Assembly: GCA_031315865.1 (NCBI GenBank)
Contig: JALDRJ010000002.1
Location: 372,001 to 436,000, forward strand
Origin: Nitrospirales bacterium
GTDB taxonomy: Bacteria > Nitrospirota > Nitrospiria > Nitrospirales > UBA8639
Direction: 5' to 3'
Length of the DNA stretch: 64,000 bases
Of the stretch, positions 1 to 64,000 are shown piece by piece. Position 1 is the first letter of the stretch, and every line of letters starts with the position of its first letter. Both the position numbers and the translations under genes were made by a program. Below the pieces are notes generated by a model that was not told where the DNA came from, ran no database searches, and saw only the letters and a program-made list of their open reading frames with translations.

Positions 1-2894
1 GGCGACCCTCACTCCACTACCGATCTGCGACAGAACTTGACCTAAAGGGAGACCAGATTGAAGTCTCAGCACGCTGCCTTTTGCACGGAGCCGTCCAGGA
101 ACACGCTCGCCCCTTTCAACGTTTGATCGTCAACCTCGAAGCACAAACGATTTCCCCGCTAGAGGATTCGCATGGATGGGACACCTATACACTCATAGGA
201 AACGTCCTTGAGGAAGAACGGTGGTTGAGGCCTCGCGACTCGCGTCCTCCTCGGACTCCACCACGCATACAACGAGATGCCTACAATCCTGCTTCAGATG
301 TCCTGACTTTCGGGTCACGCTCCCAAGCAGAACGATTGTGCATATCATTGGAGATCTTCAATCGGCTTCATCTTAATTTTATCAGCCAAACAGAAGTCTA
401 CCGGGATCTCATCTTAAAGGTCCGCGGAAAGACCGTCTCCTCGTCCGAGTTCACAAAAGCGGAGCACCGACACCCCCCTCTCACCTATCGCCTCAGTATT
501 CTTTCCTACGACGACGAAAGAGCCCCCATCCAAGCCAACCTACGAGAACCACTGGCTCTCCTGCAGCCGGAAGTGCGTCTCGGCTCACAAAACCTTGAGC
601 CCCATGCGTCGACCTTTCAGGCTATTCCATTCATTGAACAAGCACGGGAGCTTCCTCCAGCCTTTCGGTCGCAAAAACGCAAGACCATCATGTGGAAAAC
701 GTTTTTTCAACTGCTCGGCACCACCGGATCGACCGAAGCCCATCGTCTCATTAACAATGCGATGTCAGCCGACGAATTTCAGGCCTATGCCATCAAATCT
801 GAAGCCAAGCATATCCTCAAGGAATGGCACGCCGCATATCGAGAAGAAGACTTTCGATTGGCGTGTACCACTGAACAGTGGCATCTCATTTCCAATGAAA
901 AAGCTCAACAAGCCCTCCTCTATGCCATTCCGTATGAAATTTTTGGCCACCGTCTATTTAAAAATATGATCCGACACGATCAGATGTCGCTGCCTCATGC
1001 CACGCTCCATGCACAGCTTCCAGATCTTCATGCCAAACTTCTGGCAGCAGGCATTGAACTGCGCTACCACGACAAACCAATCCTCACATCCAAATGGGAA
1101 TTTTCCGTTACCGCACAACGACCTCCGGATATCGATTGGTTTGAAATCCGACCGGAAATCACATGCGATGGGGTTGTCGTATCAGAATCGACATGGCGTG
1201 ACGCAATTCAAAAGGGAACGGTTTCCGAGACCGATGAAGGCATTCGAATCGTCGACGTGAACGCGATGGAAGTCCTCCGCTCCATTTTCTCCCTCTTGCC
1301 CGGATCGAAACCCGGCAAAGACAAGCACAAAAAGCCTTCTGTGGTCCGGGTGCCCACCTTGCAAATCCTCGACTGGATCGTGTTACGGAAACATGGAGTC
1401 AACATCGTCCTTCCCAAGGACGATGAGGCCATCTTCGAACGGTTGTTGAATTTCGAGAAGATCGAGACTATCCCCCTACCTCAACACCTCCAGATTCAGC
1501 TTCGTACCTACCAAACACGGGGCTATCAATGGCTTAGTTTTCTCTACCAACATCGTTTTGGCGCATGTCTGGCCGATGATATGGGTCTGGGAAAAACCTT
1601 ACAAGCGATTAGCTTATTGGCAGGTATTCATGAAGGCCTGATGCCTAACGAGTCATCCTCAGCCAAGCCACCCGGTCCTCATCTTATCGTTCTGCCCCCA
1701 ACGTTACTCTTCAATTGGGAACATGAAATCACGAGATTTTACCCCACATTCCGAATTCGATGGTACAGCGGAAAGGAACGATCGACGGATTTCACGGATT
1801 GTGACATCGTGCTCACCACCTACGGCATTGTTCGACGGGATATCGAGATACTTGCAAAGCATGTCTTTCATGTGATCATTTTTGACGAAGCGCAGGCCGT
1901 CAAAAACATCACGGCTCACTCGACCGGCGCCGCGAGACGATTGAACGGCAGGTTCAAACTGGCGATGACCGGCACGCCCCTTGAAAACCACCTTGGGGAA
2001 TACTATTCCATCATCGACCTGTGTCTGCCCGGCCTACTCGGCGAGTACGATGACTTTCGGTCTCAGATGAAATCGCACGAACCTCCGATGCTTGAGCAAC
2101 TTCTACGACGGACAAAACCTTTCGTCCTTAGACGCACAAAAGCCGAAACTCTTCAAGAACTCCCACCGAAAATCGAAACGGATGTCTACCTTGACCTGAC
2201 CGATCGACAAAAATCTCTGTACCAACACACCGTGGCCCAGATTCGGCCAACCATCGAAGACGCCTATCGCACGAAAACCACCGCGCAAGCCCGCGTTATC
2301 GCATTGACCGCCATCTTAAAACTCCGGCAAATCTGCCTTTCACCCAAGCTGCTTCAACCGACAAGTACCGAGTCATCCCCAAAAATTACCTGCTTGTTGG
2401 ATCGTTTGCATGAATTGTTAGACGAAGGGCACAGCGCGCTCGTCTTTTCTCAGTTCACGTCGTTTCTCGACCTGGTTGAGCAGGAGTTTCAATCCCATCA
2501 CCTTCCCTATAGTCGCCTGGATGGTTCCACTCCCACAAAAACCCGCAAAACACTCGTGCAAAATTTCCAAGAAGATCCCCAGCCATCGGTATTTCTGTTA
2601 AGCCTGAAGGCTGGAGGACAAGGCCTGAATCTCACCAAAGCGTCGTATGTTTTTCATCTGGACCCATGGTGGAACCCGGCCGTCGAGAATCAGGCTTCGG
2701 ACCGCGCTCATCGGATCGGCCAGCAACAACAGGTTTCCATCATGCGATTCTTGATGCATCACACGATCGAAGAAAAAATGATGGAACTGAAACAACACAA
2801 GCTGGCGCTCTACGACGCCATCATGGAAGGCTCCACGCAACGCGGAGCCGGTGCCGGTATCACCAAAGAAGACTTTGATTTTTTATTGAGCTGA
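1..2894 (+). CDS. SNF2-family DEAD/DEAH-box helicase, 5' end outside window
   Basis: The reading frame is open from base 3 to the TGA at 2892-2894, with no convincing start. The TTG at 81 is merely the first start-like codon, so the gene probably begins before the window. The C-terminal half is a complete SNF2/RapA-type ATPase motor. Walker A (GLGKT, about residue 500 counting from 81) sits in DDMGLGKT, motif II is DEAQ (about residue 601) instead of DEAH, and the helicase C lobe ends with the motif VI block SDRAHRIGQ. Bacterial members of this family often carry an N-terminal SWIM zinc finger, which cannot be checked here. The role is ATP-driven translocation on double-stranded DNA or remodelling of DNA-bound protein; the substrate is unknown. 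Family assignment is firm, function is not. Confidence 0.9.
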   Translation, partial: RPSLHYRSATELDLKGDQIEVSARCLLHGAVQEHARPFQRLIVNLEAQTISPLEDSHGWDTYTLIGNVLEEERWLRPRDSRPPRTPPRIQRDAYNPASDVLTFGSRSQAERLCISLEIFNRLHLNFISQTEVYRDLILKVRGKTVSSSEFTKAEHRHPPLTYRLSILSYDDERAPIQANLREPLALLQPEVRLGSQNLEPHASTFQAIPFIEQARELPPAFRSQKRKTIMWKTFFQLLGTTGSTEAHRLINNAMSADEFQAYAIKSEAKHILKEWHAAYREEDFRLACTTEQWHLISNEKAQQALLYAIPYEIFGHRLFKNMIRHDQMSLPHATLHAQLPDLHAKLLAAGIELRYHDKPILTSKWEFSVTAQRPPDIDWFEIRPEITCDGVVVSESTWRDAIQKGTVSETDEGIRIVDVNAMEVLRSIFSLLPGSKPGKDKHKKPSVVRVPTLQILDWIVLRKHGVNIVLPKDDEAIFERLLNFEKIETIPLPQHLQIQLRTYQTRGYQWLSFLYQHRFGACLADDMGLGKTLQAISLLAGIHEGLMPNESSSAKPPGPHLIVLPPTLLFNWEHEITRFYPTFRIRWYSGKERSTDFTDCDIVLTTYGIVRRDIEILAKHVFHVIIFDEAQAVKNITAHSTGAARRLNGRFKLAMTGTPLENHLGEYYSIIDLCLPGLLGEYDDFRSQMKSHEPPMLEQLLRRTKPFVLRRTKAETLQELPPKIETDVYLDLTDRQKSLYQHTVAQIRPTIEDAYRTKTTAQARVIALTAILKLRQICLSPKLLQPTSTESSPKITCLLDRLHELLDEGHSALVFSQFTSFLDLVEQEFQSHHLPYSRLDGSTPTKTRKTLVQNFQEDPQPSVFLLSLKAGGQGLNLTKASYVFHLDPWWNPAVENQASDRAHRIGQQQQVSIMRFLMHHTIEEKMMELKQHKLALYDAIMEGSTQRGAGAGITKEDFDFLLS

Positions 2895-3334
2895 CAGATT
2901 CACATCGAGGCAGCAGATTCGAATGCTGTGCCTTATGCCTGTCGATCGGTGCATTCCGCCTAATGTCCCGGCAAACCGAATACGTGGGCATATGCAACAG
3001 CAAAGGTGCACAGTCCGATTCCATATCCAACAGCTAGCCCGACGTATTCTAAAAATAATGTGCCTAGATTTAACGTGGTTTCGCCTGTTGTTTCAGAAAT
3101 ACTCTCAGCGAAGAAGCTATGTTTCAAGGAGCTTCCCAAAGAAGGATTTCTTGCTTCCCACACATGTCCATATCAGAGTTCGGGCAGATCACACAGACGG
3201 GCCCACCTACACGTGAGCGTTTTGATGAAAGAAGGCTATTGATGGGAGCAATCGGCTCGCACAACAGGGAAGATTCAAGAAAGAATATTGAGCAGGTAGG
3301 AGAACTATAAGATTGAAGGACTAAGAAGAAAGAG
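2895..3334. other. Gap without a convincing gene
   Basis: About 440 bases separate the converging helicase gene and a minus-strand hypothetical gene. The best candidate inside is a 67-codon minus-strand frame (2960-3163, GTG start) whose second half could form one glycine-rich membrane helix (LFLEYVGLAVGYGIGLC). It has no visible ribosome binding site and I do not recognise it, so it is not called as a gene. I see no clear terminator hairpin. Confidence 0.4.
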
Positions 3335-3766
3335 TTACTCGGGCATCGCGATCACCCCGCCTTCGAGATCCATATCAATCCCATTCAGTTCCATTTTATT
3401 CCCAACCCGCCACCATTCAGGGGTAACTTCGGACAATGTGCCTTTTGACGTATAAAACTTGGCCTGCCCAACCGTCAGCGGCTTGTTTTTTTCGGCCTTG
3501 AGTTCAATGACGACATTCTTCAGGGTCGTATCCACGATTTTCAGACCTTCCGGGTCGGTCGTGAGCTCGAAACGATCCCCTTCGTTCAAAGTCCAAACAT
3601 TTTTTTCTAGTTTAGCCACTTGCGTTCCCGTAGGCATGTACATCTCCATAGTCAGAAGTACGGATGCCTGATCTTCTCCCAGTTCAATGCGAACATGTTC
3701 GTGTCCATGCGCCGTCACGATCCCATTGGTATTTCGGAGCACATTTGAGCCGATCATAATATCCAC
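3335..3766 (-). CDS. Hypothetical protein, beta-rich
   Basis: A 143-residue soluble protein with no signal peptide, membrane segment or cysteine. Alternating hydrophobic residues and many G/N turns suggest an all-beta fold; I do not recognise a family. The ATG is preceded by GGAGAAGC (shine-dalgarno-like, minus strand), supporting the start. It lies 119 bases downstream of the YbhN-like gene that ends the phosphonate-type operon, on the same strand, so it could be the last gene of that transcript or a separate unit. No function is proposed. Confidence 0.6.
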   Translation of the reverse strand: MDIMIGSNVLRNTNGIVTAHGHEHVRIELGEDQASVLLTMEMYMPTGTQVAKLEKNVWTLNEGDRFELTTDPEGLKIVDTTLKNVVIELKAEKNKPLTVGQAKFYTSKGTLSEVTPEWWRVGNKMELNGIDMDLEGGVIAMPE

Positions 3767-3885
3767 GATAGCTTCTCCTTACTCTGTATGAATGACATGC
3801 TTGAGGTCAGGGACTGATTGTGCCAGCCGACCAAACATGAATCAACTCTGTAATGTTCTGCCACGGGTTCACAGGGTAACCCATA

Positions 3886-4890
3886 TTATCTGGTCTCGGA
3901 CGGAGGGGTATCATTTTCAACAATTTCGCCGCGACCTTTCAGGAGTACCAGACAGAAAAGCCCGATGCCAATCCACAAAATTTCACGTAAACGACGGATT
4001 AACGCGAACGTAATACCTGTCACTTCGGGATAGCCATAGGCCAGCAGCAGCAAGACATAGCCGCCTTCTTGAGCGCCCAAACTACCAGGAATGAAGAAGG
4101 TGCTGCCTTTGATGAACACCGTCAACGCGGCAATGGACACCGACGTGAGGATATCAACCGGAACATCTAAAAAGTACAAGATGGCATAGACTTCTAATGT
4201 TTCCAACATCCAGGCGAGAAAAAATGTGGCCAACGCCACATAGAATGTCCGGCGATGGTGCGTATAAAAACGGCGAATGGTGGAATCCAGTTCTTCCAGT
4301 GCCGCGCGGCGTGTTTCTAAAAATGTCAACCGGATACGACACGCATTCAATACTCGAAGACATCCCATCGCCAGTCCATAACGCTGGATCAGCATGAACA
4401 AGGCCAGCCCAAACGCCAGCAATCCCACGCTCACCAGAGCAGCGAGGAGATAATGTTCAGACGCCCCGAGAATCCAAAACGCCAGCCCGATCCCCACTAA
4501 AATAAACAAGACCTGAGCAATGGTCATCGTCGTCTTAGCTGTCACGACAGAGGCCAGCCCTTCCACAAATGGCACGCCATAGGGCTTGAGGAGGTAGGCC
4601 TTGAGCGGTTCACCTCCCACGTATGCTGCCGGAGTGGTCACGTTCACGCTCTCACCGGCCATTCGAATGGCAAAGAGCTGAGCGAACCCGACCCGTCGAG
4701 CATGATCACCGAGCGTCAGCCGCCAACCCACGGCTTCAAAGCCATAGACCAGAATCATAGGGGAGAGAATAATCACGAGCGGCACAGGGCCTAGTTGAGA
4801 GGCGGTCCGGAGAATGGAGTCCGGTCCGATGTGCCAGACGATTCCAGTCAGGACAACCAGACCAAATACCAGAAAGATGAGTTTAAGCAC
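3886..4890 (-). CDS. YbhN/LPG-synthase-type membrane protein (UPF0104)
   Basis: A 334-residue integral membrane protein with about eight hydrophobic segments spread over the whole length. It resembles the membrane domain of lysylphosphatidylglycerol synthase/flippase and the hopanoid-associated HpnL group (COG0392). It lacks the soluble aminoacyl-transferase domain of MprF, so it should not aminoacylate lipids. Family members are proposed to move or present lipid-linked molecules across the inner membrane. The GTG start overlaps the end of the upstream CDP-alcohol phosphatidyltransferase gene by 8 bases, a strong sign of translational coupling. This suggests, by inference, that it handles the lipid product of that enzyme. 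Family call good, transport role unproven. Confidence 0.78.
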   Translation of the reverse strand: MLKLIFLVFGLVVLTGIVWHIGPDSILRTASQLGPVPLVIILSPMILVYGFEAVGWRLTLGDHARRVGFAQLFAIRMAGESVNVTTPAAYVGGEPLKAYLLKPYGVPFVEGLASVVTAKTTMTIAQVLFILVGIGLAFWILGASEHYLLAALVSVGLLAFGLALFMLIQRYGLAMGCLRVLNACRIRLTFLETRRAALEELDSTIRRFYTHHRRTFYVALATFFLAWMLETLEVYAILYFLDVPVDILTSVSIAALTVFIKGSTFFIPGSLGAQEGGYVLLLLAYGYPEVTGITFALIRRLREILWIGIGLFCLVLLKGRGEIVENDTPPSETR

Positions 4891-6355
4891 GAGGGAGAAG
4901 GGATTGACGGAGAACCCATCCCAATGCAGCGATAAAAACCCAGGCCCCGAACGCAGCGATCAATAAAAACCAACCCAGTATGTTGAAACATGCAAACGCG
5001 AGAATAATGACTGAAAAATCGCGATTGGTCACGTTGCTTAATAAAAACTCTATCCGTGAGCGCGTGGACTCATCAAGACGCTGCAACTCCTGAGGCCGGG
5101 AACGAAGGAAACGAGCGCGATTCACGAGCCATAACGAAACCATGTTTGCCACGACGGCACATAACCCAAGCCATAACGGCAAGCTCATGCCTTCCCACGG
5201 CCCGTGCAAATAAGCTCCTGACGCAATACCTGCAAAAATAGCCATATGCACGACGTTATCCGCCCAAATATCTAACTCCTGGCCAAACCGAGACTCCGAG
5301 AAAGTCAACCGGGCCACCTCTCCGTCACAGCAGTCAATGATAACCGACAATTGAAACAGCAATGCGCCGATGACCCCAAGTTGGTACGATCCGACCGCAA
5401 AAAACCCTGCAGCGATTAACCCCAACACCATAGAGACCATGGTAATCATGTTGGGAGTTAACCCCAATTTCAAGAAAAGCCTCGTGAAAATTCCTGAAAA
5501 TTTCCGATTGACGTATCGATCCACCAAGCCATCCATCCCGCCCTTTAACGACTGGAGCGACTGATACAGACTCCGTTCAGCAATCTGAACGCCATGGGGA
5601 CCACGAACATCACGAAATTGAGAAGAAGCTGTTGGCACAGGTTGAATGATGCCTTCGATGGCCGCCTGCTCTAACGCTAATCGTAGAGGATTGCATCCAC
5701 GAGTATGCAAAACCCCTGACACTCCAAGCAGTCGAGATGGAAGCATGACCATATCTCCAGCAGTAAAAGACGCGGTTTGCCGAATGAATTCCGTCGATTT
5801 CTTCACCCCTTCATCAGGGTGGTCAAGAAACACCACTGGAGTGTTGAGGGTTTCGGGATTCGCCTCCTCCTGGAACACAACCCCAGGATTGTCCGTATGT
5901 TGATTTTCTTTTGCCCGGCCAACGACCAAAAGGGCCCGCCCGTCAGTTCCCACCATTCGTAGGGATTGAACAAGGGATGTTGAAAAGACCGTCTGACATC
6001 CGATGATCAAACAGGAACCTTTCACTTCACCGGCTAAGGCCTCCCAGGTTTGCGGATCGGTCGGTGGAAACTCGCGAATAGGCAGCCAGCGAATCGCGGC
6101 CTGAATTCGACCATCTTCTTGGATCATCGCTCGGAGGCGTTTTTCTTCTGTCCCGGCCAACACCCAAATCTGAGAAATTCCCGCTCGCTGTAAGGTCAGG
6201 ATTGCGCGCTGAAATAACGTTAGCCCGCCGACTGTCGTTAAAGCACTCGGATCACCAACCTTCGGAGATTCTCCCAGATTAAACACCCCGGAAGAGGTCA
6301 GCAAAATGGCTGTATCAATGACACTTGTAGCCGGTTTGTTAAGTGTTCCATCCAT
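4883..6355 (-). CDS. CDP-alcohol phosphatidyltransferase with N-terminal degenerate nucleotidyltransferase domain (PntB/DIPP-synthase-like)
   Basis: A 490-residue two-domain protein. Residues about 12-245 follow the outline of a sugar-phosphate nucleotidyltransferase. The GxGxR nucleotide loop is replaced by LTSSGVFNLGES (19-30), and the usual metal-binding GD is GCQ (119-121), so this half is probably inactive. Residues about 275-490 are a membrane CDP-alcohol phosphotransferase with the full signature D341-x2-D344-G-x2-A348-R349-x8-G358-x3-D362-x3-D366. The architecture is known from inositol-phosphate (IPCT-DIPPS) enzymes. Here the separately encoded cytidylyltransferase next upstream and PhnW suggest it transfers a CMP-activated aminoethylphosphonate to a lipid alcohol; that substrate is inference. 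Other head groups (inositol, polyols) are possible. Confidence 0.85.
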   Translation of the reverse strand: MDGTLNKPATSVIDTAILLTSSGVFNLGESPKVGDPSALTTVGGLTLFQRAILTLQRAGISQIWVLAGTEEKRLRAMIQEDGRIQAAIRWLPIREFPPTDPQTWEALAGEVKGSCLIIGCQTVFSTSLVQSLRMVGTDGRALLVVGRAKENQHTDNPGVVFQEEANPETLNTPVVFLDHPDEGVKKSTEFIRQTASFTAGDMVMLPSRLLGVSGVLHTRGCNPLRLALEQAAIEGIIQPVPTASSQFRDVRGPHGVQIAERSLYQSLQSLKGGMDGLVDRYVNRKFSGIFTRLFLKLGLTPNMITMVSMVLGLIAAGFFAVGSYQLGVIGALLFQLSVIIDCCDGEVARLTFSESRFGQELDIWADNVVHMAIFAGIASGAYLHGPWEGMSLPLWLGLCAVVANMVSLWLVNRARFLRSRPQELQRLDESTRSRIEFLLSNVTNRDFSVIILAFACFNILGWFLLIAAFGAWVFIAALGWVLRQSLLPRA

Positions 6356-6417
6356 CGTTAATCGTTAACGGTATCTCATCTTTATCGTCACCGCGACGCT
6401 TCAGACCTGAAATTCAT

Positions 6418-7233
6418 TCATGATACTTCTATGGGTTGTTCCACTGAATCCTGTTCGTCATTCTTCGACTTAGACTTCGATTTAGGCTGTAGCGCAGGGA
6501 TACTGCCGACGCCCAAAATTTCAGGCAATACTTCCTGCTCGGCTCGTTGCACATCGGCGGGGAAGTCAATTTCGACCCAGGGAAGCCCTCCTATCCGTTC
6601 AAACCCGACTTGGACATTGTTAAAAAAGTCCTGGAGCCCATCTTCATACTCGCTATCCAGCCGTTCGGCCAGAATTGATCGGTGAATGGAGCCAACCAAT
6701 GTATCTTTGCAGCTTTTGCTCACCTTTAAAAAACCGACCCCCTCTCCGGCAAAATCATATGCTGGTGGTAGCTGCTTACTGAGCTTGATCACGCGATTGC
6801 CTTGAATAGCGACCATGCATTCCTCGGTTTCTTGTGTCACCGTTTCATCCACCAACAGAGCATTGGGGTAGGACGATTCGACCAGCCGTCGAAGTATAGC
6901 GGGATGATACAGAACATCGGCATCCATGATGACGACATCGTCATCGATCGCATGTCTGGCTTCCCAAAAAGAGGTAATGCTTCCTCGTGTGTACTGAGGA
7001 TTCACCACGAAATGCACCGTTCCGGGAAAATCTAACGCATCAACTGTTTGCCGGATCGTCTCTTGTTCATACCCAACGACGATCGTGACCTGCCTGATCC
7101 CCAAAGAGGTGAAATTTTCCAGATGACGGGCGAGCAACGATTTTCCCCCGATATGTATGAGGCACTTCGGCAACCCATCGGCCGCAGCCCCCAATCGTTT
7201 GCCAACACCAGCGGCTAATATAATCGCTTTCAC
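6418..7233 (-). CDS. Nucleotidyltransferase, probable phosphonate cytidylyltransferase (PntC-like)
   Basis: A 271-residue NTP-transferase-fold protein with an intact active site: AAGVGKRL (7-14), PK (22-23), and a metal-binding DAD (104-106). It is closest in style to LicC/phosphocholine cytidylyltransferase and PntC enzymes, which make CMP-activated head groups from CTP. The last about 25 residues are a lysine- and serine-rich tail (KSKSKSKND). The GTG start overlaps the stop of the PhnW gene as GTGA. In Treponema the equivalent PntC and AEP transaminase are one fused protein, so this 4-base overlap fits the same two-step route. Expected reaction: CTP + 2-aminoethylphosphonate to CMP-AEP. 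Substrate is inferred from neighbours; fold is certain. Confidence 0.82.
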   Translation of the reverse strand: MKAIILAAGVGKRLGAAADGLPKCLIHIGGKSLLARHLENFTSLGIRQVTIVVGYEQETIRQTVDALDFPGTVHFVVNPQYTRGSITSFWEARHAIDDDVVIMDADVLYHPAILRRLVESSYPNALLVDETVTQETEECMVAIQGNRVIKLSKQLPPAYDFAGEGVGFLKVSKSCKDTLVGSIHRSILAERLDSEYEDGLQDFFNNVQVGFERIGGLPWVEIDFPADVQRAEQEVLPEILGVGSIPALQPKSKSKSKNDEQDSVEQPIEVS

Positions 7234-8324
7234 GAGAGCACACTATTTTTCTGTAATATTCTCTCGAACGCTTCCAAGAACCCTGTGATGTCTTTTTCCG
7301 ATAATGCCCCAATATTCGCCACACGAAAAATTTGTGATTCCAATTGTCCCTGACCGGCATAGATCACATAGCCTTCTTGTTTCAATTGATCATGAAGCGT
7401 CGAGTAGGAGACACCGGCAGGAAGGTAAAAGGCCGTCAAGGTATTCGACTGAAATTCAGGAGAAAGGACGGCCTTGATGCCCAACGCCGCCATACGCTCA
7501 CGGATCATGGTCGCGTAGCCCAGAAAACGCGCGCATCGATTGGCAACCCCCTCTTCCAACAGCTCATCAAGGGCCTCTCGGAAAGCATAGTAAACCTGAA
7601 CCGCCGGGGTAAAGGGAATACTACCACGCTCTTGCTCTTCATAATAATTCGCCAGATTCAGGTACCAATTCCGTTTCGGATATTTCATGATGCGGTCCAT
7701 GAACCCCTTTCTGACGATCACGAAGGCCACACCGGGAAATCCCTGTATACATTTTTGAGCAGCGCTGGCTACCAGATACATGTGTGGCGTCACGATATCC
7801 AACGCTTCTCCCCCGAGTCCACTGACAGAATCCAGGAGGAAAACACGATTTTGCGCGTCCGCGATTTCCGCGATTTTTTCTGCGGGATTCATGAAGCCTA
7901 GCGTCGTTTCATGGTGAACCATGGCGACCGTATGAACTTCTTTATGCTGCCGCAATGCCAGCAAAACCTTCTCAGGATCAGGAGCCTGTCCCCAATCCAA
8001 GCGCATTTCAACGGCCCCAAGTCGTTGAGTGCCCGCCATATTCCACAGCCGCTGTCCATAGACACCATTGATAATGACCATGATCCGTTTCCCTTGCGGC
8101 AAACTGGACAGTAAGGCTGCCTCGACCGCTGCCGTCCCAGAACCGGTTAATAGGATAGCGGTATAGTCAGCTTCACTACCGGGAACAAAGGCTTGCAGTA
8201 ACTTCTGCCGTATGGCAGCCAATAGTTCGGCGCATTCTGATTCTCGATGGCAAATGTCGGGCTCTGAGAGCGCGCGTCGCACGCGCTCGGACACATTTAC
8301 AGGACCGGGATTGAGTAGAATCAT
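7230..8324 (-). CDS. phnW: 2-aminoethylphosphonate aminotransferase-like, class V
   Basis: A 364-residue fold-type I PLP enzyme of class V. The PLP lysine is K191 in SAAQKCIQGFPG, the ring-stacking/hydrogen-bonding region is HHETT (137-141), and D165 lies in LLDSVSG. The K-C-I-x-G-x-P-G pattern is typical of PhnW. PhnW interconverts phosphonoacetaldehyde plus alanine and 2-aminoethylphosphonate plus pyruvate; with a decarboxylase upstream and a cytidylyltransferase downstream the biosynthetic direction is more likely than catabolism. No PhnX/PhnA hydrolase is nearby, which argues against a degradation operon. A close alternative is another class V enzyme (serine- or alanine-glyoxylate type, or taurine-forming), so the symbol is used with moderate certainty. 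Confidence 0.82.
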   Translation of the reverse strand: MILLNPGPVNVSERVRRALSEPDICHRESECAELLAAIRQKLLQAFVPGSEADYTAILLTGSGTAAVEAALLSSLPQGKRIMVIINGVYGQRLWNMAGTQRLGAVEMRLDWGQAPDPEKVLLALRQHKEVHTVAMVHHETTLGFMNPAEKIAEIADAQNRVFLLDSVSGLGGEALDIVTPHMYLVASAAQKCIQGFPGVAFVIVRKGFMDRIMKYPKRNWYLNLANYYEEQERGSIPFTPAVQVYYAFREALDELLEEGVANRCARFLGYATMIRERMAALGIKAVLSPEFQSNTLTAFYLPAGVSYSTLHDQLKQEGYVIYAGQGQLESQIFRVANIGALSEKDITGFLEAFERILQKNSVLS

Positions 8325-8435
8325 CGTATTCCGTTCGTGATGCGTAAAACGTGAGTCGTCAAACGTCAGAATTGAAGAATCAGAAAAGCGCCCGACATTT
8401 TTCGCATGGTCATCATCACGCCTTCCTGCTTATTC

Positions 8436-9023
8436 CTACGAACCGCTCACCCTGGCTTTAAACCGACGGGTGATGTCGGCAGGCTCGATAGCCACACGAT
8501 CCGCATCTTCAATCTGTTCGTTGACTTTGATTAAAAGGAAATTCGGGCCTTCACTATCCAACATATCTTTAAACTCATACACGATATCCTCACGCTCTCT
8601 GACGCGCTCGACATTGTGATAGCCGGCCGCCTTCGCTACCTTGTCGAGACTGACGAGCCGTGAATACGTTGGTTGATTGCCCGTCGTCCCATAGACTTCA
8701 TTATCGAACACAACATGCACGAGATTTTTGGGCTTCAACGCGCCGATCGTCGCCAACGTTCCCATACTCATCAACACGTTTCCGTCTCCGTCAAAGACCA
8801 CGACGGTTTTCTCTGGCCGAGCCAGCGCCAGCCCCAACCCGATACCTGCCGCGGCTCCCATCGACCCGATCATATAAAAATTCTCGTCACGCTCCCGCAA
8901 CTTATGAGCCTCACGAGATGGAAACCCATTACAAATGATCAACGGTTGCTCGGTTATCAACTCTAACATCGCGCTCATGGCCTGGGCGCGACTCTGCATC
9001 ACCCCCTCTTCGGGACCGATCAT
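8436..9023 (-). CDS. Phosphonopyruvate/sulfopyruvate decarboxylase, beta (ThDP-binding) subunit
   Basis: A 195-residue protein equal to the C-terminal half of AepY/Ppd decarboxylases or to ComE. The ThDP/Mg signature is DGDGN (78-82) followed by N108, with EVYGTTGNQPT just after, close to the STGGQ segment of the family. Decarboxylation of 3-phosphonopyruvate gives phosphonoacetaldehyde, the substrate of PhnW. Most AepY proteins are single chains of about 370-390 residues; the split into two genes is the ComD/ComE arrangement used for sulfopyruvate in coenzyme M synthesis. Operon context favours the phosphonate, the split favours neither strongly. It lies 104 bases downstream of the alpha gene. 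Met9 is an alternative start. Confidence 0.82.
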   Translation of the reverse strand: MIGPEEGVMQSRAQAMSAMLELITEQPLIICNGFPSREAHKLRERDENFYMIGSMGAAAGIGLGLALARPEKTVVVFDGDGNVLMSMGTLATIGALKPKNLVHVVFDNEVYGTTGNQPTYSRLVSLDKVAKAAGYHNVERVREREDIVYEFKDMLDSEGPNFLLIKVNEQIEDADRVAIEPADITRRFKARVSGS

Positions 9024-9127
9024 CTCACAACCTGCCTTGGATTATTGATCGACGAGATCTATGCGTTTTTCTTCGGCTATTTTTCATGTCTCACCCCTCG
9101 AACCATTCATTCCTCACGATTCCTGTC

Positions 9128-9625
9128 TTACGGTTGCACCGTCTTGACAATGCCTTTCTTCAATAGCAAAGCCAAGGGTATTCGCTGTTCCATGAACGTC
9201 TGCGCCGTCCACCGCAAATCCTCGACAACACTCTCTTCGGATACTGTGCGATGAGGAATTTTTACCGTATCCAACAATTGCGTCATCGTTTGCCCCATGA
9301 CCAGATGCTCTGGCGCATCTTTTCCCTCAAACCCCCGCCAGGAAATCAACAAAACACAAGGAATTTGATAGATCAGATTCAATGACTCCAGAACGTTTAG
9401 AGCATTGCCCAATCCTGAGTTCTGCATCAGAACGGCTGGAATCTTCCCACCCAAATAGGCCCCGGCAGCCATGGCAACAGCTTCATCTTCCCGAACGGCA
9501 GGAGTATACAGACGCTTTTCGGTCAGATCGGCGATAATTCCACCAAGAATCGTATCTGGCACGCCTGTAAAGAAATCTAGCCCAATATCTTGCAAAGCTC
9601 TGACAAAATCATCGCTGTCGATCAT
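9128..9625 (-). CDS. Phosphonopyruvate/sulfopyruvate decarboxylase, alpha (PYR-domain) subunit
   Basis: A 165-residue protein matching the N-terminal half of AepY or ComD: GVPDTILGG (21-29), the activating glutamate region REDEAVAMAAG (45-55), QNSGLGNALN (68-77) and the WRGFEGKDAPEHLVMG block (96-111). In ThDP enzymes the PYR-domain glutamate of one subunit activates cofactor held by the PP domain of the other, so this protein should need the beta subunit encoded immediately downstream. It is the first gene of the operon; a leader with a terminator-like hairpin and an inverted repeat lies just upstream. A PEP mutase gene, normally beside it in phosphonate clusters, is absent here. Confidence 0.82.
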   Translation of the reverse strand: MIDSDDFVRALQDIGLDFFTGVPDTILGGIIADLTEKRLYTPAVREDEAVAMAAGAYLGGKIPAVLMQNSGLGNALNVLESLNLIYQIPCVLLISWRGFEGKDAPEHLVMGQTMTQLLDTVKIPHRTVSEESVVEDLRWTAQTFMEQRIPLALLLKKGIVKTVQP

Positions 9626-9675
9626 AGTTTTCTGAAGACTGAAGTTTGTAACAAATTTGATGAACGGACGGACTC

Positions 9676-9695
9676 ATGTACACAAGAATGTACAT
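9676..9695 (-). promoter_or_regulatory. Inverted repeat, possible operator upstream of the decarboxylase operon
   Basis: ATGTACA (9676-9682) and TGTACAT (9689-9695) form a perfect 7-6-7 inverted repeat located 50-70 bases before the ATG of the alpha subunit gene. The symmetry and spacing fit a dimeric regulator site, but no matching regulator gene is nearby and I saw no second copy. Chance cannot be excluded. Confidence 0.35.
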
Positions 9696-9696
9696 C

Positions 9697-9733
9697 AAAA
9701 AAGGAATGGCTGGCTTAGAAGAACAGCCAGCCA
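9697..9733 (-). terminator. Rho-independent terminator or attenuator reading toward the decarboxylase operon
   Basis: TGGCTGGCT (9707-9715) and AGCCAGCCA (9725-9733) make a perfect 9-bp stem with a 9-base loop. On the minus strand the stem is followed by TTCC and six T (9702-9697), the layout of an intrinsic terminator. It points into the operon starting at 9625, and the gene on its other side (queF) is divergent. It therefore either stops minus-strand read-through from the DegT gene further up, or is a leader attenuator if the operon promoter lies upstream of it. Confidence 0.6.
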
Positions 9734-9863
9734 ATTCGAGCAGTGATTATACCGAAGGAAGCGAGCTTTCTCAACAAACTCACCAAGAGTTGTTGCGAGA
9801 ATTTGCCGGAAGAGAGTAGACTAAACGTTCAATGTTCTGAATGACTTACAAGGAAATCATGAG

Positions 9864-10268
9864 ATGAAATCGAATCGTTCCAAAGCATCGACACGCTACA
9901 CTGATCAGCACGCCAAAAGCGGTGTACGGACCAAGCTGCCTGCCATCGACACATGGCCGAATCAGTACCAGGGGTATGAAATCACGATTGAAGTACCGGA
10001 ATATACCGCGATCTGTCCAAAAACAGGCTTGCCTGACTTTGGCACCATCATAATCAGTTACGTTCCCGACCAATCCTGCCTCGAGCTCAAGTCACTCAAA
10101 GAATACATTCATGCCTACCGCAACCTCGGCATTTTCTATGAAAATGCCGTCAACCGGATTTTGGCTGATCTCGTCAAAGCCTGTCACCCCGTCTCTGCGA
10201 CTGTCACGGGAAAATTCACGGCACGCGGTGGACTGAGTAGTACTATTCAGGCGACGTATCCGGAGTGA
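9864..10268 (+). CDS. queF: NADPH-dependent 7-cyano-7-deazaguanine reductase
   Basis: A 134-residue type I (short, single-domain) QueF, reducing preQ0 to preQ1 in queuosine tRNA modification. The nucleophile cysteine and catalytic aspartate lie in AICPKTGLPDFGTI, and the family hallmark ELKSLKEYIHAYRN that binds NADPH follows. The ATG at 9864 has AAGGA nine bases upstream. The gene is alone; its 5' region (9734-9863) contains an imperfect hairpin around 9769-9800 with arms ACTC/GAGT and AACA/TGTT, but nothing that matches the short preQ1-I aptamer consensus as far as I can tell. Confidence 0.95.
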   Translation: MKSNRSKASTRYTDQHAKSGVRTKLPAIDTWPNQYQGYEITIEVPEYTAICPKTGLPDFGTIIISYVPDQSCLELKSLKEYIHAYRNLGIFYENAVNRILADLVKACHPVSATVTGKFTARGGLSSTIQATYPE

Positions 10269-10340
10269 CTATGCAGACCGGAGGGAGCCAGAAAGAGCTA
10301 AGAAGAAAAAGCCAGCCCCAGGATCTGACGGATGGTCACG

Positions 10341-11468
10341 TCAATTCGTGTCGGAAATCTCAAAAAACTCTTTGATCATTCTGACGACATAGCTAAGTTG
10401 TTCAGAAGAGAGTTCCGGATAGATAGGAAGTGAGAGTACTTCATGGGCTGTCTGTTCGGAAACGGGAAATTGCCCCTTCTCATAGCCCAAGACTTGGTAG
10501 CATTCCTGAAGGTGAAGCGGAACGGGATAATAGATTTTATTCCCGATGCCTTGTTTGGTGAGGTACGCGCTCAGCTGATCGCGTTGTGTGGTCCGAATCG
10601 TGTATTGATTAAACACATGATAATTCGACGTGGCGGCGACAGGAAGAGTAACTCTGTCCAGGAGTCCTGCCTCCTGAAACAAACGTGCATATTCCTGGGC
10701 ATTGCTTCGTCGTTTTTCTGTCCATTCGTCAAGGTATGGTAGTTTCGATTGAAGGACGGCAGCCTGCAGGGCGTCAAGACGGCTATTCATGCCAATCAAA
10801 TGATGATGGTAATCGGATCGACTGCCATGCACGCGCAACGCGCGTAGCCGGTCAGCAATCTTTTCATCGTGTGTCGTCACGATTCCCCCATCTCCAAATC
10901 CGCCAAGATTCTTCGAGGGGAAAAAGCTAAAACACCCTGTTGTGCCAAACCCGCCTGCTCGCACGCCATTCCTCGCGGCTCCTATCGCCTGACAAGCGTC
11001 TTCGATCACCGGGATGTCATACTCGGCAGCGACGGCAGAAATTTTCTCCATTTCCGCACATTGTCCGAAGAGATGCACGGGAATAATCGCCTTTGTCCGG
11101 CTCGTTATTTTAGCCACAAGCTGATCGGCATCGAGGTTAAAGCTGGTCGCCTGGATATCGACAAACACCGGAGTCGCCCCCAACCGTGAAATCACTCCAG
11201 CCGTCGAAAAAAACGTAAATGGCACGGTGATGACCTCGTCTCCCGGCCTCACATCCAACGCCACCAGAGATAGAAGCAACGCATCGCTGCCGGAGGCCAC
11301 CCCGACAGCATGGCCAGTCCCGACATATTTCCCGAGCACTTGCTCGAATTGCTCGACACGAGGCCCAAGGACAAACCCTTGATCATCACAGACTTCCTCG
11401 ATCGTACCCAAGAGCTCTCGACGAATCGGTTGAAACTGCAATTTCAAGTCAAGAAGAGGAACCTTCAT
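10341..11468 (-). CDS. DegT/DnrJ/EryC1/StrS-family aminotransferase
   Basis: A PLP-dependent sugar aminotransferase of about 375 residues. EDACQAIGA, then GCFSFFPSKNLGGFGDGG carries the Schiff-base lysine (SFFPSKN), and the family start VPLLDLK is present. I place the start at the ATG at 11468, seven codons inside the longest frame, because GGAAAGGA lies immediately upstream at good spacing and the family N-terminus begins there. Members aminate nucleotide-linked keto-sugars (WbpE-, WecE- or PseC-like) for O-antigen, glycan or antibiotic sugars. No other nucleotide-sugar gene is adjacent, so the substrate is unknown. The neighbours upstream and downstream are unrelated. Confidence 0.88.
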   Translation of the reverse strand: MKVPLLDLKLQFQPIRRELLGTIEEVCDDQGFVLGPRVEQFEQVLGKYVGTGHAVGVASGSDALLLSLVALDVRPGDEVITVPFTFFSTAGVISRLGATPVFVDIQATSFNLDADQLVAKITSRTKAIIPVHLFGQCAEMEKISAVAAEYDIPVIEDACQAIGAARNGVRAGGFGTTGCFSFFPSKNLGGFGDGGIVTTHDEKIADRLRALRVHGSRSDYHHHLIGMNSRLDALQAAVLQSKLPYLDEWTEKRRSNAQEYARLFQEAGLLDRVTLPVAATSNYHVFNQYTIRTTQRDQLSAYLTKQGIGNKIYYPVPLHLQECYQVLGYEKGQFPVSEQTAHEVLSLPIYPELSSEQLSYVVRMIKEFFEISDTN

Positions 11469-11605
11469 GTGATCCTTTCCAGTGCCCATATTTGCACAAG
11501 TTTGATTGGCCCAAGCCCGACACCTAAGACGCTAGGACTCTTTCTCCGACAAAACCTGACTGGACTGGGCATTCAGTCACTTGACTCCCGTCCCATCTTA
11601 CGACA

Positions 11606-12031
11606 TTAGGACAACAGGGCAACAATCACGGCATATCTGAGAGCTTTCCCGAATCCTATAAACATCAGCGCAACAATCCCACGGATACGCAACCACCCTG
11701 CGGCCACACATAGGGGATCGCCAATGACCGGAACCCATGACAAGAGTAAGAGAGGATTTCCCCATCGTTGAACCCGTTCAACAGCTTGACGATGACGAAC
11801 CTTAACCAGACCCGAAACAGGATACCGCCAGCTCAACAACCATCCGATGGCCCAGGAACTCATGCCTCCTAATGTATTGCCTGCCGTCGCGACTCCGCAC
11901 AACACCCAGGGATTATGGTTTTGCTGGGCGACTAAAACTGCGAGAACAACTTCTGAGCCCCCAGGAAACAGCGTCGATGAAATAAACGCGCTCAGGAAAA
12001 GTCCGCCAAGAGAATAGTCCGCCGCCGACAT
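11606..12031 (-). CDS. YqaA/DedA-like (VTT-domain) small membrane protein
   Basis: A 141-residue membrane protein with about four hydrophobic segments. It has the YqaA-type pattern: FISSTLFPGGSE near the start, GNTLGGMSSW in the middle, and SWVPVIGDPLCVAAGWLR near the end. YqaA belongs to the VTT/DedA superfamily, which contains lipid scramblases and undecaprenyl-phosphate or cation transport-related proteins; the specific job of YqaA is not settled. It lies five bases downstream of the DUF2835-like gene on the same strand, suggesting co-transcription. Confidence 0.75.
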   Translation of the reverse strand: MSAADYSLGGLFLSAFISSTLFPGGSEVVLAVLVAQQNHNPWVLCGVATAGNTLGGMSSWAIGWLLSWRYPVSGLVKVRHRQAVERVQRWGNPLLLLSWVPVIGDPLCVAAGWLRIRGIVALMFIGFGKALRYAVIVALLS

Positions 12032-12036
12032 GAATG

Positions 12037-12285
12037 TTACGAAGCTGGCCCATCGGACGTACGCTCAATGGATATGAATTTCTTATTGCCATCATACGTA
12101 ATAAAGAAAGATCCAACAACACCCTGTTGGGTCATGAATGGACGTAACACCCGAGCGGGGAATCGCACTCGGCGTCCATCCGATGCTCGTGCCACCACAT
12201 CATCGACCATACCTTCGTAATAAGCTAAAAAACGGTGAGGAGGTAAATTGAGTTGAACACGAATCTTTGACATTGCCATGAGCAT
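12037..12285 (-). CDS. DUF2835-like small protein
   Basis: An 82-residue protein that fits the pattern of the DUF2835 family: a YYEG motif near residue 22, FPARVLRPF in the centre and GVVGSFFI followed by KKFISI toward the C-terminus. Function of the family is unknown to me. Three in-frame ATG codons occur in the first five codons (MLMAM), so the start may be 12273 rather than 12285. It overlaps nothing and is followed after five bases by the YqaA-like gene. Confidence 0.65.
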   Translation of the reverse strand: MLMAMSKIRVQLNLPPHRFLAYYEGMVDDVVARASDGRRVRFPARVLRPFMTQQGVVGSFFITYDGNKKFISIERTSDGPAS

Positions 12286-12466
12286 GTCATAAAAACATTA
12301 TCAGATAGGATACGGACGATCCTCAGATGAACGCCAGACGTTTTTGACATGGCAAGGGAAAGGACACAATAAAATCTTACCCTTTTCGAAAGGTTAGGAC
12401 AATCCTCCATGATCACTCTCTTTGACGAATGGACAATTCGCGACTATAGTCAAAAGAGGGTAGACC

Positions 12467-12494
12467 GATCATTGATCATTGATCAATGACCATT
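12467..12494. repeat. Four 7-base near-repeats upstream of the phosphatase gene
   Basis: GATCATT, GATCATT, GATCAAT and GACCATT follow one another without gaps, ending 14 bases before the ATG at 12508. The units also make overlapping palindromes (TTGATCAA-type). No ribosome binding site is evident in the same place. It may be a regulator binding array or simply low-complexity drift. Confidence 0.4.
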
Positions 12495-12507
12495 GACATC
12501 GAACACC

Positions 12508-13317
12508 ATGACACATTCTCAATACCACATTCTGCATAGTCGCGGCGAAGTCACGTTCCTTGACTCCGTCGTCCGTGAAGCCGGACAACGGGTCTTAGAA
12601 CTGATACGTGAAGGCTTTGAAGTCATGATCAAGCCGGACTCATCTCAAGTCACGACGGCTGATTTAGCCGTTGATCAGCTTCTCAAAGACCATGTGCACA
12701 AAGCGTATCCACAAGACGGTTGGTTATCGGAAGAATCGCCCGATGACCGTCAGCGACTCAAAAAAACCCGTGTATGGATTCTCGATCCTATTGACGGCAC
12801 ACGAAACTTCATCTCTCAGATTCCTCAATATGCGATTTCCATGGCTCTTGTCGAGGATGAAGAACCCGTTATTGGGATGATTTTCAATCCGGCCACCGAT
12901 GAGATGTTTTTGGCGATGAAAGATGACGGGGCCTTTTTCAACGAGCAGCCCATCTCCGGAAAATCCACCTCATCCGAACGAGTAACCTGTTTAGCCAACC
13001 TCTCGAACAATCAACGCCGGCGGCTTCAAGAACTCGCACCCACGATTGAAGTTCAACCCTTTGGCTCTATTGCATGTGCCCTAGCACTTCAAGCCGCCGG
13101 ACGCGCGGACATCATGCTGAACCCAGGCAACCAAAATGAATGGGATATCGCGGCCGGAGTGCTGATGATCCAGGAGGCAGGCGGCATCGTTCATGATCGG
13201 CATGGACAACCGATACGCTTCAATCAGCCCACTCCAACCACTCAAGGCGTCATCGCCACCCGTCCAGACCTCACAGAGACCGTTGAAAGATTACTTGATA
13301 TACTCGACGCCACATGA
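12508..13317 (+). CDS. Inositol monophosphatase-family phosphatase (CysQ/SuhB-like)
   Basis: About 269 residues with all metal-binding motifs of the Li+-sensitive phosphatase superfamily: the acidic EES in WLSEESPDD, WILDPIDGTRNF, and EWDIAAGVLMIQEAGG near the C-terminus. I prefer the ATG at 12508 over a TTG at 12493. Possible substrates are inositol-1-phosphate, 3'-phosphoadenosine-5'-phosphate (PAP, the CysQ role) or histidinol phosphate; motifs alone do not distinguish these. No sulfate-assimilation gene is adjacent, although a TauE/SafE exporter gene follows after 111 bases on the same strand. Confidence 0.85.
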   Translation: MTHSQYHILHSRGEVTFLDSVVREAGQRVLELIREGFEVMIKPDSSQVTTADLAVDQLLKDHVHKAYPQDGWLSEESPDDRQRLKKTRVWILDPIDGTRNFISQIPQYAISMALVEDEEPVIGMIFNPATDEMFLAMKDDGAFFNEQPISGKSTSSERVTCLANLSNNQRRRLQELAPTIEVQPFGSIACALALQAAGRADIMLNPGNQNEWDIAAGVLMIQEAGGIVHDRHGQPIRFNQPTPTTQGVIATRPDLTETVERLLDILDAT

Positions 13318-13428
13318 CCTCACCTCCTAGGGTATGACCCGCTGAAGTCTGGCCCTTGAGCAGCTTCGTTCATCTCTACGTCTCATGTGTATCACTAGGG
13401 TCAATACCTCCAAGACACCGCCCGAATC

Positions 13429-14178
13429 ATGGTCCATACCCTTCTCAACTTCAATACGATCGAACTCCTTCTTGTAGGCTTTCTCTTTATCTGGACAGGG
13501 TTCGTTCGAAGCGGACTCGGATTTGGCGGAGCCGCGCTCGGCCTGCCTCTCATGCTTTTTCTGCATGACCAACCGCTCTTTTGGTTGCCAATCATCGGAA
13601 CACATCTGCTCTTTTTCTCCGCCCTGACTCTTCGCACCCGTCTCCATAATGTGAACTGGAATTATCTGCGAAAGACCAGTTTCGTGATCCTGCCCACAAC
13701 ATTGATGGGCGTACTGGGTCTGATCTCACTGCCCACAACATGGCTCCTCATCTTTATCTATACCGTCTCTTTGGGATACGGGCTGATGTGGCTTCTCAAC
13801 ATGACTATCACGAGTCATGAGTACTGGAGCGATACCATCTTGCTGGCATTAGGAGGCTATGTGGCGGGCACCTCATTGACCGGTGGGCCGCTCATGGTGG
13901 CGGTCGCCATGAAAAATGTCACACCTGCCCAACTACGCAATACATTATACGTGCTCTGGTTTACCATCGTGACAATCAAGATGAGCACTTTTGTGGCACT
14001 GAGAATAGAGCTGCACCTTTTCACCGCCCTCACACTTCTTCCTGTGGCGGCTATCGGCCACCTGATCGGACTCAAGTTTCATGATGAGATCTTAAAACAT
14101 GATCGACAATTCAGACAGGTCGTTGGCGGAGTGCTAACCCTCATCAGCGGACTAGGGTTATTCAACAAATTTGTGTAG
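13429..14178 (+). CDS. TauE/SafE-family membrane transporter
   Basis: A 249-residue polytopic protein with about seven or eight hydrophobic helices. The N-terminal signature GFVRSGLGFGGAALGLPLML and a second glycine-rich copy (GGYVAGTSLTGGPLMVAV) are the two inverted repeats of the TauE/SafE (DUF81) family. Members export sulfite, sulfoacetate or related organosulfur anions; the substrate here is not shown. The preceding gene encodes a possible PAP phosphatase, which would fit sulfur handling but is weak evidence. Confidence 0.85.
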   Translation: MVHTLLNFNTIELLLVGFLFIWTGFVRSGLGFGGAALGLPLMLFLHDQPLFWLPIIGTHLLFFSALTLRTRLHNVNWNYLRKTSFVILPTTLMGVLGLISLPTTWLLIFIYTVSLGYGLMWLLNMTITSHEYWSDTILLALGGYVAGTSLTGGPLMVAVAMKNVTPAQLRNTLYVLWFTIVTIKMSTFVALRIELHLFTALTLLPVAAIGHLIGLKFHDEILKHDRQFRQVVGGVLTLISGLGLFNKFV

Positions 14179-14361
14179 CGACACGACTCAAGCCAGTATC
14201 AACCTCTTGTCAAGAACCGCTACTCATAAACCGGGGAATAGATACGTTCCCATTTGACACCCCTTTGCTTCTTTGATAATTTTCGCGTCAGTCTAGAGTA
14301 AGGAAAAACCGCTACATTCGTTCCTGCTCTACTATAATTTTCCGGTGATGAAGGAGTACGT

Positions 14362-14640
14362 ATGGAGTGGAGAGCCAGTCATATCTTAGTAAAAGAAAAA
14401 AGCTTAGCAGACGATATTCGAAAACGCCTGAAAAGCGGAGGAAAATTCGGCGAATTGGCGAAAGAGTTTTCGACCTGCCCGAGTAAGTCCAAGAGTGGAG
14501 ATCTAGGCTGGTTTGGTCCTGGGAAAATGGTGAAAACGTTTGAAGATGCAGTCAAGCGTATGAGTCACGGAAGTATCAGCAATGTCGTGAAAACCCAATT
14601 CGGGTACCACATCATCAAAAAAACCGGTCAAAAGGATTAA
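14362..14640 (+). CDS. Parvulin-type peptidyl-prolyl isomerase, stand-alone
   Basis: A 92-residue protein that is only a PpiC/rotamase domain: ASHILVK at residues 5-11, FSTCPSKSKSGDLGWFGPGKM in the middle and FGYHIIKK at the C-terminus. It lacks a signal sequence and the SurA/PrsA chaperone arms, so it is a small cytoplasmic PPIase like E. coli PpiC. AAGGAG at 14351-14356 gives a good ribosome binding site. Upstream, TTGACA with GATAAT 15 bases on, and a TATAAT at 14333-14338, are possible promoter elements. Confidence 0.92.
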   Translation: MEWRASHILVKEKSLADDIRKRLKSGGKFGELAKEFSTCPSKSKSGDLGWFGPGKMVKTFEDAVKRMSHGSISNVVKTQFGYHIIKKTGQKD

Positions 14641-14684
14641 GGGCATCCCTGCGTTACTCACACAACCTCACGTTCTGATCTTTG

Positions 14685-16880
14685 CTATACCAACAACAAT
14701 CCAATCGCGCGTGCCATAGCACATGCCTTCGTCGCAAAAAATGCATCAAACCCCTTCGCACCGCCAAATGGAAAATTTGAACGGACCTGTTTATAGACAG
14801 GGTACCCTTCCTGATCCTTTGCTCGATGGGGCGTCGCGCACTGAATGACGTCCAACAGCCAATCCGCATACTCGTGAGGCAGCGTCATGGTCTCATCAAC
14901 TGTCCGGTTGGGGAGTATGAGACGACATCGATTCCCCCTTATGATTTCTTTGACTGGCGTTCCTCCCACCCACACGAATTTCCGTTCCGGCAGGGATGAA
15001 TCGTTCGAAAAACCACCTGACAAGACTCGTTTCACCCAATCGCGTCGAACGCGCGGCTTGGGGACTCGCTCAGGAAACCAGGAACGAACGTCTTGCTCCA
15101 ATCCCTCACCCTCCTTGAAATACAACAGAGCCCTGCGAAGTCCTTCTCCGAGCCACTCCGGGGTTTTGACATGCAGATCCTCATGCATCAGGTCATTCTC
15201 CGCGAACCCTTCAAATTGTACATTCATGAGACGTATGCCGTATGTGTCTGGGTGCAGTCCAATCGGACTATGGACCGTCGCCGTGAATCGATGCCAAAAG
15301 GCCGATTGAATCAAATCGCAGGCAAACATTTGCCGCACACGCTCTAAACTTTCGACGGTTTCCGTGATGGTTTCACTGGGCAATCCGTACATTAAATAGG
15401 CATGAATGAGAATGCCCGCCTCACGAAAAGCCGAAGCCACTTCGACCGTTTGATCGACGGTGATGCCTTTTTTCACGAACTCCAAGAGTCGGTCCGAGGC
15501 GGCCTCCAGCCCGGCGCTCACAGCGATACAGCCGGAGGCTGCTAGCAAACGGCAGAGGTCCCCCGTAAAGGTGGACTCAAATCGAATGTTCCCCCACCAG
15601 GAAATCGTGATTCCTCTCTCCAGCAGCGACAGCGCCAAACTCTTCAGTCCTGCCGGAGGAGCGGCTTCATCCACAAAGTGAAACCCCCGTTTTCCCGTCT
15701 CTGCAATCAACGTCTCAATTCGATCAGTGAGTACCTCACTGGGCGAGGCTTCATAACGACCGATATAATCGAGCCCAATATCGCAAAACGTGCATTGCTT
15801 CCAATAACACCCATGCGCGACGGTGAGTTTGTTCCAATGACCATCTGACCATAGGCGATGCATGGGGTTGAGCGTATCCAATATGGTCACATAGCGATCT
15901 AATGGTAACCCGTCATAGGTGGGAGTCCCTAACTCCATTTGGGCAATATCCCGATTCAAGGGGTCATGACGCCATTGGACTGTCTTCTCTGTCCTTATCC
16001 ATGTCCGACACAGGGCGGTTTCCGGTCGCGTGCCAGCCATATGCTCCAAGAGACAGAGTATCGGACGCTCGCCATTATCCAGGGTAATATAATCGAGCAG
16101 ATCAAATACCCTCGGATCGCTGACCCGCCTCAGTTCAGTATTGACATACCCCCCTCCGAGCATGACCTTCACATTAGATCTCTTGGCTTTTAGCGCCTGA
16201 GCCATTCGAAACGCTCCATACACATTGCCCGGGAACGGCACCGTAAATCCCACGATGGAAGGTTCTGTCGTTTCGATATGTCGCCAGAACGCTTCGAGCA
16301 TGAACTGATCCGTCAGGCTTGGAGGTTCGGCTAACGCATCCAGGATTTGATCGAATGACCGTGCCTCCTTCGCCACTGATTCCGCGTATCGATTCAAAGC
16401 AAAATGCGGACTCATGGTGGCCTGGATCATATCCGTAAGATCCTCGATATACAGAGAGGCCAATCGTTTCGCCTGATCAGTGACATTCGTTCGCTGAGGT
16501 TCCCTGACTTCCTCGCCGACCGAACGTGGGCCGTGAGGAAGAAAGTTACCTTGACAAATACGTGGAGCGAGCGTGGGATTATGACCTTGGAGGAAATTGA
16601 TCACCGGGTCAATCGTATTAAGGTACGCACGCTCTAAGCTCAACATTTGTAAAGCTTCGCCTGGAAGGTGAGGGCTGAGGAGTCTTAATTGCTCAAACAC
16701 TCTCGTTAAGCCATCACGGGAAAACAGTCCCAGGACCATCTCGATCCCCACGTCAGCTTGCTGAACATGATAGCCACGGGAACGAAGAAAGCCCGTTAAG
16801 TACGCCGTGGATGGGTAGGGGGTGTTTAATTGCGTTAATGGAGGTATCACAAGAAGCAAGGTTGGCCGGTTCATGATCAC
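14685..16880 (-). CDS. B12-binding-domain radical SAM protein
   Basis: A 731-residue protein. Residues about 1-310 include an N-terminal B12-binding-like Rossmann domain (LLVIPPLTQLNTPYPS, then VGFTVPFPGNVYGAF and VKVMLGGGYV). The radical SAM cluster CysX3-CysX2-Cys variant is GCYWKQCTFCDIG near residue 356, followed by GGNIRFEST-like and SAGLEAASD segments of the TIM barrel. About 250 residues follow the barrel and have no motif I recognise. Related proteins (BchE-, HpnJ/HpnP- and methyltransferase-type) perform methylations or ring chemistry, but no reaction can be assigned. It is a single gene, convergent with the parvulin gene. Confidence 0.88.
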   Translation of the reverse strand: MIMNRPTLLLVIPPLTQLNTPYPSTAYLTGFLRSRGYHVQQADVGIEMVLGLFSRDGLTRVFEQLRLLSPHLPGEALQMLSLERAYLNTIDPVINFLQGHNPTLAPRICQGNFLPHGPRSVGEEVREPQRTNVTDQAKRLASLYIEDLTDMIQATMSPHFALNRYAESVAKEARSFDQILDALAEPPSLTDQFMLEAFWRHIETTEPSIVGFTVPFPGNVYGAFRMAQALKAKRSNVKVMLGGGYVNTELRRVSDPRVFDLLDYITLDNGERPILCLLEHMAGTRPETALCRTWIRTEKTVQWRHDPLNRDIAQMELGTPTYDGLPLDRYVTILDTLNPMHRLWSDGHWNKLTVAHGCYWKQCTFCDIGLDYIGRYEASPSEVLTDRIETLIAETGKRGFHFVDEAAPPAGLKSLALSLLERGITISWWGNIRFESTFTGDLCRLLAASGCIAVSAGLEAASDRLLEFVKKGITVDQTVEVASAFREAGILIHAYLMYGLPSETITETVESLERVRQMFACDLIQSAFWHRFTATVHSPIGLHPDTYGIRLMNVQFEGFAENDLMHEDLHVKTPEWLGEGLRRALLYFKEGEGLEQDVRSWFPERVPKPRVRRDWVKRVLSGGFSNDSSLPERKFVWVGGTPVKEIIRGNRCRLILPNRTVDETMTLPHEYADWLLDVIQCATPHRAKDQEGYPVYKQVRSNFPFGGAKGFDAFFATKACAMARAIGLLLV

Positions 16881-17294
16881 CTACAAGACCTCCATCCCTA
16901 CGAGACAGAGACCGACGCTCCGTTTCGAGCAGCGGTATACTCGGACAGAAACTTCCCAAACTTAGAATAAAGCCGACAAAGACTCGTTATTGGAAATTCA
17001 ACACATATCATCATCAATCTGCCTGCCTCCCAAGCCAGATAGTCTCATGCAAACGGATAATGAACACATGCGTCATTTCTTTTTTCTGATGTCCTTTCAC
17101 GATGGTCTGTTACCTTGCGTCAACTTTCATTCATGTTATTTCCCAGCAACTACCGGCTCGCCCTTAATCCAAAACAAACTTGTACCGATACAATACACGT
17201 CTGGATGACAGCAAACACTCGTCACCATCAATGGTGACGCACCCTGAAACTCCAACGCAGCGACTATGGTGGACCGGGCATAACCTTTGTTCAG
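16881..17294. other. Intergenic region with a short hairpin
   Basis: This 414-base stretch separates the divergent radical SAM and receiver genes and should hold both promoters. CGTCACCA, a TCAA loop and TGGTGACG (17220-17239) form a perfect 8-bp stem 55 bases before the receiver ATG; it has no T-run and may be an operator. No convincing coding frame is present. Confidence 0.45.
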
Positions 17295-17744
17295 ATGCTA
17301 ACCCAAGCCATCAAAATTCTATTGGTCGAAAATGATCAAGAAGAAGTCTACTCTCTACAGGAAGCCTTGACGGTCTCTCAGATCGTGAGCGTCGACGTTC
17401 AGGAGGTGGAAGACGGGGAACAGGCTTTGGCCTACCTGCGCCAGGAGCACCCATTCCTGGATGTTCCGCGCCCCAATCTCATACTCCTAGACGTAAAATT
17501 GCCTGGCGTCAGCGGGCTCGAAGTCCTTGAAGAAATACATCAGGAACACCATTTACGACAGATTCCGATCGCCATCCTCTATCATGACAGCAAGCCACGT
17601 ATCTCGACCAAAATCCAAAAGCCACCCATGCCCCGCTACGTCTTCAAAAAACCCACCAATTGTAACGAATGGATCTACATCCTCCGTTGCATTGAAGATG
17701 TATGGCTCACGATTACAGGCATTCCCAGCCAACGCGTCCTGTAA
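17295..17744 (+). CDS. Single-domain response regulator, Rcp1-like, with unusual switch residues
   Basis: A 149-residue receiver domain without output domain. The acidic pocket is E12/D14 in LLVENDQEE, the phospho-acceptor is D66 in LLLDVKLPG, and the conserved lysine is in FKKP (118-119). The spacing with an insert before the aspartate resembles the Rcp1/cyanobacterial-phytochrome partner family. Where most have LTTS or VTA after the fourth strand, this protein has LYHDS, so the conserved switch Thr/Ser appears replaced by His97. No histidine kinase gene lies nearby; it is an orphan. Signalling partner unknown. Confidence 0.88.
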   Translation: MLTQAIKILLVENDQEEVYSLQEALTVSQIVSVDVQEVEDGEQALAYLRQEHPFLDVPRPNLILLDVKLPGVSGLEVLEEIHQEHHLRQIPIAILYHDSKPRISTKIQKPPMPRYVFKKPTNCNEWIYILRCIEDVWLTITGIPSQRVL

Positions 17745-17752
17745 ACACGTTG

Positions 17753-18943
17753 TCACTCATGCCCTCCGTCACGTTCCCTTCCGGACCGTTGACTCTTTCT
17801 ATTGAACCCACGAACCATCTTAAATTCGTAGAATCGGCATTCGAGATCTCCGTTGAATAATGGCACTTTACGGGTCGGCAACAGGCGAATCATCTTCGGC
17901 ACTCGCCGGTCTGCCGTCAGAATATAGACGCGCCAACCAGCATAGTGCTTCTTCAGGACATCACCAAATTGCGGATAAAACCTGGCAAGGTCCGCATACT
18001 CTCCGACCCGTATCCCGTAGGGCGGATTGGTGATGAGTACGCCTGGGGCTGATGGAGGGAGCGCATCGAGGACATCGGCATGTTGCAAATGTATCAGCTC
18101 TTGAAGCCCCAGACTTTCAACGTTCCTGCGTGCAACCTGTAACGCACTGTGATTGCGATCGACGCCGATCAACTTAAGGTCCACGGATTCATGCTGTTTG
18201 GCGATGCTCGCTTGACAGATCTTGTCCCACAGGCGAGCATCAAACCCACGGAGCTTTTGAAAGGCAAAGCGCCGCCCCAATCCGGGCGCCACTCGCTTGG
18301 CCATCTGTGCGGCTTCGATGAGAATCGTTCCACTCCCGCACATCGGATCTACCAACGGTTGTTCTTCCGTCCATCCTGAAAGTTTGAGCAAACCCGCAGC
18401 AAGATTTTCCCGCAACGGAGCTTCGGATTTTCCCTGAGGCCACCCACGTTTGAACAATGGCTCCCCAGTCGTATCGAGATAGATCGTCACGGTTTTCTCA
18501 TCAAGGAACCCGGTAATTTGCACATCCGGTGTGCGCGTATCGACGTTTGGTCGCACACATTTTTTCCTGGAAAAGGCGTCGCAGACTGCATCTTTTATGC
18601 GCAAGGTGACAAAGTCGAGACTTTTCAAGGGACAGTCTTTGGCCTGCACTCTTACCTTGATCGTCTGTTTGGCTGAAAACCATTCCCACCAGGAAATTCC
18701 AAGCACGAAGCGATAGACGTCTTGCTCACATTGGTACCCGGCGCGATCGATTTGCAAGAGAACACGGCTAGCGATTCGACTTTCGAGGTTCACGTGATAT
18801 CCGAGCGTGAAGGACCCTTGAAAACCGACGCCTCCCTGAATGGACCGTATATGCGATGCCCCCATTTGCTCTAATTCATCCGCTAACGCGGCTTCTAATC
18901 CTGGAGGACAGGAGGCAAAAAAGATATGACGAGACAAACTCAT
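17753..18943 (-). CDS. THUMP-domain class I RNA methyltransferase (RlmL-type)
   Basis: A 396-residue protein with an N-terminal ferredoxin-like plus THUMP region (about 1-170) and a C-terminal Rossmann methyltransferase. SAM binding is by DPMCGSGTILIEA, and the base-targeting motif IV is NPPYG in LITNPPYGIRVGE. This layout is the RlmL half of E. coli RlmKL, which makes N2-methylguanosine in 23S rRNA; the RlmK half is absent, as in most bacteria. A YpsC/TrmG10-like specificity is also possible. It converges with the receiver gene, eight bases apart. Confidence 0.88.
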   Translation of the reverse strand: MSLSRHIFFASCPPGLEAALADELEQMGASHIRSIQGGVGFQGSFTLGYHVNLESRIASRVLLQIDRAGYQCEQDVYRFVLGISWWEWFSAKQTIKVRVQAKDCPLKSLDFVTLRIKDAVCDAFSRKKCVRPNVDTRTPDVQITGFLDEKTVTIYLDTTGEPLFKRGWPQGKSEAPLRENLAAGLLKLSGWTEEQPLVDPMCGSGTILIEAAQMAKRVAPGLGRRFAFQKLRGFDARLWDKICQASIAKQHESVDLKLIGVDRNHSALQVARRNVESLGLQELIHLQHADVLDALPPSAPGVLITNPPYGIRVGEYADLARFYPQFGDVLKKHYAGWRVYILTADRRVPKMIRLLPTRKVPLFNGDLECRFYEFKMVRGFNRKSQRSGRERDGGHE

Positions 18944-19031
18944 GGCATGACAAAGGAAAACGTTGGAGTCGCGCGGACCGGATTCCGGAGATTCAAGAGC
19001 AGACCATGCTTGTTGACAGACAGCCGCATAT

Positions 19032-19349
19032 TTAATTGAGGTTGATCAGGTTCAAGGGAAAGTTATCATGATGAGGCGCATCGGGATGAGCGAATGAAAA
19101 GCCTCGCCCCTCTTGGTAATCAAGAGTCACCTCAACCATGCGCGGCGCACTGCGGCCCTCCACGGCAATGGTGAGTTGCTCGATTTCTTGAATTTCGTCA
19201 TCGGGTTGAGTGACATTGTCGAGCGTGATGCTGAACGTGATCTTACGTTCATCTTGATCATGAACCTGAATGCGCACGATGGGGTCTTCTGGATGTTCAC
19301 GAATGACGGCTTTTAGTTGTTGAATGGCCGAATGCGTAACCTTCATCAT
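19032..19349 (-). CDS. HesB/IscA-fold protein without cysteines
   Basis: A 105-residue protein that keeps the frame of the A-type Fe-S carrier fold: VTHSAIQQLKAVI at the start, a valine-rich core, and GRGFSFAHPDAP near the C-terminus, matching the family's GxGFxFxNPNA ending. It contains no cysteine at all, so the usual three Cys ligands (C and CxC) are missing and it cannot bind a cluster in the canonical way. The ATG overlaps the stop of the upstream hydroxyacid dehydrogenase gene (4 bases). It may be structural, bind another metal through its histidines, or be a relic. Fold call is by pattern only. Confidence 0.65.
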   Translation of the reverse strand: MMKVTHSAIQQLKAVIREHPEDPIVRIQVHDQDERKITFSITLDNVTQPDDEIQEIEQLTIAVEGRSAPRMVEVTLDYQEGRGFSFAHPDAPHHDNFPLNLINLN

Positions 19350-20350
19350 GCTCTCTCCTTTTTCGCGTTCCCGTAGACTTCAGGGTTTACGATAAACGGC
19401 AGCCGTTCTCCTTTGAGACCAGCCAAAAGATTGTCAGCGGTCATCACCGCCATCTTGCTTCTGGTAGCGACGGAAGCGCTGGCGATGTGCGGAACGATCA
19501 GACAATTGGACAGGGTTAACAGGCGGTCATTGACCGGAATCGGTTCAGGGTCCGTCACATCGAGTGCCGCATAGGCGATTACATGATGGCCGAGCGCTTC
19601 ATACAACGCATCTGAGTCAATCACCCGGCCTCGTGCCGTATTGATGAGGATCGAGCTGGTTTTCATTCGTTGAAGTTCTGTCTTGCCGATTAAATGATGC
19701 GTCTGAGGCGTTAACGGCACGTGCAAGCTCACGAAATCAGACTCTTTAAGAACAGTCTGAAAATCACGAAATTCCACATCCTGCAGGCCTTCGTCTTGAG
19801 GGCCAACCTGCTTTGATGCACAACAAGCAAGCACCCGCATGCTGAAACCTTTCGCCCGGCGGGCCATTGCCTGCCCGATTCGACCGAAACCCACGATGCC
19901 CAGGGTAGCTTCATGTAGATCTTGCCCAAGTAAGAACGTCGGACTCCAGGTCTTCCATCTGCCTTCTTTTACGAAACTGGCGCCTTCGACGACACGTCGA
20001 GCCGCCGCCATCATGAGGGCAAAGGCAAAGTCCGCCGTCGTCTCAGTCAACACTCCCGGCGTATAGCCCACCGGAATTCCTCGCCTCGTGCATTCCGCGA
20101 TATTGATATGATCATACCCGACGGCCATCGTGCTGACGACTTTCAGCGAACTCGCCACATCAAGCACAGGTTTATCGATTTGGTCTGTGAGTAAACACAC
20201 CAGACCTTTCGCCGATGGAACGTGTTCCATGAGCCATTCGGTGGGGACAACCGCCTCCTTTTCCCACATCCGCACCTCACAGAATCGATCCAGCAGGTCT
20301 AATCCCGCTTGGGGAATACGCCTTGTCAACAAAATAGGAGGCTTCGACAT
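19346..20350 (-). CDS. D-2-hydroxyacid dehydrogenase (glyoxylate/hydroxypyruvate reductase type)
   Basis: A 334-residue NAD(P)-dependent enzyme. The dinucleotide loop is GIVGFGRIGQAMARRAKG; the catalytic triad is Arg in NTARGRVID, Glu in DVTDPEPIP and His in PHIASAS. The overall form is that of GyaR/GRHPR, which reduce glyoxylate or hydroxypyruvate to glycolate or D-glycerate. It starts nine bases before the end of the antiporter gene's stop region on the same strand and overlaps the IscA-like gene by ATGA, so the three are probably one transcript. Exact substrate is inferred. Confidence 0.87.
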   Translation of the reverse strand: MSKPPILLTRRIPQAGLDLLDRFCEVRMWEKEAVVPTEWLMEHVPSAKGLVCLLTDQIDKPVLDVASSLKVVSTMAVGYDHINIAECTRRGIPVGYTPGVLTETTADFAFALMMAAARRVVEGASFVKEGRWKTWSPTFLLGQDLHEATLGIVGFGRIGQAMARRAKGFSMRVLACCASKQVGPQDEGLQDVEFRDFQTVLKESDFVSLHVPLTPQTHHLIGKTELQRMKTSSILINTARGRVIDSDALYEALGHHVIAYAALDVTDPEPIPVNDRLLTLSNCLIVPHIASASVATRSKMAVMTADNLLAGLKGERLPFIVNPEVYGNAKKERA

Positions 20351-20358
20351 GAGACGTT

Positions 20359-21408
20359 CTATCCGGCGAGCACAACGATGACAAACACCACATAGCAGAG
20401 GCCATTGAAGAGCAGATGCCAGGCTTTCACTGTCCCGGTCCTGACGAGAAACGACAGAAATGTGGCAGCCAACAGCGTCACGACCATTCCAATTAACGCT
20501 TCCGGTTTAGGGCTCCATGGCGTGATCAGGATCCCTAACGCAGGGAGAAGACTCCCCTGAAAAACCATGGCACCGGTAATATTCCCAAAGGCCAATGTAT
20601 CTCGTCCCCGCCGAATCCAAATAACACTGTTGACTTTTTCAGGAAGTTCAGTCGCCAATGGAATAATCAACAACGACAGAGCCAAGGCCGAGATTCCTAA
20701 GAGCGGCGCGAGGTGTTCCACGCCATACACGAAGCCCTTGGCTCCCAGCATGATCAACACAAACCCCAAGGCCAACTGCACAAGAATCACGAAGAGATGC
20801 GTCGGGAGTCCGATTTTCGAGAAATACAGGGGATGATCCGCTTCAGTCGCATGCCCGTCATGGACCAAGCTGGCCGACGCCCGAATCGTCACCAACAGGT
20901 AGAGTCCGTAGGACATCACCAGCAATACACTAATGCCTCCCCGTACTGTCGTCCAATCTTGCGGAACAAAAGCGGCAATGACGCCTAACGCGAAGACATA
21001 ATTGAACCAGGTTAAGTCTCGATTGAGCCCTGTCATTTCTGGCCGAAACACACCGTGCCATCCACGCTTTTGCGCAGCAAACCCAGCCATGAGCGCAAAC
21101 GCCAAGGTCGCGAGCATCAGGGGGGCGCCTAATATCGCTCCAACTCCAACTTCATGCCGGACTTCCATCGACCCTGAGCTCGACAGAATGGCGAAAACGG
21201 GCACCATCGTCTCAGGCAGAGCCGTTCCGACGGCGGCGAATACTGATCCTGTGACACCTTCTGAAATCCCGAGCCGTTCACCTAAATGCTCCAGAGAATT
21301 AGTAAAGACTTCGGCCCCGATAAGAATCACGACTAACGAAACGCAAAGAACGAGAATTTCCATAATGTATACAGTCTTTCTTGAGGCATTTTCATAACCG
21401 TCATTCAC
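20359..21408 (-). CDS. Sodium/calcium exchanger-family (CaCA) membrane protein
   Basis: A 349-residue protein with about ten hydrophobic helices in two inverted halves. The alpha repeats are GVTGSVFAAVGTALPETMVP (about residue 45) and PLATELPEKVNSVIWIRRGRD followed by AFGNITGAMVF (about residue 250), with the ion-coordinating glutamates (LPE in both). This is the YrbG/CaCA type that exchanges Na+ or H+ for Ca2+ or other cations. The ATG at residue 16 (21363) is a plausible alternative start because the first hydrophobic helix begins there. Confidence 0.87.
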   Translation of the reverse strand: MNDGYENASRKTVYIMEILVLCVSLVVILIGAEVFTNSLEHLGERLGISEGVTGSVFAAVGTALPETMVPVFAILSSSGSMEVRHEVGVGAILGAPLMLATLAFALMAGFAAQKRGWHGVFRPEMTGLNRDLTWFNYVFALGVIAAFVPQDWTTVRGGISVLLVMSYGLYLLVTIRASASLVHDGHATEADHPLYFSKIGLPTHLFVILVQLALGFVLIMLGAKGFVYGVEHLAPLLGISALALSLLIIPLATELPEKVNSVIWIRRGRDTLAFGNITGAMVFQGSLLPALGILITPWSPKPEALIGMVVTLLAATFLSFLVRTGTVKAWHLLFNGLCYVVFVIVVLAG

Positions 21409-21593
21409 GGCATGATTGACTGACGGATATCGAGCAGTCCTGGTGCGCGTTTTGCCAACCTTGCGACCTTACGATTTCATTGACTACACTAGAATATCTA
21501 TCAGGCAAAGATATGGTAAGACTTCCCTTTCATCTTTGACTTTCATGCTTGGGCGAACCATAGAGTCCTCAACGACAACCGGAATATTGAACG

Positions 21594-21746
21594 ATGACCG
21601 ACATCTCTAGCATCCTCATCCTCACACTCGTCGTATCCGTCTTGTACTTTTTGGTCCAACGATGGTGGCGTCACCGCCAAGCCGCCAAGCTAGCCGACAA
21701 GCTCCTCCAGGAAGTCGTCAAAGGAAAAGATTCATTTCGCCGCTAA
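21594..21746 (+). CDS. Small single-span membrane protein, 50 residues
   Basis: ATG at 21594 to TAA at 21744-21746. The protein starts with a short polar stretch, has one hydrophobic helix (about 6-22, ILILTLVVSVLYFLV), then a basic anchor QRWWRHRQ and a charged amphipathic C-terminus. Codon use is like its neighbours. It lies 76 bases upstream of the TPR gene on the same strand and may be co-transcribed. No family recognised; topology is N-out/C-in by the positive-inside rule. Confidence 0.45.
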   Translation: MTDISSILILTLVVSVLYFLVQRWWRHRQAAKLADKLLQEVVKGKDSFRR

Positions 21747-21822
21747 TCACAGCTTGATTTATATTCATTGCATCGTCACTTCGACTTGAGCACACTAACA
21801 CAATCAGGGCTCTCGAGGTTTC

Positions 21823-22614
21823 ATGACCGACAACAATGCTGCTCGTCTTGGTGAAATTTTCTTTCACCGCGGAGACCTCTGTAAGGCACGAGATTGCTAC
21901 ATCCAAGCCGTCAATGAAACGAGGCAACGAGGATCTGAAGAAGCGTTAGCCCATATGCTCGGCAATCTCGGCAATGTATACGCCTTACTCGAAGACCATA
22001 CTACTGCAGAAGCTCATTATCAGGAAGTACTTTCCCTTCAGCGTACGCAAAATGCCTGGGATGCCATCGGGCAGACGCTCGTTAACCTCGGCAACCTGAA
22101 GGCTGACACCGGCAAGGCCGAGTCTGCGATCGCCTACTATCTTGAAGCCCGCGACATCCTTCTTCAACAACAGAATGAACAGGCGTTAGGCACACTGTAC
22201 ACCAATCTGGCCCTCCAAGAAATTCATCTAGGCCAATCAACGGAGGCGATCGAACATTTTCAGCTAGCGTTGAACTATCATCGAAAAATCGGGAATGAGG
22301 ATGGACTGGCCGCTACGTATGCGCAGCTCGGAAAAGCCTACGTTATCACAGGCCAGTTGAAAAACGCTGAAGCCTGTTTGAACAACGCCTCAGAACATTT
22401 CATCAAACTCGCCAATAAACCAGGGGAAGCGGGAGCGCTTCGGTTGCTGGCCGATGTGTATCGTCAACGTGGCGATACGGTTTCCGCTCTTCGATGCATC
22501 GAGCAGGCGATAGAAATCGATCAACGGTACTCTTTACCTCAATATGAAGAAGATCAGCAATTCCGTGACCAATTAGACGACAGTGCTTCGAAATCAAATC
22601 CAGCCAGACGTTGA
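21823..22614 (+). CDS. Tetratricopeptide-repeat protein
   Basis: A 263-residue protein composed of about six consecutive TPR units with the usual 34-40 residue period (for example AHMLGNLGNVYALLEDHTTA, TLYTNLALQEIHLGQSTEA, AATYAQLGKAYVITGQ). It has no signal peptide and no additional domain, so it is a cytoplasmic protein-protein interaction scaffold. The longer, twelve-residue spaced repeats resemble the LGN/kinesin-light-chain style. A tiny membrane protein is encoded just upstream; a functional link is only a guess. Confidence 0.88.
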   Translation: MTDNNAARLGEIFFHRGDLCKARDCYIQAVNETRQRGSEEALAHMLGNLGNVYALLEDHTTAEAHYQEVLSLQRTQNAWDAIGQTLVNLGNLKADTGKAESAIAYYLEARDILLQQQNEQALGTLYTNLALQEIHLGQSTEAIEHFQLALNYHRKIGNEDGLAATYAQLGKAYVITGQLKNAEACLNNASEHFIKLANKPGEAGALRLLADVYRQRGDTVSALRCIEQAIEIDQRYSLPQYEEDQQFRDQLDDSASKSNPARR

Positions 22615-22911
22615 ACTTCTGATACCACTAATCCGCTAACCAATGGCAGGGCTGTTCGTGATAGCCGTTTCCAATAACTTCCGTCTGGTTCAACGTCGTA
22701 CCGCGCGGAGTTTGTCGTCTGTATCGATTAGCACCTAACTGGATTCGCTGTAACTCACATGACCTCAGCCAGGCTCCAGCAGATACGATCATTACTCACA
22801 CGATCACCCCACTGAGACTAAAGAGAGCCGCCGCCGACCAACAGATCAGGGATCGTCGAATGCCTGGTTGATTCAGGGTATGGTTGTCATCGTATGGCTC
22901 AGCGGATTAGT
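22615..22911. repeat. Intergenic stretch bounded by an 11-base inverted repeat
   Basis: ACTAATCCGCT (22627-22637) and AGCGGATTAGT (22901-22911) face each other across about 263 bases; outside them GATAC and ATCC extend the match imperfectly. The right copy contains the TAA stop of the SprT-like gene. No coding frame or clear promoter was seen between them. It could be a small non-autonomous element, but terminal duplications are not obvious. Confidence 0.35.
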
Positions 22912-23590
22912 ATCCTGAAAAGTTAAAGGCTAATTGCTGAGGTGAAAGGTTCTCTTCAAACTGGTTTGACTGGCGGCACATCGGAGAAATGGAATGAACC
23001 GCTTCCGATAGAGGCTCCCGTCTTTCCTCCTGATCGCTCCCAAACACTTCCCGTAAGGGCCCTGAGCAGATGCCACAGCGGTGGCGTCGAGGAGAAATCG
23101 TTCGGCGTTGACGAGGATAGGTCATACCACAAGCGACACATCTCCATCGATACTTGCAGAACTTTTCAACTTCCTCATATAACGTGTGCCGGATCGTAAT
23201 ACCGAGACCGTCCTGATTCATACGAAGCATCATCTCAGAAAAATCACGACCATGATTCGGACATTTTTTCTTGATATCATACTGCCATTGATGAATCATT
23301 TCATGCGCCAAGGTCCGAATAATCTCTGCTTCAGGCTGATGACGCAACAGCGGGAATGAGAGTCTGATACAACGGGCTGCTCCATGCCGTTCCTCTCGAC
23401 TCACATGCCGGCTACGTGGGCCGACCTGACTCACAAACATCCCCGATGATGCCGTCAGCCGGGAGCTCCACTCAATCCTGATAGAAGGTAGCCGATCTTC
23501 AAAATACCGGCGAGAAAGACGAGCCCACCGGTCCTGAAGATCCGGGATCGTTACCGGAACTGTTTGTGAGAGAGAATGGAGAGCTTTCAC
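22907..23590 (-). CDS. SprT-like zinc metalloprotease-domain protein
   Basis: A 227-residue protein. The catalytic zinc site is HEMIH (HExxH) in TLAHEMIHQWQYD, about residue 91, with a third ligand likely in the CPNHGRDFSEMM segment. A C-terminal zinc ribbon has WRCVACGMTYPR and HRCGICSGP, four cysteines in two pairs. The same order (SprT domain then zinc ribbon) is found in SprT/Spartan-type proteins. In eukaryotes these cut DNA-protein crosslinks; bacterial SprT function is poorly known. It converges with the TPR gene. Confidence 0.85.
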   Translation of the reverse strand: MKALHSLSQTVPVTIPDLQDRWARLSRRYFEDRLPSIRIEWSSRLTASSGMFVSQVGPRSRHVSREERHGAARCIRLSFPLLRHQPEAEIIRTLAHEMIHQWQYDIKKKCPNHGRDFSEMMLRMNQDGLGITIRHTLYEEVEKFCKYRWRCVACGMTYPRQRRTISPRRHRCGICSGPLREVFGSDQEERREPLSEAVHSISPMCRQSNQFEENLSPQQLAFNFSGY

Positions 23591-23780
23591 AGGGGGTCAA
23601 ACATCGACGTTCTGTACACGATCAAGTCCCTGATGATAGCATTTTTACTTCCATATCCAAAATAACCTTCATTTTTTCACGCTGCCAGCCGACAAGAAGG
23701 GAAAGGCCTTCACGAGACCTCTCTTGGGGATTCAGCTGGCACGTGAGCGCACGCTGAGGATCGGCTCAGCTCACTATCCT

Positions 23781-24272
23781 ATGACTAACGCCCCTACTCG
23801 TCAGGACGATGAGTCGTTCATGCTGATGGCCCTGAAACAAGCCAACATGGCTTTCGTGGAGGGAGAAGTACCGGTCGGGGCCGTCATCATTCGAGATCGT
23901 CAGGTGATCGGCAGTGGGTACAACACGCGGGAAAGGGATCAAGACCCCACGGCTCACGCTGAAATGACCGCGATTCGAGCAGCCGCCTCCCGACAAGGAA
24001 GTTGGCGGCTCAATAATGCGACGTTGTACGTAACATTAGAACCATGTGCGATGTGTGCGGGAGCCTTAGTTCAAGCCAGGATTGGAAGGGTGGTTTTTGG
24101 GGCTTCAGACCCTAAAAGTCGGGCTTACGGATCGCTTGTCGACTTTCTCGCTGAGCCCCACTTTAACCATTTAGTGGAAGTGCAGGGAGGGATCTTGGAG
24201 GATACATGCAGTACTCTTCTGCAATCATTTTTCAAAAACCTACGGGATAATCATGTCATCAACCCAGAATAA
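23781..24272 (+). CDS. tadA: tRNA-specific adenosine deaminase
   Basis: A zinc deaminase of about 163 residues converting A34 of tRNA-Arg(ACG) to inosine. The HAE motif is in TAHAEMTAIRAA and PCxxC is EPCAMCAGALVQARI, giving the Zn ligands, followed by FGASDPKSRAYGS typical of TadA. The frame is open upstream to a TTG at 23724, but family proteins begin near MTNAPTRQDDESFM, so the ATG at 23781 is chosen; an ATG at 23820 is an alternative. Its end overlaps the following lipoprotein gene by 20 bases. Confidence 0.95.
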   Translation: MTNAPTRQDDESFMLMALKQANMAFVEGEVPVGAVIIRDRQVIGSGYNTRERDQDPTAHAEMTAIRAAASRQGSWRLNNATLYVTLEPCAMCAGALVQARIGRVVFGASDPKSRAYGSLVDFLAEPHFNHLVEVQGGILEDTCSTLLQSFFKNLRDNHVINPE

Positions 24273-24624
24273 AACCCCACAATCTATCGCGCGTGATGCC
24301 TGTATTCACTCAGCCAGCAAATGGCTCATGGTGTGTGCGTTACTCCTCATCGGAGCCGCAGGATGCAAGAACAATAACTCGGTCCTGCAAACCTGGGTGG
24401 GCAAGTCGGAGTCAGAACTCATCGCCAATTGGGGGAATCCGGATTTACGGAACACATTTGCCAATGGAGAAAAGATCTATACGTGGATCGATCAAGGAAA
24501 GAATCAATACGGTCCCTTTACCTGCCAAAAATCCATGACGATTAATCATAACCATACCATCACCAAGGGTATCTCCCGTGGCTGTCCTTCCCTGTCACTC
24601 ATCGCCTCTTCTTCCAAGCAATAA
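24253..24624 (+). CDS. Lipoprotein with SmpA/BamE-like motif
   Basis: A 123-residue protein with a long N-region, a hydrophobic stretch (about 24-36) and a lipobox LIGAAGC ending at Cys38, so it should be lipid-anchored. After it, WVGKSESELIANWGNPDLRNTF and GEKIYTWID resemble the SmpA/OmlA (BamE-like) motif around GxSExEL-xxxWGxP. Mature part is short (about 86 residues). BamE helps the outer-membrane assembly machine, but small SmpA-domain lipoproteins are widespread and mostly uncharacterised. It starts inside the tadA end, so translation is coupled. Confidence 0.75.
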   Translation: MSSTQNKTPQSIARDACIHSASKWLMVCALLLIGAAGCKNNNSVLQTWVGKSESELIANWGNPDLRNTFANGEKIYTWIDQGKNQYGPFTCQKSMTINHNHTITKGISRGCPSLSLIASSSKQ

Positions 24625-24775
24625 TCTCTCTTTTGCATCTTTTGCGTGTCCGGGCATAGATCAGGTAGTATCCGGAACATTGAAGCCCTTGAAAAGAATG
24701 TGATACCAACTATTACATTCTTCACCTGACAGTAATTGATTCACCAAATAAGCTCCACATTATCATAGGAAACAC

Positions 24776-24865
24776 GGAGAGGTGCTGGAGTCCGGTCGAT
24801 CAGGACGGTCTCGAAAACCGTTGTCCCGTAAGGGACCGTGGGTTCAAATCCCACCCTCTCCGCCA
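24776..24865 (+). tRNA. tRNA-Ser (anticodon CGA)
   Basis: Acceptor GGAGAGG (24776-24782) pairs with CCTCTCC (24855-24861); the discriminator is G and CCA is encoded (24863-24865). The anticodon loop CTCGAAA gives anticodon CGA for UCG codons. A long variable arm (GTCCC/GGGAC) and a T-arm GTGGGTTCAAATCCCAC confirm a class II serine tRNA. It is a single tRNA gene. About 180 bases to the next gene contain only a 6-bp AAGGGG/CCCCTT hairpin at 24957-24972. Confidence 0.97.
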
Positions 24866-25042
24866 GCCTTTGTTGCGCACTATAAAATTCACGAAAAACA
24901 CTCTCCAAGTCAAACTCATGCTCAATTTCAGGATGGGATTTGACAGGGGATTTTGAAAGGGGTATTCCCCTTCACGGGGCGATAGGAGAAAAGTAGGGAA
25001 ATACTAAATACGGCAAGAAAGTCGTCTTACTTTCAGAATCCG

Positions 25043-25456
25043 TTACCACACACCCTGCTGGTGAAGTTTAACGAACCCCTTCATCACGTCCCGTCGACTG
25101 ATTTGGCCTACAAGCCGGTTTTCTTTTAAGACCGGAAACCGGCGATACGGGGTCTTGGTGAAGAGTTCGGCTATTTCGATGATGCTGGCATCTACTTCGA
25201 CAGCCTTCACCTCTTTGGTCATATAATCCCCCACGGTCCCTCCCCATTCGTCATGATAGGCCGCGTTCAACCCAACGCGAAGACAATCGCTTTCGGAGAG
25301 AAGCCCCACAAGGTTTCCCCTCAGGTCGATCACCGCAGCTCCTGACAGCCAATTTTCTACGAGAATTTTCATCGCTTCATGAATGTCCATGTCAGGGGTA
25401 AACGTCACAGGGTTGGTTTTCATAAAATCTTTGATCAGAAATGTGTTCAATGTCAT
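25043..25456 (-). CDS. Protein with two CBS domains
   Basis: A 137-residue protein that is just a CBS pair (Bateman module): IKDFMKTNPVTFTPDMDIHEAMKIL with GNLVGLLSESD, then VGDYMTKEVKAVEVDASIIEIAELF with NRLVGQISRRD. CBS pairs bind adenine nucleotides or similar ligands and sense energy state. It lies 57 bases after the nqrM stop on the same strand, so it could be read from the sodium-pump operon, but this is uncertain. A second CBS protein occurs at 60809-61201. Confidence 0.9.
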   Translation of the reverse strand: MTLNTFLIKDFMKTNPVTFTPDMDIHEAMKILVENWLSGAAVIDLRGNLVGLLSESDCLRVGLNAAYHDEWGGTVGDYMTKEVKAVEVDASIIEIAELFTKTPYRRFPVLKENRLVGQISRRDVMKGFVKLHQQGVW

Positions 25457-25513
25457 GAAACACCTTTACTGCCAGGACATGTGGGTACGAGAGTTTTCCT
25501 GGCTACGTCTTCT

Positions 25514-25738
25514 TTATGTTATGGACGATTTTTGATATTTCCTCTGATCATGGGGACAGGGATCGCTTATCGACTTCTCCGTTTCACAAGGCATGGGACA
25601 CACCATGCAATCGAGCCCTTGAATGGTTTTCAGTCCCCCGCAACTTCCTTGTAGACTTTTCCGTCCGGCAAGAACTCCAAGAGCCATCCCGACAACGGCC
25701 AAGATCATCAAGAGAAACGCGGCGCCAACGAGTATCAT
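25514..25738 (-). CDS. nqrM: Na+-NQR maturation protein NqrM
   Basis: A 74-residue protein with one N-terminal membrane helix (about 1-24) and a cysteine signature Cys33 (GSCGGL), Cys44, Cys47 and Cys51 (CMVCPMPC). This is the DUF539/NqrM pattern. NqrM is required, with ApbE, for assembling Na+-NQR and is thought to deliver iron to the NqrD/NqrE site. Its ATG overlaps the end of apbE by four bases, completing an nqrABCDEF-apbE-nqrM unit. Short families like this are easily missed; the four cysteines and context make it convincing. Confidence 0.9.
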   Translation of the reverse strand: MILVGAAFLLMILAVVGMALGVLAGRKSLQGSCGGLKTIQGLDCMVCPMPCETEKSISDPCPHDQRKYQKSSIT

Positions 25739-26880
25739 GCCGTTTCCTTGCCCGTCCCCAAGTGCGCCTGTATTGCAGGAGTTGCTCGTTCAAGATAGCC
25801 ATCGTCGTTGGTCGAGATAAACAAGGAAGCGACTTGCTCGCGTCGCGCCAAGGCATAACCGGCCTCGGGGCCCAACACCAAAAAGGCCGTGGCAAGGGCA
25901 TCGGCTTTCATACACGATTCAGCGATCACCGTGACAGATGTGAGATTATGTGTGATGGGTCTCCCGGTATTGGGGTTGATCGTATGCGAGAATTTAACGC
26001 CCCCGCGTTCGAAAAAATTTCGATAGTCTCCAGAGGTCGCTACCGCCTGATTTTCGAGATGCACCACACGATGAACCGTCCGGACCTTCGAGTTCGGTTG
26101 TTCGATCGCGACATTCCAGGGGTGCCCCTGCGCATTGTTCCCTTTCGCGCGAAGTTCACCGCCGATTTCCACGAGATAATCTGAAAGGTTGAGCGAATCG
26201 AGGTATGACACGACTTGATCGACGGCATAGCCCTTGGCGATCGCGGACAAGTCAACAGACAAACTCGGAAGATCCTTTCTCATCGCGCGAGGATTCTCTT
26301 GAAGATAAAGATGGGTATACCCTGTCAGTTTGAGACGAGCCTGGACATCCGCATCCGATGGAATCGTGTCTTCGCGTGAACTGGGACCAAACCCCCACAG
26401 GTCGACGAGAGGAGCCACGGATATGTCAAAAGCGCCTCCTGATAGCCGGCTCACTCGTAAAGCCTCCTTCATGACCTCGTACAAATCGGCCGATATCGGA
26501 ACCCATTGCGTGGTCTGGTTTTGATTAAATTTGGATAATTCCGAGTCGGGTCGATAGGTCGACATACTCAAATTTATCCGGTCCAAAATCTGATCAGTCG
26601 CGGCCAGGGTGGTTTCTCTCGAAAGGGAGGACAAAGGATCAACGATGGTTACCGAATAGGTAGTTCCCATGGTTTTTCCGGCATACGTCATCTTGACAGA
26701 AGAGCCTGGAACGGAAGAACTACAAGAGACACAACTCACGAGGAAAATGCAGAGAACAAACGAAAAGCGCTGCGCTCGATTGCGCGAAAAAGACCGCCTC
26801 ATTCTCGAATCACGGATAAAATCATCCACAACGCTACCCACCAAAATCATCAAGAAAGATCTGCGAACGTTCGACGCCAA
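25735..26880 (-). CDS. apbE: FAD:protein FMN transferase, lipoprotein
   Basis: A 381-residue ApbE. After a hydrophobic stretch [15 protein letters not shown] (lipobox-like, possible lipid anchor) come the family blocks [48 protein letters not shown] and [13 protein letters not shown]. ApbE attaches FMN through a phosphoester to threonine in the SGAT-type motifs of NqrB and NqrC, both in this operon. The longest frame overlaps nqrF by 47 bases; the ATG at residue 27 (26802), just before the signal sequence, is a likely true start. It overlaps nqrM by ATGA. Confidence 0.95.
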
Positions 26881-28057
26881 GATCCTCGAGCATCTTCATG
26901 ACGGCCGCATTCATCACCGGCGGCCCGCACATGTAATATTCACAATCTTCAGGAGCCGGATGATGTTTCAAATACTGTTCATACAGGACCTGATGAATAA
27001 ATCCCGTGTACCCGGTCCATTGATCCTCGTCTTTTGGGTCTGAAAGTGCCACATGCCATCGAAAATTATCGTGTTCTCGTTGGAGCTGATCAAAATCCTC
27101 CAGATAAAAGATCTCTCGCTTACTCCGGGCACCGTACCAAAACGACATTTTTCGCCGAGAATGAAGACGGCGTAACTGATCGAAGATATGTGACCGCATC
27201 GGGGCCATGCCCGCGCCGCCGCCGATAAACACCATTTCATTATCGGTTTCTTTGGCAAAGAACTCACCAAACGGTCCCGAAATAAGAACCGTATCGCCCG
27301 GCTTTAAGTTAAAGATGTAAGAAGACATCCTTCCTGGAGGAATGGAAGTCTGAGCGCCAAATGGCGGAGTCGCGATACGAACATTCAGCATGATCAGGCT
27401 CCGTTCTTCAGGATAATTCGCCATCGAATACGCACGCATCACCGGTTCCGGCACATGAGATTCATATCGCCAAAGATCGGCACCATCCCAATCCTCTCGG
27501 TACTCCGGTTCAACATCAAAGTCGGAAAATTTCAAGTCATGCGGTGGACATTCAATCTGGATATACCCGCCAGCCTGAAAATTGACATGTTCGCCTTCAG
27601 GCAATTGGAGGACCAGCTCTTTGATGAACGTCGCGACATTGCGGTTGGATCGTACAGTACATTCCCACTTCTTCACTCCAAACACTTCTTCGGGAATTTG
27701 AATGGACATGTCCTGTTTGACTGTTACCTGACATGACAAACGGTCGCCTTCGGCGGCTTCGCGCTTATTGATATGGGATGTCTCGGTTGGGAGAATCGAC
27801 CCGCCTCCTTCAAAGACCTTGACTTTGCATTGGGCACACGTGCCTCCCCCTCCACAGGCGGAAGATACGAATAATTGTGCATCCGCCAACGCACCGAGCA
27901 GTTTTCCCCCCACTGGGGCATGCACATCTTTTTCGCCATTAATTCGAATCGTGACGGTTCCAGAAGGCACCAGTTGCGACTTTGCGCCAATGATGAGGAA
28001 CACCAAGGAAATTACGATGCTCGTAAACAGGGTCACACCTAGAACGATTTCAATCAT
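26834..28057 (-). CDS. nqrF: Na+-translocating NADH:quinone reductase subunit F
   Basis: A 407-residue NADH-dehydrogenase subunit. One N-terminal helix anchors it; the ferredoxin domain holds the 2Fe-2S cluster through [10 protein letters not shown] and later Cys in LSCQV. FAD binding is by RAYSMANYP and the NADH-binding domain has [12 protein letters not shown] and YMCGPPVM. It ends in the typical LDDFGG. It is the electron entry point of the sodium pump, followed by NqrE-D-C-B. Confidence 0.97.
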
Positions 28058-28092
28058 GTTCGTGCCTCTGCAACACCCTTCTTACCGCCGCA

Positions 28093-28701
28093 TCACAATT
28101 GAATGCCAGAAAACGCCATGAACCCTAACGACATCAAACCCGCCGTGATAAACGTAATGCCAAGCCCCTGCAATCCTTCCGGAACATCGCTGTATTTGAG
28201 TTTTTCTCGAACTCCTGCGAGCGCCGTAATCGCCAATGCCCAACCGAGACCACTGCCGATCCCATAGACCAGGCTTTCTCCGAAATCATAATCCCGTTCC
28301 ACCATAAACAGGGTCCCGCCAAGAATGGCACAATTCACGGTAATTAATGGAAGAAAGATGCCAAGGGCGTTATACAGTGCGGGGAAATACCGATCTAACA
28401 GCATTTCCAGTATTTGAACGATGGCCGCGATCACGCCGATATAACAGATCAATCCTAAAAAGCTGAGATCCACCTCAGGGAATCCAGCCCATGCCAACGC
28501 CCCCTCTTTGAGAAGCCATTGATACAGCAGATTATTGACTGGAACTGTGATGACTTGCACCACAACCACGGCAATGCCAAGCCCCAAGGCTGTTTCGATC
28601 TTTTTTGAAACGGCCAAAAACGTACACATTCCCAGGAAAAAGGCTAAGGCCAAATTTTCGACGAAGATAGATTTGATCAATAAATTGACGTACAGTTCCA
28701 C
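28093..28701 (-). CDS. nqrE: Na+-translocating NADH:quinone reductase subunit E
   Basis: A 202-residue, six-helix membrane subunit. [11 protein letters not shown] and [11 protein letters not shown] contain the two cysteines that, with those of NqrD, hold the Fe site inside the membrane. Homologous to RnfA and to NqrD. It starts exactly where nqrD ends (28701/28702). Confidence 0.97.
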
Positions 28702-29364
28702 TTACAGCACCTCGGTTCGATGGACGTGATGAATACGGTACTCGGCACGCTCAACCTGTTCGGTTTTCCAGACACGTAATCCCCAGATAAAAAGGCCGAT
28801 GAGGAAAAATGCGCTGGGTGGCAGCAGCATCAAACCGATGGGCGTGAACCATCCGCCTTCAGAGACAAGCGGAAAAACCGGGTAGCCCAATAGCTTTCCA
28901 GCCCCCAACAATTCGCGAATTGTCCCCACGAACACCAAAATCACGCTATAGCCAAGGCCATTTCCTATGCCATCCAAGAAACTGAGACCGGGACCATTTT
29001 TCATGGCATAGGCTTCCGCCCGTCCTAACACAATACAGTTGGTGATGATCAATCCTACGAACACCGAGAGCTGCTTGCTGGCATCAAAGGCGTAGGCTTT
29101 TAAGAGTTGATCAACCACGATCACGAGCGATGCAATAATCGTCATTTGCACGATGATTCGAATGCTGCTTGGAATATGGGCCCTGATCAGACTGATCGAG
29201 GCATTCGAACAAGCCGTCACAGCCGTGAGCGCCAGACACATGATCAAAGCCGTGGCGAGAGAGGTCGTAACAGCAAGGGCGGAACACACGCCCAACACTT
29301 GAAGAGCGATCGGATTATTGTCCAATAACGGATCGGTGACGACCTTCTGAGCCTCATTCGTCAT
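28702..29364 (-). CDS. nqrD: Na+-translocating NADH:quinone reductase subunit D
   Basis: A 220-residue membrane subunit paralogous to NqrE. Conserved [20 protein letters not shown] at the N-terminus and [18 protein letters not shown] in the centre carry the Fe-ligand cysteines. The ATG overlaps the nqrC stop by four bases (29361-29364). Confidence 0.97.
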
Positions 29365-30224
29365 GACGACTCTCCGCGTTGAGACCGGGCCTTCTGTAAG
29401 TACGGGCCGAACCCCTGGTCACTCATCCAGTATTGCAACAAGCGGGTCACGCCGCGACTGGTCAACGTGGCCCCCGCCAACCCGTCGACTTGATGGATGG
29501 CCTCCGACTTTCCCGAATTAACGCTGCCTCGAACGACTTCAATCGCAGGAATGCCCGCCACGTTGTAGACGGCTTTTCCCGGCCATTTGGCTCGCCAATT
29601 CGGGTTGTCGACCTCACCTCCCAACCCCGGGGTTTCCGCATGTTCATAGAATTGCAAGCCGTGAATTGTGTTCGCATCTTCTTCCAGGACGAGAAATCCA
29701 TACAGCGTCGACCAGAGTCCATACCCATGCACAGGAAGAATGTAATATGTGATCCTGTCATCATTCTTCACTAGATAGACCGTGGCTCGTTTCGCCCGTT
29801 GTTTAATATGGGCAATATCCAGGTCGAGCGGAATGATGTGGTTTTGTTCAGGATCTTTGGCGGCCTTTCGTTGATCATACTCGCGCGCATTCATCCCTTC
29901 GACATAGTCACCAGATGCTAAATCCACGACTTTGGCCTCGACCTGCCGAAAGAGATCTTCAACCGCTCGTCCCTCCTGGTACAGGCCAGCCACTTGTAGG
30001 ATATTTCGCTTCTTATCAAGGCTTTGGTTCTTGAGCTGAATGGGTTTGAGGGCTACGGCAGCCGTCGACACGATAACGGAACAGACCAAACAGAGAAGCA
30101 GCGCCACGATGATGGTCTTGGCCGTACTATCGTTCGGCATGCGCAAAATATTCCATCCCCGTGCAGTGCTAGGTCGTGACGAAGACATGTCGTCAGGTGT
30201 CGCGCAAGATTCGTTTTCTGACAT
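29361..30224 (-). CDS. nqrC: Na+-translocating NADH:quinone reductase subunit C
   Basis: A membrane-anchored flavoprotein with one N-terminal helix (about 35-58: [20 protein letters not shown]) and a periplasmic FMN-binding domain. The FMN-attaching threonine lies in [10 protein letters not shown] near residue 254. The longest frame overlaps nqrB by 32 bases. Met13 and Met29 (30140, MPNDSTAKT) are shorter alternatives; the latter matches the usual start of NqrC. The longer form is given. Confidence 0.95.
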
Positions 30225-31404
30225 TGGCCTGAATCACCATATGATCAATCAGTGGAGCAAAAATATTCGCGAATAAAATGGCGAGCATCATCCCTTCCGG
30301 AAAAGCCGGATTGGCCACCCGGATCATGATCGTCATGAACCCGATCAAGGCTCCAAAAATCCAACGGCCCACCGTCGTCATCGAAGCGGAAACAGGATCG
30401 GTCGCCATGAACACCATGCCAAAAGCCGAACCGCCGAGGACAAGATGCCAATACCAGGGAAGCGTCACCATGGGATTGGCCTCACTCCCCAACATATTGA
30501 ACAACAGAGTCGTTCCGATCATCCCCAACGCGACGCCAGCCATGATGCGCCAAGATGCCACACGCGTGTAGATTAAAAACGCGGCTCCGAGAAGACAGGC
30601 GAACGTCGACGTTTCCCCCATAGCCCCCTGAACAGTCCCGAGGAATGACTGCATCCATGTCAATCCCGCCCCTTCGATCGCGGCCAGCCCGCCGATCGCG
30701 CCCAACCCCAGAGCGGTCGCGCCACTAAATCCATCTACAGCCGTCCAGACGGTGTCTCCTGACATTTCGGCAGGAAAGGCAAAAAACAAGAACGCACGGC
30801 CTGTCAATGCGGGATTGAGGAAGTTCTTGCCCGTTCCACCAAAGACTTCTTTTCCCAAGACCACTCCAAAGGAAATCCCGATGGCGACCTGCCATAACGG
30901 AATATTGGGAGGAAGCGTTAAGACGAATAGAATCGAAGTCACCAGAAAGCCTTCATTCACTTCGTGATTTCGAACGGCGGCAAAGAGGACTTCCCATAAT
31001 CCTCCTGAGACTAACGTCACGACATATAGAGGGAAGAAATAGAGAAACCCATGCCAGAGGCACCCTGTTATGCTTGCGGGATCATACCCGATACCCAAGC
31101 CCTCGAGGATCGCTCCCTTCCACCCTCCGATGGTCTGCATACCCAACTGGGCCATGGCCAAATTCGCTTGAAGGCCCGTGTTGTACATCGCCATCGCGAT
31201 GCATGGCGTGACGGCCACAAAGACATACATCATCACACGTTTCAAGTCGGCTCCGTCTCGAACATGCGGTGCGGATCGTGTGACGGTCGATGGGGTAAAG
31301 AGAAAGCCGTCGATCATTTCGTAGACGACAAAATATTTTTCGTATGGCCCCCCTTTTTGAAAAAGAGGCTGCCATCGGTCCAAGAGACGACGAAGTCCTT
31401 GCAT
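30193..31404 (-). CDS. nqrB: Na+-translocating NADH:quinone reductase subunit B
   Basis: A 403-residue subunit with about ten helices and covalently bound FMN at threonine in the SGAT motif (DGFSGATALG, near residue 228). It begins at MQGLRRLLDRWQPLFQKGG, as in characterised NqrB, one base before nqrA ends. Riboflavin and quinone sites belong to this subunit. The SGAT threonine is the substrate of ApbE encoded downstream. Confidence 0.97.
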   Translation of the reverse strand: MQGLRRLLDRWQPLFQKGGPYEKYFVVYEMIDGFLFTPSTVTRSAPHVRDGADLKRVMMYVFVAVTPCIAMAMYNTGLQANLAMAQLGMQTIGGWKGAILEGLGIGYDPASITGCLWHGFLYFFPLYVVTLVSGGLWEVLFAAVRNHEVNEGFLVTSILFVLTLPPNIPLWQVAIGISFGVVLGKEVFGGTGKNFLNPALTGRAFLFFAFPAEMSGDTVWTAVDGFSGATALGLGAIGGLAAIEGAGLTWMQSFLGTVQGAMGETSTFACLLGAAFLIYTRVASWRIMAGVALGMIGTTLLFNMLGSEANPMVTLPWYWHLVLGGSAFGMVFMATDPVSASMTTVGRWIFGALIGFMTIMIRVANPAFPEGMMLAILFANIFAPLIDHMVIQANVRKRILRDT

Positions 31405-32751
31405 CTAACCGTCCCTCTCTATCTGTTCCAGGCATGATCGTAAGAAAGGACCAAAGTTGTATTTACTCGGGCAGACGAACGAACACAGCGCTAGATCCTC
31501 CTCGTCCAATTCCAAGCAGCCGAGCGCCTGAGCGCGGTCCGTATCCTTCACGACCAGGGAACGCAAGAGTGGAGTAGGAAGAATATCCAGCGGCATGACA
31601 TCCTCGTACACCCCGACCGGAACAATGGCCCGAGGGCTGCCCTGTTCGAGTGAGTTGAGTCGAAAGACCTTGTGACGGAAGAAGCTTGAAATGAAGACGT
31701 TCAAGGCTGAAAATTTTTCAGAGCCGGGCGAGAGCCAGCCCAGAAATGTCCGGTCGCCGCCTTCTGGAATGACCGTAATTTGGGTATGATAGCGACCCAA
31801 GAACGTGGCCCATCCGATCGCCCAATGCCCTGAGAGCAACGGGCCTGAAATAACGCGGCAACGAACGGGATCGAGTTGTCCTTCGACAAGGTCCTCTGTT
31901 CTGGCTCCCAGTCGAGTCCGAAGCAGCCGTGGCTCTGAAACAACAGGGCCTGCGAGGGAGATGATCCGTTCCGTCCAAAGACGGCCAGTCAGGAAGAGTT
32001 TTCCGATGGCGATCACATCTTGGTACTGAATGTGCCACACCGTTTTCTTCGGTCCCACCGGATCAAGAAAATGTATGTGCGTGCCCACCAGCCCCGCTGG
32101 ATGAGGACCAGCAAATTCTGCCACTGTGATGTGTTGATCTGATATTGTGGGAATATCATCCCCAAGCGTTTTACAAAGAAATACGTTCCCCTTCGTGAGA
32201 TGCGTGATGAGCGTCAAGCCCTGAATGAAGTCATCTTTGAACTCCCTGACGACGCATGAGGGCTTGGGAGCCAAGGGATTCGAATCCGTGGCCGTCACGA
32301 ATATCGAATGCGGAATCGACTCAATGGGCGGCACCTTGCTATAGGGCCTCGTTCGAAACGCCGTCCACAGCCCGGACACCACAAGATTCGCCCTGACTTG
32401 TTCCCGTGTGATATGTCTGAGCTCGTCATGACGGAATGAGTCGAATGTTTCTTCATCATGTCCTTCGAGTTGAATCACCACAGACTGCAGAACACGTTTG
32501 GCACCTCGATTAATGGCAGAAACCATACCGCTTCCCGGCGAGGTATAGACCACTCCAGGGTTGGTCTTATCTGAAAACAACGGCTGTCCGAGTTTGACCC
32601 GACTGCCCACTTCCACGTGCATGCTCGGCTTGATACCGACATAGTCCTGCCCCAACAGGGCCACTGAACTCACGGGGCGTCCCTCGTCAATCGACTGATC
32701 CGGCTCGCCAGCGATAGGAATTTTCAGCCCTTTTTTAATGGAGAAATGCAT
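31405..32751 (-). CDS. nqrA: Na+-translocating NADH:quinone reductase subunit A
   Basis: A 448-residue peripheral subunit, first gene of the nqr operon. It starts with [17 protein letters not shown] and keeps the family segments [33 protein letters not shown] and AVVAxEPxxxR-like positions. The 219 bases upstream, to coaBC, should hold the operon promoter; they include an inverted repeat ATTCT-TTAG-AGAAT at 32828-32841. No strong -35/-10 pair was identified. Confidence 0.97.
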
Positions 32752-32970
32752 ACACAGGGGTATCAGTACCGTATAAGCTGTCTATTCAAGATATGCCTCT
32801 TCTGTCTTATTCGGTCATCCTGGGTACATTCTTTAGAGAATATTCGTGATTAGAGGAAAATGGCGTTGATTGATGAACACGGCTAGGCAGGAGACCGCCG
32901 TAGACCTCACGGAAGGGAGATCGTCTCAGTAACTTTCGATTACGAGAATACTACGAACGTGAATTGACGA

Positions 32971-34218
32971 TTAGGAATGAGGGATTGATGCGATAGGCCT
33001 GGAAGGAGTGGAGGACGTGGCAAGCAGTGGTTGCAGTTCATATAATATTCGTTCCGCTACCAGGCGTTTGGACATTCGTGAAAGAGGCATGTGAGTTCCC
33101 TGACGTGTCAGAAGACAGACCTCATTCGTTTCGTTGTTAAAAGCCGATTCGGGGCCGCCAACTTGATTGACGACGACCATATCCAAATGTTTCTTACGTA
33201 ATTTCTCAGCGCCGTTTTCCAGAAGGTTGTCGGTCTCCGCGGCAAACCCCACGAGAATTTGATGGGTCCGCTGAGCCGAAAGAGCAGAAAGAATATCGGT
33301 TGTTGGTTCAAGCTCCAACGGCTCTCCTTGCCACGTGTGTTTTTTAAATTTTGCTTCACTGGCGTATTTAGGCCGAAAATCTCCCACAGCCGCCGCCATA
33401 ATCAAAATATCGCATGAGGTAAATCGTGCGAGGAGGGCCCGGTACATTTCTTCTGCGGTGTTCACAGGGACCAGCTCAATTCCCTTCGGCGCTTCTTGAC
33501 TCGTCGGCCCACTGACAAGCATGACTTCTGCGCCTTGGGCGCGGGCAGCGCGAGCTAAGGCATAGCCCATCTTCCCTGAGGATCCATTCGAGATAAACCG
33601 CACGGCATCGAGAGGTTCTCGCGTCGGTCCCGCAGATATCAGGAGACGGCGTCCAAACAGATTCTTCGATCCCTGCAATGCCTGCACGACAGCGCTGATG
33701 ATCGTTTCTTCATCAGGAAGTCTTCCCCGTCCGACCTTGCCCGAAGCCAAATCTCCTATTTCAGGATCCAAGACGACTACGCCGCGACTTCTCAGCGTTT
33801 GCACATGTCCTTGGGTTGCCGGATGGTCCCACATCTCTCCATCCATCGCTGGGGCCATGACGATAGAACGCTGAGTGGTGAGCAACAGGGTGCTCAGCAG
33901 ATCATCAGCCAATCCAAGTGCAGCCTTTGCGATCGTATTCGCCGTGCAGGGAGCGAGCACGATGATATCGGCCGACTCCGGTAATGTGAGGTGTTGCATT
34001 TCTTGATGATTGGCGAAAAGGTCCGTGCTGACGGGATGCTTAGATAAGGCTTCGAAGGTCAGTGGAGCAACAAACCGAGTAGCGGACTCGGTCATCACGA
34101 CAGAGACATCGGCTCCTTGGCTCAAGAAGGTTCTCAGTAAACTCACAGCCTTATAGGCTGCGATGCTTCCTGAAACTCCCAAGAGAAGACGTATCCCTTG
34201 TAGACGGGATGGACTCAT
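32971..34218 (-). CDS. coaBC: Bifunctional phosphopantothenoylcysteine decarboxylase/synthetase
   Basis: A 415-residue CoaBC (Dfp) of coenzyme A synthesis. The FMN-binding decarboxylase part has GVSGSIAAYKAV, APAMDGEMWDHP and LAPCTANTIAK; the synthetase part has SAGPTREPLDAVRFISNGSSGKMGYALA and KKHLDMVVVNQV. The C-terminal tail is serine- and proline-rich. It is followed in the direction of transcription by a long gap and then nqrA, and preceded by rpoZ 11 bases away. Confidence 0.97.
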   Translation of the reverse strand: MSPSRLQGIRLLLGVSGSIAAYKAVSLLRTFLSQGADVSVVMTESATRFVAPLTFEALSKHPVSTDLFANHQEMQHLTLPESADIIVLAPCTANTIAKAALGLADDLLSTLLLTTQRSIVMAPAMDGEMWDHPATQGHVQTLRSRGVVVLDPEIGDLASGKVGRGRLPDEETIISAVVQALQGSKNLFGRRLLISAGPTREPLDAVRFISNGSSGKMGYALARAARAQGAEVMLVSGPTSQEAPKGIELVPVNTAEEMYRALLARFTSCDILIMAAAVGDFRPKYASEAKFKKHTWQGEPLELEPTTDILSALSAQRTHQILVGFAAETDNLLENGAEKLRKKHLDMVVVNQVGGPESAFNNETNEVCLLTRQGTHMPLSRMSKRLVAERILYELQPLLATSSTPSRPIASIPHS

Positions 34219-34229
34219 GTTCAGAATCT

Positions 34230-34610
34230 CTAGGACTCTTCCTCGGCTTCTGGCTCAGCCTCTGGCTCAGGGGACTTCGGACTATCGTCAATATACACGC
34301 TGAGTTCTTTTTGGATCTCTTGAGCATTTTCATCCGTTTGAGCAAGGAGAGCGGGGTCAAACTCACGTTCACCGGTCCCCTTGACCTGTCTAATGGCTTC
34401 TCGTGCATCCTGCCCCATCAAGAAACTCACATCTCCACGCAAGACTTCTTCCAATGCAGCGGATGTCTCCTTAATAAACTTGTGAGACCCTTGAGTCTGA
34501 GCACCGCGCATAATTTGTTTCGCCCGTTGTGCAGCGATCAACACAATGCGAAACCGAGAGTCAAACTGTGTTTGATGATGTTCGGGAAGCAGCGATAACG
34601 CATCAATCAT
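34230..34610 (-). CDS. rpoZ: RNA polymerase omega subunit
   Basis: A 126-residue RpoZ with FRIVLIAAQRAKQI, the omega core, plus a region (about 50-100) unlike the short E. coli subunit and an acidic, repetitive tail EPEAEPEAEEES. It is between gmk (27 bases upstream) and coaBC, the common bacterial order. The acid tail is unusually long but not unknown. Confidence 0.87.
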   Translation of the reverse strand: MIDALSLLPEHHQTQFDSRFRIVLIAAQRAKQIMRGAQTQGSHKFIKETSAALEEVLRGDVSFLMGQDAREAIRQVKGTGEREFDPALLAQTDENAQEIQKELSVYIDDSPKSPEPEAEPEAEEES

Positions 34611-34637
34611 GGCATTTCCTTTCTTGACTTCATGAAG

Positions 34638-35297
34638 TTAGGACACACGCTGTTGCTCGTGCCTTTTAAAAACATGATCATAAACCCACGCTTCATTCAG
34701 ACGTTTAGTGCGGACACGTTCAGCTAAAATAATTGACTCAAATTCTTTGATAGACTGGTCAAGACTTTCGTTCTTGATCGTATAGTCATAGTGAACATGC
34801 TGTTCCATCTCTGACCGAGCCTTTTGAAATCTTTGCTCAACGACCTCTGGGGGATCTGTCCCCCTGGCCTCTAACCTGACCTTGAGCACTTCAAGAGACG
34901 GGGGCATTAGAAAGACAGATACGCAATCACTCGCCTTTTGCATGACATTCTTCGCGCCTTGGACATCGATATCCAAGATAATATCAATGCCCCGCTCTTG
35001 GGCTTTCAGAAGTTCTTGACGCGGCGTTCCATACAGATTTCCATAGACTTCAGCCCATTCAAGGAAGGCGTCCTGAGTAATCAGCTGACGAAACTCCGGT
35101 TCATTCACGAACCAATACTCCCGTCCATTCGTCTCGCCGGCACGAATCGGACGAGTGGTATAGGAGACGGAAAGCTGCACACTCGGCATGGAGCGGATGA
35201 TTCGCTCACAAAGCGTCGACTTTCCTACACCAGAAGACCCTGAAAGAATAAACAATATTCCTTCACGCGACACGAGGCACCACTTTGTATAGGACAA
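34638..35297 (-). CDS. gmk: Guanylate kinase
   Basis: A 219-residue GMP kinase: SGSSGVGKSTLCERII P-loop, then SYTTRPIRAGETNGREYWFV for GMP binding and DIDVQGAKNV. Family proteins begin close to the P-loop, so a GTG at residue 9 (35273, SREGILFILSG) may be the real start in place of the listed one. It lies 19 bases downstream of the yicC-like gene. Confidence 0.96.
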   Translation of the reverse strand: MSYTKWCLVSREGILFILSGSSGVGKSTLCERIIRSMPSVQLSVSYTTRPIRAGETNGREYWFVNEPEFRQLITQDAFLEWAEVYGNLYGTPRQELLKAQERGIDIILDIDVQGAKNVMQKASDCVSVFLMPPSLEVLKVRLEARGTDPPEVVEQRFQKARSEMEQHVHYDYTIKNESLDQSIKEFESIILAERVRTKRLNEAWVYDHVFKRHEQQRVS

Positions 35298-35316
35298 CCT
35301 TCACGATTCTTACCGT

Positions 35317-36192
35317 TTATTCCACATTCTGAATCTGTTCACGAATTTTTTCAAGCTCGCTTTTGACGTCAACCACATGCAGCGCGATATCGGCATCATT
35401 CGCCTTCGAACCGATCGTATTGATTTCCCGTCCCATCTCCTGAAGAAGGAAATCGAGTCGCCGTCCTATCGCGCCTTTGGATTTACTGGATTTTTGAAAT
35501 TGTGTGATATGGCTCTCCAGCCTCGTTAATTCTTCCGTAATGTCACATCGATCGGCATAGCTGGCCAACTCTTGAGTGAGGCGATCTGGAAAAACCGGCG
35601 CGTCGTTGAGGAGCTTGACCACTCGAGCCTGCATGCGATCAAAATGTTCTTGAACGCTATCAGGCGCCCGTTTCGCGATGGCCTTTAAGGCAACTCGTAT
35701 CTTCTGAAGGCGCTTCATCGTATCATCGTACAAAACTTGCCCTTCTTGCAATCGCATCTTGTCCAACTCAGCGAGGGCTTCTTTCGTCAGACGGACAAGT
35801 GCCGGCCTTGCGTCTTTTTCTTGTATCGGCTGGTCGATCACCGTGAACACATCACGCATTCCCGCGATCAGCCCGATATCGATAGAACCTTTGATCCCAA
35901 GATCACGTTGAAGTTCCGTTAACTGGGAGTAGTACGTCCGCGCGGCTGATCGATCGAGCACGAGTGATTTTTCCCGTTGATTCTTTATATTGATCGAAAC
36001 TGCGAGCTCTATCCGTCCTCGCTCGCAACGTCGATGTACGATTTGCTTGAGGTCTTCTTCCAGACCTGTCAAACCACGAGGAATCCTCGGGACAACCTCG
36101 CAAAACCGGTGGTTGACGGATCGAAGCTCAACACTCAATACCATACCTTTCCATTCCGTTTCCTTCTTGCCAAACCCCGTCATGCTTTTCAT
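35317..36192 (-). CDS. YicC-family endoribonuclease-like protein
   Basis: A 291-residue YicC: MKSMTGFGKKE at the start, VELRSVNHRFCE, and the C-terminal DUF1732 region with GRRLDFLLQEMGREINTIGSKAND, the family's most conserved block. YicC-type proteins act in RNA decay in E. coli. The last bases of nth overlap its start (36189-36192), placing it in an nth-yicC-gmk-rpoZ-coaBC series. Confidence 0.93.
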   Translation of the reverse strand: MKSMTGFGKKETEWKGMVLSVELRSVNHRFCEVVPRIPRGLTGLEEDLKQIVHRRCERGRIELAVSINIKNQREKSLVLDRSAARTYYSQLTELQRDLGIKGSIDIGLIAGMRDVFTVIDQPIQEKDARPALVRLTKEALAELDKMRLQEGQVLYDDTMKRLQKIRVALKAIAKRAPDSVQEHFDRMQARVVKLLNDAPVFPDRLTQELASYADRCDITEELTRLESHITQFQKSSKSKGAIGRRLDFLLQEMGREINTIGSKANDADIALHVVDVKSELEKIREQIQNVE

Positions 36193-36899
36193 ACGTCAGA
36201 CAACTTTCCACTCCAATGGCACAGTTCATAGATTGGGCAGATACCGCACTTTGGTAGTCTGGCTTGGCATACATACCGCCCATGCAAGAGTAATCGCTGA
36301 GCTCCAACGGTCCACTGCGATGGAGGCAAAAGCTTTTGAAGATCATATTCTATCATCGTTGGATCATGATGTTGGGTCAAATTCAGACGATTAGATACAC
36401 GTTTCACATGCGTATCCACGACAATGGCCGGTTTTTTAAAATAACTTCCGAGCAGCACGTTGGCCGTTTTTCTACCGACACCAGGCAAGCTGGTCAGTTC
36501 TTCCATGGAATCAGGCACGACGCCATCATAACGAGTCGCCACCGCCTCGCCACAAGCCATAATATTCTTGGCCTTGCTTTTATAGAACCCCGTTGAACGA
36601 ATCAGTGCCTCCAATTCCTGAGGGTCAGCCTGAGCAAACGCCTCGGCAGAGCGAAAGCGGGAAAAAAGCGCAGGCGTCACCCGATTGACTCGCTCATCAG
36701 TGCATTGCGCCGAAAGGATAGTGGCAATCAGCAGCTCTAACGGGTTAGACGACGAAAGCTCTACCTCAGGGATGGGAATCGCTTCTTCTAAAGCTTTCAG
36801 AATTTGCTGCGCCCGAACTTTCAATGACCTTGTACGTGAACGACTCCCGGCTTTCTCCTGGTAAGATGGCCGGCGACCAAGGGATCGAGACGCCGTCAT
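36189..36899 (-). CDS. nth: Endonuclease III
   Basis: About 236 residues: helix-hairpin-helix SLPGVGRKTANVLL, the catalytic lysine/aspartate pair region (VDTHVKRVSNRLNLT) and a C-terminal 4Fe-4S loop CQARLPKCGICPIYELC (C-x6-C-x2-C-x5-C). It removes oxidised pyrimidines. The ATG at 36899 makes an ATGA overlap with the hflX stop; the frame extends further upstream but only within hflX, so 36899 is chosen. Confidence 0.96.
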   Translation of the reverse strand: MTASRSLGRRPSYQEKAGSRSRTRSLKVRAQQILKALEEAIPIPEVELSSSNPLELLIATILSAQCTDERVNRVTPALFSRFRSAEAFAQADPQELEALIRSTGFYKSKAKNIMACGEAVATRYDGVVPDSMEELTSLPGVGRKTANVLLGSYFKKPAIVVDTHVKRVSNRLNLTQHHDPTMIEYDLQKLLPPSQWTVGAQRLLLHGRYVCQARLPKCGICPIYELCHWSGKLSDV

Positions 36900-38593
36900 G
36901 AGGCCGACACGATAGGTAAATTCGCCGCTTGAGATAGACACATTGGATGAAACATCTTCCGTACTTTACCCTCCTGCTCAAGGCGATTCAACATATAGGA
37001 GAGTGCTTCTCGCACCAACCCAAGTGTCTGTCCTTGTGTCGCCGAAATCCCGATTGCTCGATAGCGATGACACAATCGCTCAACATGATCGATTGATAGC
37101 GTATCGCATTTATTCAGTACCATAAGACGAGGAATATGCTCAAATTTCAATTGCCGTAAAATATTCTCGACCGCCTGTATCTGACCATCAAGATCCTGCG
37201 TCGCCGCATCAACCACATGGAGTAAGATATCTGCATATTCTAATTCTTGAAGTGTCGTCTGAAAGGCAGTGACAAGATCTTCCGGGAGTTCTCGTATAAA
37301 TCCCACGGTATCCATCATGATGACTTCCCCACGATCTGGGATATACAAGCGACGACTCACCGGATCGAGCGTTTCGAATACGCGATCTCTTGCAGCCTTC
37401 CTGCTCCCGGTTAATGCATTTAACAACGTCGTTTTCCCAACGTTGGTATACCCAATTACCGAAACCACGGGAATGTTCTGACGGTTCCGCATGCTCCTCT
37501 GTTGCTGACGACTGCGTGACACTATTTCTAATTCTTTTTCAAGACGTCTAATTCGATCACGTGCGCGTCGACGATCCGTCTCCAATTTCGTTTCACCAGG
37601 TCCACGGGCACCTATGCCGCCAGCTAAGCGAGAAAACGCGGTACTGGATTGGGCAAGACGAGGAAGTCGGTATCGAAGCTGAGCTAACTCCACTTGCACT
37701 TTACCGATTCGGGAATGTGCGCGTTGGGCGAAAATATCGAGAATGACTTGTGTCCGGTCCAGGACTCGCAATTCAGTCACTTGAGAGATGCCATGTACTT
37801 GAGCCGGTGTCAAATCGCGATCGAAAATGAGCCAGTCCGCTCCAGTTTGTAGGGCTTGAATAATCACTTCCTTCAACTTTCCAATGCCCAGAACATACTT
37901 GGGATGGAGCATCTGTGGCCGTTGTATCACGACATCGACGACCTGAATATGACTGGCCCTGACAAGTTCTCTCAGTTCATCGAGACGTTCTTGGCGACAT
38001 GACGCTCGTTCAGTCGATACACTCACTAATATTGCGCGTGAGATGCTTTGCCCCTGTCGCAATCCGATATGAGCTTGGGTACACGCACTCTCCAAGGATT
38101 GAATAAAGTCTTGACAATCGAGTTCAAACCGTGGCCAAGGACAGGGATCCCACGTTTGATAGGACCTGCCCTTGATCATCTGCGGAAGAAGATGCGCCAA
38201 GTAAATATTCTTGAGATCGCCTCCCTGACCGATACCAAGGGCAACCATTAAATCTAAACGCAATAACGCCAAATCGGTTAAATCATCCCGGGAAAGCGGC
38301 TGATCGTTCAGGTGGGTGTGAACAAGTCGAACGCCACGCAATAATCGAAGCCCCGAACGGCTACGAGCCATACTCGGGATCATCAGCTCATGATCATTCC
38401 CGATGATGACTGATTGAATATGCCCTCTTCGATCGATCAACAAACCAATTTGCCGGCGCATTTCAAAGGAAAGTTCCGCACAAACTTTGGCTAGTTCATT
38501 CGTTACCACTTGATGACTAGGGACTTTCCGACGATAAAGGCGTTCCAGGCGGCTGATTTGGTTCGCCTTTAATCCATGCAGATTTCCAAACAC
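36896..38593 (-). CDS. hflX: GTPase HflX
   Basis: A 565-residue ribosome-associated GTPase. It has an extra N-terminal region of about 170 residues before the common HflX N-domain (PQMLHPKYVLGIGKLKEV), then the glycine-rich GGIGARGPGETKLETDRR and the G domain (GYTNVGKTTLLNALTG, about residue 380; DTVGFIRELP; NKCD). It splits stalled ribosomes. The long N-terminus also occurs in deltaproteobacterial and Nitrospira-type HflX. It is translationally coupled to nth. Confidence 0.96.
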   Translation of the reverse strand: MFGNLHGLKANQISRLERLYRRKVPSHQVVTNELAKVCAELSFEMRRQIGLLIDRRGHIQSVIIGNDHELMIPSMARSRSGLRLLRGVRLVHTHLNDQPLSRDDLTDLALLRLDLMVALGIGQGGDLKNIYLAHLLPQMIKGRSYQTWDPCPWPRFELDCQDFIQSLESACTQAHIGLRQGQSISRAILVSVSTERASCRQERLDELRELVRASHIQVVDVVIQRPQMLHPKYVLGIGKLKEVIIQALQTGADWLIFDRDLTPAQVHGISQVTELRVLDRTQVILDIFAQRAHSRIGKVQVELAQLRYRLPRLAQSSTAFSRLAGGIGARGPGETKLETDRRRARDRIRRLEKELEIVSRSRQQQRSMRNRQNIPVVSVIGYTNVGKTTLLNALTGSRKAARDRVFETLDPVSRRLYIPDRGEVIMMDTVGFIRELPEDLVTAFQTTLQELEYADILLHVVDAATQDLDGQIQAVENILRQLKFEHIPRLMVLNKCDTLSIDHVERLCHRYRAIGISATQGQTLGLVREALSYMLNRLEQEGKVRKMFHPMCLSQAANLPIVSAS

Positions 38594-38619
38594 AACAGGA
38601 ATGATCAGGTCTCCACTGT

Positions 38620-39696
38620 TCAGGATTCTCTAGAATTCGCGCTGTCGTGGATTTGAAGGACTGAAGAAAAACTCATCTCCATTGATGGCTTCACATCTGT
38701 ATCAAGATCCCATGAGGCGAACTGCCCGACTCGATACTGTTCCCAGCCAGCAGCGGCAATCATGACCGCATTATCTGTACACAAAGACAGACCTGGTAGC
38801 GCGAGAGGAATGCCAGCCTGTTGAGCTCGCTCGCTGAGGCACGCCCGGAGCCGACTATTAGCCGCTACTCCGCCAACCACTGCCAGGCCTCTTGCACGAT
38901 ACTTCCTCACGGCTCGAAAGGCCTTTTCAACTAGTACATCTACGATCGCTTCCTGATAGCTAGCGGCCAGATCTTCGAGAGATGGCATTTCCGATCGAGA
39001 TAGTCGTTGATCGCGTAAGTAATACAATAAAGCGGTTTTCAGCCCACTAAAACTAAAATCAAAGCTCCCGCGATTCATGTACGGTCGCGGAAATTTAACT
39101 GCATCTATCTGCCCAGCTCGAGCAAGACGATCTATGATTGGTCCACCTGGATAGTCGAGTCCCAACATTTTCGCCCCTTTATCAAAAGCTTCTCCAGCGG
39201 CATCATCAATGGTTTGACCGATTAATTGGTAGTGACCAGGCCCCTCTGTAAAAAACATGTGCGTATGCCCTCCTGAAACCACCAGCATGACTGACGATTT
39301 CGGGAAGCGTGGATGTTCAATCCAGATTGACGCCAAATGTCCTTTTAGGTGATTGACGCCCAGCAGCGGCACTTGTAAGGCATATGATAATGCCTTGCCG
39401 AAATTTACACCAACGAGAAGAGCGCCAGCTAGTCCTGGCCCGTACGTCACAGCAATACCTTGAATTTCAGGAAAAGTCATGTTTGCCTCGGTCATGGCCT
39501 GTTGAACAGTAGACTCAATGGTTTCGACATGACGACGTGAGGCAAGCTCGGGTACCACACCACCATATGCCTTATGCACATCAACTTGGGAATCTAAGAC
39601 ATTCGAGAGAATTTTCCCCTGTTCCGTGACTACAGCTGCAGCTGTTTCATCACAGGATGTCTCTATTCCAAGAAGAGGGCCGTATTGACTCATCAT
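38620..39696 (-). CDS. tsaD: tRNA threonylcarbamoyladenosine transferase
   Basis: A 358-residue TsaD (YgjD/Kae1): GIETSCDETAAAVV, metal-binding histidines in VNHLKGHLAS (about 115 and 119), and GGVAANSRLR near the C-terminus. It completes t6A37 of ANN-decoding tRNAs with TsaB, TsaC and TsaE, none of which is in the window. The stop is 26 bases before hflX. Confidence 0.96.
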   Translation of the reverse strand: MMSQYGPLLGIETSCDETAAAVVTEQGKILSNVLDSQVDVHKAYGGVVPELASRRHVETIESTVQQAMTEANMTFPEIQGIAVTYGPGLAGALLVGVNFGKALSYALQVPLLGVNHLKGHLASIWIEHPRFPKSSVMLVVSGGHTHMFFTEGPGHYQLIGQTIDDAAGEAFDKGAKMLGLDYPGGPIIDRLARAGQIDAVKFPRPYMNRGSFDFSFSGLKTALLYYLRDQRLSRSEMPSLEDLAASYQEAIVDVLVEKAFRAVRKYRARGLAVVGGVAANSRLRACLSERAQQAGIPLALPGLSLCTDNAVMIAAAGWEQYRVGQFASWDLDTDVKPSMEMSFSSVLQIHDSANSRES

Positions 39697-39783
39697 AGAG
39701 AATGCTCACTTAGAAGCAAGGCTCTCTTCATAATATCGAATACACATGAACACATCAGGTTAAAAACAATCCCCGTAAACACA

Positions 39784-39816
39784 ACGACCCTCAGGATCAA
39801 TGATCCTGAGGGTCGT
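39784..39816 (-). terminator. Strong hairpin downstream of clpC
   Basis: ACGACCCTCAGGATCA (39784-39799) and TGATCCTGAGGGTCGT (39801-39816) are perfect inverted arms, in effect a 14-bp stem with a 5-base loop. It lies 32 bases after the clpC stop. On the minus strand the hairpin is followed by TGTGTTT, a weak T-rich tail, so termination (or mRNA-end protection) is likely but not certain. Confidence 0.7.
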
Positions 39817-39848
39817 GTATGTTATCGACTCTCTTCAGATTCGTATTT

Positions 39849-42278
39849 TTATACACCGGCCATGGCTTCTTCTTCAACAAAAGCTGGCTCTTGCTCATTC
39901 AAAACCACTTTGATTTTCCGAGCATCCTTGAAGCGACCTTTGATCAATTCTTCGGAAAGCGGATCCCCCAAGCGCTTTTGGATGGTTCGCCTCATCGGCC
40001 TTGCTCCATATTGAGGATCATACCCCTCCTTAATGAGCCACTGTTTGACTTCTTCGCTTACCTCGAGCTCTATTCCTCGTTCAGCCAATCGGGTATTGAG
40101 TTCATTGATTAGAATATCAACGATGGTCACAAGGTGTGTTTTATTGAGTTGATGGAAGACCACAAAATCATCGATACGATTTAAGAACTCAGGGCTGAAA
40201 TTTCTCTTGAGCTCACTCATGACTTCACCTTGAAGCCTGTTGGTTTGAGCCTCTTCTTCCTCTTTTTGGAAACCAAGAGATACGCCCTTTTGAATTAGCT
40301 TTGTCCCCAAGTTCGAAGTCATAACTAATATGGTATTCTTAAAGTCGACTTTTCTACCAAGACTATCGGTCAACACCCCATCGTCTAGCACTTGAAGTAG
40401 CACATTAAAGATATCAGGGTGAGCCTTTTCGATTTCATCAAATAACACGACGGAATAGGGCCTACGCCGAACCTTTTCCGTGAGCTGACCCCCTTCTTCA
40501 TATCCCACATAACCTGGAGGCGCCCCAAACAACCGAGAACTGGTAAACTTTTCTTGATATTCGGACATATCGATACGAACGAGCGAATCTTCTGTGTTGA
40601 AGAGAAATTCCGCAAGCGCTCGAGCAAGCTCTGTTTTTCCGACTCCAGTAGGTCCTAAGAAAATAAACGAGCCAATAGGCTTTTTGGCTTCTTTCAGACC
40701 GGCTCGCGAACGGCGAATGGCCCGGGATATTGCCGAAATAGCCTCCTCCTGACCGACAATCCGCTTGTGGAGAAATTCTTCCATATGTAACAGTTTCTCC
40801 GACTCTTCCTCTTCCAGCTTGAACAACGGAATCCCGGTAATCTTGGAGACTACAAATCCGACATCATCTCCAGTGATGATTGGTTTATTCTGCTCTTGAT
40901 TCTTTTTCCAATCCCGCTTTGCATCTTCAAGCAATTTCCTCAGCCGTTCTTCTTCTTCCCGAAACTTCACGGCATCTTCAAAATTTTGTACGCCGATGGC
41001 CACTTCTTTTTCACGAGCCACTCGCTTCAGTTCCTGCTCTAGAGACTTAAGCTCAGGAGGCAAGGCATAGGATTGAAGCTTAGCCCGTGAACCTGTTTCA
41101 TCGATAAGATCAATAGCTTTGTCTGGCAAAAACCTATCCGTAATGTAGCGATCTGTCAGCTTCACGGCTTCTGTCACGGCTTCATCAGTAATTTCAACAC
41201 CATGATGTTCTTCGTACCGGTCACGAAGACCTTGAATGATCCGAATAGTTTCCTCGACAGAAGGCGGCTGAACATAAATGGGTTGGAACCGCCTCTTTAA
41301 CGCTCCATCCTTTTCAATATGTTTCCGATATTCATCTAATGTTGTGGCACCAATGCACTGAATTTCCCCACGCGAGAGCGCTGGCTTGAGCATGTTGGCT
41401 GCATCAATCGACCCTTCCGCTGCTCCGGCACCCACCAATGTATGTAACTCATCGATGAATAGAATGATATTGCCAGCTTGGGCAATCTCCTTCATCACCA
41501 CCTTGAGACGTTCTTCAAATTGCCCCCGGTATTTGGTCCCAGCGACGAGTGAACCCAAGTCTAAGGCGATCACACGACGGTTCAATAAATTATCGGGAAC
41601 ATCCATCGAAACGATTCGTTGAGCCAAACCTTCGACAATAGCGGTTTTCCCGACGCCGGATTCTCCAATCAATGCCGGATTGTTCTTGGTGCGACGACTC
41701 AAAATCTGGAGTACCCGTTCTATTTCATCTTGCCGGCCGATAACAGGATCCAGTGAAGCTTCTTGTGCTAATTGCGTTAGGTCTCGGCCGAACTCGTCAA
41801 GCGCAGGTGTACTGCTTTTCTTATCACGTTCGCGCGATCCTGACTTGCGCAAGAAGGTGACCGTGAGCTGACGAGCCGTGAGAAGGTTTGCGCCAAGGCT
41901 ACGAAGGACCTTTCCACCAATTCCTTCCTCTTCCCGAAGAAGCCCTAAAAGAAGGTGTTCACTCCCAATATGATTGTGCCCAAGAAGTCGAGCCTCCTCG
42001 ACACCGTATTCTATAACTTTCTTAACACGCGGACTAAATGGAATTTCCCCAAATGTAACGGTTGTACCACCACCTGGAAGATTTCGCTCAATCTCTAAAC
42101 GAATCTGCTCCGGCGAGAGCCCCATCTTCTTAATGATCATCAAGGCAATGCCATCAGACTCACGAAGTATCGCCAAGACTAAATGTTCCGTACCCAAATA
42201 ATCATTCTGATGCCTCTCCGCCTCTTCCCTGGCAAGAATGATAATCTTTCGACCTCGATCCGTGAATCTTTCGAACAT
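39849..42278 (-). CDS. clpC: ATP-dependent Clp protease ATP-binding subunit ClpC
   Basis: An 809-residue AAA+ unfoldase. The N-domain ([20 protein letters not shown], two repeats), two ATPase modules ([13 protein letters not shown] near 202, [13 protein letters not shown] near 540) and a central UVR motif ([21 protein letters not shown]) identify ClpC rather than ClpB or ClpA. It delivers substrates to ClpP, which is not in the window. No McsA/McsB genes are adjacent, unlike in Firmicutes. Gene ends at a hairpin. Confidence 0.97.
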
Positions 42279-42609
42279 TGTTCCTCCCTTCTCTTACGTC
42301 ACCAAAAAACTTTGACGCATTGGAAGAGCCCAGTTAACTCACGACACAATATCGCAGAACCACTTATTAAAATCAGTCTATCCACGGAATAGCAAAACTG
42401 TCAAGATGAAAGTACCGAGCTATCAATGCTTCAGCAGGTACATTCAAAAAAGCTCTTGACAAAAGACATTTCTTAGCATCTTGCCTGCAATATTGATTCA
42501 TAAGGTTTTCCCGGTTTTGACATCACCGTGGAGCAGTCCTTCACTATGGGAAATAACTCTTTGGCTTCGGAAATCGTCGTGTTTGCATAATATAGTCACT
42601 TAACTTTTT
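42279..42609. other. Divergent promoter region of clpC and nadK
   Basis: About 330 bases between divergent genes. I could not identify a CtsR-type operator (tandem GGTCAA) or a clear -35/-10 pair. A TTGACA at 42456-42461 (CTTGACAAAAGAC) faces nadK. No coding frame of note was seen. Confidence 0.35.
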
Positions 42610-43551
42610 GTGCTTGCCTTCTTTGAATACAATTACTACCATCGCGCCACAAGCCCTGACCTCTTCTCTCCTCATGAAATGGAGGCAAGAACACGTGTGA
42701 TCAAGATTGGTATTCTTACAAAACCTCAATCGGAAAATATTCAACCAGTCTTAACGAGCCTTGTTGACTGGCTTACCGACAGAGGGAAAATCGTCATCCT
42801 TGATACGCCCACCATAGAAGAACTTCGAAAAAATACGAGAACGGACCGCCGAGATCAAATTGCCCAACAAGCCGACCTTCTCATCGTACTCGGGGGAGAC
42901 GGAACCATGCTGCATGGTGCGCGATTGGTTGAAACCCGGTCAGTGCCCATCCTGGGCGTCAACATGGGAGGGCTGGGGTTCTTAACGGAAACGACCGTGG
43001 ATCACATGCATGATTCGCTTACCCGGATCTTCGACGGTGATTATCTGATCGAACAACGTCTAATGTTGCGGGCCAACCTCGAACGTGACAAATATATTAT
43101 CGGAGAGGGGACCGCGTTAAATGATGTCGTCATAAACAAGGGGCACTTAGCACGAATGATTGATACGAAAGTCAGCATTAACGACTCATTCGTCACCAAT
43201 CTCCGGGGAGATGGACTGATTATTTCAACTCCAACGGGGTCAACGGGCTATTCACTCTCAGCCAATGGACCGATTCTTGATCCATCGCTCAATGTCTTTA
43301 CGCTCAACCCTATTTGTCCGCATACACTCTCCCATCGGCCCTTTATCGCCCCTAGCCATGTGTCTATCTCCGTCACGCTGACCAGCCATGAAGAGGCCAT
43401 GGCGACACTTGATGGGCAAGTGGGGTTCACCATGTTGGAGCATGACACCGTGCGTATCTGGGCCTCCAACCATCAAGCGCACCTGATTCGTTTCCCTGGT
43501 CGTAGTTACTATGAAGTTTTGCGGAACAAATTGAAATGGGGAGATGGATAG
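42610..43551 (+). CDS. nadK: NAD kinase
   Basis: A 313-codon frame with the NAD kinase hallmarks GGDGT (LGGDGTMLHGARL) and PTGSTGYSLSANGPI. The family core starts near IKIGILTKP, so the first about 23-29 codons are doubtful: either ATG at 42679 (MEARTR) or the GTG at 42697, which has GGAGG 11 bases upstream, is likely. ATP + NAD gives NADP. The adjacent gene on the opposite strand converges with it. Confidence 0.95.
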   Translation: MLAFFEYNYYHRATSPDLFSPHEMEARTRVIKIGILTKPQSENIQPVLTSLVDWLTDRGKIVILDTPTIEELRKNTRTDRRDQIAQQADLLIVLGGDGTMLHGARLVETRSVPILGVNMGGLGFLTETTVDHMHDSLTRIFDGDYLIEQRLMLRANLERDKYIIGEGTALNDVVINKGHLARMIDTKVSINDSFVTNLRGDGLIISTPTGSTGYSLSANGPILDPSLNVFTLNPICPHTLSHRPFIAPSHVSISVTLTSHEEAMATLDGQVGFTMLEHDTVRIWASNHQAHLIRFPGRSYYEVLRNKLKWGDG

Positions 43552-43563
43552 AAAGAATAGGAG

Positions 43564-43932
43564 TCAGAGCGAACAATCAGGACAGGTCGTTGGCTCTTCA
43601 TCTGCCCAAAATTCTTGTGCCGTGAGCGGAAATGTCTGATCACATTGATCGCAATATCGAATTTCAAAGTACGCTTCACCATTTTCGTGAATTTCGCACG
43701 GCAGCAGGAGATCCATCGGATCGAAGCCAACCGTCTTCCCATTGGGAAACTTGACGACGGCCAACCTGACGTTAAATGCCTCAAAGACACCTTCTTGCCC
43801 TTTAAACTGTTCATCATGACCCAGTACATACACGGGCTGGCCTTTACGTTTGACACGCAAGTCTTTTAAGGTACGTTGGCTCTCCGTCGTACAACCATAT
43901 TCATTTTGCGGGACTTCACTTACCGTCGTCAT
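43564..43932 (-). CDS. Hypothetical protein with C-terminal zinc ribbon
   Basis: A 122-residue soluble protein. Residues about 30-60 (QPVYVLGHDEQFKGQEGVFEAF) look like a small beta-barrel, and the C-terminus holds two cysteine pairs, CDQCD (94-98) and CPDC (117-120), suggesting a Zn ribbon. N-terminal GCTTESQ has another cysteine. I do not recognise the family. It converges with nadK (12 bases apart) and is a lone gene. Confidence 0.65.
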   Translation of the reverse strand: MTTVSEVPQNEYGCTTESQRTLKDLRVKRKGQPVYVLGHDEQFKGQEGVFEAFNVRLAVVKFPNGKTVGFDPMDLLLPCEIHENGEAYFEIRYCDQCDQTFPLTAQEFWADEEPTTCPDCSL

Positions 43933-44091
43933 GTGTTCACCACTACCCGGTTCATTATTTTGAAATCAGAATAAAAAATGACTCGAATGTCATTGATTTT
44001 GCTTGTAGCACGAGTTCCGAAATATGGTCAAGATCATATTCGGGGGGCAAGACACAGGAATTAAATGGCAGAACAAATTGAAGGAGAAACG

Positions 44092-44445
44092 ATGGAAAAA
44101 CTTATCATCTATCAGAAGCCCACATGTTCAACCTGTCGCCAAGTCGTCAAACTGGCCGAAGCCAGCGGCCAACCCTACGAGGCCATTAATTACTACGAAA
44201 CACCGTTGACCAAAACACGGCTGACAGAGTTACTGAAAAAAGGCGGGCTCACAGCGAAGGCTCTCTTGAGGACGAAGGAGGATATCTACAAATCCAAGAA
44301 AGACCAGATCTCGGCCATGGGAGAAGATGACATCATAGGACTCATGATCGAACATCCAGACCTCATGCAACGGCCATTGGTCGAAAGGGGAAAGAAAGTC
44401 ATTTTAGCGAGACCTCCAGAAACCCTGCATGAAATCTTGTCCTAA
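44092..44445 (+). CDS. ArsC-family thioredoxin-like reductase
   Basis: About 117 residues. The start ATG at 44092 is set by AAGGAG at 44081-44086. The nucleophile motif is PTCSTCRQ, and the three arginine positions of ArsC appear kept (LLRTKED, MQRPLV and ILARPPE). So it may be a glutaredoxin-type arsenate reductase, but no ars gene is adjacent, and Spx- or YffB-like roles are alternatives. It abuts the convergent J-domain gene exactly (44445/44446). Confidence 0.85.
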   Translation: MEKLIIYQKPTCSTCRQVVKLAEASGQPYEAINYYETPLTKTRLTELLKKGGLTAKALLRTKEDIYKSKKDQISAMGEDDIIGLMIEHPDLMQRPLVERGKKVILARPPETLHEILS

Positions 44446-45141
44446 TCATTGGCCTCCTGAAGCCGAAGGCTCGGGAGGAAAAGCGGCGTAATCGTCTTTT
44501 AAAAACTGATAGGCTTCGATAATCCGACGGAGTTCAGGCTCTGAACTTCGATCCCCTTTACGAACGTCAGGGTGAATTTTCTTAATCTGTTGCCGAAAGG
44601 CACGGGTGATCACAGACATCGGACTGCCAAATTCGACACCTAACGCCGAATAGGCCTCTCCAGCCGAATTGATTTCCCCCTTTGAGCCTATCGGATCGCC
44701 TCCCCCACCTCCAGCGGCCTTGAAGAAATTAAAGAGATTGATCTTCTTTCGACGTCGACGGGGACGCTGCCGTATTTCACTGTCAAATTCATCAAACCGA
44801 TCCTCGATAAACTCCAGGCGAGATTCCAACCGTTCGGCCGCATGCAGTTCCCGAATATGCTCAATATCGCCTTCAATGAGATGTAACATCCGATCGACTT
44901 CAGCGAGCCCTTCCTCCAATCGAAGAAAGGCGTCAATCCGTTCTTGAAACATCGTATCGATGGCAAAATCCAAGCTTTCTTCGGTCTTCACACGAAGCTC
45001 CGCAATCCGACGCCTCATGCCGGCCACAAACTTCTGGCGATTTCTTTCATTCAAAGCCATAATTAAAGAGTTGACGGATTCGCTATGAACCCGTACCGGA
45101 AGCATCCTATCACATTTGTTCATGAGCATTCTGCGAAGCAT
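44446..45141 (-). CDS. Coiled-coil protein with C-terminal J domain
   Basis: A 231-residue protein. Residues about 35-120 are strongly charged and predicted coiled coil; a basic patch RPRRRRKK (126-133) and a glycine run follow; then a short J domain (about 158-225) with the HPD motif at 190-192 that stimulates Hsp70 ATPase. DnaJ-type J domains are usually N-terminal. No dnaK gene is nearby. The first codon is uncertain; Met29 (45057) is another candidate. Confidence 0.82.
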   Translation of the reverse strand: MLRRMLMNKCDRMLPVRVHSESVNSLIMALNERNRQKFVAGMRRRIAELRVKTEESLDFAIDTMFQERIDAFLRLEEGLAEVDRMLHLIEGDIEHIRELHAAERLESRLEFIEDRFDEFDSEIRQRPRRRRKKINLFNFFKAAGGGGGDPIGSKGEINSAGEAYSALGVEFGSPMSVITRAFRQQIKKIHPDVRKGDRSSEPELRRIIEAYQFLKDDYAAFPPEPSASGGQ

Positions 45142-45270
45142 GCTGACGAGCCCGCCTATGTCACATCTTCAATTGCCCACCGTCTAGTGTCATGTTATCC
45201 TTCCCGGTCATTATGGCTGGGCAACCATGTCAGGAATTGCCGTTATTTTTTCATCACGTGAGGAGGTAAC

Positions 45271-45768
45271 ATGAAGACCGTCATGCTGTTTCTAGGGCTT
45301 TCAATGATGGCGACATTGTTCACTGCCGGCTTTGCATTGGCCGTCAACCCCACAGGCTATGGGCAAGCGGGAGGTGAGTTTGACATTCGCGTGAAGCGAG
45401 TCCCGCAAAGAGAACTGGCGGCCGCGAAAAAAATGAAGCCCCCATTCACGGCCACGCCCGAAATCTTAGCCGAAGGCAAAAAAATATTCCTGGGAACCGG
45501 TGGCTGCATAAGTTGCCATGGACCCGAAGGAAAAGGTGACGGTGGAGCCGCCAGCAACCTGCCCATTCAACCTAGAAATTTCACGAACAAGAAATTCAAA
45601 AAGTATCGAACACTCGGTGAACTCATGTGGGTGCTCAAAAATGGAAGCATGGGACAATCCGGGAAAGTTCCCGGAACAGGCATGCTTCCCGTCGTCCAGC
45701 CCAAAGGCTTTATTTCCGAAACCGATGGCTGGAAAGTGTTATTATACGAGCGAAGTTTAGGAGAATAG
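45271..45768 (+). CDS. Exported cytochrome c (monoheme)
   Basis: A 165-residue protein with signal peptide (hydrophobic 5-22, cleavage after FALA, residue 24) and one CxxCH heme site CISCH at 79-83. A distal Met ligand could be M127 or M138 (GSMGQ, GTGMLP). A strong Shine-Dalgarno GGAGG lies before the ATG. It is close to soluble class I cytochromes, found in nitrite-oxidiser and other respiratory chains. The next gene starts 29 bases on. Confidence 0.9.
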
Positions 45769-45797
45769 CCCCTTTCATCGACAATCGTCACGATATC

Positions 45798-48700
45798 ATG
45801 AATACCTCACCTCCCGAACACAGACCGAATCAACTCATCCATGAGACCAGTCCGTATTTGCTCCAACATGCCTATAATCCCGTCGACTGGCACCCCTGGA
45901 ATTCTCATGCGTTGAACCGGTCCAAAAAAGAGAATAAACCTATCCTTCTCTCAATCGGATATTCGGCCTGTCATTGGTGTCACGTGATGGAGCACGAGTC
46001 GTTTGAAAACGAAAACATCGCATCATTGATGAACGCCCATTTCATCAACATTAAAGTCGACCGCGAGGAACGTCCTGATCTTGACGAAATTTACATGCAA
46101 GCCACAGTCACGATGAATCAGGGCCATGGAGGGTGGCCCATGACCGTGTTCCTCACCCCGGATCAAGAACCTATTTTTGCCGGCACCTATTTTCCTCCGA
46201 CTGATAAATGGGGGCGACCAGGTTTTGCCACGGTACTGAAAAACATTGCCGCGGCATGGGAGCAGGATCGAGAAAGTATCATCAAACAAGCGACTCGATT
46301 CACCGATCAACTCCGGGCATCCATCAGTGTCCTGTCTCCCATGACCGTCGGACAGACAGAAATCGAAACGGCTGTCGAACAATACGCGACCGACTTTGAC
46401 CCGCAAGACGGGGGATTTGGGAAAGCCCCAAAATTTCCAGCCGCGACCGGGCTGTCTTTTCTGCTTCGCCAATACCACAAGACGAACAGCGAACAGACGC
46501 TCCACATCATTCAGAAAACAATGGACTCGATGGCGGCCGGAGGAATTTACGACCATATTGGAGGAGGCTTCGCACGGTACTCAACCGACGATCGGTGGCT
46601 CGTCCCGCATTTCGAAAAAATGCTCTATGACAATGCGCTCCTGGCCCGTACCTATGTCGAGGCCTATCAAGTCACTCGCGAGGAACGCTACCGACGCATC
46701 GCCACTGAAACCCTCGACTACATCCTGCGGGAAATGACCTCCCCGGAAGGCGGGTTCTACTCCGCAACAGATGCCGACTCTGAAGGGGTTGAGGGAAAAT
46801 TCTTTGTCTGGACTCCACAACAAATTCGCGCCGTCATCTCCAATCAAGAAGACGCTCAGCGGTTCTGCGCGTATTACGACATCACCGACGGAGGAAACTG
46901 GGAAGGAAAAAGCATTCCGAATACACCCAAGACATTAGAGCAAGTCGCAACAGCCTTGAGCTGTTCCCCTGATGACTTATGGGCCACGATTGAACGGGCG
47001 CGTCCACTCGTCTATCAAGCTCGGCTTGAGCGTGTTCCACCTGGATTGGACGATAAGGTCATTACGGCGTGGAATGGCATGATGATTGGGGCTATGGCAG
47101 AGGCCGCCAGAGTACTCGACAATCAACGATATCTTGATGCAGCCAGACGGGCAGCCGACTTCTTGTTGACGACATTGTCTCAGCCAGGCAATCGCCTCCT
47201 GCGAACCTATCGTGACGGAAAAGCCCATCTCAACGCCTGTTTGGAAGACTATGCGTATCTCGCTGAAGCCATGATCGATCTCTATGAAGCGGGAGCTCCT
47301 GAACGATACCTCCATGAAGCCGTTGGCCTGGCTGAGCGCATGGTGAAAGATTTCTCGGACCCCGATCAGGGAGGATTTTTTACCACCGCTATCGACCACG
47401 AATCACTCATCCTCCGCAGCCGCGAAGGTCCCGATGGAGCAACACCAAGCGGCAACGCCGTCGCCGCAGCCGCGTTGGCCCGGTTGTCTTTCCATTTTAA
47501 CCGTGAAGACTTTCGTGAATCGGCGACACACGCCATCCGGGCGTATGGACATCAGATCGCGCAAATTCCCCGCGGCTACGCTAAAAGCTTGATGGTCGTG
47601 GACTTTCTTCTGAATGCGCCGGTTGAAATAGCACTCGTGGGACAGCCAGGCGAAGCCAACTACGATCATCTACGAGCCGAAGTCGATCACCGTTTTATCC
47701 CGAATCGCATCATGGCCCATCAGAGCGACGAGGATGCAGAAGCGACCCACCCGCTACTCGAAGGAAAAACCCGCGTTGATGGCAAGGCGGCTTTGTACAT
47801 TTGCCAAAACTTTGCCTGTCAGGCTCCGATCACCGAACCGCAGGAGGTCGCCTCTAGCCTCCAGGAACAAACATTGAAACCCGGCAGAGAACGTCACGAA
47901 ACCGAATCCCTACAGGTGCTCAAGTCGCGTGGCATACCCGGACAAGCCACACCGGGCGGAACGGCCGTCTACGTCGCGAAAGTCTTAGCCGGCCCCACAG
48001 AAAGAAAGCCAAGCGGCCAAGGGTACACAACTTTGGGTTCGACAGGCCTGACGACCTCTCGACTGGGGTTTGGGGGATACCGGATCGATATCAGCTCCGA
48101 GGAACACCGTGAAGCATTAGTCAAAGCCATACGAGAAGGCTGTAACCTTATCGATACATCGACAAATTATGCCGATGGAGGGAGCGAACGACTGATAGGC
48201 CGTGCCCTCGGGGATTTAGTGAAAACTAACGAACTGACACGTGAAGAAATCATCGTCGTCTCAAAAATCGGCTATATCCAAGGGCAAAACCTGAAACGTG
48301 CCGAAGCGCGAGAAAAGGCTGGCAACCCGTTTCCTGAGATGGTGAAGTATGGAGAAGGTATCTGGCACTGTCTTCATCCTGAATTCCTCGAAGAACAACT
48401 CACGCTCTCGCTTGATCGCCTAGGGCTAACTACGCTTGATGTCTGCCTGCTCCACAACCCGGAGTACTTTCTCTCTGATGCCAAAAACCGAAAATTGACG
48501 GTCGACTCAGCGGCCCTTGAGGAACTGCGTGCGATCTTTTACCATCGGTTACAGCAAGCGTTTCTATACTTTGAGAAACAAGTCGCGGCAGGCCGTCTCC
48601 AGTATTATGGGGTATCGTCCAACACCTGCACAGCCAAGCCAGACGATCCGGAAGCGACTTCGGTGTCACGTATGCTTGATGCGGCACAGGCGGCTGCCGA

Positions 48701-49499
48701 GGAACTCGGCCAGACGCTGCATCATTTTCGAGTCCTGCAACTCCCCATGAATCTCTTTGAGTCCGGCGCGTTGGTGGCACCCAATACGGGGACGGAAGAG
48801 ATGCAGACCGTCTTAGAACTGGCTCAGCGAGAGAACATCGCCGTTCTGGTGAATCGCCCGCTCAACGCGATTCCGACGAAACATGGGGGAATGATTCGGC
48901 TCGCCGACCCTCGAGCCGAACGGCCGGCAACCACGTTCGAATCACAACTTCCTAAGGTCCGTGCGCTAGAAGAAGAGTACGTCAAGAACATCGCCCCGCT
49001 CGTTCCGCATTCAGACAAAGGCATCGCGGCGAATGAATACTTCAAATGGGCCGAGGAACTGTCTCGCCTCAGACCGGCCCTTCAGAACCTCGAACATTGG
49101 GACCAAATCGAACAGCAGATGATCGCTCCGCATGCCAATCAGATTTTTCAAGTCCTTACGCGGCATTTAAGAGAAGACAAGGAAGCGCTCTGGGATAACT
49201 GGCGCAAACGCTATGTCCCGGAATTTCTGGAACTGTTACGGGTCATGAGAATGGAAGCCGCACAAAAAAGCGCTAAAAAGATTCAGGAAATACGAGACGT
49301 CATCGACCCTCTGCTCCCAGCATCGCATCGCGGAGAACCCTTTTCCCGAAAAGCCCTCTGGACATTGGCCAGCACCCCTGGCGTGACGACTGTCCTCAAC
49401 GGCATGCGGACACAGGAATATGTGGAGGATTCTATGACGATCATGCAGTGGGAACCGCTTGCCGATTCCCGAAAAATCTTTCAAGCCCTGTCAAACTAG
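45798..49499 (+). CDS. YyaL/SSP411-type thioredoxin-domain protein fused to an aldo/keto reductase
   Basis: A 1233-residue fusion. Residues 1-about 735 are a DUF255/SSP411 protein: thioredoxin-like part with CHWC (58-61) and an (alpha/alpha)6-barrel-like middle with [10 protein letters not shown] and [10 protein letters not shown]. From about 740 (TTLGSTGL) an aldo/keto reductase follows with all four catalytic residues: D786, Y791, K823 and H886, plus the NADPH barrel; about 150 residues after it lack a known motif. The start ATG at 45798 was chosen over an upstream in-frame run inside the cytochrome gene. YyaL relatives are linked to redox homeostasis; the reductase partner is unusual. Joint function unknown. 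Confidence 0.9.
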
Positions 49500-49570
49500 A
49501 AACACCAATTTCCTACAGATTCCCCAAAAAGAAGTCGCCCCTTTCTACTGCTGGATATTTTTCTCTTTTC

Positions 49571-49861
49571 ATGAGCAAAGCATTGAAACTGAATAACGAC
49601 GAGCTCGAGATCCTGCGAGACTTTGAACGTGGGGAACTTGAAAGCATCAAGAATTTCAGAGACGAAAAACGAAAATTAGAAGCGTCTGCCCGGCGTACGT
49701 TGCAGAAGGACAAGCGGATCAATATCCGGCTTTCCTCTAGCGATTTAGCACGTCTTCAAAGGAAAGCTGCGAAGGAAGGTATTCCGTACCAAACCCTCAT
49801 TTCTAGTACACTCCATAAGTTTGTGACGGGCAAACTGAAAAGTGTGGGGGAATCCGCGTAA
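49571..49861 (+). CDS. CopG/ribbon-helix-helix antitoxin-like protein, orphan
   Basis: A 96-residue protein. The N-terminal half is charged (LNNDELEILRDFERGELES); the C-terminal half (KDKRINIRLSSSDLARLQRKA, PYQTLISSTLHKF) is a ribbon-helix-helix type DNA-binding module as in CopG-family antitoxins that autoregulate a toxin operon. No toxin gene is adjacent: upstream is the fusion gene and downstream comEC on the other strand. The frame is open upstream, but ATG at 49571 gives the usual length. Confidence 0.7.
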   Translation: MSKALKLNNDELEILRDFERGELESIKNFRDEKRKLEASARRTLQKDKRINIRLSSSDLARLQRKAAKEGIPYQTLISSTLHKFVTGKLKSVGESA

Positions 49862-49872
49862 GAGCATTTCCT

Positions 49873-52443
49873 TTAGAATTCTCCGATCCATTTAGTCCAT
49901 GCCCGTTCCACGTTTTCCCATTCATTCATAAGAATGTTTTCATTGAGCTGAATTGGCTGCAATGTTGTGTTTCGAGCCGTATGAATCGCCATGGCCGAGG
50001 AATCGAGATCGACGGTCATCCACACGGCCCCATCGCGGTCCGTTCGATACAACAGAATACCTCGATCTTCATAGGCCGCAATAACCGAGGGATACGGATG
50101 TCCGTAACGGTTATGTTGGCCAACTGACACCACGGCGACATCAGCCTCGAGGTTTTCAATCCACCCCTTATGGAACGAACTTTTGGCGCCATGGTGCGGG
50201 ACCTTCACGACCTGAGCGGTTCGTCTCTCCGGCAATTGATTGAGACGACGCAGAGCGTCTTTCTCGATATCGGCCGTGAACAAAAAAGAATGTAGGCCAC
50301 ACTGCAAAAGGGTCACGAGAGATCGATTGTTGAGCGCCGAACCACTTTCCATCGCACGAGAAGTTTCGGATGGGGTCATGGTGCGCAACATCGGGTTGGT
50401 TACACTCAGAACACATGAATCGGACCTGAGAATAATCTGTCCATCCTCTGCATGAGACTCTTGCATATTGATCTCACGCAAGCTTTGCTCAAGGCGTCGA
50501 TAAAACTGGCGTTCTCGTGCCGCCCCATTACTCCAATACCGTCCGACCTCGAATGTTTCAAGCACCCACGGCATCCCGCCGACATGATCCCATTGCGGAT
50601 GTGTGGCAATCACATGATCGAGACGGCGTATGCCCCGATCCCACAAATAGGGTCCGATCACCGCCTGCCCCATATCAAGACGCCGATACCGTGGTCCGGC
50701 ATCAATGAGGATCGTTTGACCGTCAGGCAATTCGATCACGGTCGCATCACCCTGCCCCACGTCTAAAAACGTCACGCGCAGTGTATTTTCTTCCTGACCA
50801 TATCTTGGTGACCACGCCCACCACCCGATCATCAAGACGACTCCGAAGACACAGCCCCAACGCAACCCTTGCCTGTCTCGCCACAGTAATGCGCAGAGGA
50901 GAAGACCATAAAAAACCACGATCGCGAATACACTCGGAGAAGCGACATGCCATTCAGCTCCCGGCAGATAGGATAAGCCCGTCACGATCTCCACTAACGT
51001 ATCTGATACGACTTGATTGATCGAAGCGAACGGCAACGTGTCTGAATCGAAAAGCAGCACCCATACCGCTGAAAAAAGACCAAGCGGAATCACGAGAACA
51101 CCAACGAACGGAACGACGATCAGGTTGGCCACGACTCCCAACCAGCCCATTTGATTAAAATGGTACGCCACGATGGGAATTGTCGCGATGGTAACGGCCA
51201 ACGTGACCACTGAGACTTGCTTGATCCATTGCCAGGTCGAATTAAAAAAGCCTTGACGTTCATTGGGCCATGGATCGGGTTCCAAAGCATCTTCCGACTC
51301 TTCAGGACTTCTTCTTAAGACTAACGCAATCGCTAAAACAGCCCCGTAAGAAAGCTGAAATGATATGTCATAGATCGCTTGCGGATTTTGCGCAACGATA
51401 AACAATGCCGCAATGCCGAGCGCGGTCAACAGATGCTTGTCCCGTCCCAACCAAACGGCAACAAGAAACAAGGTAATCATGATCCAAGAACGAACGGTCG
51501 CCACCTCTCCCCCAGCTAGCAAGGTATAAAAGGTCACACAGGGAAACGTGACGAGAACCGCTAACCGCGTGGCAGTCACACGGAGCGACAACCATTCAAG
51601 CCATGCTTGAGGAAGACGCAGCACGATCCCTTTGACAGCAAAAAACACGAGAAACGCGATCAGGCCAAGATGAGAACCGGAGATAGAAATAATATGAACA
51701 GTTCCGGTATCCATGAAGACTTTTCGTGTGCTCGGAGCCAGATAACTTTGTTCACCGATGATCATACCCAAAAACAGACCTAAGGCGGGATCGGACAACG
51801 TAGCTTCGGCCGCTCGATGAATATAAGCGCGCCATTGATCAACCCCAGCCAACAAATTTCTTGTTTCATTCCTAACATCTGATGAACCCACGGCAACTTG
51901 GCCCGGACCTGAGACCGTTGCGACAGCATGAATGCCTTTTCGTTTCAAGTATCTCCCGTAGTCAAATCCGCCTGGGTTCCTCGTTCCATACGGTTCCCGC
52001 AATCGAGTCGTCACCTCGATTGGATCGCCTTGATAAATTTCCCGATCGGCATTGTGCCACGTTAATCGAAGAATCCCAGAAGCAGCATGTCGCCGTGTTC
52101 CTTGCTGAACATCAGCCACATCTATAGTCATGATCAATCGATCCGGAGCGCGCTTGACAGGCTCGATGACGACCCCGCGCAGTTGGAGAGGTTGGCTATC
52201 CATCCAGGGTGATAGCGTATGATGTTCCAGCAACGCCACAATAACCACCCACCAGGCCATTCCCACGAGAAAACTCGTCAAGAGCACCATGACCCTGGCG
52301 CGGGTTATCGAAGTACAACGCTGAAGCCAGAAAAGGCCAAGACTAGACGAGACGAGCAGCAGGACGATCGAACAGGGGAAAAACCAAAAATAGGAACCAA
52401 CGACAAGACCAACGAGAAACGCGAGGATTGGAGGAAGGATCAC
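49873..52443 (-). CDS. comEC: ComEC/Rec2 DNA-internalisation channel protein
   Basis: An 856-residue protein with about 10-11 hydrophobic helices, the DUF4131 and Competence domains (SGSHLGLIAFLVFF, GGEVATVRSW), and a C-terminal metallo-beta-lactamase part (LDVGQGDATVIEL, THPQWDHVGGM). It forms the inner-membrane channel for single-stranded DNA uptake; presence does not prove competence. No comEA or pilus gene is near. Confidence 0.95.
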   Translation of the reverse strand: MILPPILAFLVGLVVGSYFWFFPCSIVLLLVSSSLGLFWLQRCTSITRARVMVLLTSFLVGMAWWVVIVALLEHHTLSPWMDSQPLQLRGVVIEPVKRAPDRLIMTIDVADVQQGTRRHAASGILRLTWHNADREIYQGDPIEVTTRLREPYGTRNPGGFDYGRYLKRKGIHAVATVSGPGQVAVGSSDVRNETRNLLAGVDQWRAYIHRAAEATLSDPALGLFLGMIIGEQSYLAPSTRKVFMDTGTVHIISISGSHLGLIAFLVFFAVKGIVLRLPQAWLEWLSLRVTATRLAVLVTFPCVTFYTLLAGGEVATVRSWIMITLFLVAVWLGRDKHLLTALGIAALFIVAQNPQAIYDISFQLSYGAVLAIALVLRRSPEESEDALEPDPWPNERQGFFNSTWQWIKQVSVVTLAVTIATIPIVAYHFNQMGWLGVVANLIVVPFVGVLVIPLGLFSAVWVLLFDSDTLPFASINQVVSDTLVEIVTGLSYLPGAEWHVASPSVFAIVVFYGLLLCALLWRDRQGLRWGCVFGVVLMIGWWAWSPRYGQEENTLRVTFLDVGQGDATVIELPDGQTILIDAGPRYRRLDMGQAVIGPYLWDRGIRRLDHVIATHPQWDHVGGMPWVLETFEVGRYWSNGAARERQFYRRLEQSLREINMQESHAEDGQIILRSDSCVLSVTNPMLRTMTPSETSRAMESGSALNNRSLVTLLQCGLHSFLFTADIEKDALRRLNQLPERRTAQVVKVPHHGAKSSFHKGWIENLEADVAVVSVGQHNRYGHPYPSVIAAYEDRGILLYRTDRDGAVWMTVDLDSSAMAIHTARNTTLQPIQLNENILMNEWENVERAWTKWIGEF

Positions 52444-52462
52444 AAACCGGTGAACATGACGC

Positions 52463-53812
52463 TCATGTAATACAGGACTTGACGACGCCGATTAGTTCTT
52501 CTGCGACTTCTTGAATCATCGAGTCACTTTCCCCTTCAACCATGACACGGACAAGCGGTTCCGTGCCGGAATATCGAACAAGGATCCGCCCCTTGCCATT
52601 CAACCGTTTTTGATTAACCGCAATCGCTTCTTGCAGCATGGGTAAAGACTCCAACGCGGGTTTGTGAGGAACTTCGACACCCAATAAAACTTGCGGCACC
52701 GCCTTCATACATTGCGTGAGTTCCGACAGCGGTTTTCCGGATCTTTTCATGAGTTTGAGCATTTGCAGCCCTGAAATCAATCCATCCCCACTTGAATGAT
52801 AATCCAGAAAAATCATATGCCCGGACTGTTCCCCGCCAAGATTGAATTCATCCTTTAACATCCGTTCGAGGATATAACGATCACCAACGGGCGTTCGTTC
52901 CAAGGTAATGCCGGCTTGGCTCATGGCAAATTCAAACCCCAAATTACTCATGACGGTTCCCACAACCGTATTGTTTTTTAATCTCCCGCGTTCTTTGAGG
53001 TCTAAGGCAAAAGCGGCAAGGGCGTGATCGCCATCGATGACATTCCCGCCTTCACAAACGAACACACATCGATCAGCATCGCCATCGAGAGCAATCCCGA
53101 CATCCGCTCGATGATGACGAACGGCTTCTTGAAGCTTCTTAGGAGCCACCGCTCCACACTCATGATTGATATTCATCCCATCAGGTTGATCGCCAATGAC
53201 CCACACTTTTGCGCCAAGTTCTCGCACCACCTTGGGAAATACATGATAAGCGGCACCATTGGCGCAATCCAAAACGACCCGAAGCCCCTGAAAATCTAAC
53301 TGTCGAGGCAAAGATCGCTTCACAAACTCGATGTAACGTCCTTCGGCATCATCAATACGGAACGCTTTCCCTATCTCTCCGGCCGTTGGACGAATATGTT
53401 CGATCTCATTCGTAAGGATCAACTCTTCAATGCGCAATTCCATTTCATCGGGCAATTTAAGCGCTTCGTTAGAAAAAAACTTAATGCCATTGTCTTGATA
53501 CGGATTGTGGGACGCGGAAATCATGACACCGGCATCCGCTCTGAGGCTTCTCGTCAAAAACGCGATGGCCGGCGTGGGCAGAGGACCAACCAATTGCACA
53601 TCGACACCCATCGAACAAATCCCCGAGAGTAAGGCCGATTCAAGCATATAACCCGAAAGCCGTGTATCTTTCCCGATCACGATTTGATGACGTCCTCGTC
53701 GTCTTTTAAAGACATGCGCCACGGCTCGCCCGAGCTTCATCGCCGTTTCACTCGTCATGGGTTCAAGGTTGGCCGTTCCTCGAACACCATCCGTGCCAAA
53801 TAATTTTTTCAT
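52463..53812 (-). CDS. glmM: Phosphoglucosamine mutase
   Basis: About 449 residues. Phospho-serine loop GVMISASHNPYQDNGIK, sugar-phosphate loop GEQSGH and metal loop DGDADR. It converts glucosamine-6-P to -1-P for peptidoglycan. The ATG at 53812 (MKKLFGTDGVRG) overlaps the folP stop as ATGA with GGGGAG upstream, so the extra 23 codons of the longer frame are not used. Confidence 0.97.
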   Translation of the reverse strand: MKKLFGTDGVRGTANLEPMTSETAMKLGRAVAHVFKRRRGRHQIVIGKDTRLSGYMLESALLSGICSMGVDVQLVGPLPTPAIAFLTRSLRADAGVMISASHNPYQDNGIKFFSNEALKLPDEMELRIEELILTNEIEHIRPTAGEIGKAFRIDDAEGRYIEFVKRSLPRQLDFQGLRVVLDCANGAAYHVFPKVVRELGAKVWVIGDQPDGMNINHECGAVAPKKLQEAVRHHRADVGIALDGDADRCVFVCEGGNVIDGDHALAAFALDLKERGRLKNNTVVGTVMSNLGFEFAMSQAGITLERTPVGDRYILERMLKDEFNLGGEQSGHMIFLDYHSSGDGLISGLQMLKLMKRSGKPLSELTQCMKAVPQVLLGVEVPHKPALESLPMLQEAIAVNQKRLNGKGRILVRYSGTEPLVRVMVEGESDSMIQEVAEELIGVVKSCIT

Positions 53813-54699
53813 AAGAACTCCCCATCTGATGTCTTGGCACAGGCGATCGCAGAATCTCTCAGTGCCATCGCCATCTTGCAAACATCGCGCATCATGCCCA
53901 CATCATGCACCCGAAGAATATTCGCTCCTTGAAAAACACCAATCGCCACAGCTGCAGCCGTACCGGCCATACGCTGCGAAACAGGCCTATCAGTGATCTT
54001 ACCAATAAATGACTTATTTGACACCCCCAGTACGATGGGTCTGCCTAAGTCCGACAATTGATGGCACTGATGCAGCAACGCCAAATTGTGTTCTCGAGTT
54101 TTTCCGAACCCAACACCGGGATCCAACAGAATAGAATCCCTGGCGACGCCTTCCTGAATCGCGAAATGCAATCGCTCCGCCAGAAAATCCTTGACATCCC
54201 GGACGACATTTTCGTAGACCGGTACATCTTGCATGGTTTCTGGAACACCCTGCATGTGCATCAAAATCAGACCGGCGCAAGCGTCAGACACGACAGATGC
54301 CATTCGTGAATCATAACGGAGCGCGCTCACATCATTCACGATGACAGCTCCCAAGTCTAACGCCATTTGAGCCACGGACGCCTTGCGTGTATCGATTGAA
54401 ATCGGCACCGTGCTTCGATGGCCAATGGCTTCTAATACCGGTTTGACTCTGTGCAGTTCTTCTTGGTCATCCACGGGGCGAGCCCCTGGTCTCGTTGACT
54501 CTCCTCCTATATCGATGAAATCAGCGCCTTCTTCGATCATACAAGACACCCGATCTACCGCTTTCTGAGGATCAAGGTAATTCCCTCCATCCGAAAAAGA
54601 ATCGGGCGTCACGTTTAAAATACCCATGAGTAAGACTCTTGATCCGAGATCAATCGAATATTCACAAGCTCGAAAAATATTCTGCCCTGGTTTTAACAT
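53809..54699 (-). CDS. folP: Dihydropteroate synthase
   Basis: A 296-residue TIM-barrel enzyme: GILNVTPDSFSDGG, DIGGESTRPGA and SIDTRKASVA. It joins pABA and pterin pyrophosphate in folate synthesis and is the sulfonamide target. Translationally coupled to glmM; ftsH lies 142 bases upstream, in the usual ftsH-folP-glmM order. Confidence 0.97.
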   Translation of the reverse strand: MLKPGQNIFRACEYSIDLGSRVLLMGILNVTPDSFSDGGNYLDPQKAVDRVSCMIEEGADFIDIGGESTRPGARPVDDQEELHRVKPVLEAIGHRSTVPISIDTRKASVAQMALDLGAVIVNDVSALRYDSRMASVVSDACAGLILMHMQGVPETMQDVPVYENVVRDVKDFLAERLHFAIQEGVARDSILLDPGVGFGKTREHNLALLHQCHQLSDLGRPIVLGVSNKSFIGKITDRPVSQRMAGTAAAVAIGVFQGANILRVHDVGMMRDVCKMAMALRDSAIACAKTSDGEFL

Positions 54700-54770
54700 T
54701 TTCTACAAGAAAGCCCTTACAAAAAATTGGGCCAATATTCCGTGCATTATCTGGGGAAGAGGGTATTGAT

Positions 54771-54794
54771 CTGGCATCCGAACCGGATGCCCAG
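54771..54794 (-). terminator. Hairpin between ftsH and folP
   Basis: GGCATCCG (54773-54780) and CGGATGCC (54784-54791) pair perfectly with a 3-base loop, extended by a bulged C. It is 48 bases past the ftsH stop. No T-run follows on either strand, so it may slow or process transcripts rather than terminate them. Confidence 0.35.
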
Positions 54795-54841
54795 AATAGC
54801 GAGTGGAAAGGCTTATATTTTGAGGCGTGGCTCAGGATGAA

Positions 54842-56656
54842 TTAGACAGCAGCTGGTTGTACGGCAGATGTTTGTTGAACGATTTCTTCAACTTCCATCG
54901 CATCAAGGACTTCCTTTTCTAATAGAGCTTCAGCAAGCGCCCTCAGCGTATGAATATTTTCCGTCAACATTCGTTTCGTTCGCTCGTAGGATTCAATGAT
55001 CAGACGCTTCACTTCACGATCAATCTCCAGGGCAACTTGATCACTAAAGTCCCGCCTCGTGGAGATTTCACGACCGAGGAAAATTTCCTCATCTTTTTTC
55101 CCGAACGTCAAAGGCCCCAGCGTATCACTCATCCCCCATTCACAAACCATTTTCCGAGCTAATTCCGTCGCGCGCTCAATATCATTGCCAGCGCCAGTCG
55201 TGACGTTCTTAAAAATCAATTCTTCAGCGACACGGCCGCCGAACAAAATCGCAAGGGTGTTGTATAAAAACTCTTTGGAATAACTGTGACGATCGTCTAT
55301 TGGCAGCTGCATGGTCATACCCAAAGCACGCCCGCGTGGAATGATCGTGACTTTATGGACAGGGTCTGTACCTGGCAGCAACTTGGCCATTAACGCATGG
55401 CCTGCTTCATGATAGGCAGTGGTCCGCTTCTCTTCATCGCTCAGCACCATGCTCTTTCGCTCAGCGCCCATCATGACCTTATCTTTTGCATTCTCAAAAT
55501 CTATGAGTTCGACAGACTTTTTATCAAGCCGGGCCGCCCATAGAGCCGCTTCATTAACCAGATTTTCAAGGTCCGCTCCGGAAAATCCTGGAGTTCCCCG
55601 CGCGATTTGCTCAAGATCGACATCTTCGTTCACGGGAACTTTTTTCGTATGGACTTTGAGAATTTCAACGCGGCCACGGACATCAGGGCGATTCACGATC
55701 ACCTGCCGGTCAAAACGACCGGGACGAAGCAGGGCAGGATCAAGGACATCAGGCCTGTTGGTGGCCGCAATCAGGATCACGCCCTCGGTTGTATCGAACC
55801 CATCCATTTCGACCAGGAGCTGATTCAGCGTTTGCTCGCGTTCATCATGTCCTCCACCTAATCCAGCGCCTCGCAATCTTCCCACTGCATCGATTTCGTC
55901 GATGAAAATGATACAGGGCGCATGCTTTTTCCCCTGCTCGAACAGATCCCTGACCCTCGAGGCCCCGACTCCGACGAACATTTCCACGAAATCAGACCCA
56001 CTAATGCTGAAGAACGGGACGCCTGCTTCTCCTGCTATGGCCTTGGCCAAGAGCGTCTTCCCGGTTCCGGGAGGACCGACAACCAGCACCCCCTTGGGAA
56101 TTCTGCCTCCCAATTTTTGAAATTTCTGAGGGTCTTTCAAAAACTCAATGATTTCAACGACATCTTCCTTTGCTTCATCTACTCCTGCCACATCAGCAAA
56201 TGTGACTTTCTTTTTGTCCTCGGTTAATAGGCGAGCTCGACTTTTCCCAAAGGACAACGCTCGATTCCCTCCGATTTGCATTTGACGCATTAAGAAGAAC
56301 CAAAGCCCTAAAAAGAGGATAAATGGCCCCCACGTGACGAGAAACGTAATGTACCAAGGGTTTTCATCAGGTGGTTTGGCTTCTATCTGAACCGATCGCT
56401 CTCGAAGCACTTTCACCAAATCCGGGTATTCGACCGAGTAAGTCTTAACCCTGGTCCCATCTTTGAGAATGGCGCTAATATTATTATGTTTAATCACGAC
56501 TTTTTCGATTTCATTGCGATCCAAATGCGCCATAAAGTCGCTAAATATAATATTTTCTTCAGGTGGATTTGTTGGTACGGTGAAGAGGTTAAAGAGCAAA
56601 ATCATAAACAAACACACGACAACCCAAAACATCAAATTCTTGACCCGAGAGTTCAT
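54842..56656 (-). CDS. ftsH: ATP-dependent zinc metalloprotease FtsH
   Basis: A 604-residue membrane protease. Two transmembrane helices (about 8-26 and 104-123) flank a periplasmic domain; AAA Walker A GPPGTGKT is at 194-201; the protease site is HEAGH near 416-420. It degrades membrane proteins and cytoplasmic regulators. The last about 50 residues are a coiled coil ending in [10 protein letters not shown]. Confidence 0.98.
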
Positions 56657-56766
56657 GCAATGGCCTCCTAGCCCTACCGCAAACCTTTATTGTACTCTTT
56701 TGATAAAAGAGTAGAGCTTATAGATTTTATCATGTGAATAAAGAAACTGACAATAAGGAGCGAGAT

Positions 56767-57309
56767 TTAAACACCACTGGCATTCTTAGGGTCAAGCACG
56801 GCTAAATACGGAAGATTACGGTACTGTTGCTGATGATCCAGGCCATATCCAACAATATAATGATCAGCGACCTCAAAACCGATATACCGCACCGATACCT
56901 CAACCTGTCGCCGGCTTGTCTTACTGAGCAATGTGCAAACCTCAAGACTCCTGGGTTTGTGTTTGGCAAGTCGTTTTCGTAAAAACTGGACTGTGAATCC
57001 CGAATCCACGATATCCTCCACGAGCACCACATCACGATCTGCTATCTCTTCGGTTAGTTCCGTAAGAATTTTGACCTTCCCTGATGCTTCCTGTTGCTTT
57101 CTTCGGCTTTGGACGATAAGAAAATCCACTGTGAGCGGCAACCGTATCGCTCGAACCAAGTCGGCATAGAAAGCAAAGGCTCCCTTTAATACACCGATCA
57201 ACACAAGATCTTTGTGTTCATAATCCCTGGAGATTTCTCTTCCGAGATCTTGGATTCGAGTTCGCATCGACTCTTGTGTGATGAGTGGCTTTCCGAATAA
57301 CTGACTCAT
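56767..57309 (-). CDS. hpt: Hypoxanthine phosphoribosyltransferase
   Basis: A 180-residue purine salvage enzyme; the PRPP-binding motif is VLVEDIVDSG and the purine-binding tail IGFEVADHYIVGYGLD. It salvages hypoxanthine/guanine. ATGA-type overlap with tilS (57306-57309) and following ftsH are the common bacterial arrangement. Confidence 0.96.
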   Translation of the reverse strand: MSQLFGKPLITQESMRTRIQDLGREISRDYEHKDLVLIGVLKGAFAFYADLVRAIRLPLTVDFLIVQSRRKQQEASGKVKILTELTEEIADRDVVLVEDIVDSGFTVQFLRKRLAKHKPRSLEVCTLLSKTSRRQVEVSVRYIGFEVADHYIVGYGLDHQQQYRNLPYLAVLDPKNASGV

Positions 57310-58733
57310 ACGAACGAAGGCTCCTGGCTCAAGTTGGCGACAAGGACATTTCTAGTGTCCTCCGTGATTCGAAAACGATGATCCATTCTATATCCGCCAA
57401 CCCAGACAATTCCCTCAGGAGCCACCAAGAGAGGGATCTGCGAACGTTGAGAACGCGGAACTTTGTTATCCGAAAAAAAGTCTTGAAGCTTTTTACTCTT
57501 ACCTCCCATTCCCAGGGGGAAAAAGCGGTCTCCCGGTCTCCAGCTTCTCAGGGTTAATGAAGGAGTGAATGTGTCCATATCGCACTGCGCCTGCTTGGAC
57601 GCCGGCTCTTGAAAAACGGTGAGGTTCCTGCCAGCCTTCGCTGAAATCTCTAGGGCTTGTCCGGTCAGCGGCCAAACTGTCTTAGACGGAATATTGATGT
57701 CCTGGATGAATGGCTCATTCTCATTCTCATTCCGGGGCTGGCGGTCCTGCTGGTCAACCAGAATATGAATCTGATCATACTCTCGCATCAACACCATCCC
57801 AGAGACCAGCATCTCTGAGCCAGATCGTCCTTCCTCTATAAATTTCAGGATCGTTTCAACAGTTTCAAATCCTGGAAGCATCCAGGATCCCCCGACAAGC
57901 AGAAGTAGACGACGAATGACCCGTCGCCTTAATGCCAAGGGTAGTTCAAGGAAACCCGCCTGATTCATGCTGGTACCTTTCGAGCGTTGATTACGCTGAA
58001 TCTTACCCAAGGCCTCGGTGACAAGTTGTTCAAGGAAACTGTCTTCTTCTTGCACGATTTCGACTTGGCGAGTGAGTGTCCGGACAATATTCGCATTATG
58101 ACTACGAAGCAGCGGCAACACGTTCCGACGGATACGATTCCGCACGTATACAGACTTGGTATTGCTTGAATCCATTCGATAAGACAATCCTCGATTCCCT
58201 AGATAGGACATAAGCTCACTACGGGTCGTCTGTAACAGGGGCCGGATGATATTTGGTTCCCGAATGGTGGGAATTCCCCTCAACCCGCGGGTTCCTGTTC
58301 CCCGAACCATCCACATCACCACGGTTTCCGCTTGATCATCTGCCGTATGTCCAGTGGCAATCCTCTGAGCACCAATCTCCTGGGCGATTGAAGATAAGGC
58401 CCTATACCGTCTATCCCGGGCAGCCGCTTGGAGACTCGACTTGCCAGAACAATACTCCGTGTTGACCGGCAACGTTTTTACCACACACTCTACCTGAAGT
58501 TCACGGCATAGCCTCAACACAAAATCTGCATCTTCGTCTGATTCCCGACCTCGTAAGCCGTGATTGACATGGACCACAGACAATGTGAAGGCCCAGGTTG
58601 CTCTGAGCTGATCAAGCACTGCGAGCAAGGCAACGGAATCAGGGCCACCGGAGACCGACACGACAACCTTGTCCCCACGCCGGAGCATCTGCTTACGGGA
58701 AATAAACTCTTCAATCTGTTCAATGAGGGGCAT
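57306..58733 (-). CDS. tilS: tRNA(Ile)-lysidine synthase
   Basis: A 475-residue PP-loop enzyme: SGGPDSVALL ATP-pyrophosphatase motif, HVNHGLRGRESDEDADF, ATGHTADDQAET and an extended C-terminal domain as in long TilS proteins. It modifies C34 of the minor tRNA-Ile. The C-terminus ends with RNVLVANLSQEPSFV. Confidence 0.96.
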   Translation of the reverse strand: MPLIEQIEEFISRKQMLRRGDKVVVSVSGGPDSVALLAVLDQLRATWAFTLSVVHVNHGLRGRESDEDADFVLRLCRELQVECVVKTLPVNTEYCSGKSSLQAAARDRRYRALSSIAQEIGAQRIATGHTADDQAETVVMWMVRGTGTRGLRGIPTIREPNIIRPLLQTTRSELMSYLGNRGLSYRMDSSNTKSVYVRNRIRRNVLPLLRSHNANIVRTLTRQVEIVQEEDSFLEQLVTEALGKIQRNQRSKGTSMNQAGFLELPLALRRRVIRRLLLLVGGSWMLPGFETVETILKFIEEGRSGSEMLVSGMVLMREYDQIHILVDQQDRQPRNENENEPFIQDINIPSKTVWPLTGQALEISAKAGRNLTVFQEPASKQAQCDMDTFTPSLTLRSWRPGDRFFPLGMGGKSKKLQDFFSDNKVPRSQRSQIPLLVAPEGIVWVGGYRMDHRFRITEDTRNVLVANLSQEPSFV

Positions 58734-58751
58734 GGATGAAGAAATTCGTGA

Positions 58752-59732
58752 TTAACAAATGGGGAAAGGGATTGACTGCAAGGAAGAAGACTGTGATAAG
58801 CGGTGATCCCAGCCTTGCAATAATCGACGGGCCTGGGCCCCATCGCGCTCCATCTGCTGCAGGAGACGTTCGACGTCGGAAAATTGTTGGTCTCCTCGAA
58901 TAAATTCAATAAAGTTCACCTGCACGTGCTGACCATATAAGGATCGTGTTTGATCAAAGAGATGCACTTCAAGCATCCGTTCTCCACCTGAAAAAGTTGG
59001 ACGGCTCCCGATGTACGCAATAGAAGGCCACCACTCACCTGCCACGTACGCCATCGTCGCATAAATTCCGTCAGCGGGCACGACGCGTTGTTGAGCCATT
59101 CGTAAGTTCGCCGTGGGCCATCCTAATTTGCCTCCTCGCTGCTCGCCATGAATCACCGGTCCAGCGAGCGAATAGGGCCGCCCAAGACATTGAGCGGCCA
59201 TCTTCACATGACCTGCTTGAAGCAGCTTGCGAATCCGTGTCGAACTCACGATTTCTCCCTCGATTTGAACTGGGGGAACCGAATGAACTTGAAAATTGGC
59301 TTCACTTCCTAATCGTTCCAAATCGTGGATGTCTCCACTTCGTTTTGTCCCGAACACAAAGTTTTGTCCGACCAATACCTCACGAATCCCCAACCCATCG
59401 CGTAAGATGGTCTTGACAAATTCTTCGGGAGTCAGACTGGCCAACTGCCTGGTAAATTCTAAGATCACGAGTTCCTTGATGCCAAGTCTTTCAAAAAAAT
59501 CGAATTTTTCTGCATTGAGCGTCAAATACTGGAGTGAAACGCCCGGACACAACACCGAGGCCGGGTGTGGATCGAACGTCAGCACCATCGACGTACCGTT
59601 GTGCTGCCTGGCCATAGTGACAACACGTGACAGTAAAGCCTGATGACCAACATGTTGCCCGTCAAAGTTTCCGATCGTGAGGACAGGATGACTCGCATGG
59701 GATGACGTCGGGAGGGTTCGAATGACCTTCAT
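58752..59732 (-). CDS. ribF: Bifunctional riboflavin kinase/FAD synthetase
   Basis: A 326-residue RibF. The adenylyltransferase part has [14 protein letters not shown] and [10 protein letters not shown]; the kinase part has [25 protein letters not shown]. It supplies FMN and FAD, the cofactors of the nqr flavoproteins. Overlaps hemB start by four bases (59729-59732). Confidence 0.97.
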
Positions 59733-60718
59733 GACAGCCTGTGTTGAAGCAGTCTGGCGGCATCTTTGGCAAAGTATGTCAGGATCATGTCGGCTCCGGC
59801 TCGTTTGATGGACAAGAGTGACTCGAGCATGACCTTTTCTTCATCAATCCAGCCTAACTGGGCGGCCGCCTTAATCATGCTGTACTCTCCACTGACTTGA
59901 TACGCCGCGACAGGAACGGTCACGGCGTCACGAACACTTCGAACGATATCCAAAAACCATGCCGCAGGTTTCACCATCACAATATCGGCTCCCTCATCCA
60001 CGTCCAGTTCCACTTCACGAATCGCCTCTCGCGCGTTTGCCGCATCCATTTGGTACGACCGCCGATCACCAAAGGCCGGAGTCGAATCGGCGGCATCTCG
60101 AAACGGGGCATAGAGATTTGAGGCATACTTCGCCGAGTAGGCCATGATCGGAAGATCCTGGAAGCCTAGCTGATCCAGTTCGTCACGAATTGCACCGACT
60201 CTTCCATCCATCATATCGGAAGGAGCGACAACGTCAACGCCAGCCTCCGCATGAGACCTGGCCATCAGACGAAGGCAACTCAACGTTTCGTCGTTCAGGA
60301 CTTGACCATCCCGTACGATCCCACAATGTCCATGGGAGGTATACTCATCTATGCAGACATCAGTCATCACCAACAAATCGGGCACATTAGCTTTCAAAGA
60401 CCGAACAGCCTGTTGAACCACTCCCTCCTTTTCATAGGCGCTCGTCCCTTGATCATCTTTCCGTTCAGGAATCCCAAAGAGAATGACGGCTGGAATCCCA
60501 AGTTCTTTAGCCTCACGAGCTTCTTGTACCAACAAATCAACGGACCAGCGATACTGACCTGGCATCGAGACGATCGGATCGCGTCGATCTTTTCCAAAGG
60601 TCACAAATAAAGGATACACGAAGTCCTTGGGAGACAGGTCCGTCTCTCGCACCATTTCTCGCAATACGTGATGTTGCCGTAGCCGTCGAAGCCGTTGCCG
60701 AGGAAAACCCATCGTCAC
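59729..60718 (-). CDS. hemB: Delta-aminolevulinic acid dehydratase (porphobilinogen synthase)
   Basis: A 329-residue enzyme of heme synthesis; the Schiff-base lysine lies in MVKPA and the second lysine in YSAKYASN. The zinc-site segment reads D120-V-C122-I-D124-E-Y-T-S-H-G-H-C132-G. The middle Cys of the Zn form (C-x-C...C) is Asp here, between the zinc type (DVCLCEY) and the Mg type (DVALDPY). So a mixed or altered metal site is likely. It is translated with ribF. Confidence 0.96.
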
Positions 60719-60808
60719 ACCTACTCATCCACCTGCATACACAAACTTCGCGTTCTTAACGAAAAACCAATACCTCAAATCTCTTAGGAATCAGATGATA
60801 CAGACAGG

Positions 60809-61201
60809 CTATTTTCTTGGAAGATTCGTTAAAAAGACAACCAAATCTCGAACCGAGATCATCCCGACCAGTTCGCCATTTTTCGTCACGCCCAAATGTC
60901 GAATATGCTTTTCAGCCATCAAATCATTGGCATCAAGCAGGGTTTTGTCTCCATCAATCATGAGAAGCGGAGCAGACATGACTTTTTCAACCTCGGTATT
61001 TTCAGGATCTAGCCCCGCCGCCACGATTCGTCGTACGAGATCAGTGTCGGTCAATATCCCAATGATATTATCCTCTCTGGTCACGAATACGCTACCGATT
61101 TCGTTCTCCCGCATCAGTTCCGCAGCTTGACGGACGTTCACATCTCGATCGACTGTCACAAATTTTTCAATCGGCACCATGAATGATTTAACTGGAACCA
61201 T
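60809..61201 (-). CDS. Protein with two CBS domains
   Basis: A 130-residue CBS pair: KFVTVDRDVNVRQAAELM with NIIGILTDTD, then VEKVMSAPLLMIDGDKTLLDANDLM with ELVGMISVRDL. It is between hemB and the cobA/hemD fusion on the same strand; family members sense nucleotides. Whether it regulates heme synthesis is not shown. Confidence 0.9.
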   Translation of the reverse strand: MVPVKSFMVPIEKFVTVDRDVNVRQAAELMRENEIGSVFVTREDNIIGILTDTDLVRRIVAAGLDPENTEVEKVMSAPLLMIDGDKTLLDANDLMAEKHIRHLGVTKNGELVGMISVRDLVVFLTNLPRK

Positions 61202-61292
61202 AGATCAACCCTCCGTCCTAAAAACTCGTCGACTGTCATCAGTAAAAAGAAAAAACAATCACACTATGCAGACCTTACCGCCTGAACGCAAC

Positions 61293-62861
61293 TTACACCG
61301 AACATATATCATGCACCTGATTCGTTTGTTGAGCATGTTCGACGATGGCCTCGGCTAACGCAGGAATCGTATTGGACTTTGCGACAACTCCGACGGATAA
61401 GCCGCACTCACGGGCCGTTTCTGCAGTGATCGGCCCGATACACGCGATCGTCGCGCCTTCCACGAGACGGATTAACGTTTCTTGGTTTTCGAATAGTCCG
61501 CAAAAATTTCGCACCGTCGAAGAACTCGCGAAAGTCAGGTAATGAATGCTCCTTGAGGCCAAGCGATTCTTCAACGTCTCTAGCTGAACAGTGGGTAGAA
61601 CCGCACGATACGTCGTGACGAGATCGACGGAGGCTCCCATTTCTCTTAAGCGTCGCGGAAGGATCTCACGGGCCACTTCTGCTCGTGGGATTAAGATCCG
61701 CTGACCGACGACTCCGGCCTTTTCCATCGAATCAATCACTCCTTCAGCCTGATATTCGTCAGGAACGACATCAGCGAGAATCCCGTAGCGAGCGGCTTCT
61801 TCAGCCGTTCGAGGCCCGATACAACACAAGCGGAGCCCAGCCAGACTGCGGATATCCCGCCCATGATGTTTCAGACGCTCCATAAACGCTCGAACGCCAT
61901 TGACGCTCGTCAATATGAGCCATTGATACGTGGACAGGTTCGCTATGGCGTGATCGACAGGGCTCCAACTTTCAGGTGGCACGATCTCCAACGTCGGACA
62001 TTCTACGGCTTCCGCACCAAAGGCCTCGAGGAGCCGGGAAAATTGAGGCGCTTGATGCTTCGGCCTCGTGACCAAAAGACGTTTTCCAAAAAGTGGACGC
62101 CGCTCAAACCAATTCAATCGATCTCGCAACTCAACGACCCGGCCAATGACGATGGTCGTTGGGGGTTGCACATTCACCGTGTTCGATTTTTCAACGATGT
62201 CGGCAAGTGTTCCCGTCAGGGACTGTTGGCTGAGGTACGTTCCCCAACGAATCAATGCTACAGGCGTCTGAGGATCTTTTCCTTCCGCCAAGAGCTTCTC
62301 GACAATCGTGGGAAGATTCTTCACACCCATTAAAAACACCAGTGTCCCATCAACCGTCGCTAATCGTGGCCATTCAATGACACTTTCTGGTTTAGAAGGA
62401 TCCTCATGCCCCGTCACAAACGTGACGGTTGACGCCAAGGTGCGATGCGTCACGGGAATACCCGCATAGGCGGGAACCGCGACTGCGGACGTGATGCCTG
62501 GAACAACTTCATATGGAATTCCCGCATCGGCCACCACTTCGGCTTCTTCTCCTCCTCGTCCAAAAACGAAGGGATCCCCACCTTTCAGGCGAACGACGCA
62601 TTTCCCTTCCCCCGCTTTCGTCACCAGGAGTTGATTAATCTCATCCTGACTTCTATAGGCCCCTCTTCCCCGTCGTCCCACATAAATCCGCTCAGCTTCG
62701 ATTTGCGCATACTCCAACAGGACCGGATTCGCTAGGTAGTCAAACAACACGACATCCGCCTGTTCCAAGCACGCTTTCCCTTTAAGCGTGAGCAACGCCG
62801 GGTCGCCAGGACCAGCCCCGACAATATACACTTTCCCCATTCGTTTTGGCGTTGATGTCAT
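61293..62861 (-). CDS. cobA/hemD: Fused uroporphyrinogen-III C-methyltransferase/uroporphyrinogen-III synthase
   Basis: A 522-residue fusion. Residues about 8-250 are SUMT (CobA): [28 protein letters not shown]. From about 260 a HemD domain follows ([21 protein letters not shown] and [17 protein letters not shown]). It links heme, siroheme and cobalamin synthesis at uro'gen III. The CobA-HemD fusion is common in this kind of heme cluster. Overlaps hemC by four bases. Confidence 0.97.
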
Positions 62862-63805
62862 GCTGTTCCGTAAATCTCTTGAAGCACCGGCCTACCACCC
62901 GAATCCAACAAACGTTCAGCCAGTTCCGCCCCAAGTGTCTCTGCTTCATCGAGAGCTCCTCGAATCGTCTCACGAAAGTATCGCTTGCCATCCGTGCTCG
63001 CGATTAACCCCTCCAACAAGATCTGTCCCTCATGAATGACCGCATGACCGGCGATTGGGACTTGGCAACCACCTTCCAACCGAGTAAGGAAGGCACGCTC
63101 GGCGTTGACAGTAACCCTTGTTGCATGGTCTTCCATCTGACGGATCATATCTTTAAGAAAGTGGTCATCTGAACGGCCCTCAAGCCCCAATGCTCCCTGG
63201 CCAATGGCTGGAAGGCTGACCTCCGTCGAAAGATATTCAGAAATTTCCTGACTCCACCCCAATCGTCGAAGGCCCGCAGCCGCCAGCACAATCGCATCAT
63301 ACTGACCCTGTTTGAGTTTTGTCAGTCGTGTATCGAGGTTGCCACGGAGCATGTGGATTGCCAGGTCTTCCCGACGATGCAGAAGTTGAGCTTGCCGCCT
63401 CAAACTGCTCGTCCCAACGGTAGCGCCTTTCGGCAAGGTTTCTAACGACAGACCATCACGACCGATCCACGCATCCCGCGGATCTTCCCGTTTGGGCACA
63501 CAAACGATTTCCAACCCATCGGGTAAGATCGAAGGGACATCTTTCATGCTATGAACCGCCAAGTCAATCTCCCCATTGATCAGCGCTTCTTCGATTTCCT
63601 TCACGAACAAACCCTTTCCACCAATCTTGGCTAAGGGCACATCAAGGATTTTATCTCCGCTGGTTTGAATGCGTTGAAGTTTGATGGATATGTCGGGAGC
63701 GATCTGTTGGAGTTGTTCCTTGACCCACTCTGCCTGCCACAACGCTAATCGACTCCCTCGAGTTCCGATGACGAAGGATGACCGAGACTTATTTGTACTC
63801 TTCAC
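62858..63805 (-). CDS. hemC: Hydroxymethylbilane synthase (porphobilinogen deaminase)
   Basis: A 315-residue HemC: GTRGSRLALWQAEWV, AVHSMKDVPS and GCQVPIAGH, the cysteine (in LEGGCQVPI) anchoring the dipyrromethane cofactor. Preceded by a probable hemA 53 bases away. Confidence 0.97.
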   Translation of the reverse strand: MKSTNKSRSSFVIGTRGSRLALWQAEWVKEQLQQIAPDISIKLQRIQTSGDKILDVPLAKIGGKGLFVKEIEEALINGEIDLAVHSMKDVPSILPDGLEIVCVPKREDPRDAWIGRDGLSLETLPKGATVGTSSLRRQAQLLHRREDLAIHMLRGNLDTRLTKLKQGQYDAIVLAAAGLRRLGWSQEISEYLSTEVSLPAIGQGALGLEGRSDDHFLKDMIRQMEDHATRVTVNAERAFLTRLEGGCQVPIAGHAVIHEGQILLEGLIASTDGKRYFRETIRGALDEAETLGAELAERLLDSGGRPVLQEIYGTA

Positions 63806-63858
63806 GACAATTCCTGACGAACGACAACAACGACTCCATCACATTCCTTGACTCATGA

Positions 63859-64000
63859 TTACTCATGAGTGTCCAACGAATCATTACTTTGGCAGGTTTT
63901 GGGCTCACGATTTACAGAATGATCCACCCCTGTCGAGCTGTGAGGGACATCGGCTTCTGTTAAATCGAAAAACCGACGCGCCGCCTCGATGAACGCAAAG
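63859..64000 (-). CDS. hemA: Probable glutamyl-tRNA reductase, C-terminal fragment
   Basis: An open minus-strand frame from the window edge to a TAA at 63861-63859, about 46 residues. It begins AFIEAARRFFDL, which resembles the LxxLRRLFDL C-terminus of HemA, and position upstream of hemC fits. The rest (SSTGVDHSVN...) has no motif. ACTCATGAGT (63861-63870) is a perfect palindrome overlapping the stop. The call depends on sequence beyond the window. Confidence 0.5.
   Translation of the reverse strand, partial: FAFIEAARRFFDLTEADVPHSSTGVDHSVNREPKTCQSNDSLDTHE

Follow-up and report, generated by a model that had tools for sequence, protein, structure and literature searches.

Treponema denticola and Atopobium rimae have a phosphonyl-tailoring (pnt) pathway, with Ppm, Ppd, AEPT and PntC (Rice et al. 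2019, PMC6697681), in which phosphoenolpyruvate (PEP) is carried through 2-aminoethylphosphonate (AEP) to CMP-AEP, the same logic that we propose below for a locus in Nitrospirales. The same paper gives EDKXXXXXNS as the diagnostic motif of PEP mutase and fusion to a nucleotidyltransferase domain as a trait of mutases, reports PntC Glu196 to lie close to the AEP amine, and notes that nucleotidyltransferases of this family may favour phosphate esters (for example, LicC with phosphocholine). Roles in the PEP mutase family have been described for Asp58, Asp85, Asp87, Glu114, Ser123, Arg159 and His190 (PMC7916636). For the Nitrospirota, the literature searched mentions pepM as a metagenome match only, and phnW is counted there as a degradation gene (PMC10734540).

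We analysed a window of 64,000 nucleotides from a Nitrospirales genome, in which six genes (Table 1), together with a distant PEP mutase, probably make a head group with a C–P bond and attach it to a lipid of the membrane. A six-gene minus-strand operon had been predicted here from the sequence; all six open reading frames were found where expected and on one strand, and profile searches agreed with the families assigned to them (TPP enzyme alpha and beta subunits, PhnW/AepZ, PF12804 nucleotidyltransferase, PF01066 and PF03706/HpnL). The predicted close couplings held for the third and fifth junctions, where the GTG start of the cytidylyltransferase overlaps the transaminase stop by 4 nt (GTGA) and the phosphotransferase and HpnL-like genes overlap by 8 nt, but not for the first two (gaps in operon order: 104, 111, −4, 62 and −8 nt). 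This one-strand order is repeated in 29 loci, an arrangement far beyond chance, and is kept across the Nitrospirales and in one genome from another order; nearly all Nitrospirales have the gene set, often with a mutase whose active-site loop is altered. A further open reading frame, for which Pfam and NCBIfam gave zero matches, has orthologues immediately downstream of the HpnL-like gene at eight loci (L004-L007, L048, L051, L053 and L074).

Table 1 Genes of the operon and its 3′ neighbour, with positions in the window.
Feature	Position	Strand	Basis
Phosphonopyruvate decarboxylase-like alpha subunit (TPP_enzyme_N), 165 aa	9128..9625	-	PF02776, TIGR03297, TIGR03845
Phosphonopyruvate decarboxylase-like beta subunit (TPP_enzyme_C), 195 aa	8436..9023	-	TIGR03846, TIGR03297, GDG..N, 9iz3
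PhnW/AepZ-like 2-aminoethylphosphonate aminotransferase, 364 aa	7230..8324	-	TIGR03301, 1m32, PLP Lys
PntC-like CTP:phosphonate cytidylyltransferase, 271 aa	6418..7233	-	PF12804, AF2 model, motifs
Two-domain protein, 490 aa: degenerate nucleotidyltransferase-derived N domain and CDP-alcohol phosphotransferase	4883..6355	-	PF01066, hhalign
HpnL-like multi-pass membrane protein (LPG_synthase_TM), possible lipid flippase, 334 aa	3886..4890	-	PF03706, TIGR00374
143-aa open reading frame, family not assigned, 3′ of HpnL-like gene	3335..3766	-	Conserved in family f1; operon membership uncertain

The proposed pathway would begin in trans, with a PEP mutase–nucleotidyltransferase fusion converting PEP to phosphonopyruvate, which the split TPP decarboxylase would convert to phosphonoacetaldehyde and the PhnW/AepZ-like transaminase to AEP. 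The PntC-like nucleotidyltransferase would then form CMP-AEP, from which the CDP-alcohol phosphotransferase would transfer the aminoethylphosphonyl group to a membrane hydroxyl acceptor, most likely diacylglycerol; the product, a phosphono analogue of phosphatidylethanolamine, may be flipped by the HpnL-like protein. We consider it fairly probable that the operon makes and installs an AEP head group with the mutase acting in trans and diacylglycerol as the most likely acceptor. Comparison of sequences shows the gene order, the intact catalytic motifs, the linkage to and co-loss with the mutase, and a fold nearest to that of PntC; all substrates, the lipid acceptor and the flippase role we infer.

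The phosphotransferase protein joins an N domain (residues ~1-245) to a membrane CDP-alcohol phosphotransferase (residues ~270-490), with the motif D..DG..AR(8)G...D...D present in 31 of 31 orthologues. The ~245-aa N domain is nucleotidyltransferase-derived, being homologous to the nucleotidyltransferase of the operon by hhalign (E = 1.6e-5, probability 79%), and has lost the GxGxR...PK signature; the AF2 model of the protein (pLDDT 44) was too poor and was left unused. Its nearest solved structures are AF2299 (4o6m, E = 5e-22) and IPCT-DIPPS (4mnd, E = 6e-16); the substrates of its nearest relatives are CDP-inositol or CDP-diacylglycerol, which makes inositol or a polyol a possible acceptor. 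That the AEP head group is placed on a glycan or on a polyol, whether inositol, one of hopanoid type or some other, instead of diacylglycerol nevertheless seems unlikely to us: the phosphotransferase is closer to AF2299 and IPCT-DIPPS, of which the second acts on inositol phosphate, than to a Kennedy-type ethanolamine phosphotransferase, and the last gene resembles the hopanoid-associated HpnL (TIGR03476, 156.9 bits, below the cut-off of 195.65), but neither the operon nor the conserved genes around it include a glycosyltransferase or an inositol-phosphate synthase, and the flippase-like partner (PF03706, E = 4e-37; TIGR00374 'flippase-like domain', 79.9 bits, cut-off 43) suggests a lipid. It is from this pairing of a CDP-alcohol phosphotransferase with a flippase-like protein that we infer the phosphonolipid and flippase parts of the pathway. 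We could not confirm 'PntB-type transferase', a term of the prediction, as an established name from PMC6697681.

The prediction had also called the operon one without PEP mutase, leaving open whether the mutase lay elsewhere or the precursor was another compound. The absence is true of the window only; elsewhere in the genome, 2.5 Mb from the operon, lies a PEP mutase-family gene fused to a nucleotidyltransferase domain (PF12804; G000:C2:2913829-2915508), whose orthologues adjoin the operon in relatives, which favours the first option and supports the AEP head-group reading. Such an orthologue, of the type that we term class A, stands next to the operon in divergent orientation in 39 of the 43 family-f3 genomes with class A (counted by hand from coordinates; gene maps L034-L039 and L060-L062). 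In class A, EDN..PKRCS replaces the diagnostic EDK.....NS (the gene of the window genome reads EDNVFPKRCSFY), and the TIGR02320 score of that gene, 276 bits, does not reach the NCBI PEP-mutase cut-off of 319.55, two details that would have misled the genome search proposed with the motif EDKxxxKxNS. TIGR02320 is still its best family (phosphonopyruvate hydrolase model, 236 bits; PrpB, 200 bits), its best PDB match is 5unc (E = 7e-85), and the equivalents of Asp58, Asp85, Asp87, Glu114, Lys120, Ser123, Arg159 and His190 are all conserved, Lys120 too being one of the metal and substrate residues. Class A forms one clade in a tree excluding the lyase 1zlp and an odd mutase (L064), both of which gave long-branch artefacts in a first tree. 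Class A occurs in 55 genomes and a canonical mutase in 124, with an overlap of 0 (p = 2e-33, kinship ignored): class A replaces the canonical mutase and never accompanies one. In the genome from another order (G312), the whole operon (L070) occurs with an unlinked class A mutase (L069; TIGR02320, 285 bits, below 319.55). Where the mutase is canonical (class B), it lies away from the operon in the gene maps viewed and sometimes has a fused decarboxylase of its own (L044); in a genome of another class (G325), a canonical mutase adjoins, on one strand, a fused phosphonopyruvate decarboxylase (404 bits, full score) and a CDP-alcohol phosphotransferase.

Class A is probably a PEP mutase turning PEP into phosphonopyruvate, its replacement of the canonical mutase lending indirect support. 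We give only a small chance to the view that, with Cys at the position of Asn122, it is a C–C lyase or a phosphonopyruvate hydrolase and that the operon works on another precursor. The altered loop is constant (EDN[VI][FY]PKRCSFY in 22 of 22 class A genomes inspected), Cys after PKR/PKK is the pattern of lyases, seen as PKKCGH in the petal death protein (1zlp), and an Asn122Thr change has been discussed as dividing hydrolase from mutase (PMC7916636); against this stand the higher TIGR02320 scores, the retention of Ser123 and the other seven equivalents, the nucleotidyltransferase fusion (a mutase trait; PMC6697681), the exact swap with the canonical mutase, and the linkage to decarboxylase, transaminase and cytidylyltransferase genes.

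The genes also tend to occur, and to be lost, together. Phosphotransferase and PEP mutase-family genes occurred together in 179 genomes, one only in 5 and 6, and neither in 7 (Fisher p = 6e-7; 197 genomes of the order, kinship ignored). The transaminase PLP Lys, present in 30 of 30 intact operon loci, was missing from transaminases of PepM-less lineages only: in six genomes without the mutase, nucleotidyltransferase, phosphotransferase and HpnL-like gene, the remaining transaminase had D, D, D, E, G or V in its place, and the alpha subunit kept its REDEA region in 4 of 5 degenerate-lineage loci. Genus g18 has the decarboxylase–transaminase trio without a mutase, which seemed contrary to the pathway before the lysine loss was found.

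By sequence and fold, the nucleotidyltransferase (PF12804; GxGxR...PK and metal Asp present; motifs LAAGVGKRL, PKCL, MDADV and EYED) appears nearest to PntC: the top PDB matches of its AF2 model (pLDDT 84) are PntC-AEPT 6pd2/6pd1, above IPCT 4jd0 and LicC 1jyk. Its EYED Glu197 aligns with T. denticola PntC Glu196, and the position of PntC Glu104 is Asp104, as in LicC. A Kennedy-like route from 3-phosphohydroxypyruvate through phosphoethanolamine and CDP-ethanolamine to phosphatidylethanolamine would use the same chemistry and enzyme classes with an O–P for a C–P bond, and the family can favour phosphate esters (LicC with phosphocholine; PMC6697681), but the linkage and co-loss with PEP mutase make it very improbable, as does phosphatidylserine decarboxylase, which is present in 93 of 98 genomes (81 of 81 of high quality), so that an ethanolamine lipid already has a route. 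Given that near-universality, we also rejected the idea that an AEP lipid substitutes for phosphatidylethanolamine for want of this decarboxylase.

The products of the first three genes resemble enzymes of AEP synthesis. The alpha subunit, in which the REDEA catalytic-Glu region was found, matched TIGR03297 over its N half (131.6 bits), TIGR03845 (118.8 bits) and PF02776; the beta subunit, with the TPP motif GDG..N in 32 of 32 orthologues, matched TIGR03846 (ComE, 188 bits) slightly above TIGR03297 (Ppd, C half, 175 bits), and its best PDB match is 9iz3, a 'putative phosphonopyruvate decarboxylase beta subunit' (E = 3e-29). As TIGR03297 models a fused protein, each subunit matches one half of it (132 and 175 bits), and its cut-off of 312.5 is not reached. 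For the transaminase, TIGR03301 was the best family by far (335 bits, E = 5e-100; cut-off 360.8 not reached), and the best PDB match was the AEP transaminase 1m32 (E = 9e-55), whose Lys aligns with the PLP Lys in AAQKCIQG. A sulfonate route, with the two subunits acting as ComDE on sulfopyruvate and taurine or another sulfonate as the product, would fit the beta-subunit scores and the split subunits typical of ComDE, but it is the least credible reading and we reject it as largely refuted, as ComA (PF02679) was absent from all 12 genomes searched, including that of the window, the cytidylyltransferase and phosphotransferase would be left without a substrate, and the PEP mutase linkage would be unexplained.

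Several observations run counter to an AEP pathway: a mutase without EDK.....NS, scores below cut-off for mutase and transaminase, a ComE-leaning beta subunit and an unlinked class B mutase.

Beyond the window, we suggest tentatively, with slightly more doubt than confidence, that almost every member of the Nitrospirales has phosphono-phosphatidylethanolamine as a core membrane lipid, and that some make it with a Cys-loop mutase of separate lineage (Cys in the gate loop where described mutases have Asn) and others with a canonical mutase. If so, the order containing Nitrospira would bear C–P head groups by default, and reduced organic phosphorus would have a source that has gone unrecognised. 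Cys-loop mutases would escape surveys demanding EDKXXXXXNS, and phosphonate biosynthesis may therefore be undercounted. The swap between class A and class B and the lysine-less transaminases offer natural comparisons for the determinants of mutase, hydrolase and lyase activity in the superfamily.

A phosphonyl-tailoring pathway is known; new here are the Cys-loop mutase lineage, the presence of the gene set in almost every member of the order, and the two-domain phosphotransferase inside the operon. Set against the pnt pathway (PMC6697681), the Nitrospirales system shares a PntC-type nucleotidyltransferase and a mutase fused to PF12804, but has a two-part decarboxylase, a nucleotidyltransferase standing alone (in T. 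denticola it is joined to the transaminase), an added two-domain CDP-alcohol phosphotransferase and HpnL-like protein, and an unlinked mutase with a Cys loop. With the PEP mutase family (TIGR02320; 5unc, 1m1b), class A shares its best scores and the metal- and substrate-binding residues, but has EDN..PKRCS for EDK.....NS and a score below cut-off. IPCT-DIPPS and AF2299 (4mnd, 4o6m) are the nearest solved kin of the phosphotransferase, and IPCT-DIPPS likewise has a nucleotidyltransferase-type domain before it; in the window protein, however, that domain is without GxGxR...PK and a separate, active-looking nucleotidyltransferase is adjacent; an inositol-phosphate acceptor is not implied. The membrane protein exceeds the PF03706 and TIGR00374 cut-offs of the HpnL/LPG_synthase_TM family (YbhN, UPF0104) but falls under that of HpnL, and it belongs to a putative phosphonate operon, not to a hopanoid cluster.

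All six minus-strand open reading frames of the predicted operon were found where they had been placed, and family searches identified them, in order, as TPP decarboxylase alpha and beta subunits, a PhnW/AepZ-like transaminase, a PF12804 nucleotidyltransferase (NTase), a PF01066 CDP-alcohol phosphotransferase and an HpnL-like membrane protein. The tight coupling initially described holds for the last four genes and is looser for the first two, given intergenic gaps of 104, 111, −4, 62 and −8 nt. Identical gene order on a single strand recurred in 29 loci, including one (L070) in a genome from another order of the class. The operon is flanked by genes for QueF (preQ1 synthase) and a DegT-family sugar aminotransferase, retained across the window genome's family (f1), and a 143-aa protein of no known family, also conserved in f1, lies directly 3′ of the HpnL-like gene.

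The original prediction had this phosphonate operon lacking a PEP mutase; the 3.78-Mb genome does encode one. The genome search that it called for (by profile) returned a single match, on the same contig approximately 2.5 Mb from the window, which occupies C2:372001-436000. The match falls in a 560-aa protein that begins with a PEP mutase domain and ends with a PF12804 domain. Its score against TIGR02320 (276 bits) was below the cut-off of 320; phosphonopyruvate hydrolase and methylisocitrate lyase models scored 236 and 200 bits, and the closest solved structure was the PEP mutase 5unc. With the mutase located, the phosphonate reading of the operon is supported.

In a set of 296 genomes from the phylum, strong mutase and phosphotransferase matches were almost confined to the order Nitrospirales; outside it, G312 carried both genes, and G325, from another class, carried a mutase of the canonical type (class B, below) and a weaker phosphotransferase homologue. 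Nitrospirota pepM and phnW are mentioned solely as metagenome hits (PMC10734540) in the open-licence literature searched, in which nothing connects them with this operon, a lipid or the Cys loop, with earlier work elsewhere possible. Across 197 genomes of the order, 184 had the phosphotransferase (E below 1e-20) and 185 a PEP mutase-family gene, of two types: class A, the type of the window genome's gene (58–74% identical to it), in 55 genomes, and class B (33–40% identical, scoring over the NCBI cut-off) in 124. No genome had both (Fisher P = 2e-33, uncorrected for relatedness of the genomes). The loop reads EDN[VI][FY]PKRCSFY in 22 of the 22 class A genomes inspected and EDK.FPKTNSF in class B. 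Class A formed a single clade (support 100/99), with canonical mutases outside it. The canonical-loop mutase of G026 grouped with 5unc, not within class A; it is a mutase–NTase fusion in another phosphonate cluster (L059), with a HalD-like 2OG oxygenase (PF23169), an NTase and a UDP-sugar dehydrogenase. One class B genome (G096) also encodes another, dissimilar PEP mutase (EDKKGLKRNS; TIGR02320 score 400 bits), which lies 5′ of a 1,422-aa ORF. At L045 (G074), the class B gene shares 4 nt with a 936-aa ORF that encodes AMP-binding, acyl-carrier and acyltransferase domains and may be a partner on the lipid side. A 553-aa group II PLP decarboxylase-like gene (PF00282) is convergent with class A at L002, L052 and L063, which come from f1 genomes of three different genera.

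Class A could have some role other than that of a mutase. It retains equivalents of Asp58, Asp85, Asp87, Glu114, Lys120, Ser123, Arg159 and His190, with Lys116 replaced by Asn and Asn122 by Cys; position 122 is important, since an Asn122Thr change has been discussed as what distinguishes hydrolase from mutase (PMC7916636), and a Cys at this site follows the lyase pattern. However, class A exactly replaces the canonical mutase, which argues against such a role. Of the 43 family-f3 genomes having class A, 39 carry it in divergent orientation no more than about 10 kb from the operon (counted by hand from match coordinates, with gene maps for nine: L034–L039 and L060–L062); in the f1 genomes mapped (f1 being the window genome's family), it is unlinked. 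In G325, the class B mutase has as same-strand neighbours a fused decarboxylase (404 bits against the phosphonopyruvate decarboxylase cut-off of 312.5) and a CDP-alcohol phosphotransferase, which independently supports a mutase/decarboxylase/phosphotransferase partnership. A phosphoethanolamine (phosphate-ester) route in place of the phosphonate one would duplicate what phosphatidylserine decarboxylase (Psd) provides and would not account for the mutase linkage. A sulfonate route was rejected for want of ComA in any of the 12 genomes tested, the window genome among them.

Loss of the phosphonate pathway was examined through the transaminase. Twelve of the 197 genomes had no PEP mutase match (TIGR02320), and seven of these also lacked the phosphotransferase; the only match in G072, likewise without phosphotransferase, was weak and fell on a stand-alone, lyase-like protein (about 302 aa). 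Both decarboxylase subunits and the transaminase persist in six genomes that have no recognisable mutase (see table), and the NTase, phosphotransferase and HpnL-like genes were not found beside these genes. The PLP lysine was lost in all six (Asp, Asp, Asp, Glu, Gly, Val) and present in 30 of 30 intact operon loci aligned: the enzyme stays catalytically competent only where the remaining pathway exists. The lysine-less loci have intact decarboxylase (TPP) motifs and possibly represent a decarboxylase put to a new use beside a pseudo-transaminase; their ORFs are intact, and the transaminases are 60–66% identical to the window's. Four genomes (G085, G112, G119 and G162) have the operon and the lysine and no detected mutase, which incompleteness can explain (90–95% complete).

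Coordinates of the features discussed
Feature	Locus	Position	Strand
Six-gene operon	window	3886-9625	−
QueF and DegT-family genes	window	9864-11489	
143-aa protein	window	3335-3766	−
PEP mutase match	G000:C2	2914666-2915484	
PF00282 gene	L002	9088-10749	+
Phosphonate cluster	L059 (G026)	3459-8054	
Second PEP mutase	L064 (G096)	5622-7004	
Class B mutase and 936-aa ORF	L045 (G074)	3372-7813	
Lysine-less transaminase	L092 (G027)		
Lysine-less transaminase	L093 (G115)		
Lysine-less transaminase	L043 (G138)		
Lysine-less transaminase	L094 (G141)		
Lysine-less transaminase	L095 (G192)		
Lysine-less transaminase	L096 (G072)		

The stand-alone NTase would be the likelier activator of 2-aminoethylphosphonate (AEP), because the NTase domains fused to mutases of both classes lack the GxGxR signature (AAGFEK.LL, AASRGDELG; L002 and others). 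It retains its own signature (LAAGVGKRL...PKCL) and metal Asp, and the first structural match to its AF2 model (pLDDT 84) was PntC-AEPT (E = 2e-19), with inositol-phosphate and phosphocholine cytidylyltransferases ranking lower. Two PntC glutamates are reported to lie close to the AEP amine (PMC6697681); one is matched (Glu197) and the other is Asp, as in LicC.

From these sequences, a phosphonolipid is a plausible endpoint. Diacylglycerol is favoured as the putative acceptor, because the head group rather than the lipid would be the CMP-activated partner and because the operon encodes a flippase-like protein (HpnL-like, over the TIGR00374 cut-off). Psd is nearly universal in the order, and an AEP lipid would therefore be additional to phosphatidylethanolamine. 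The phosphotransferase catalytic motif is intact in 31 of 31 orthologues; its N domain is an NTase homologue from which GxGxR and PK have been lost, as if the protein were a fusion of the IPCT-DIPPS type (4mnd) after loss of the first activity.
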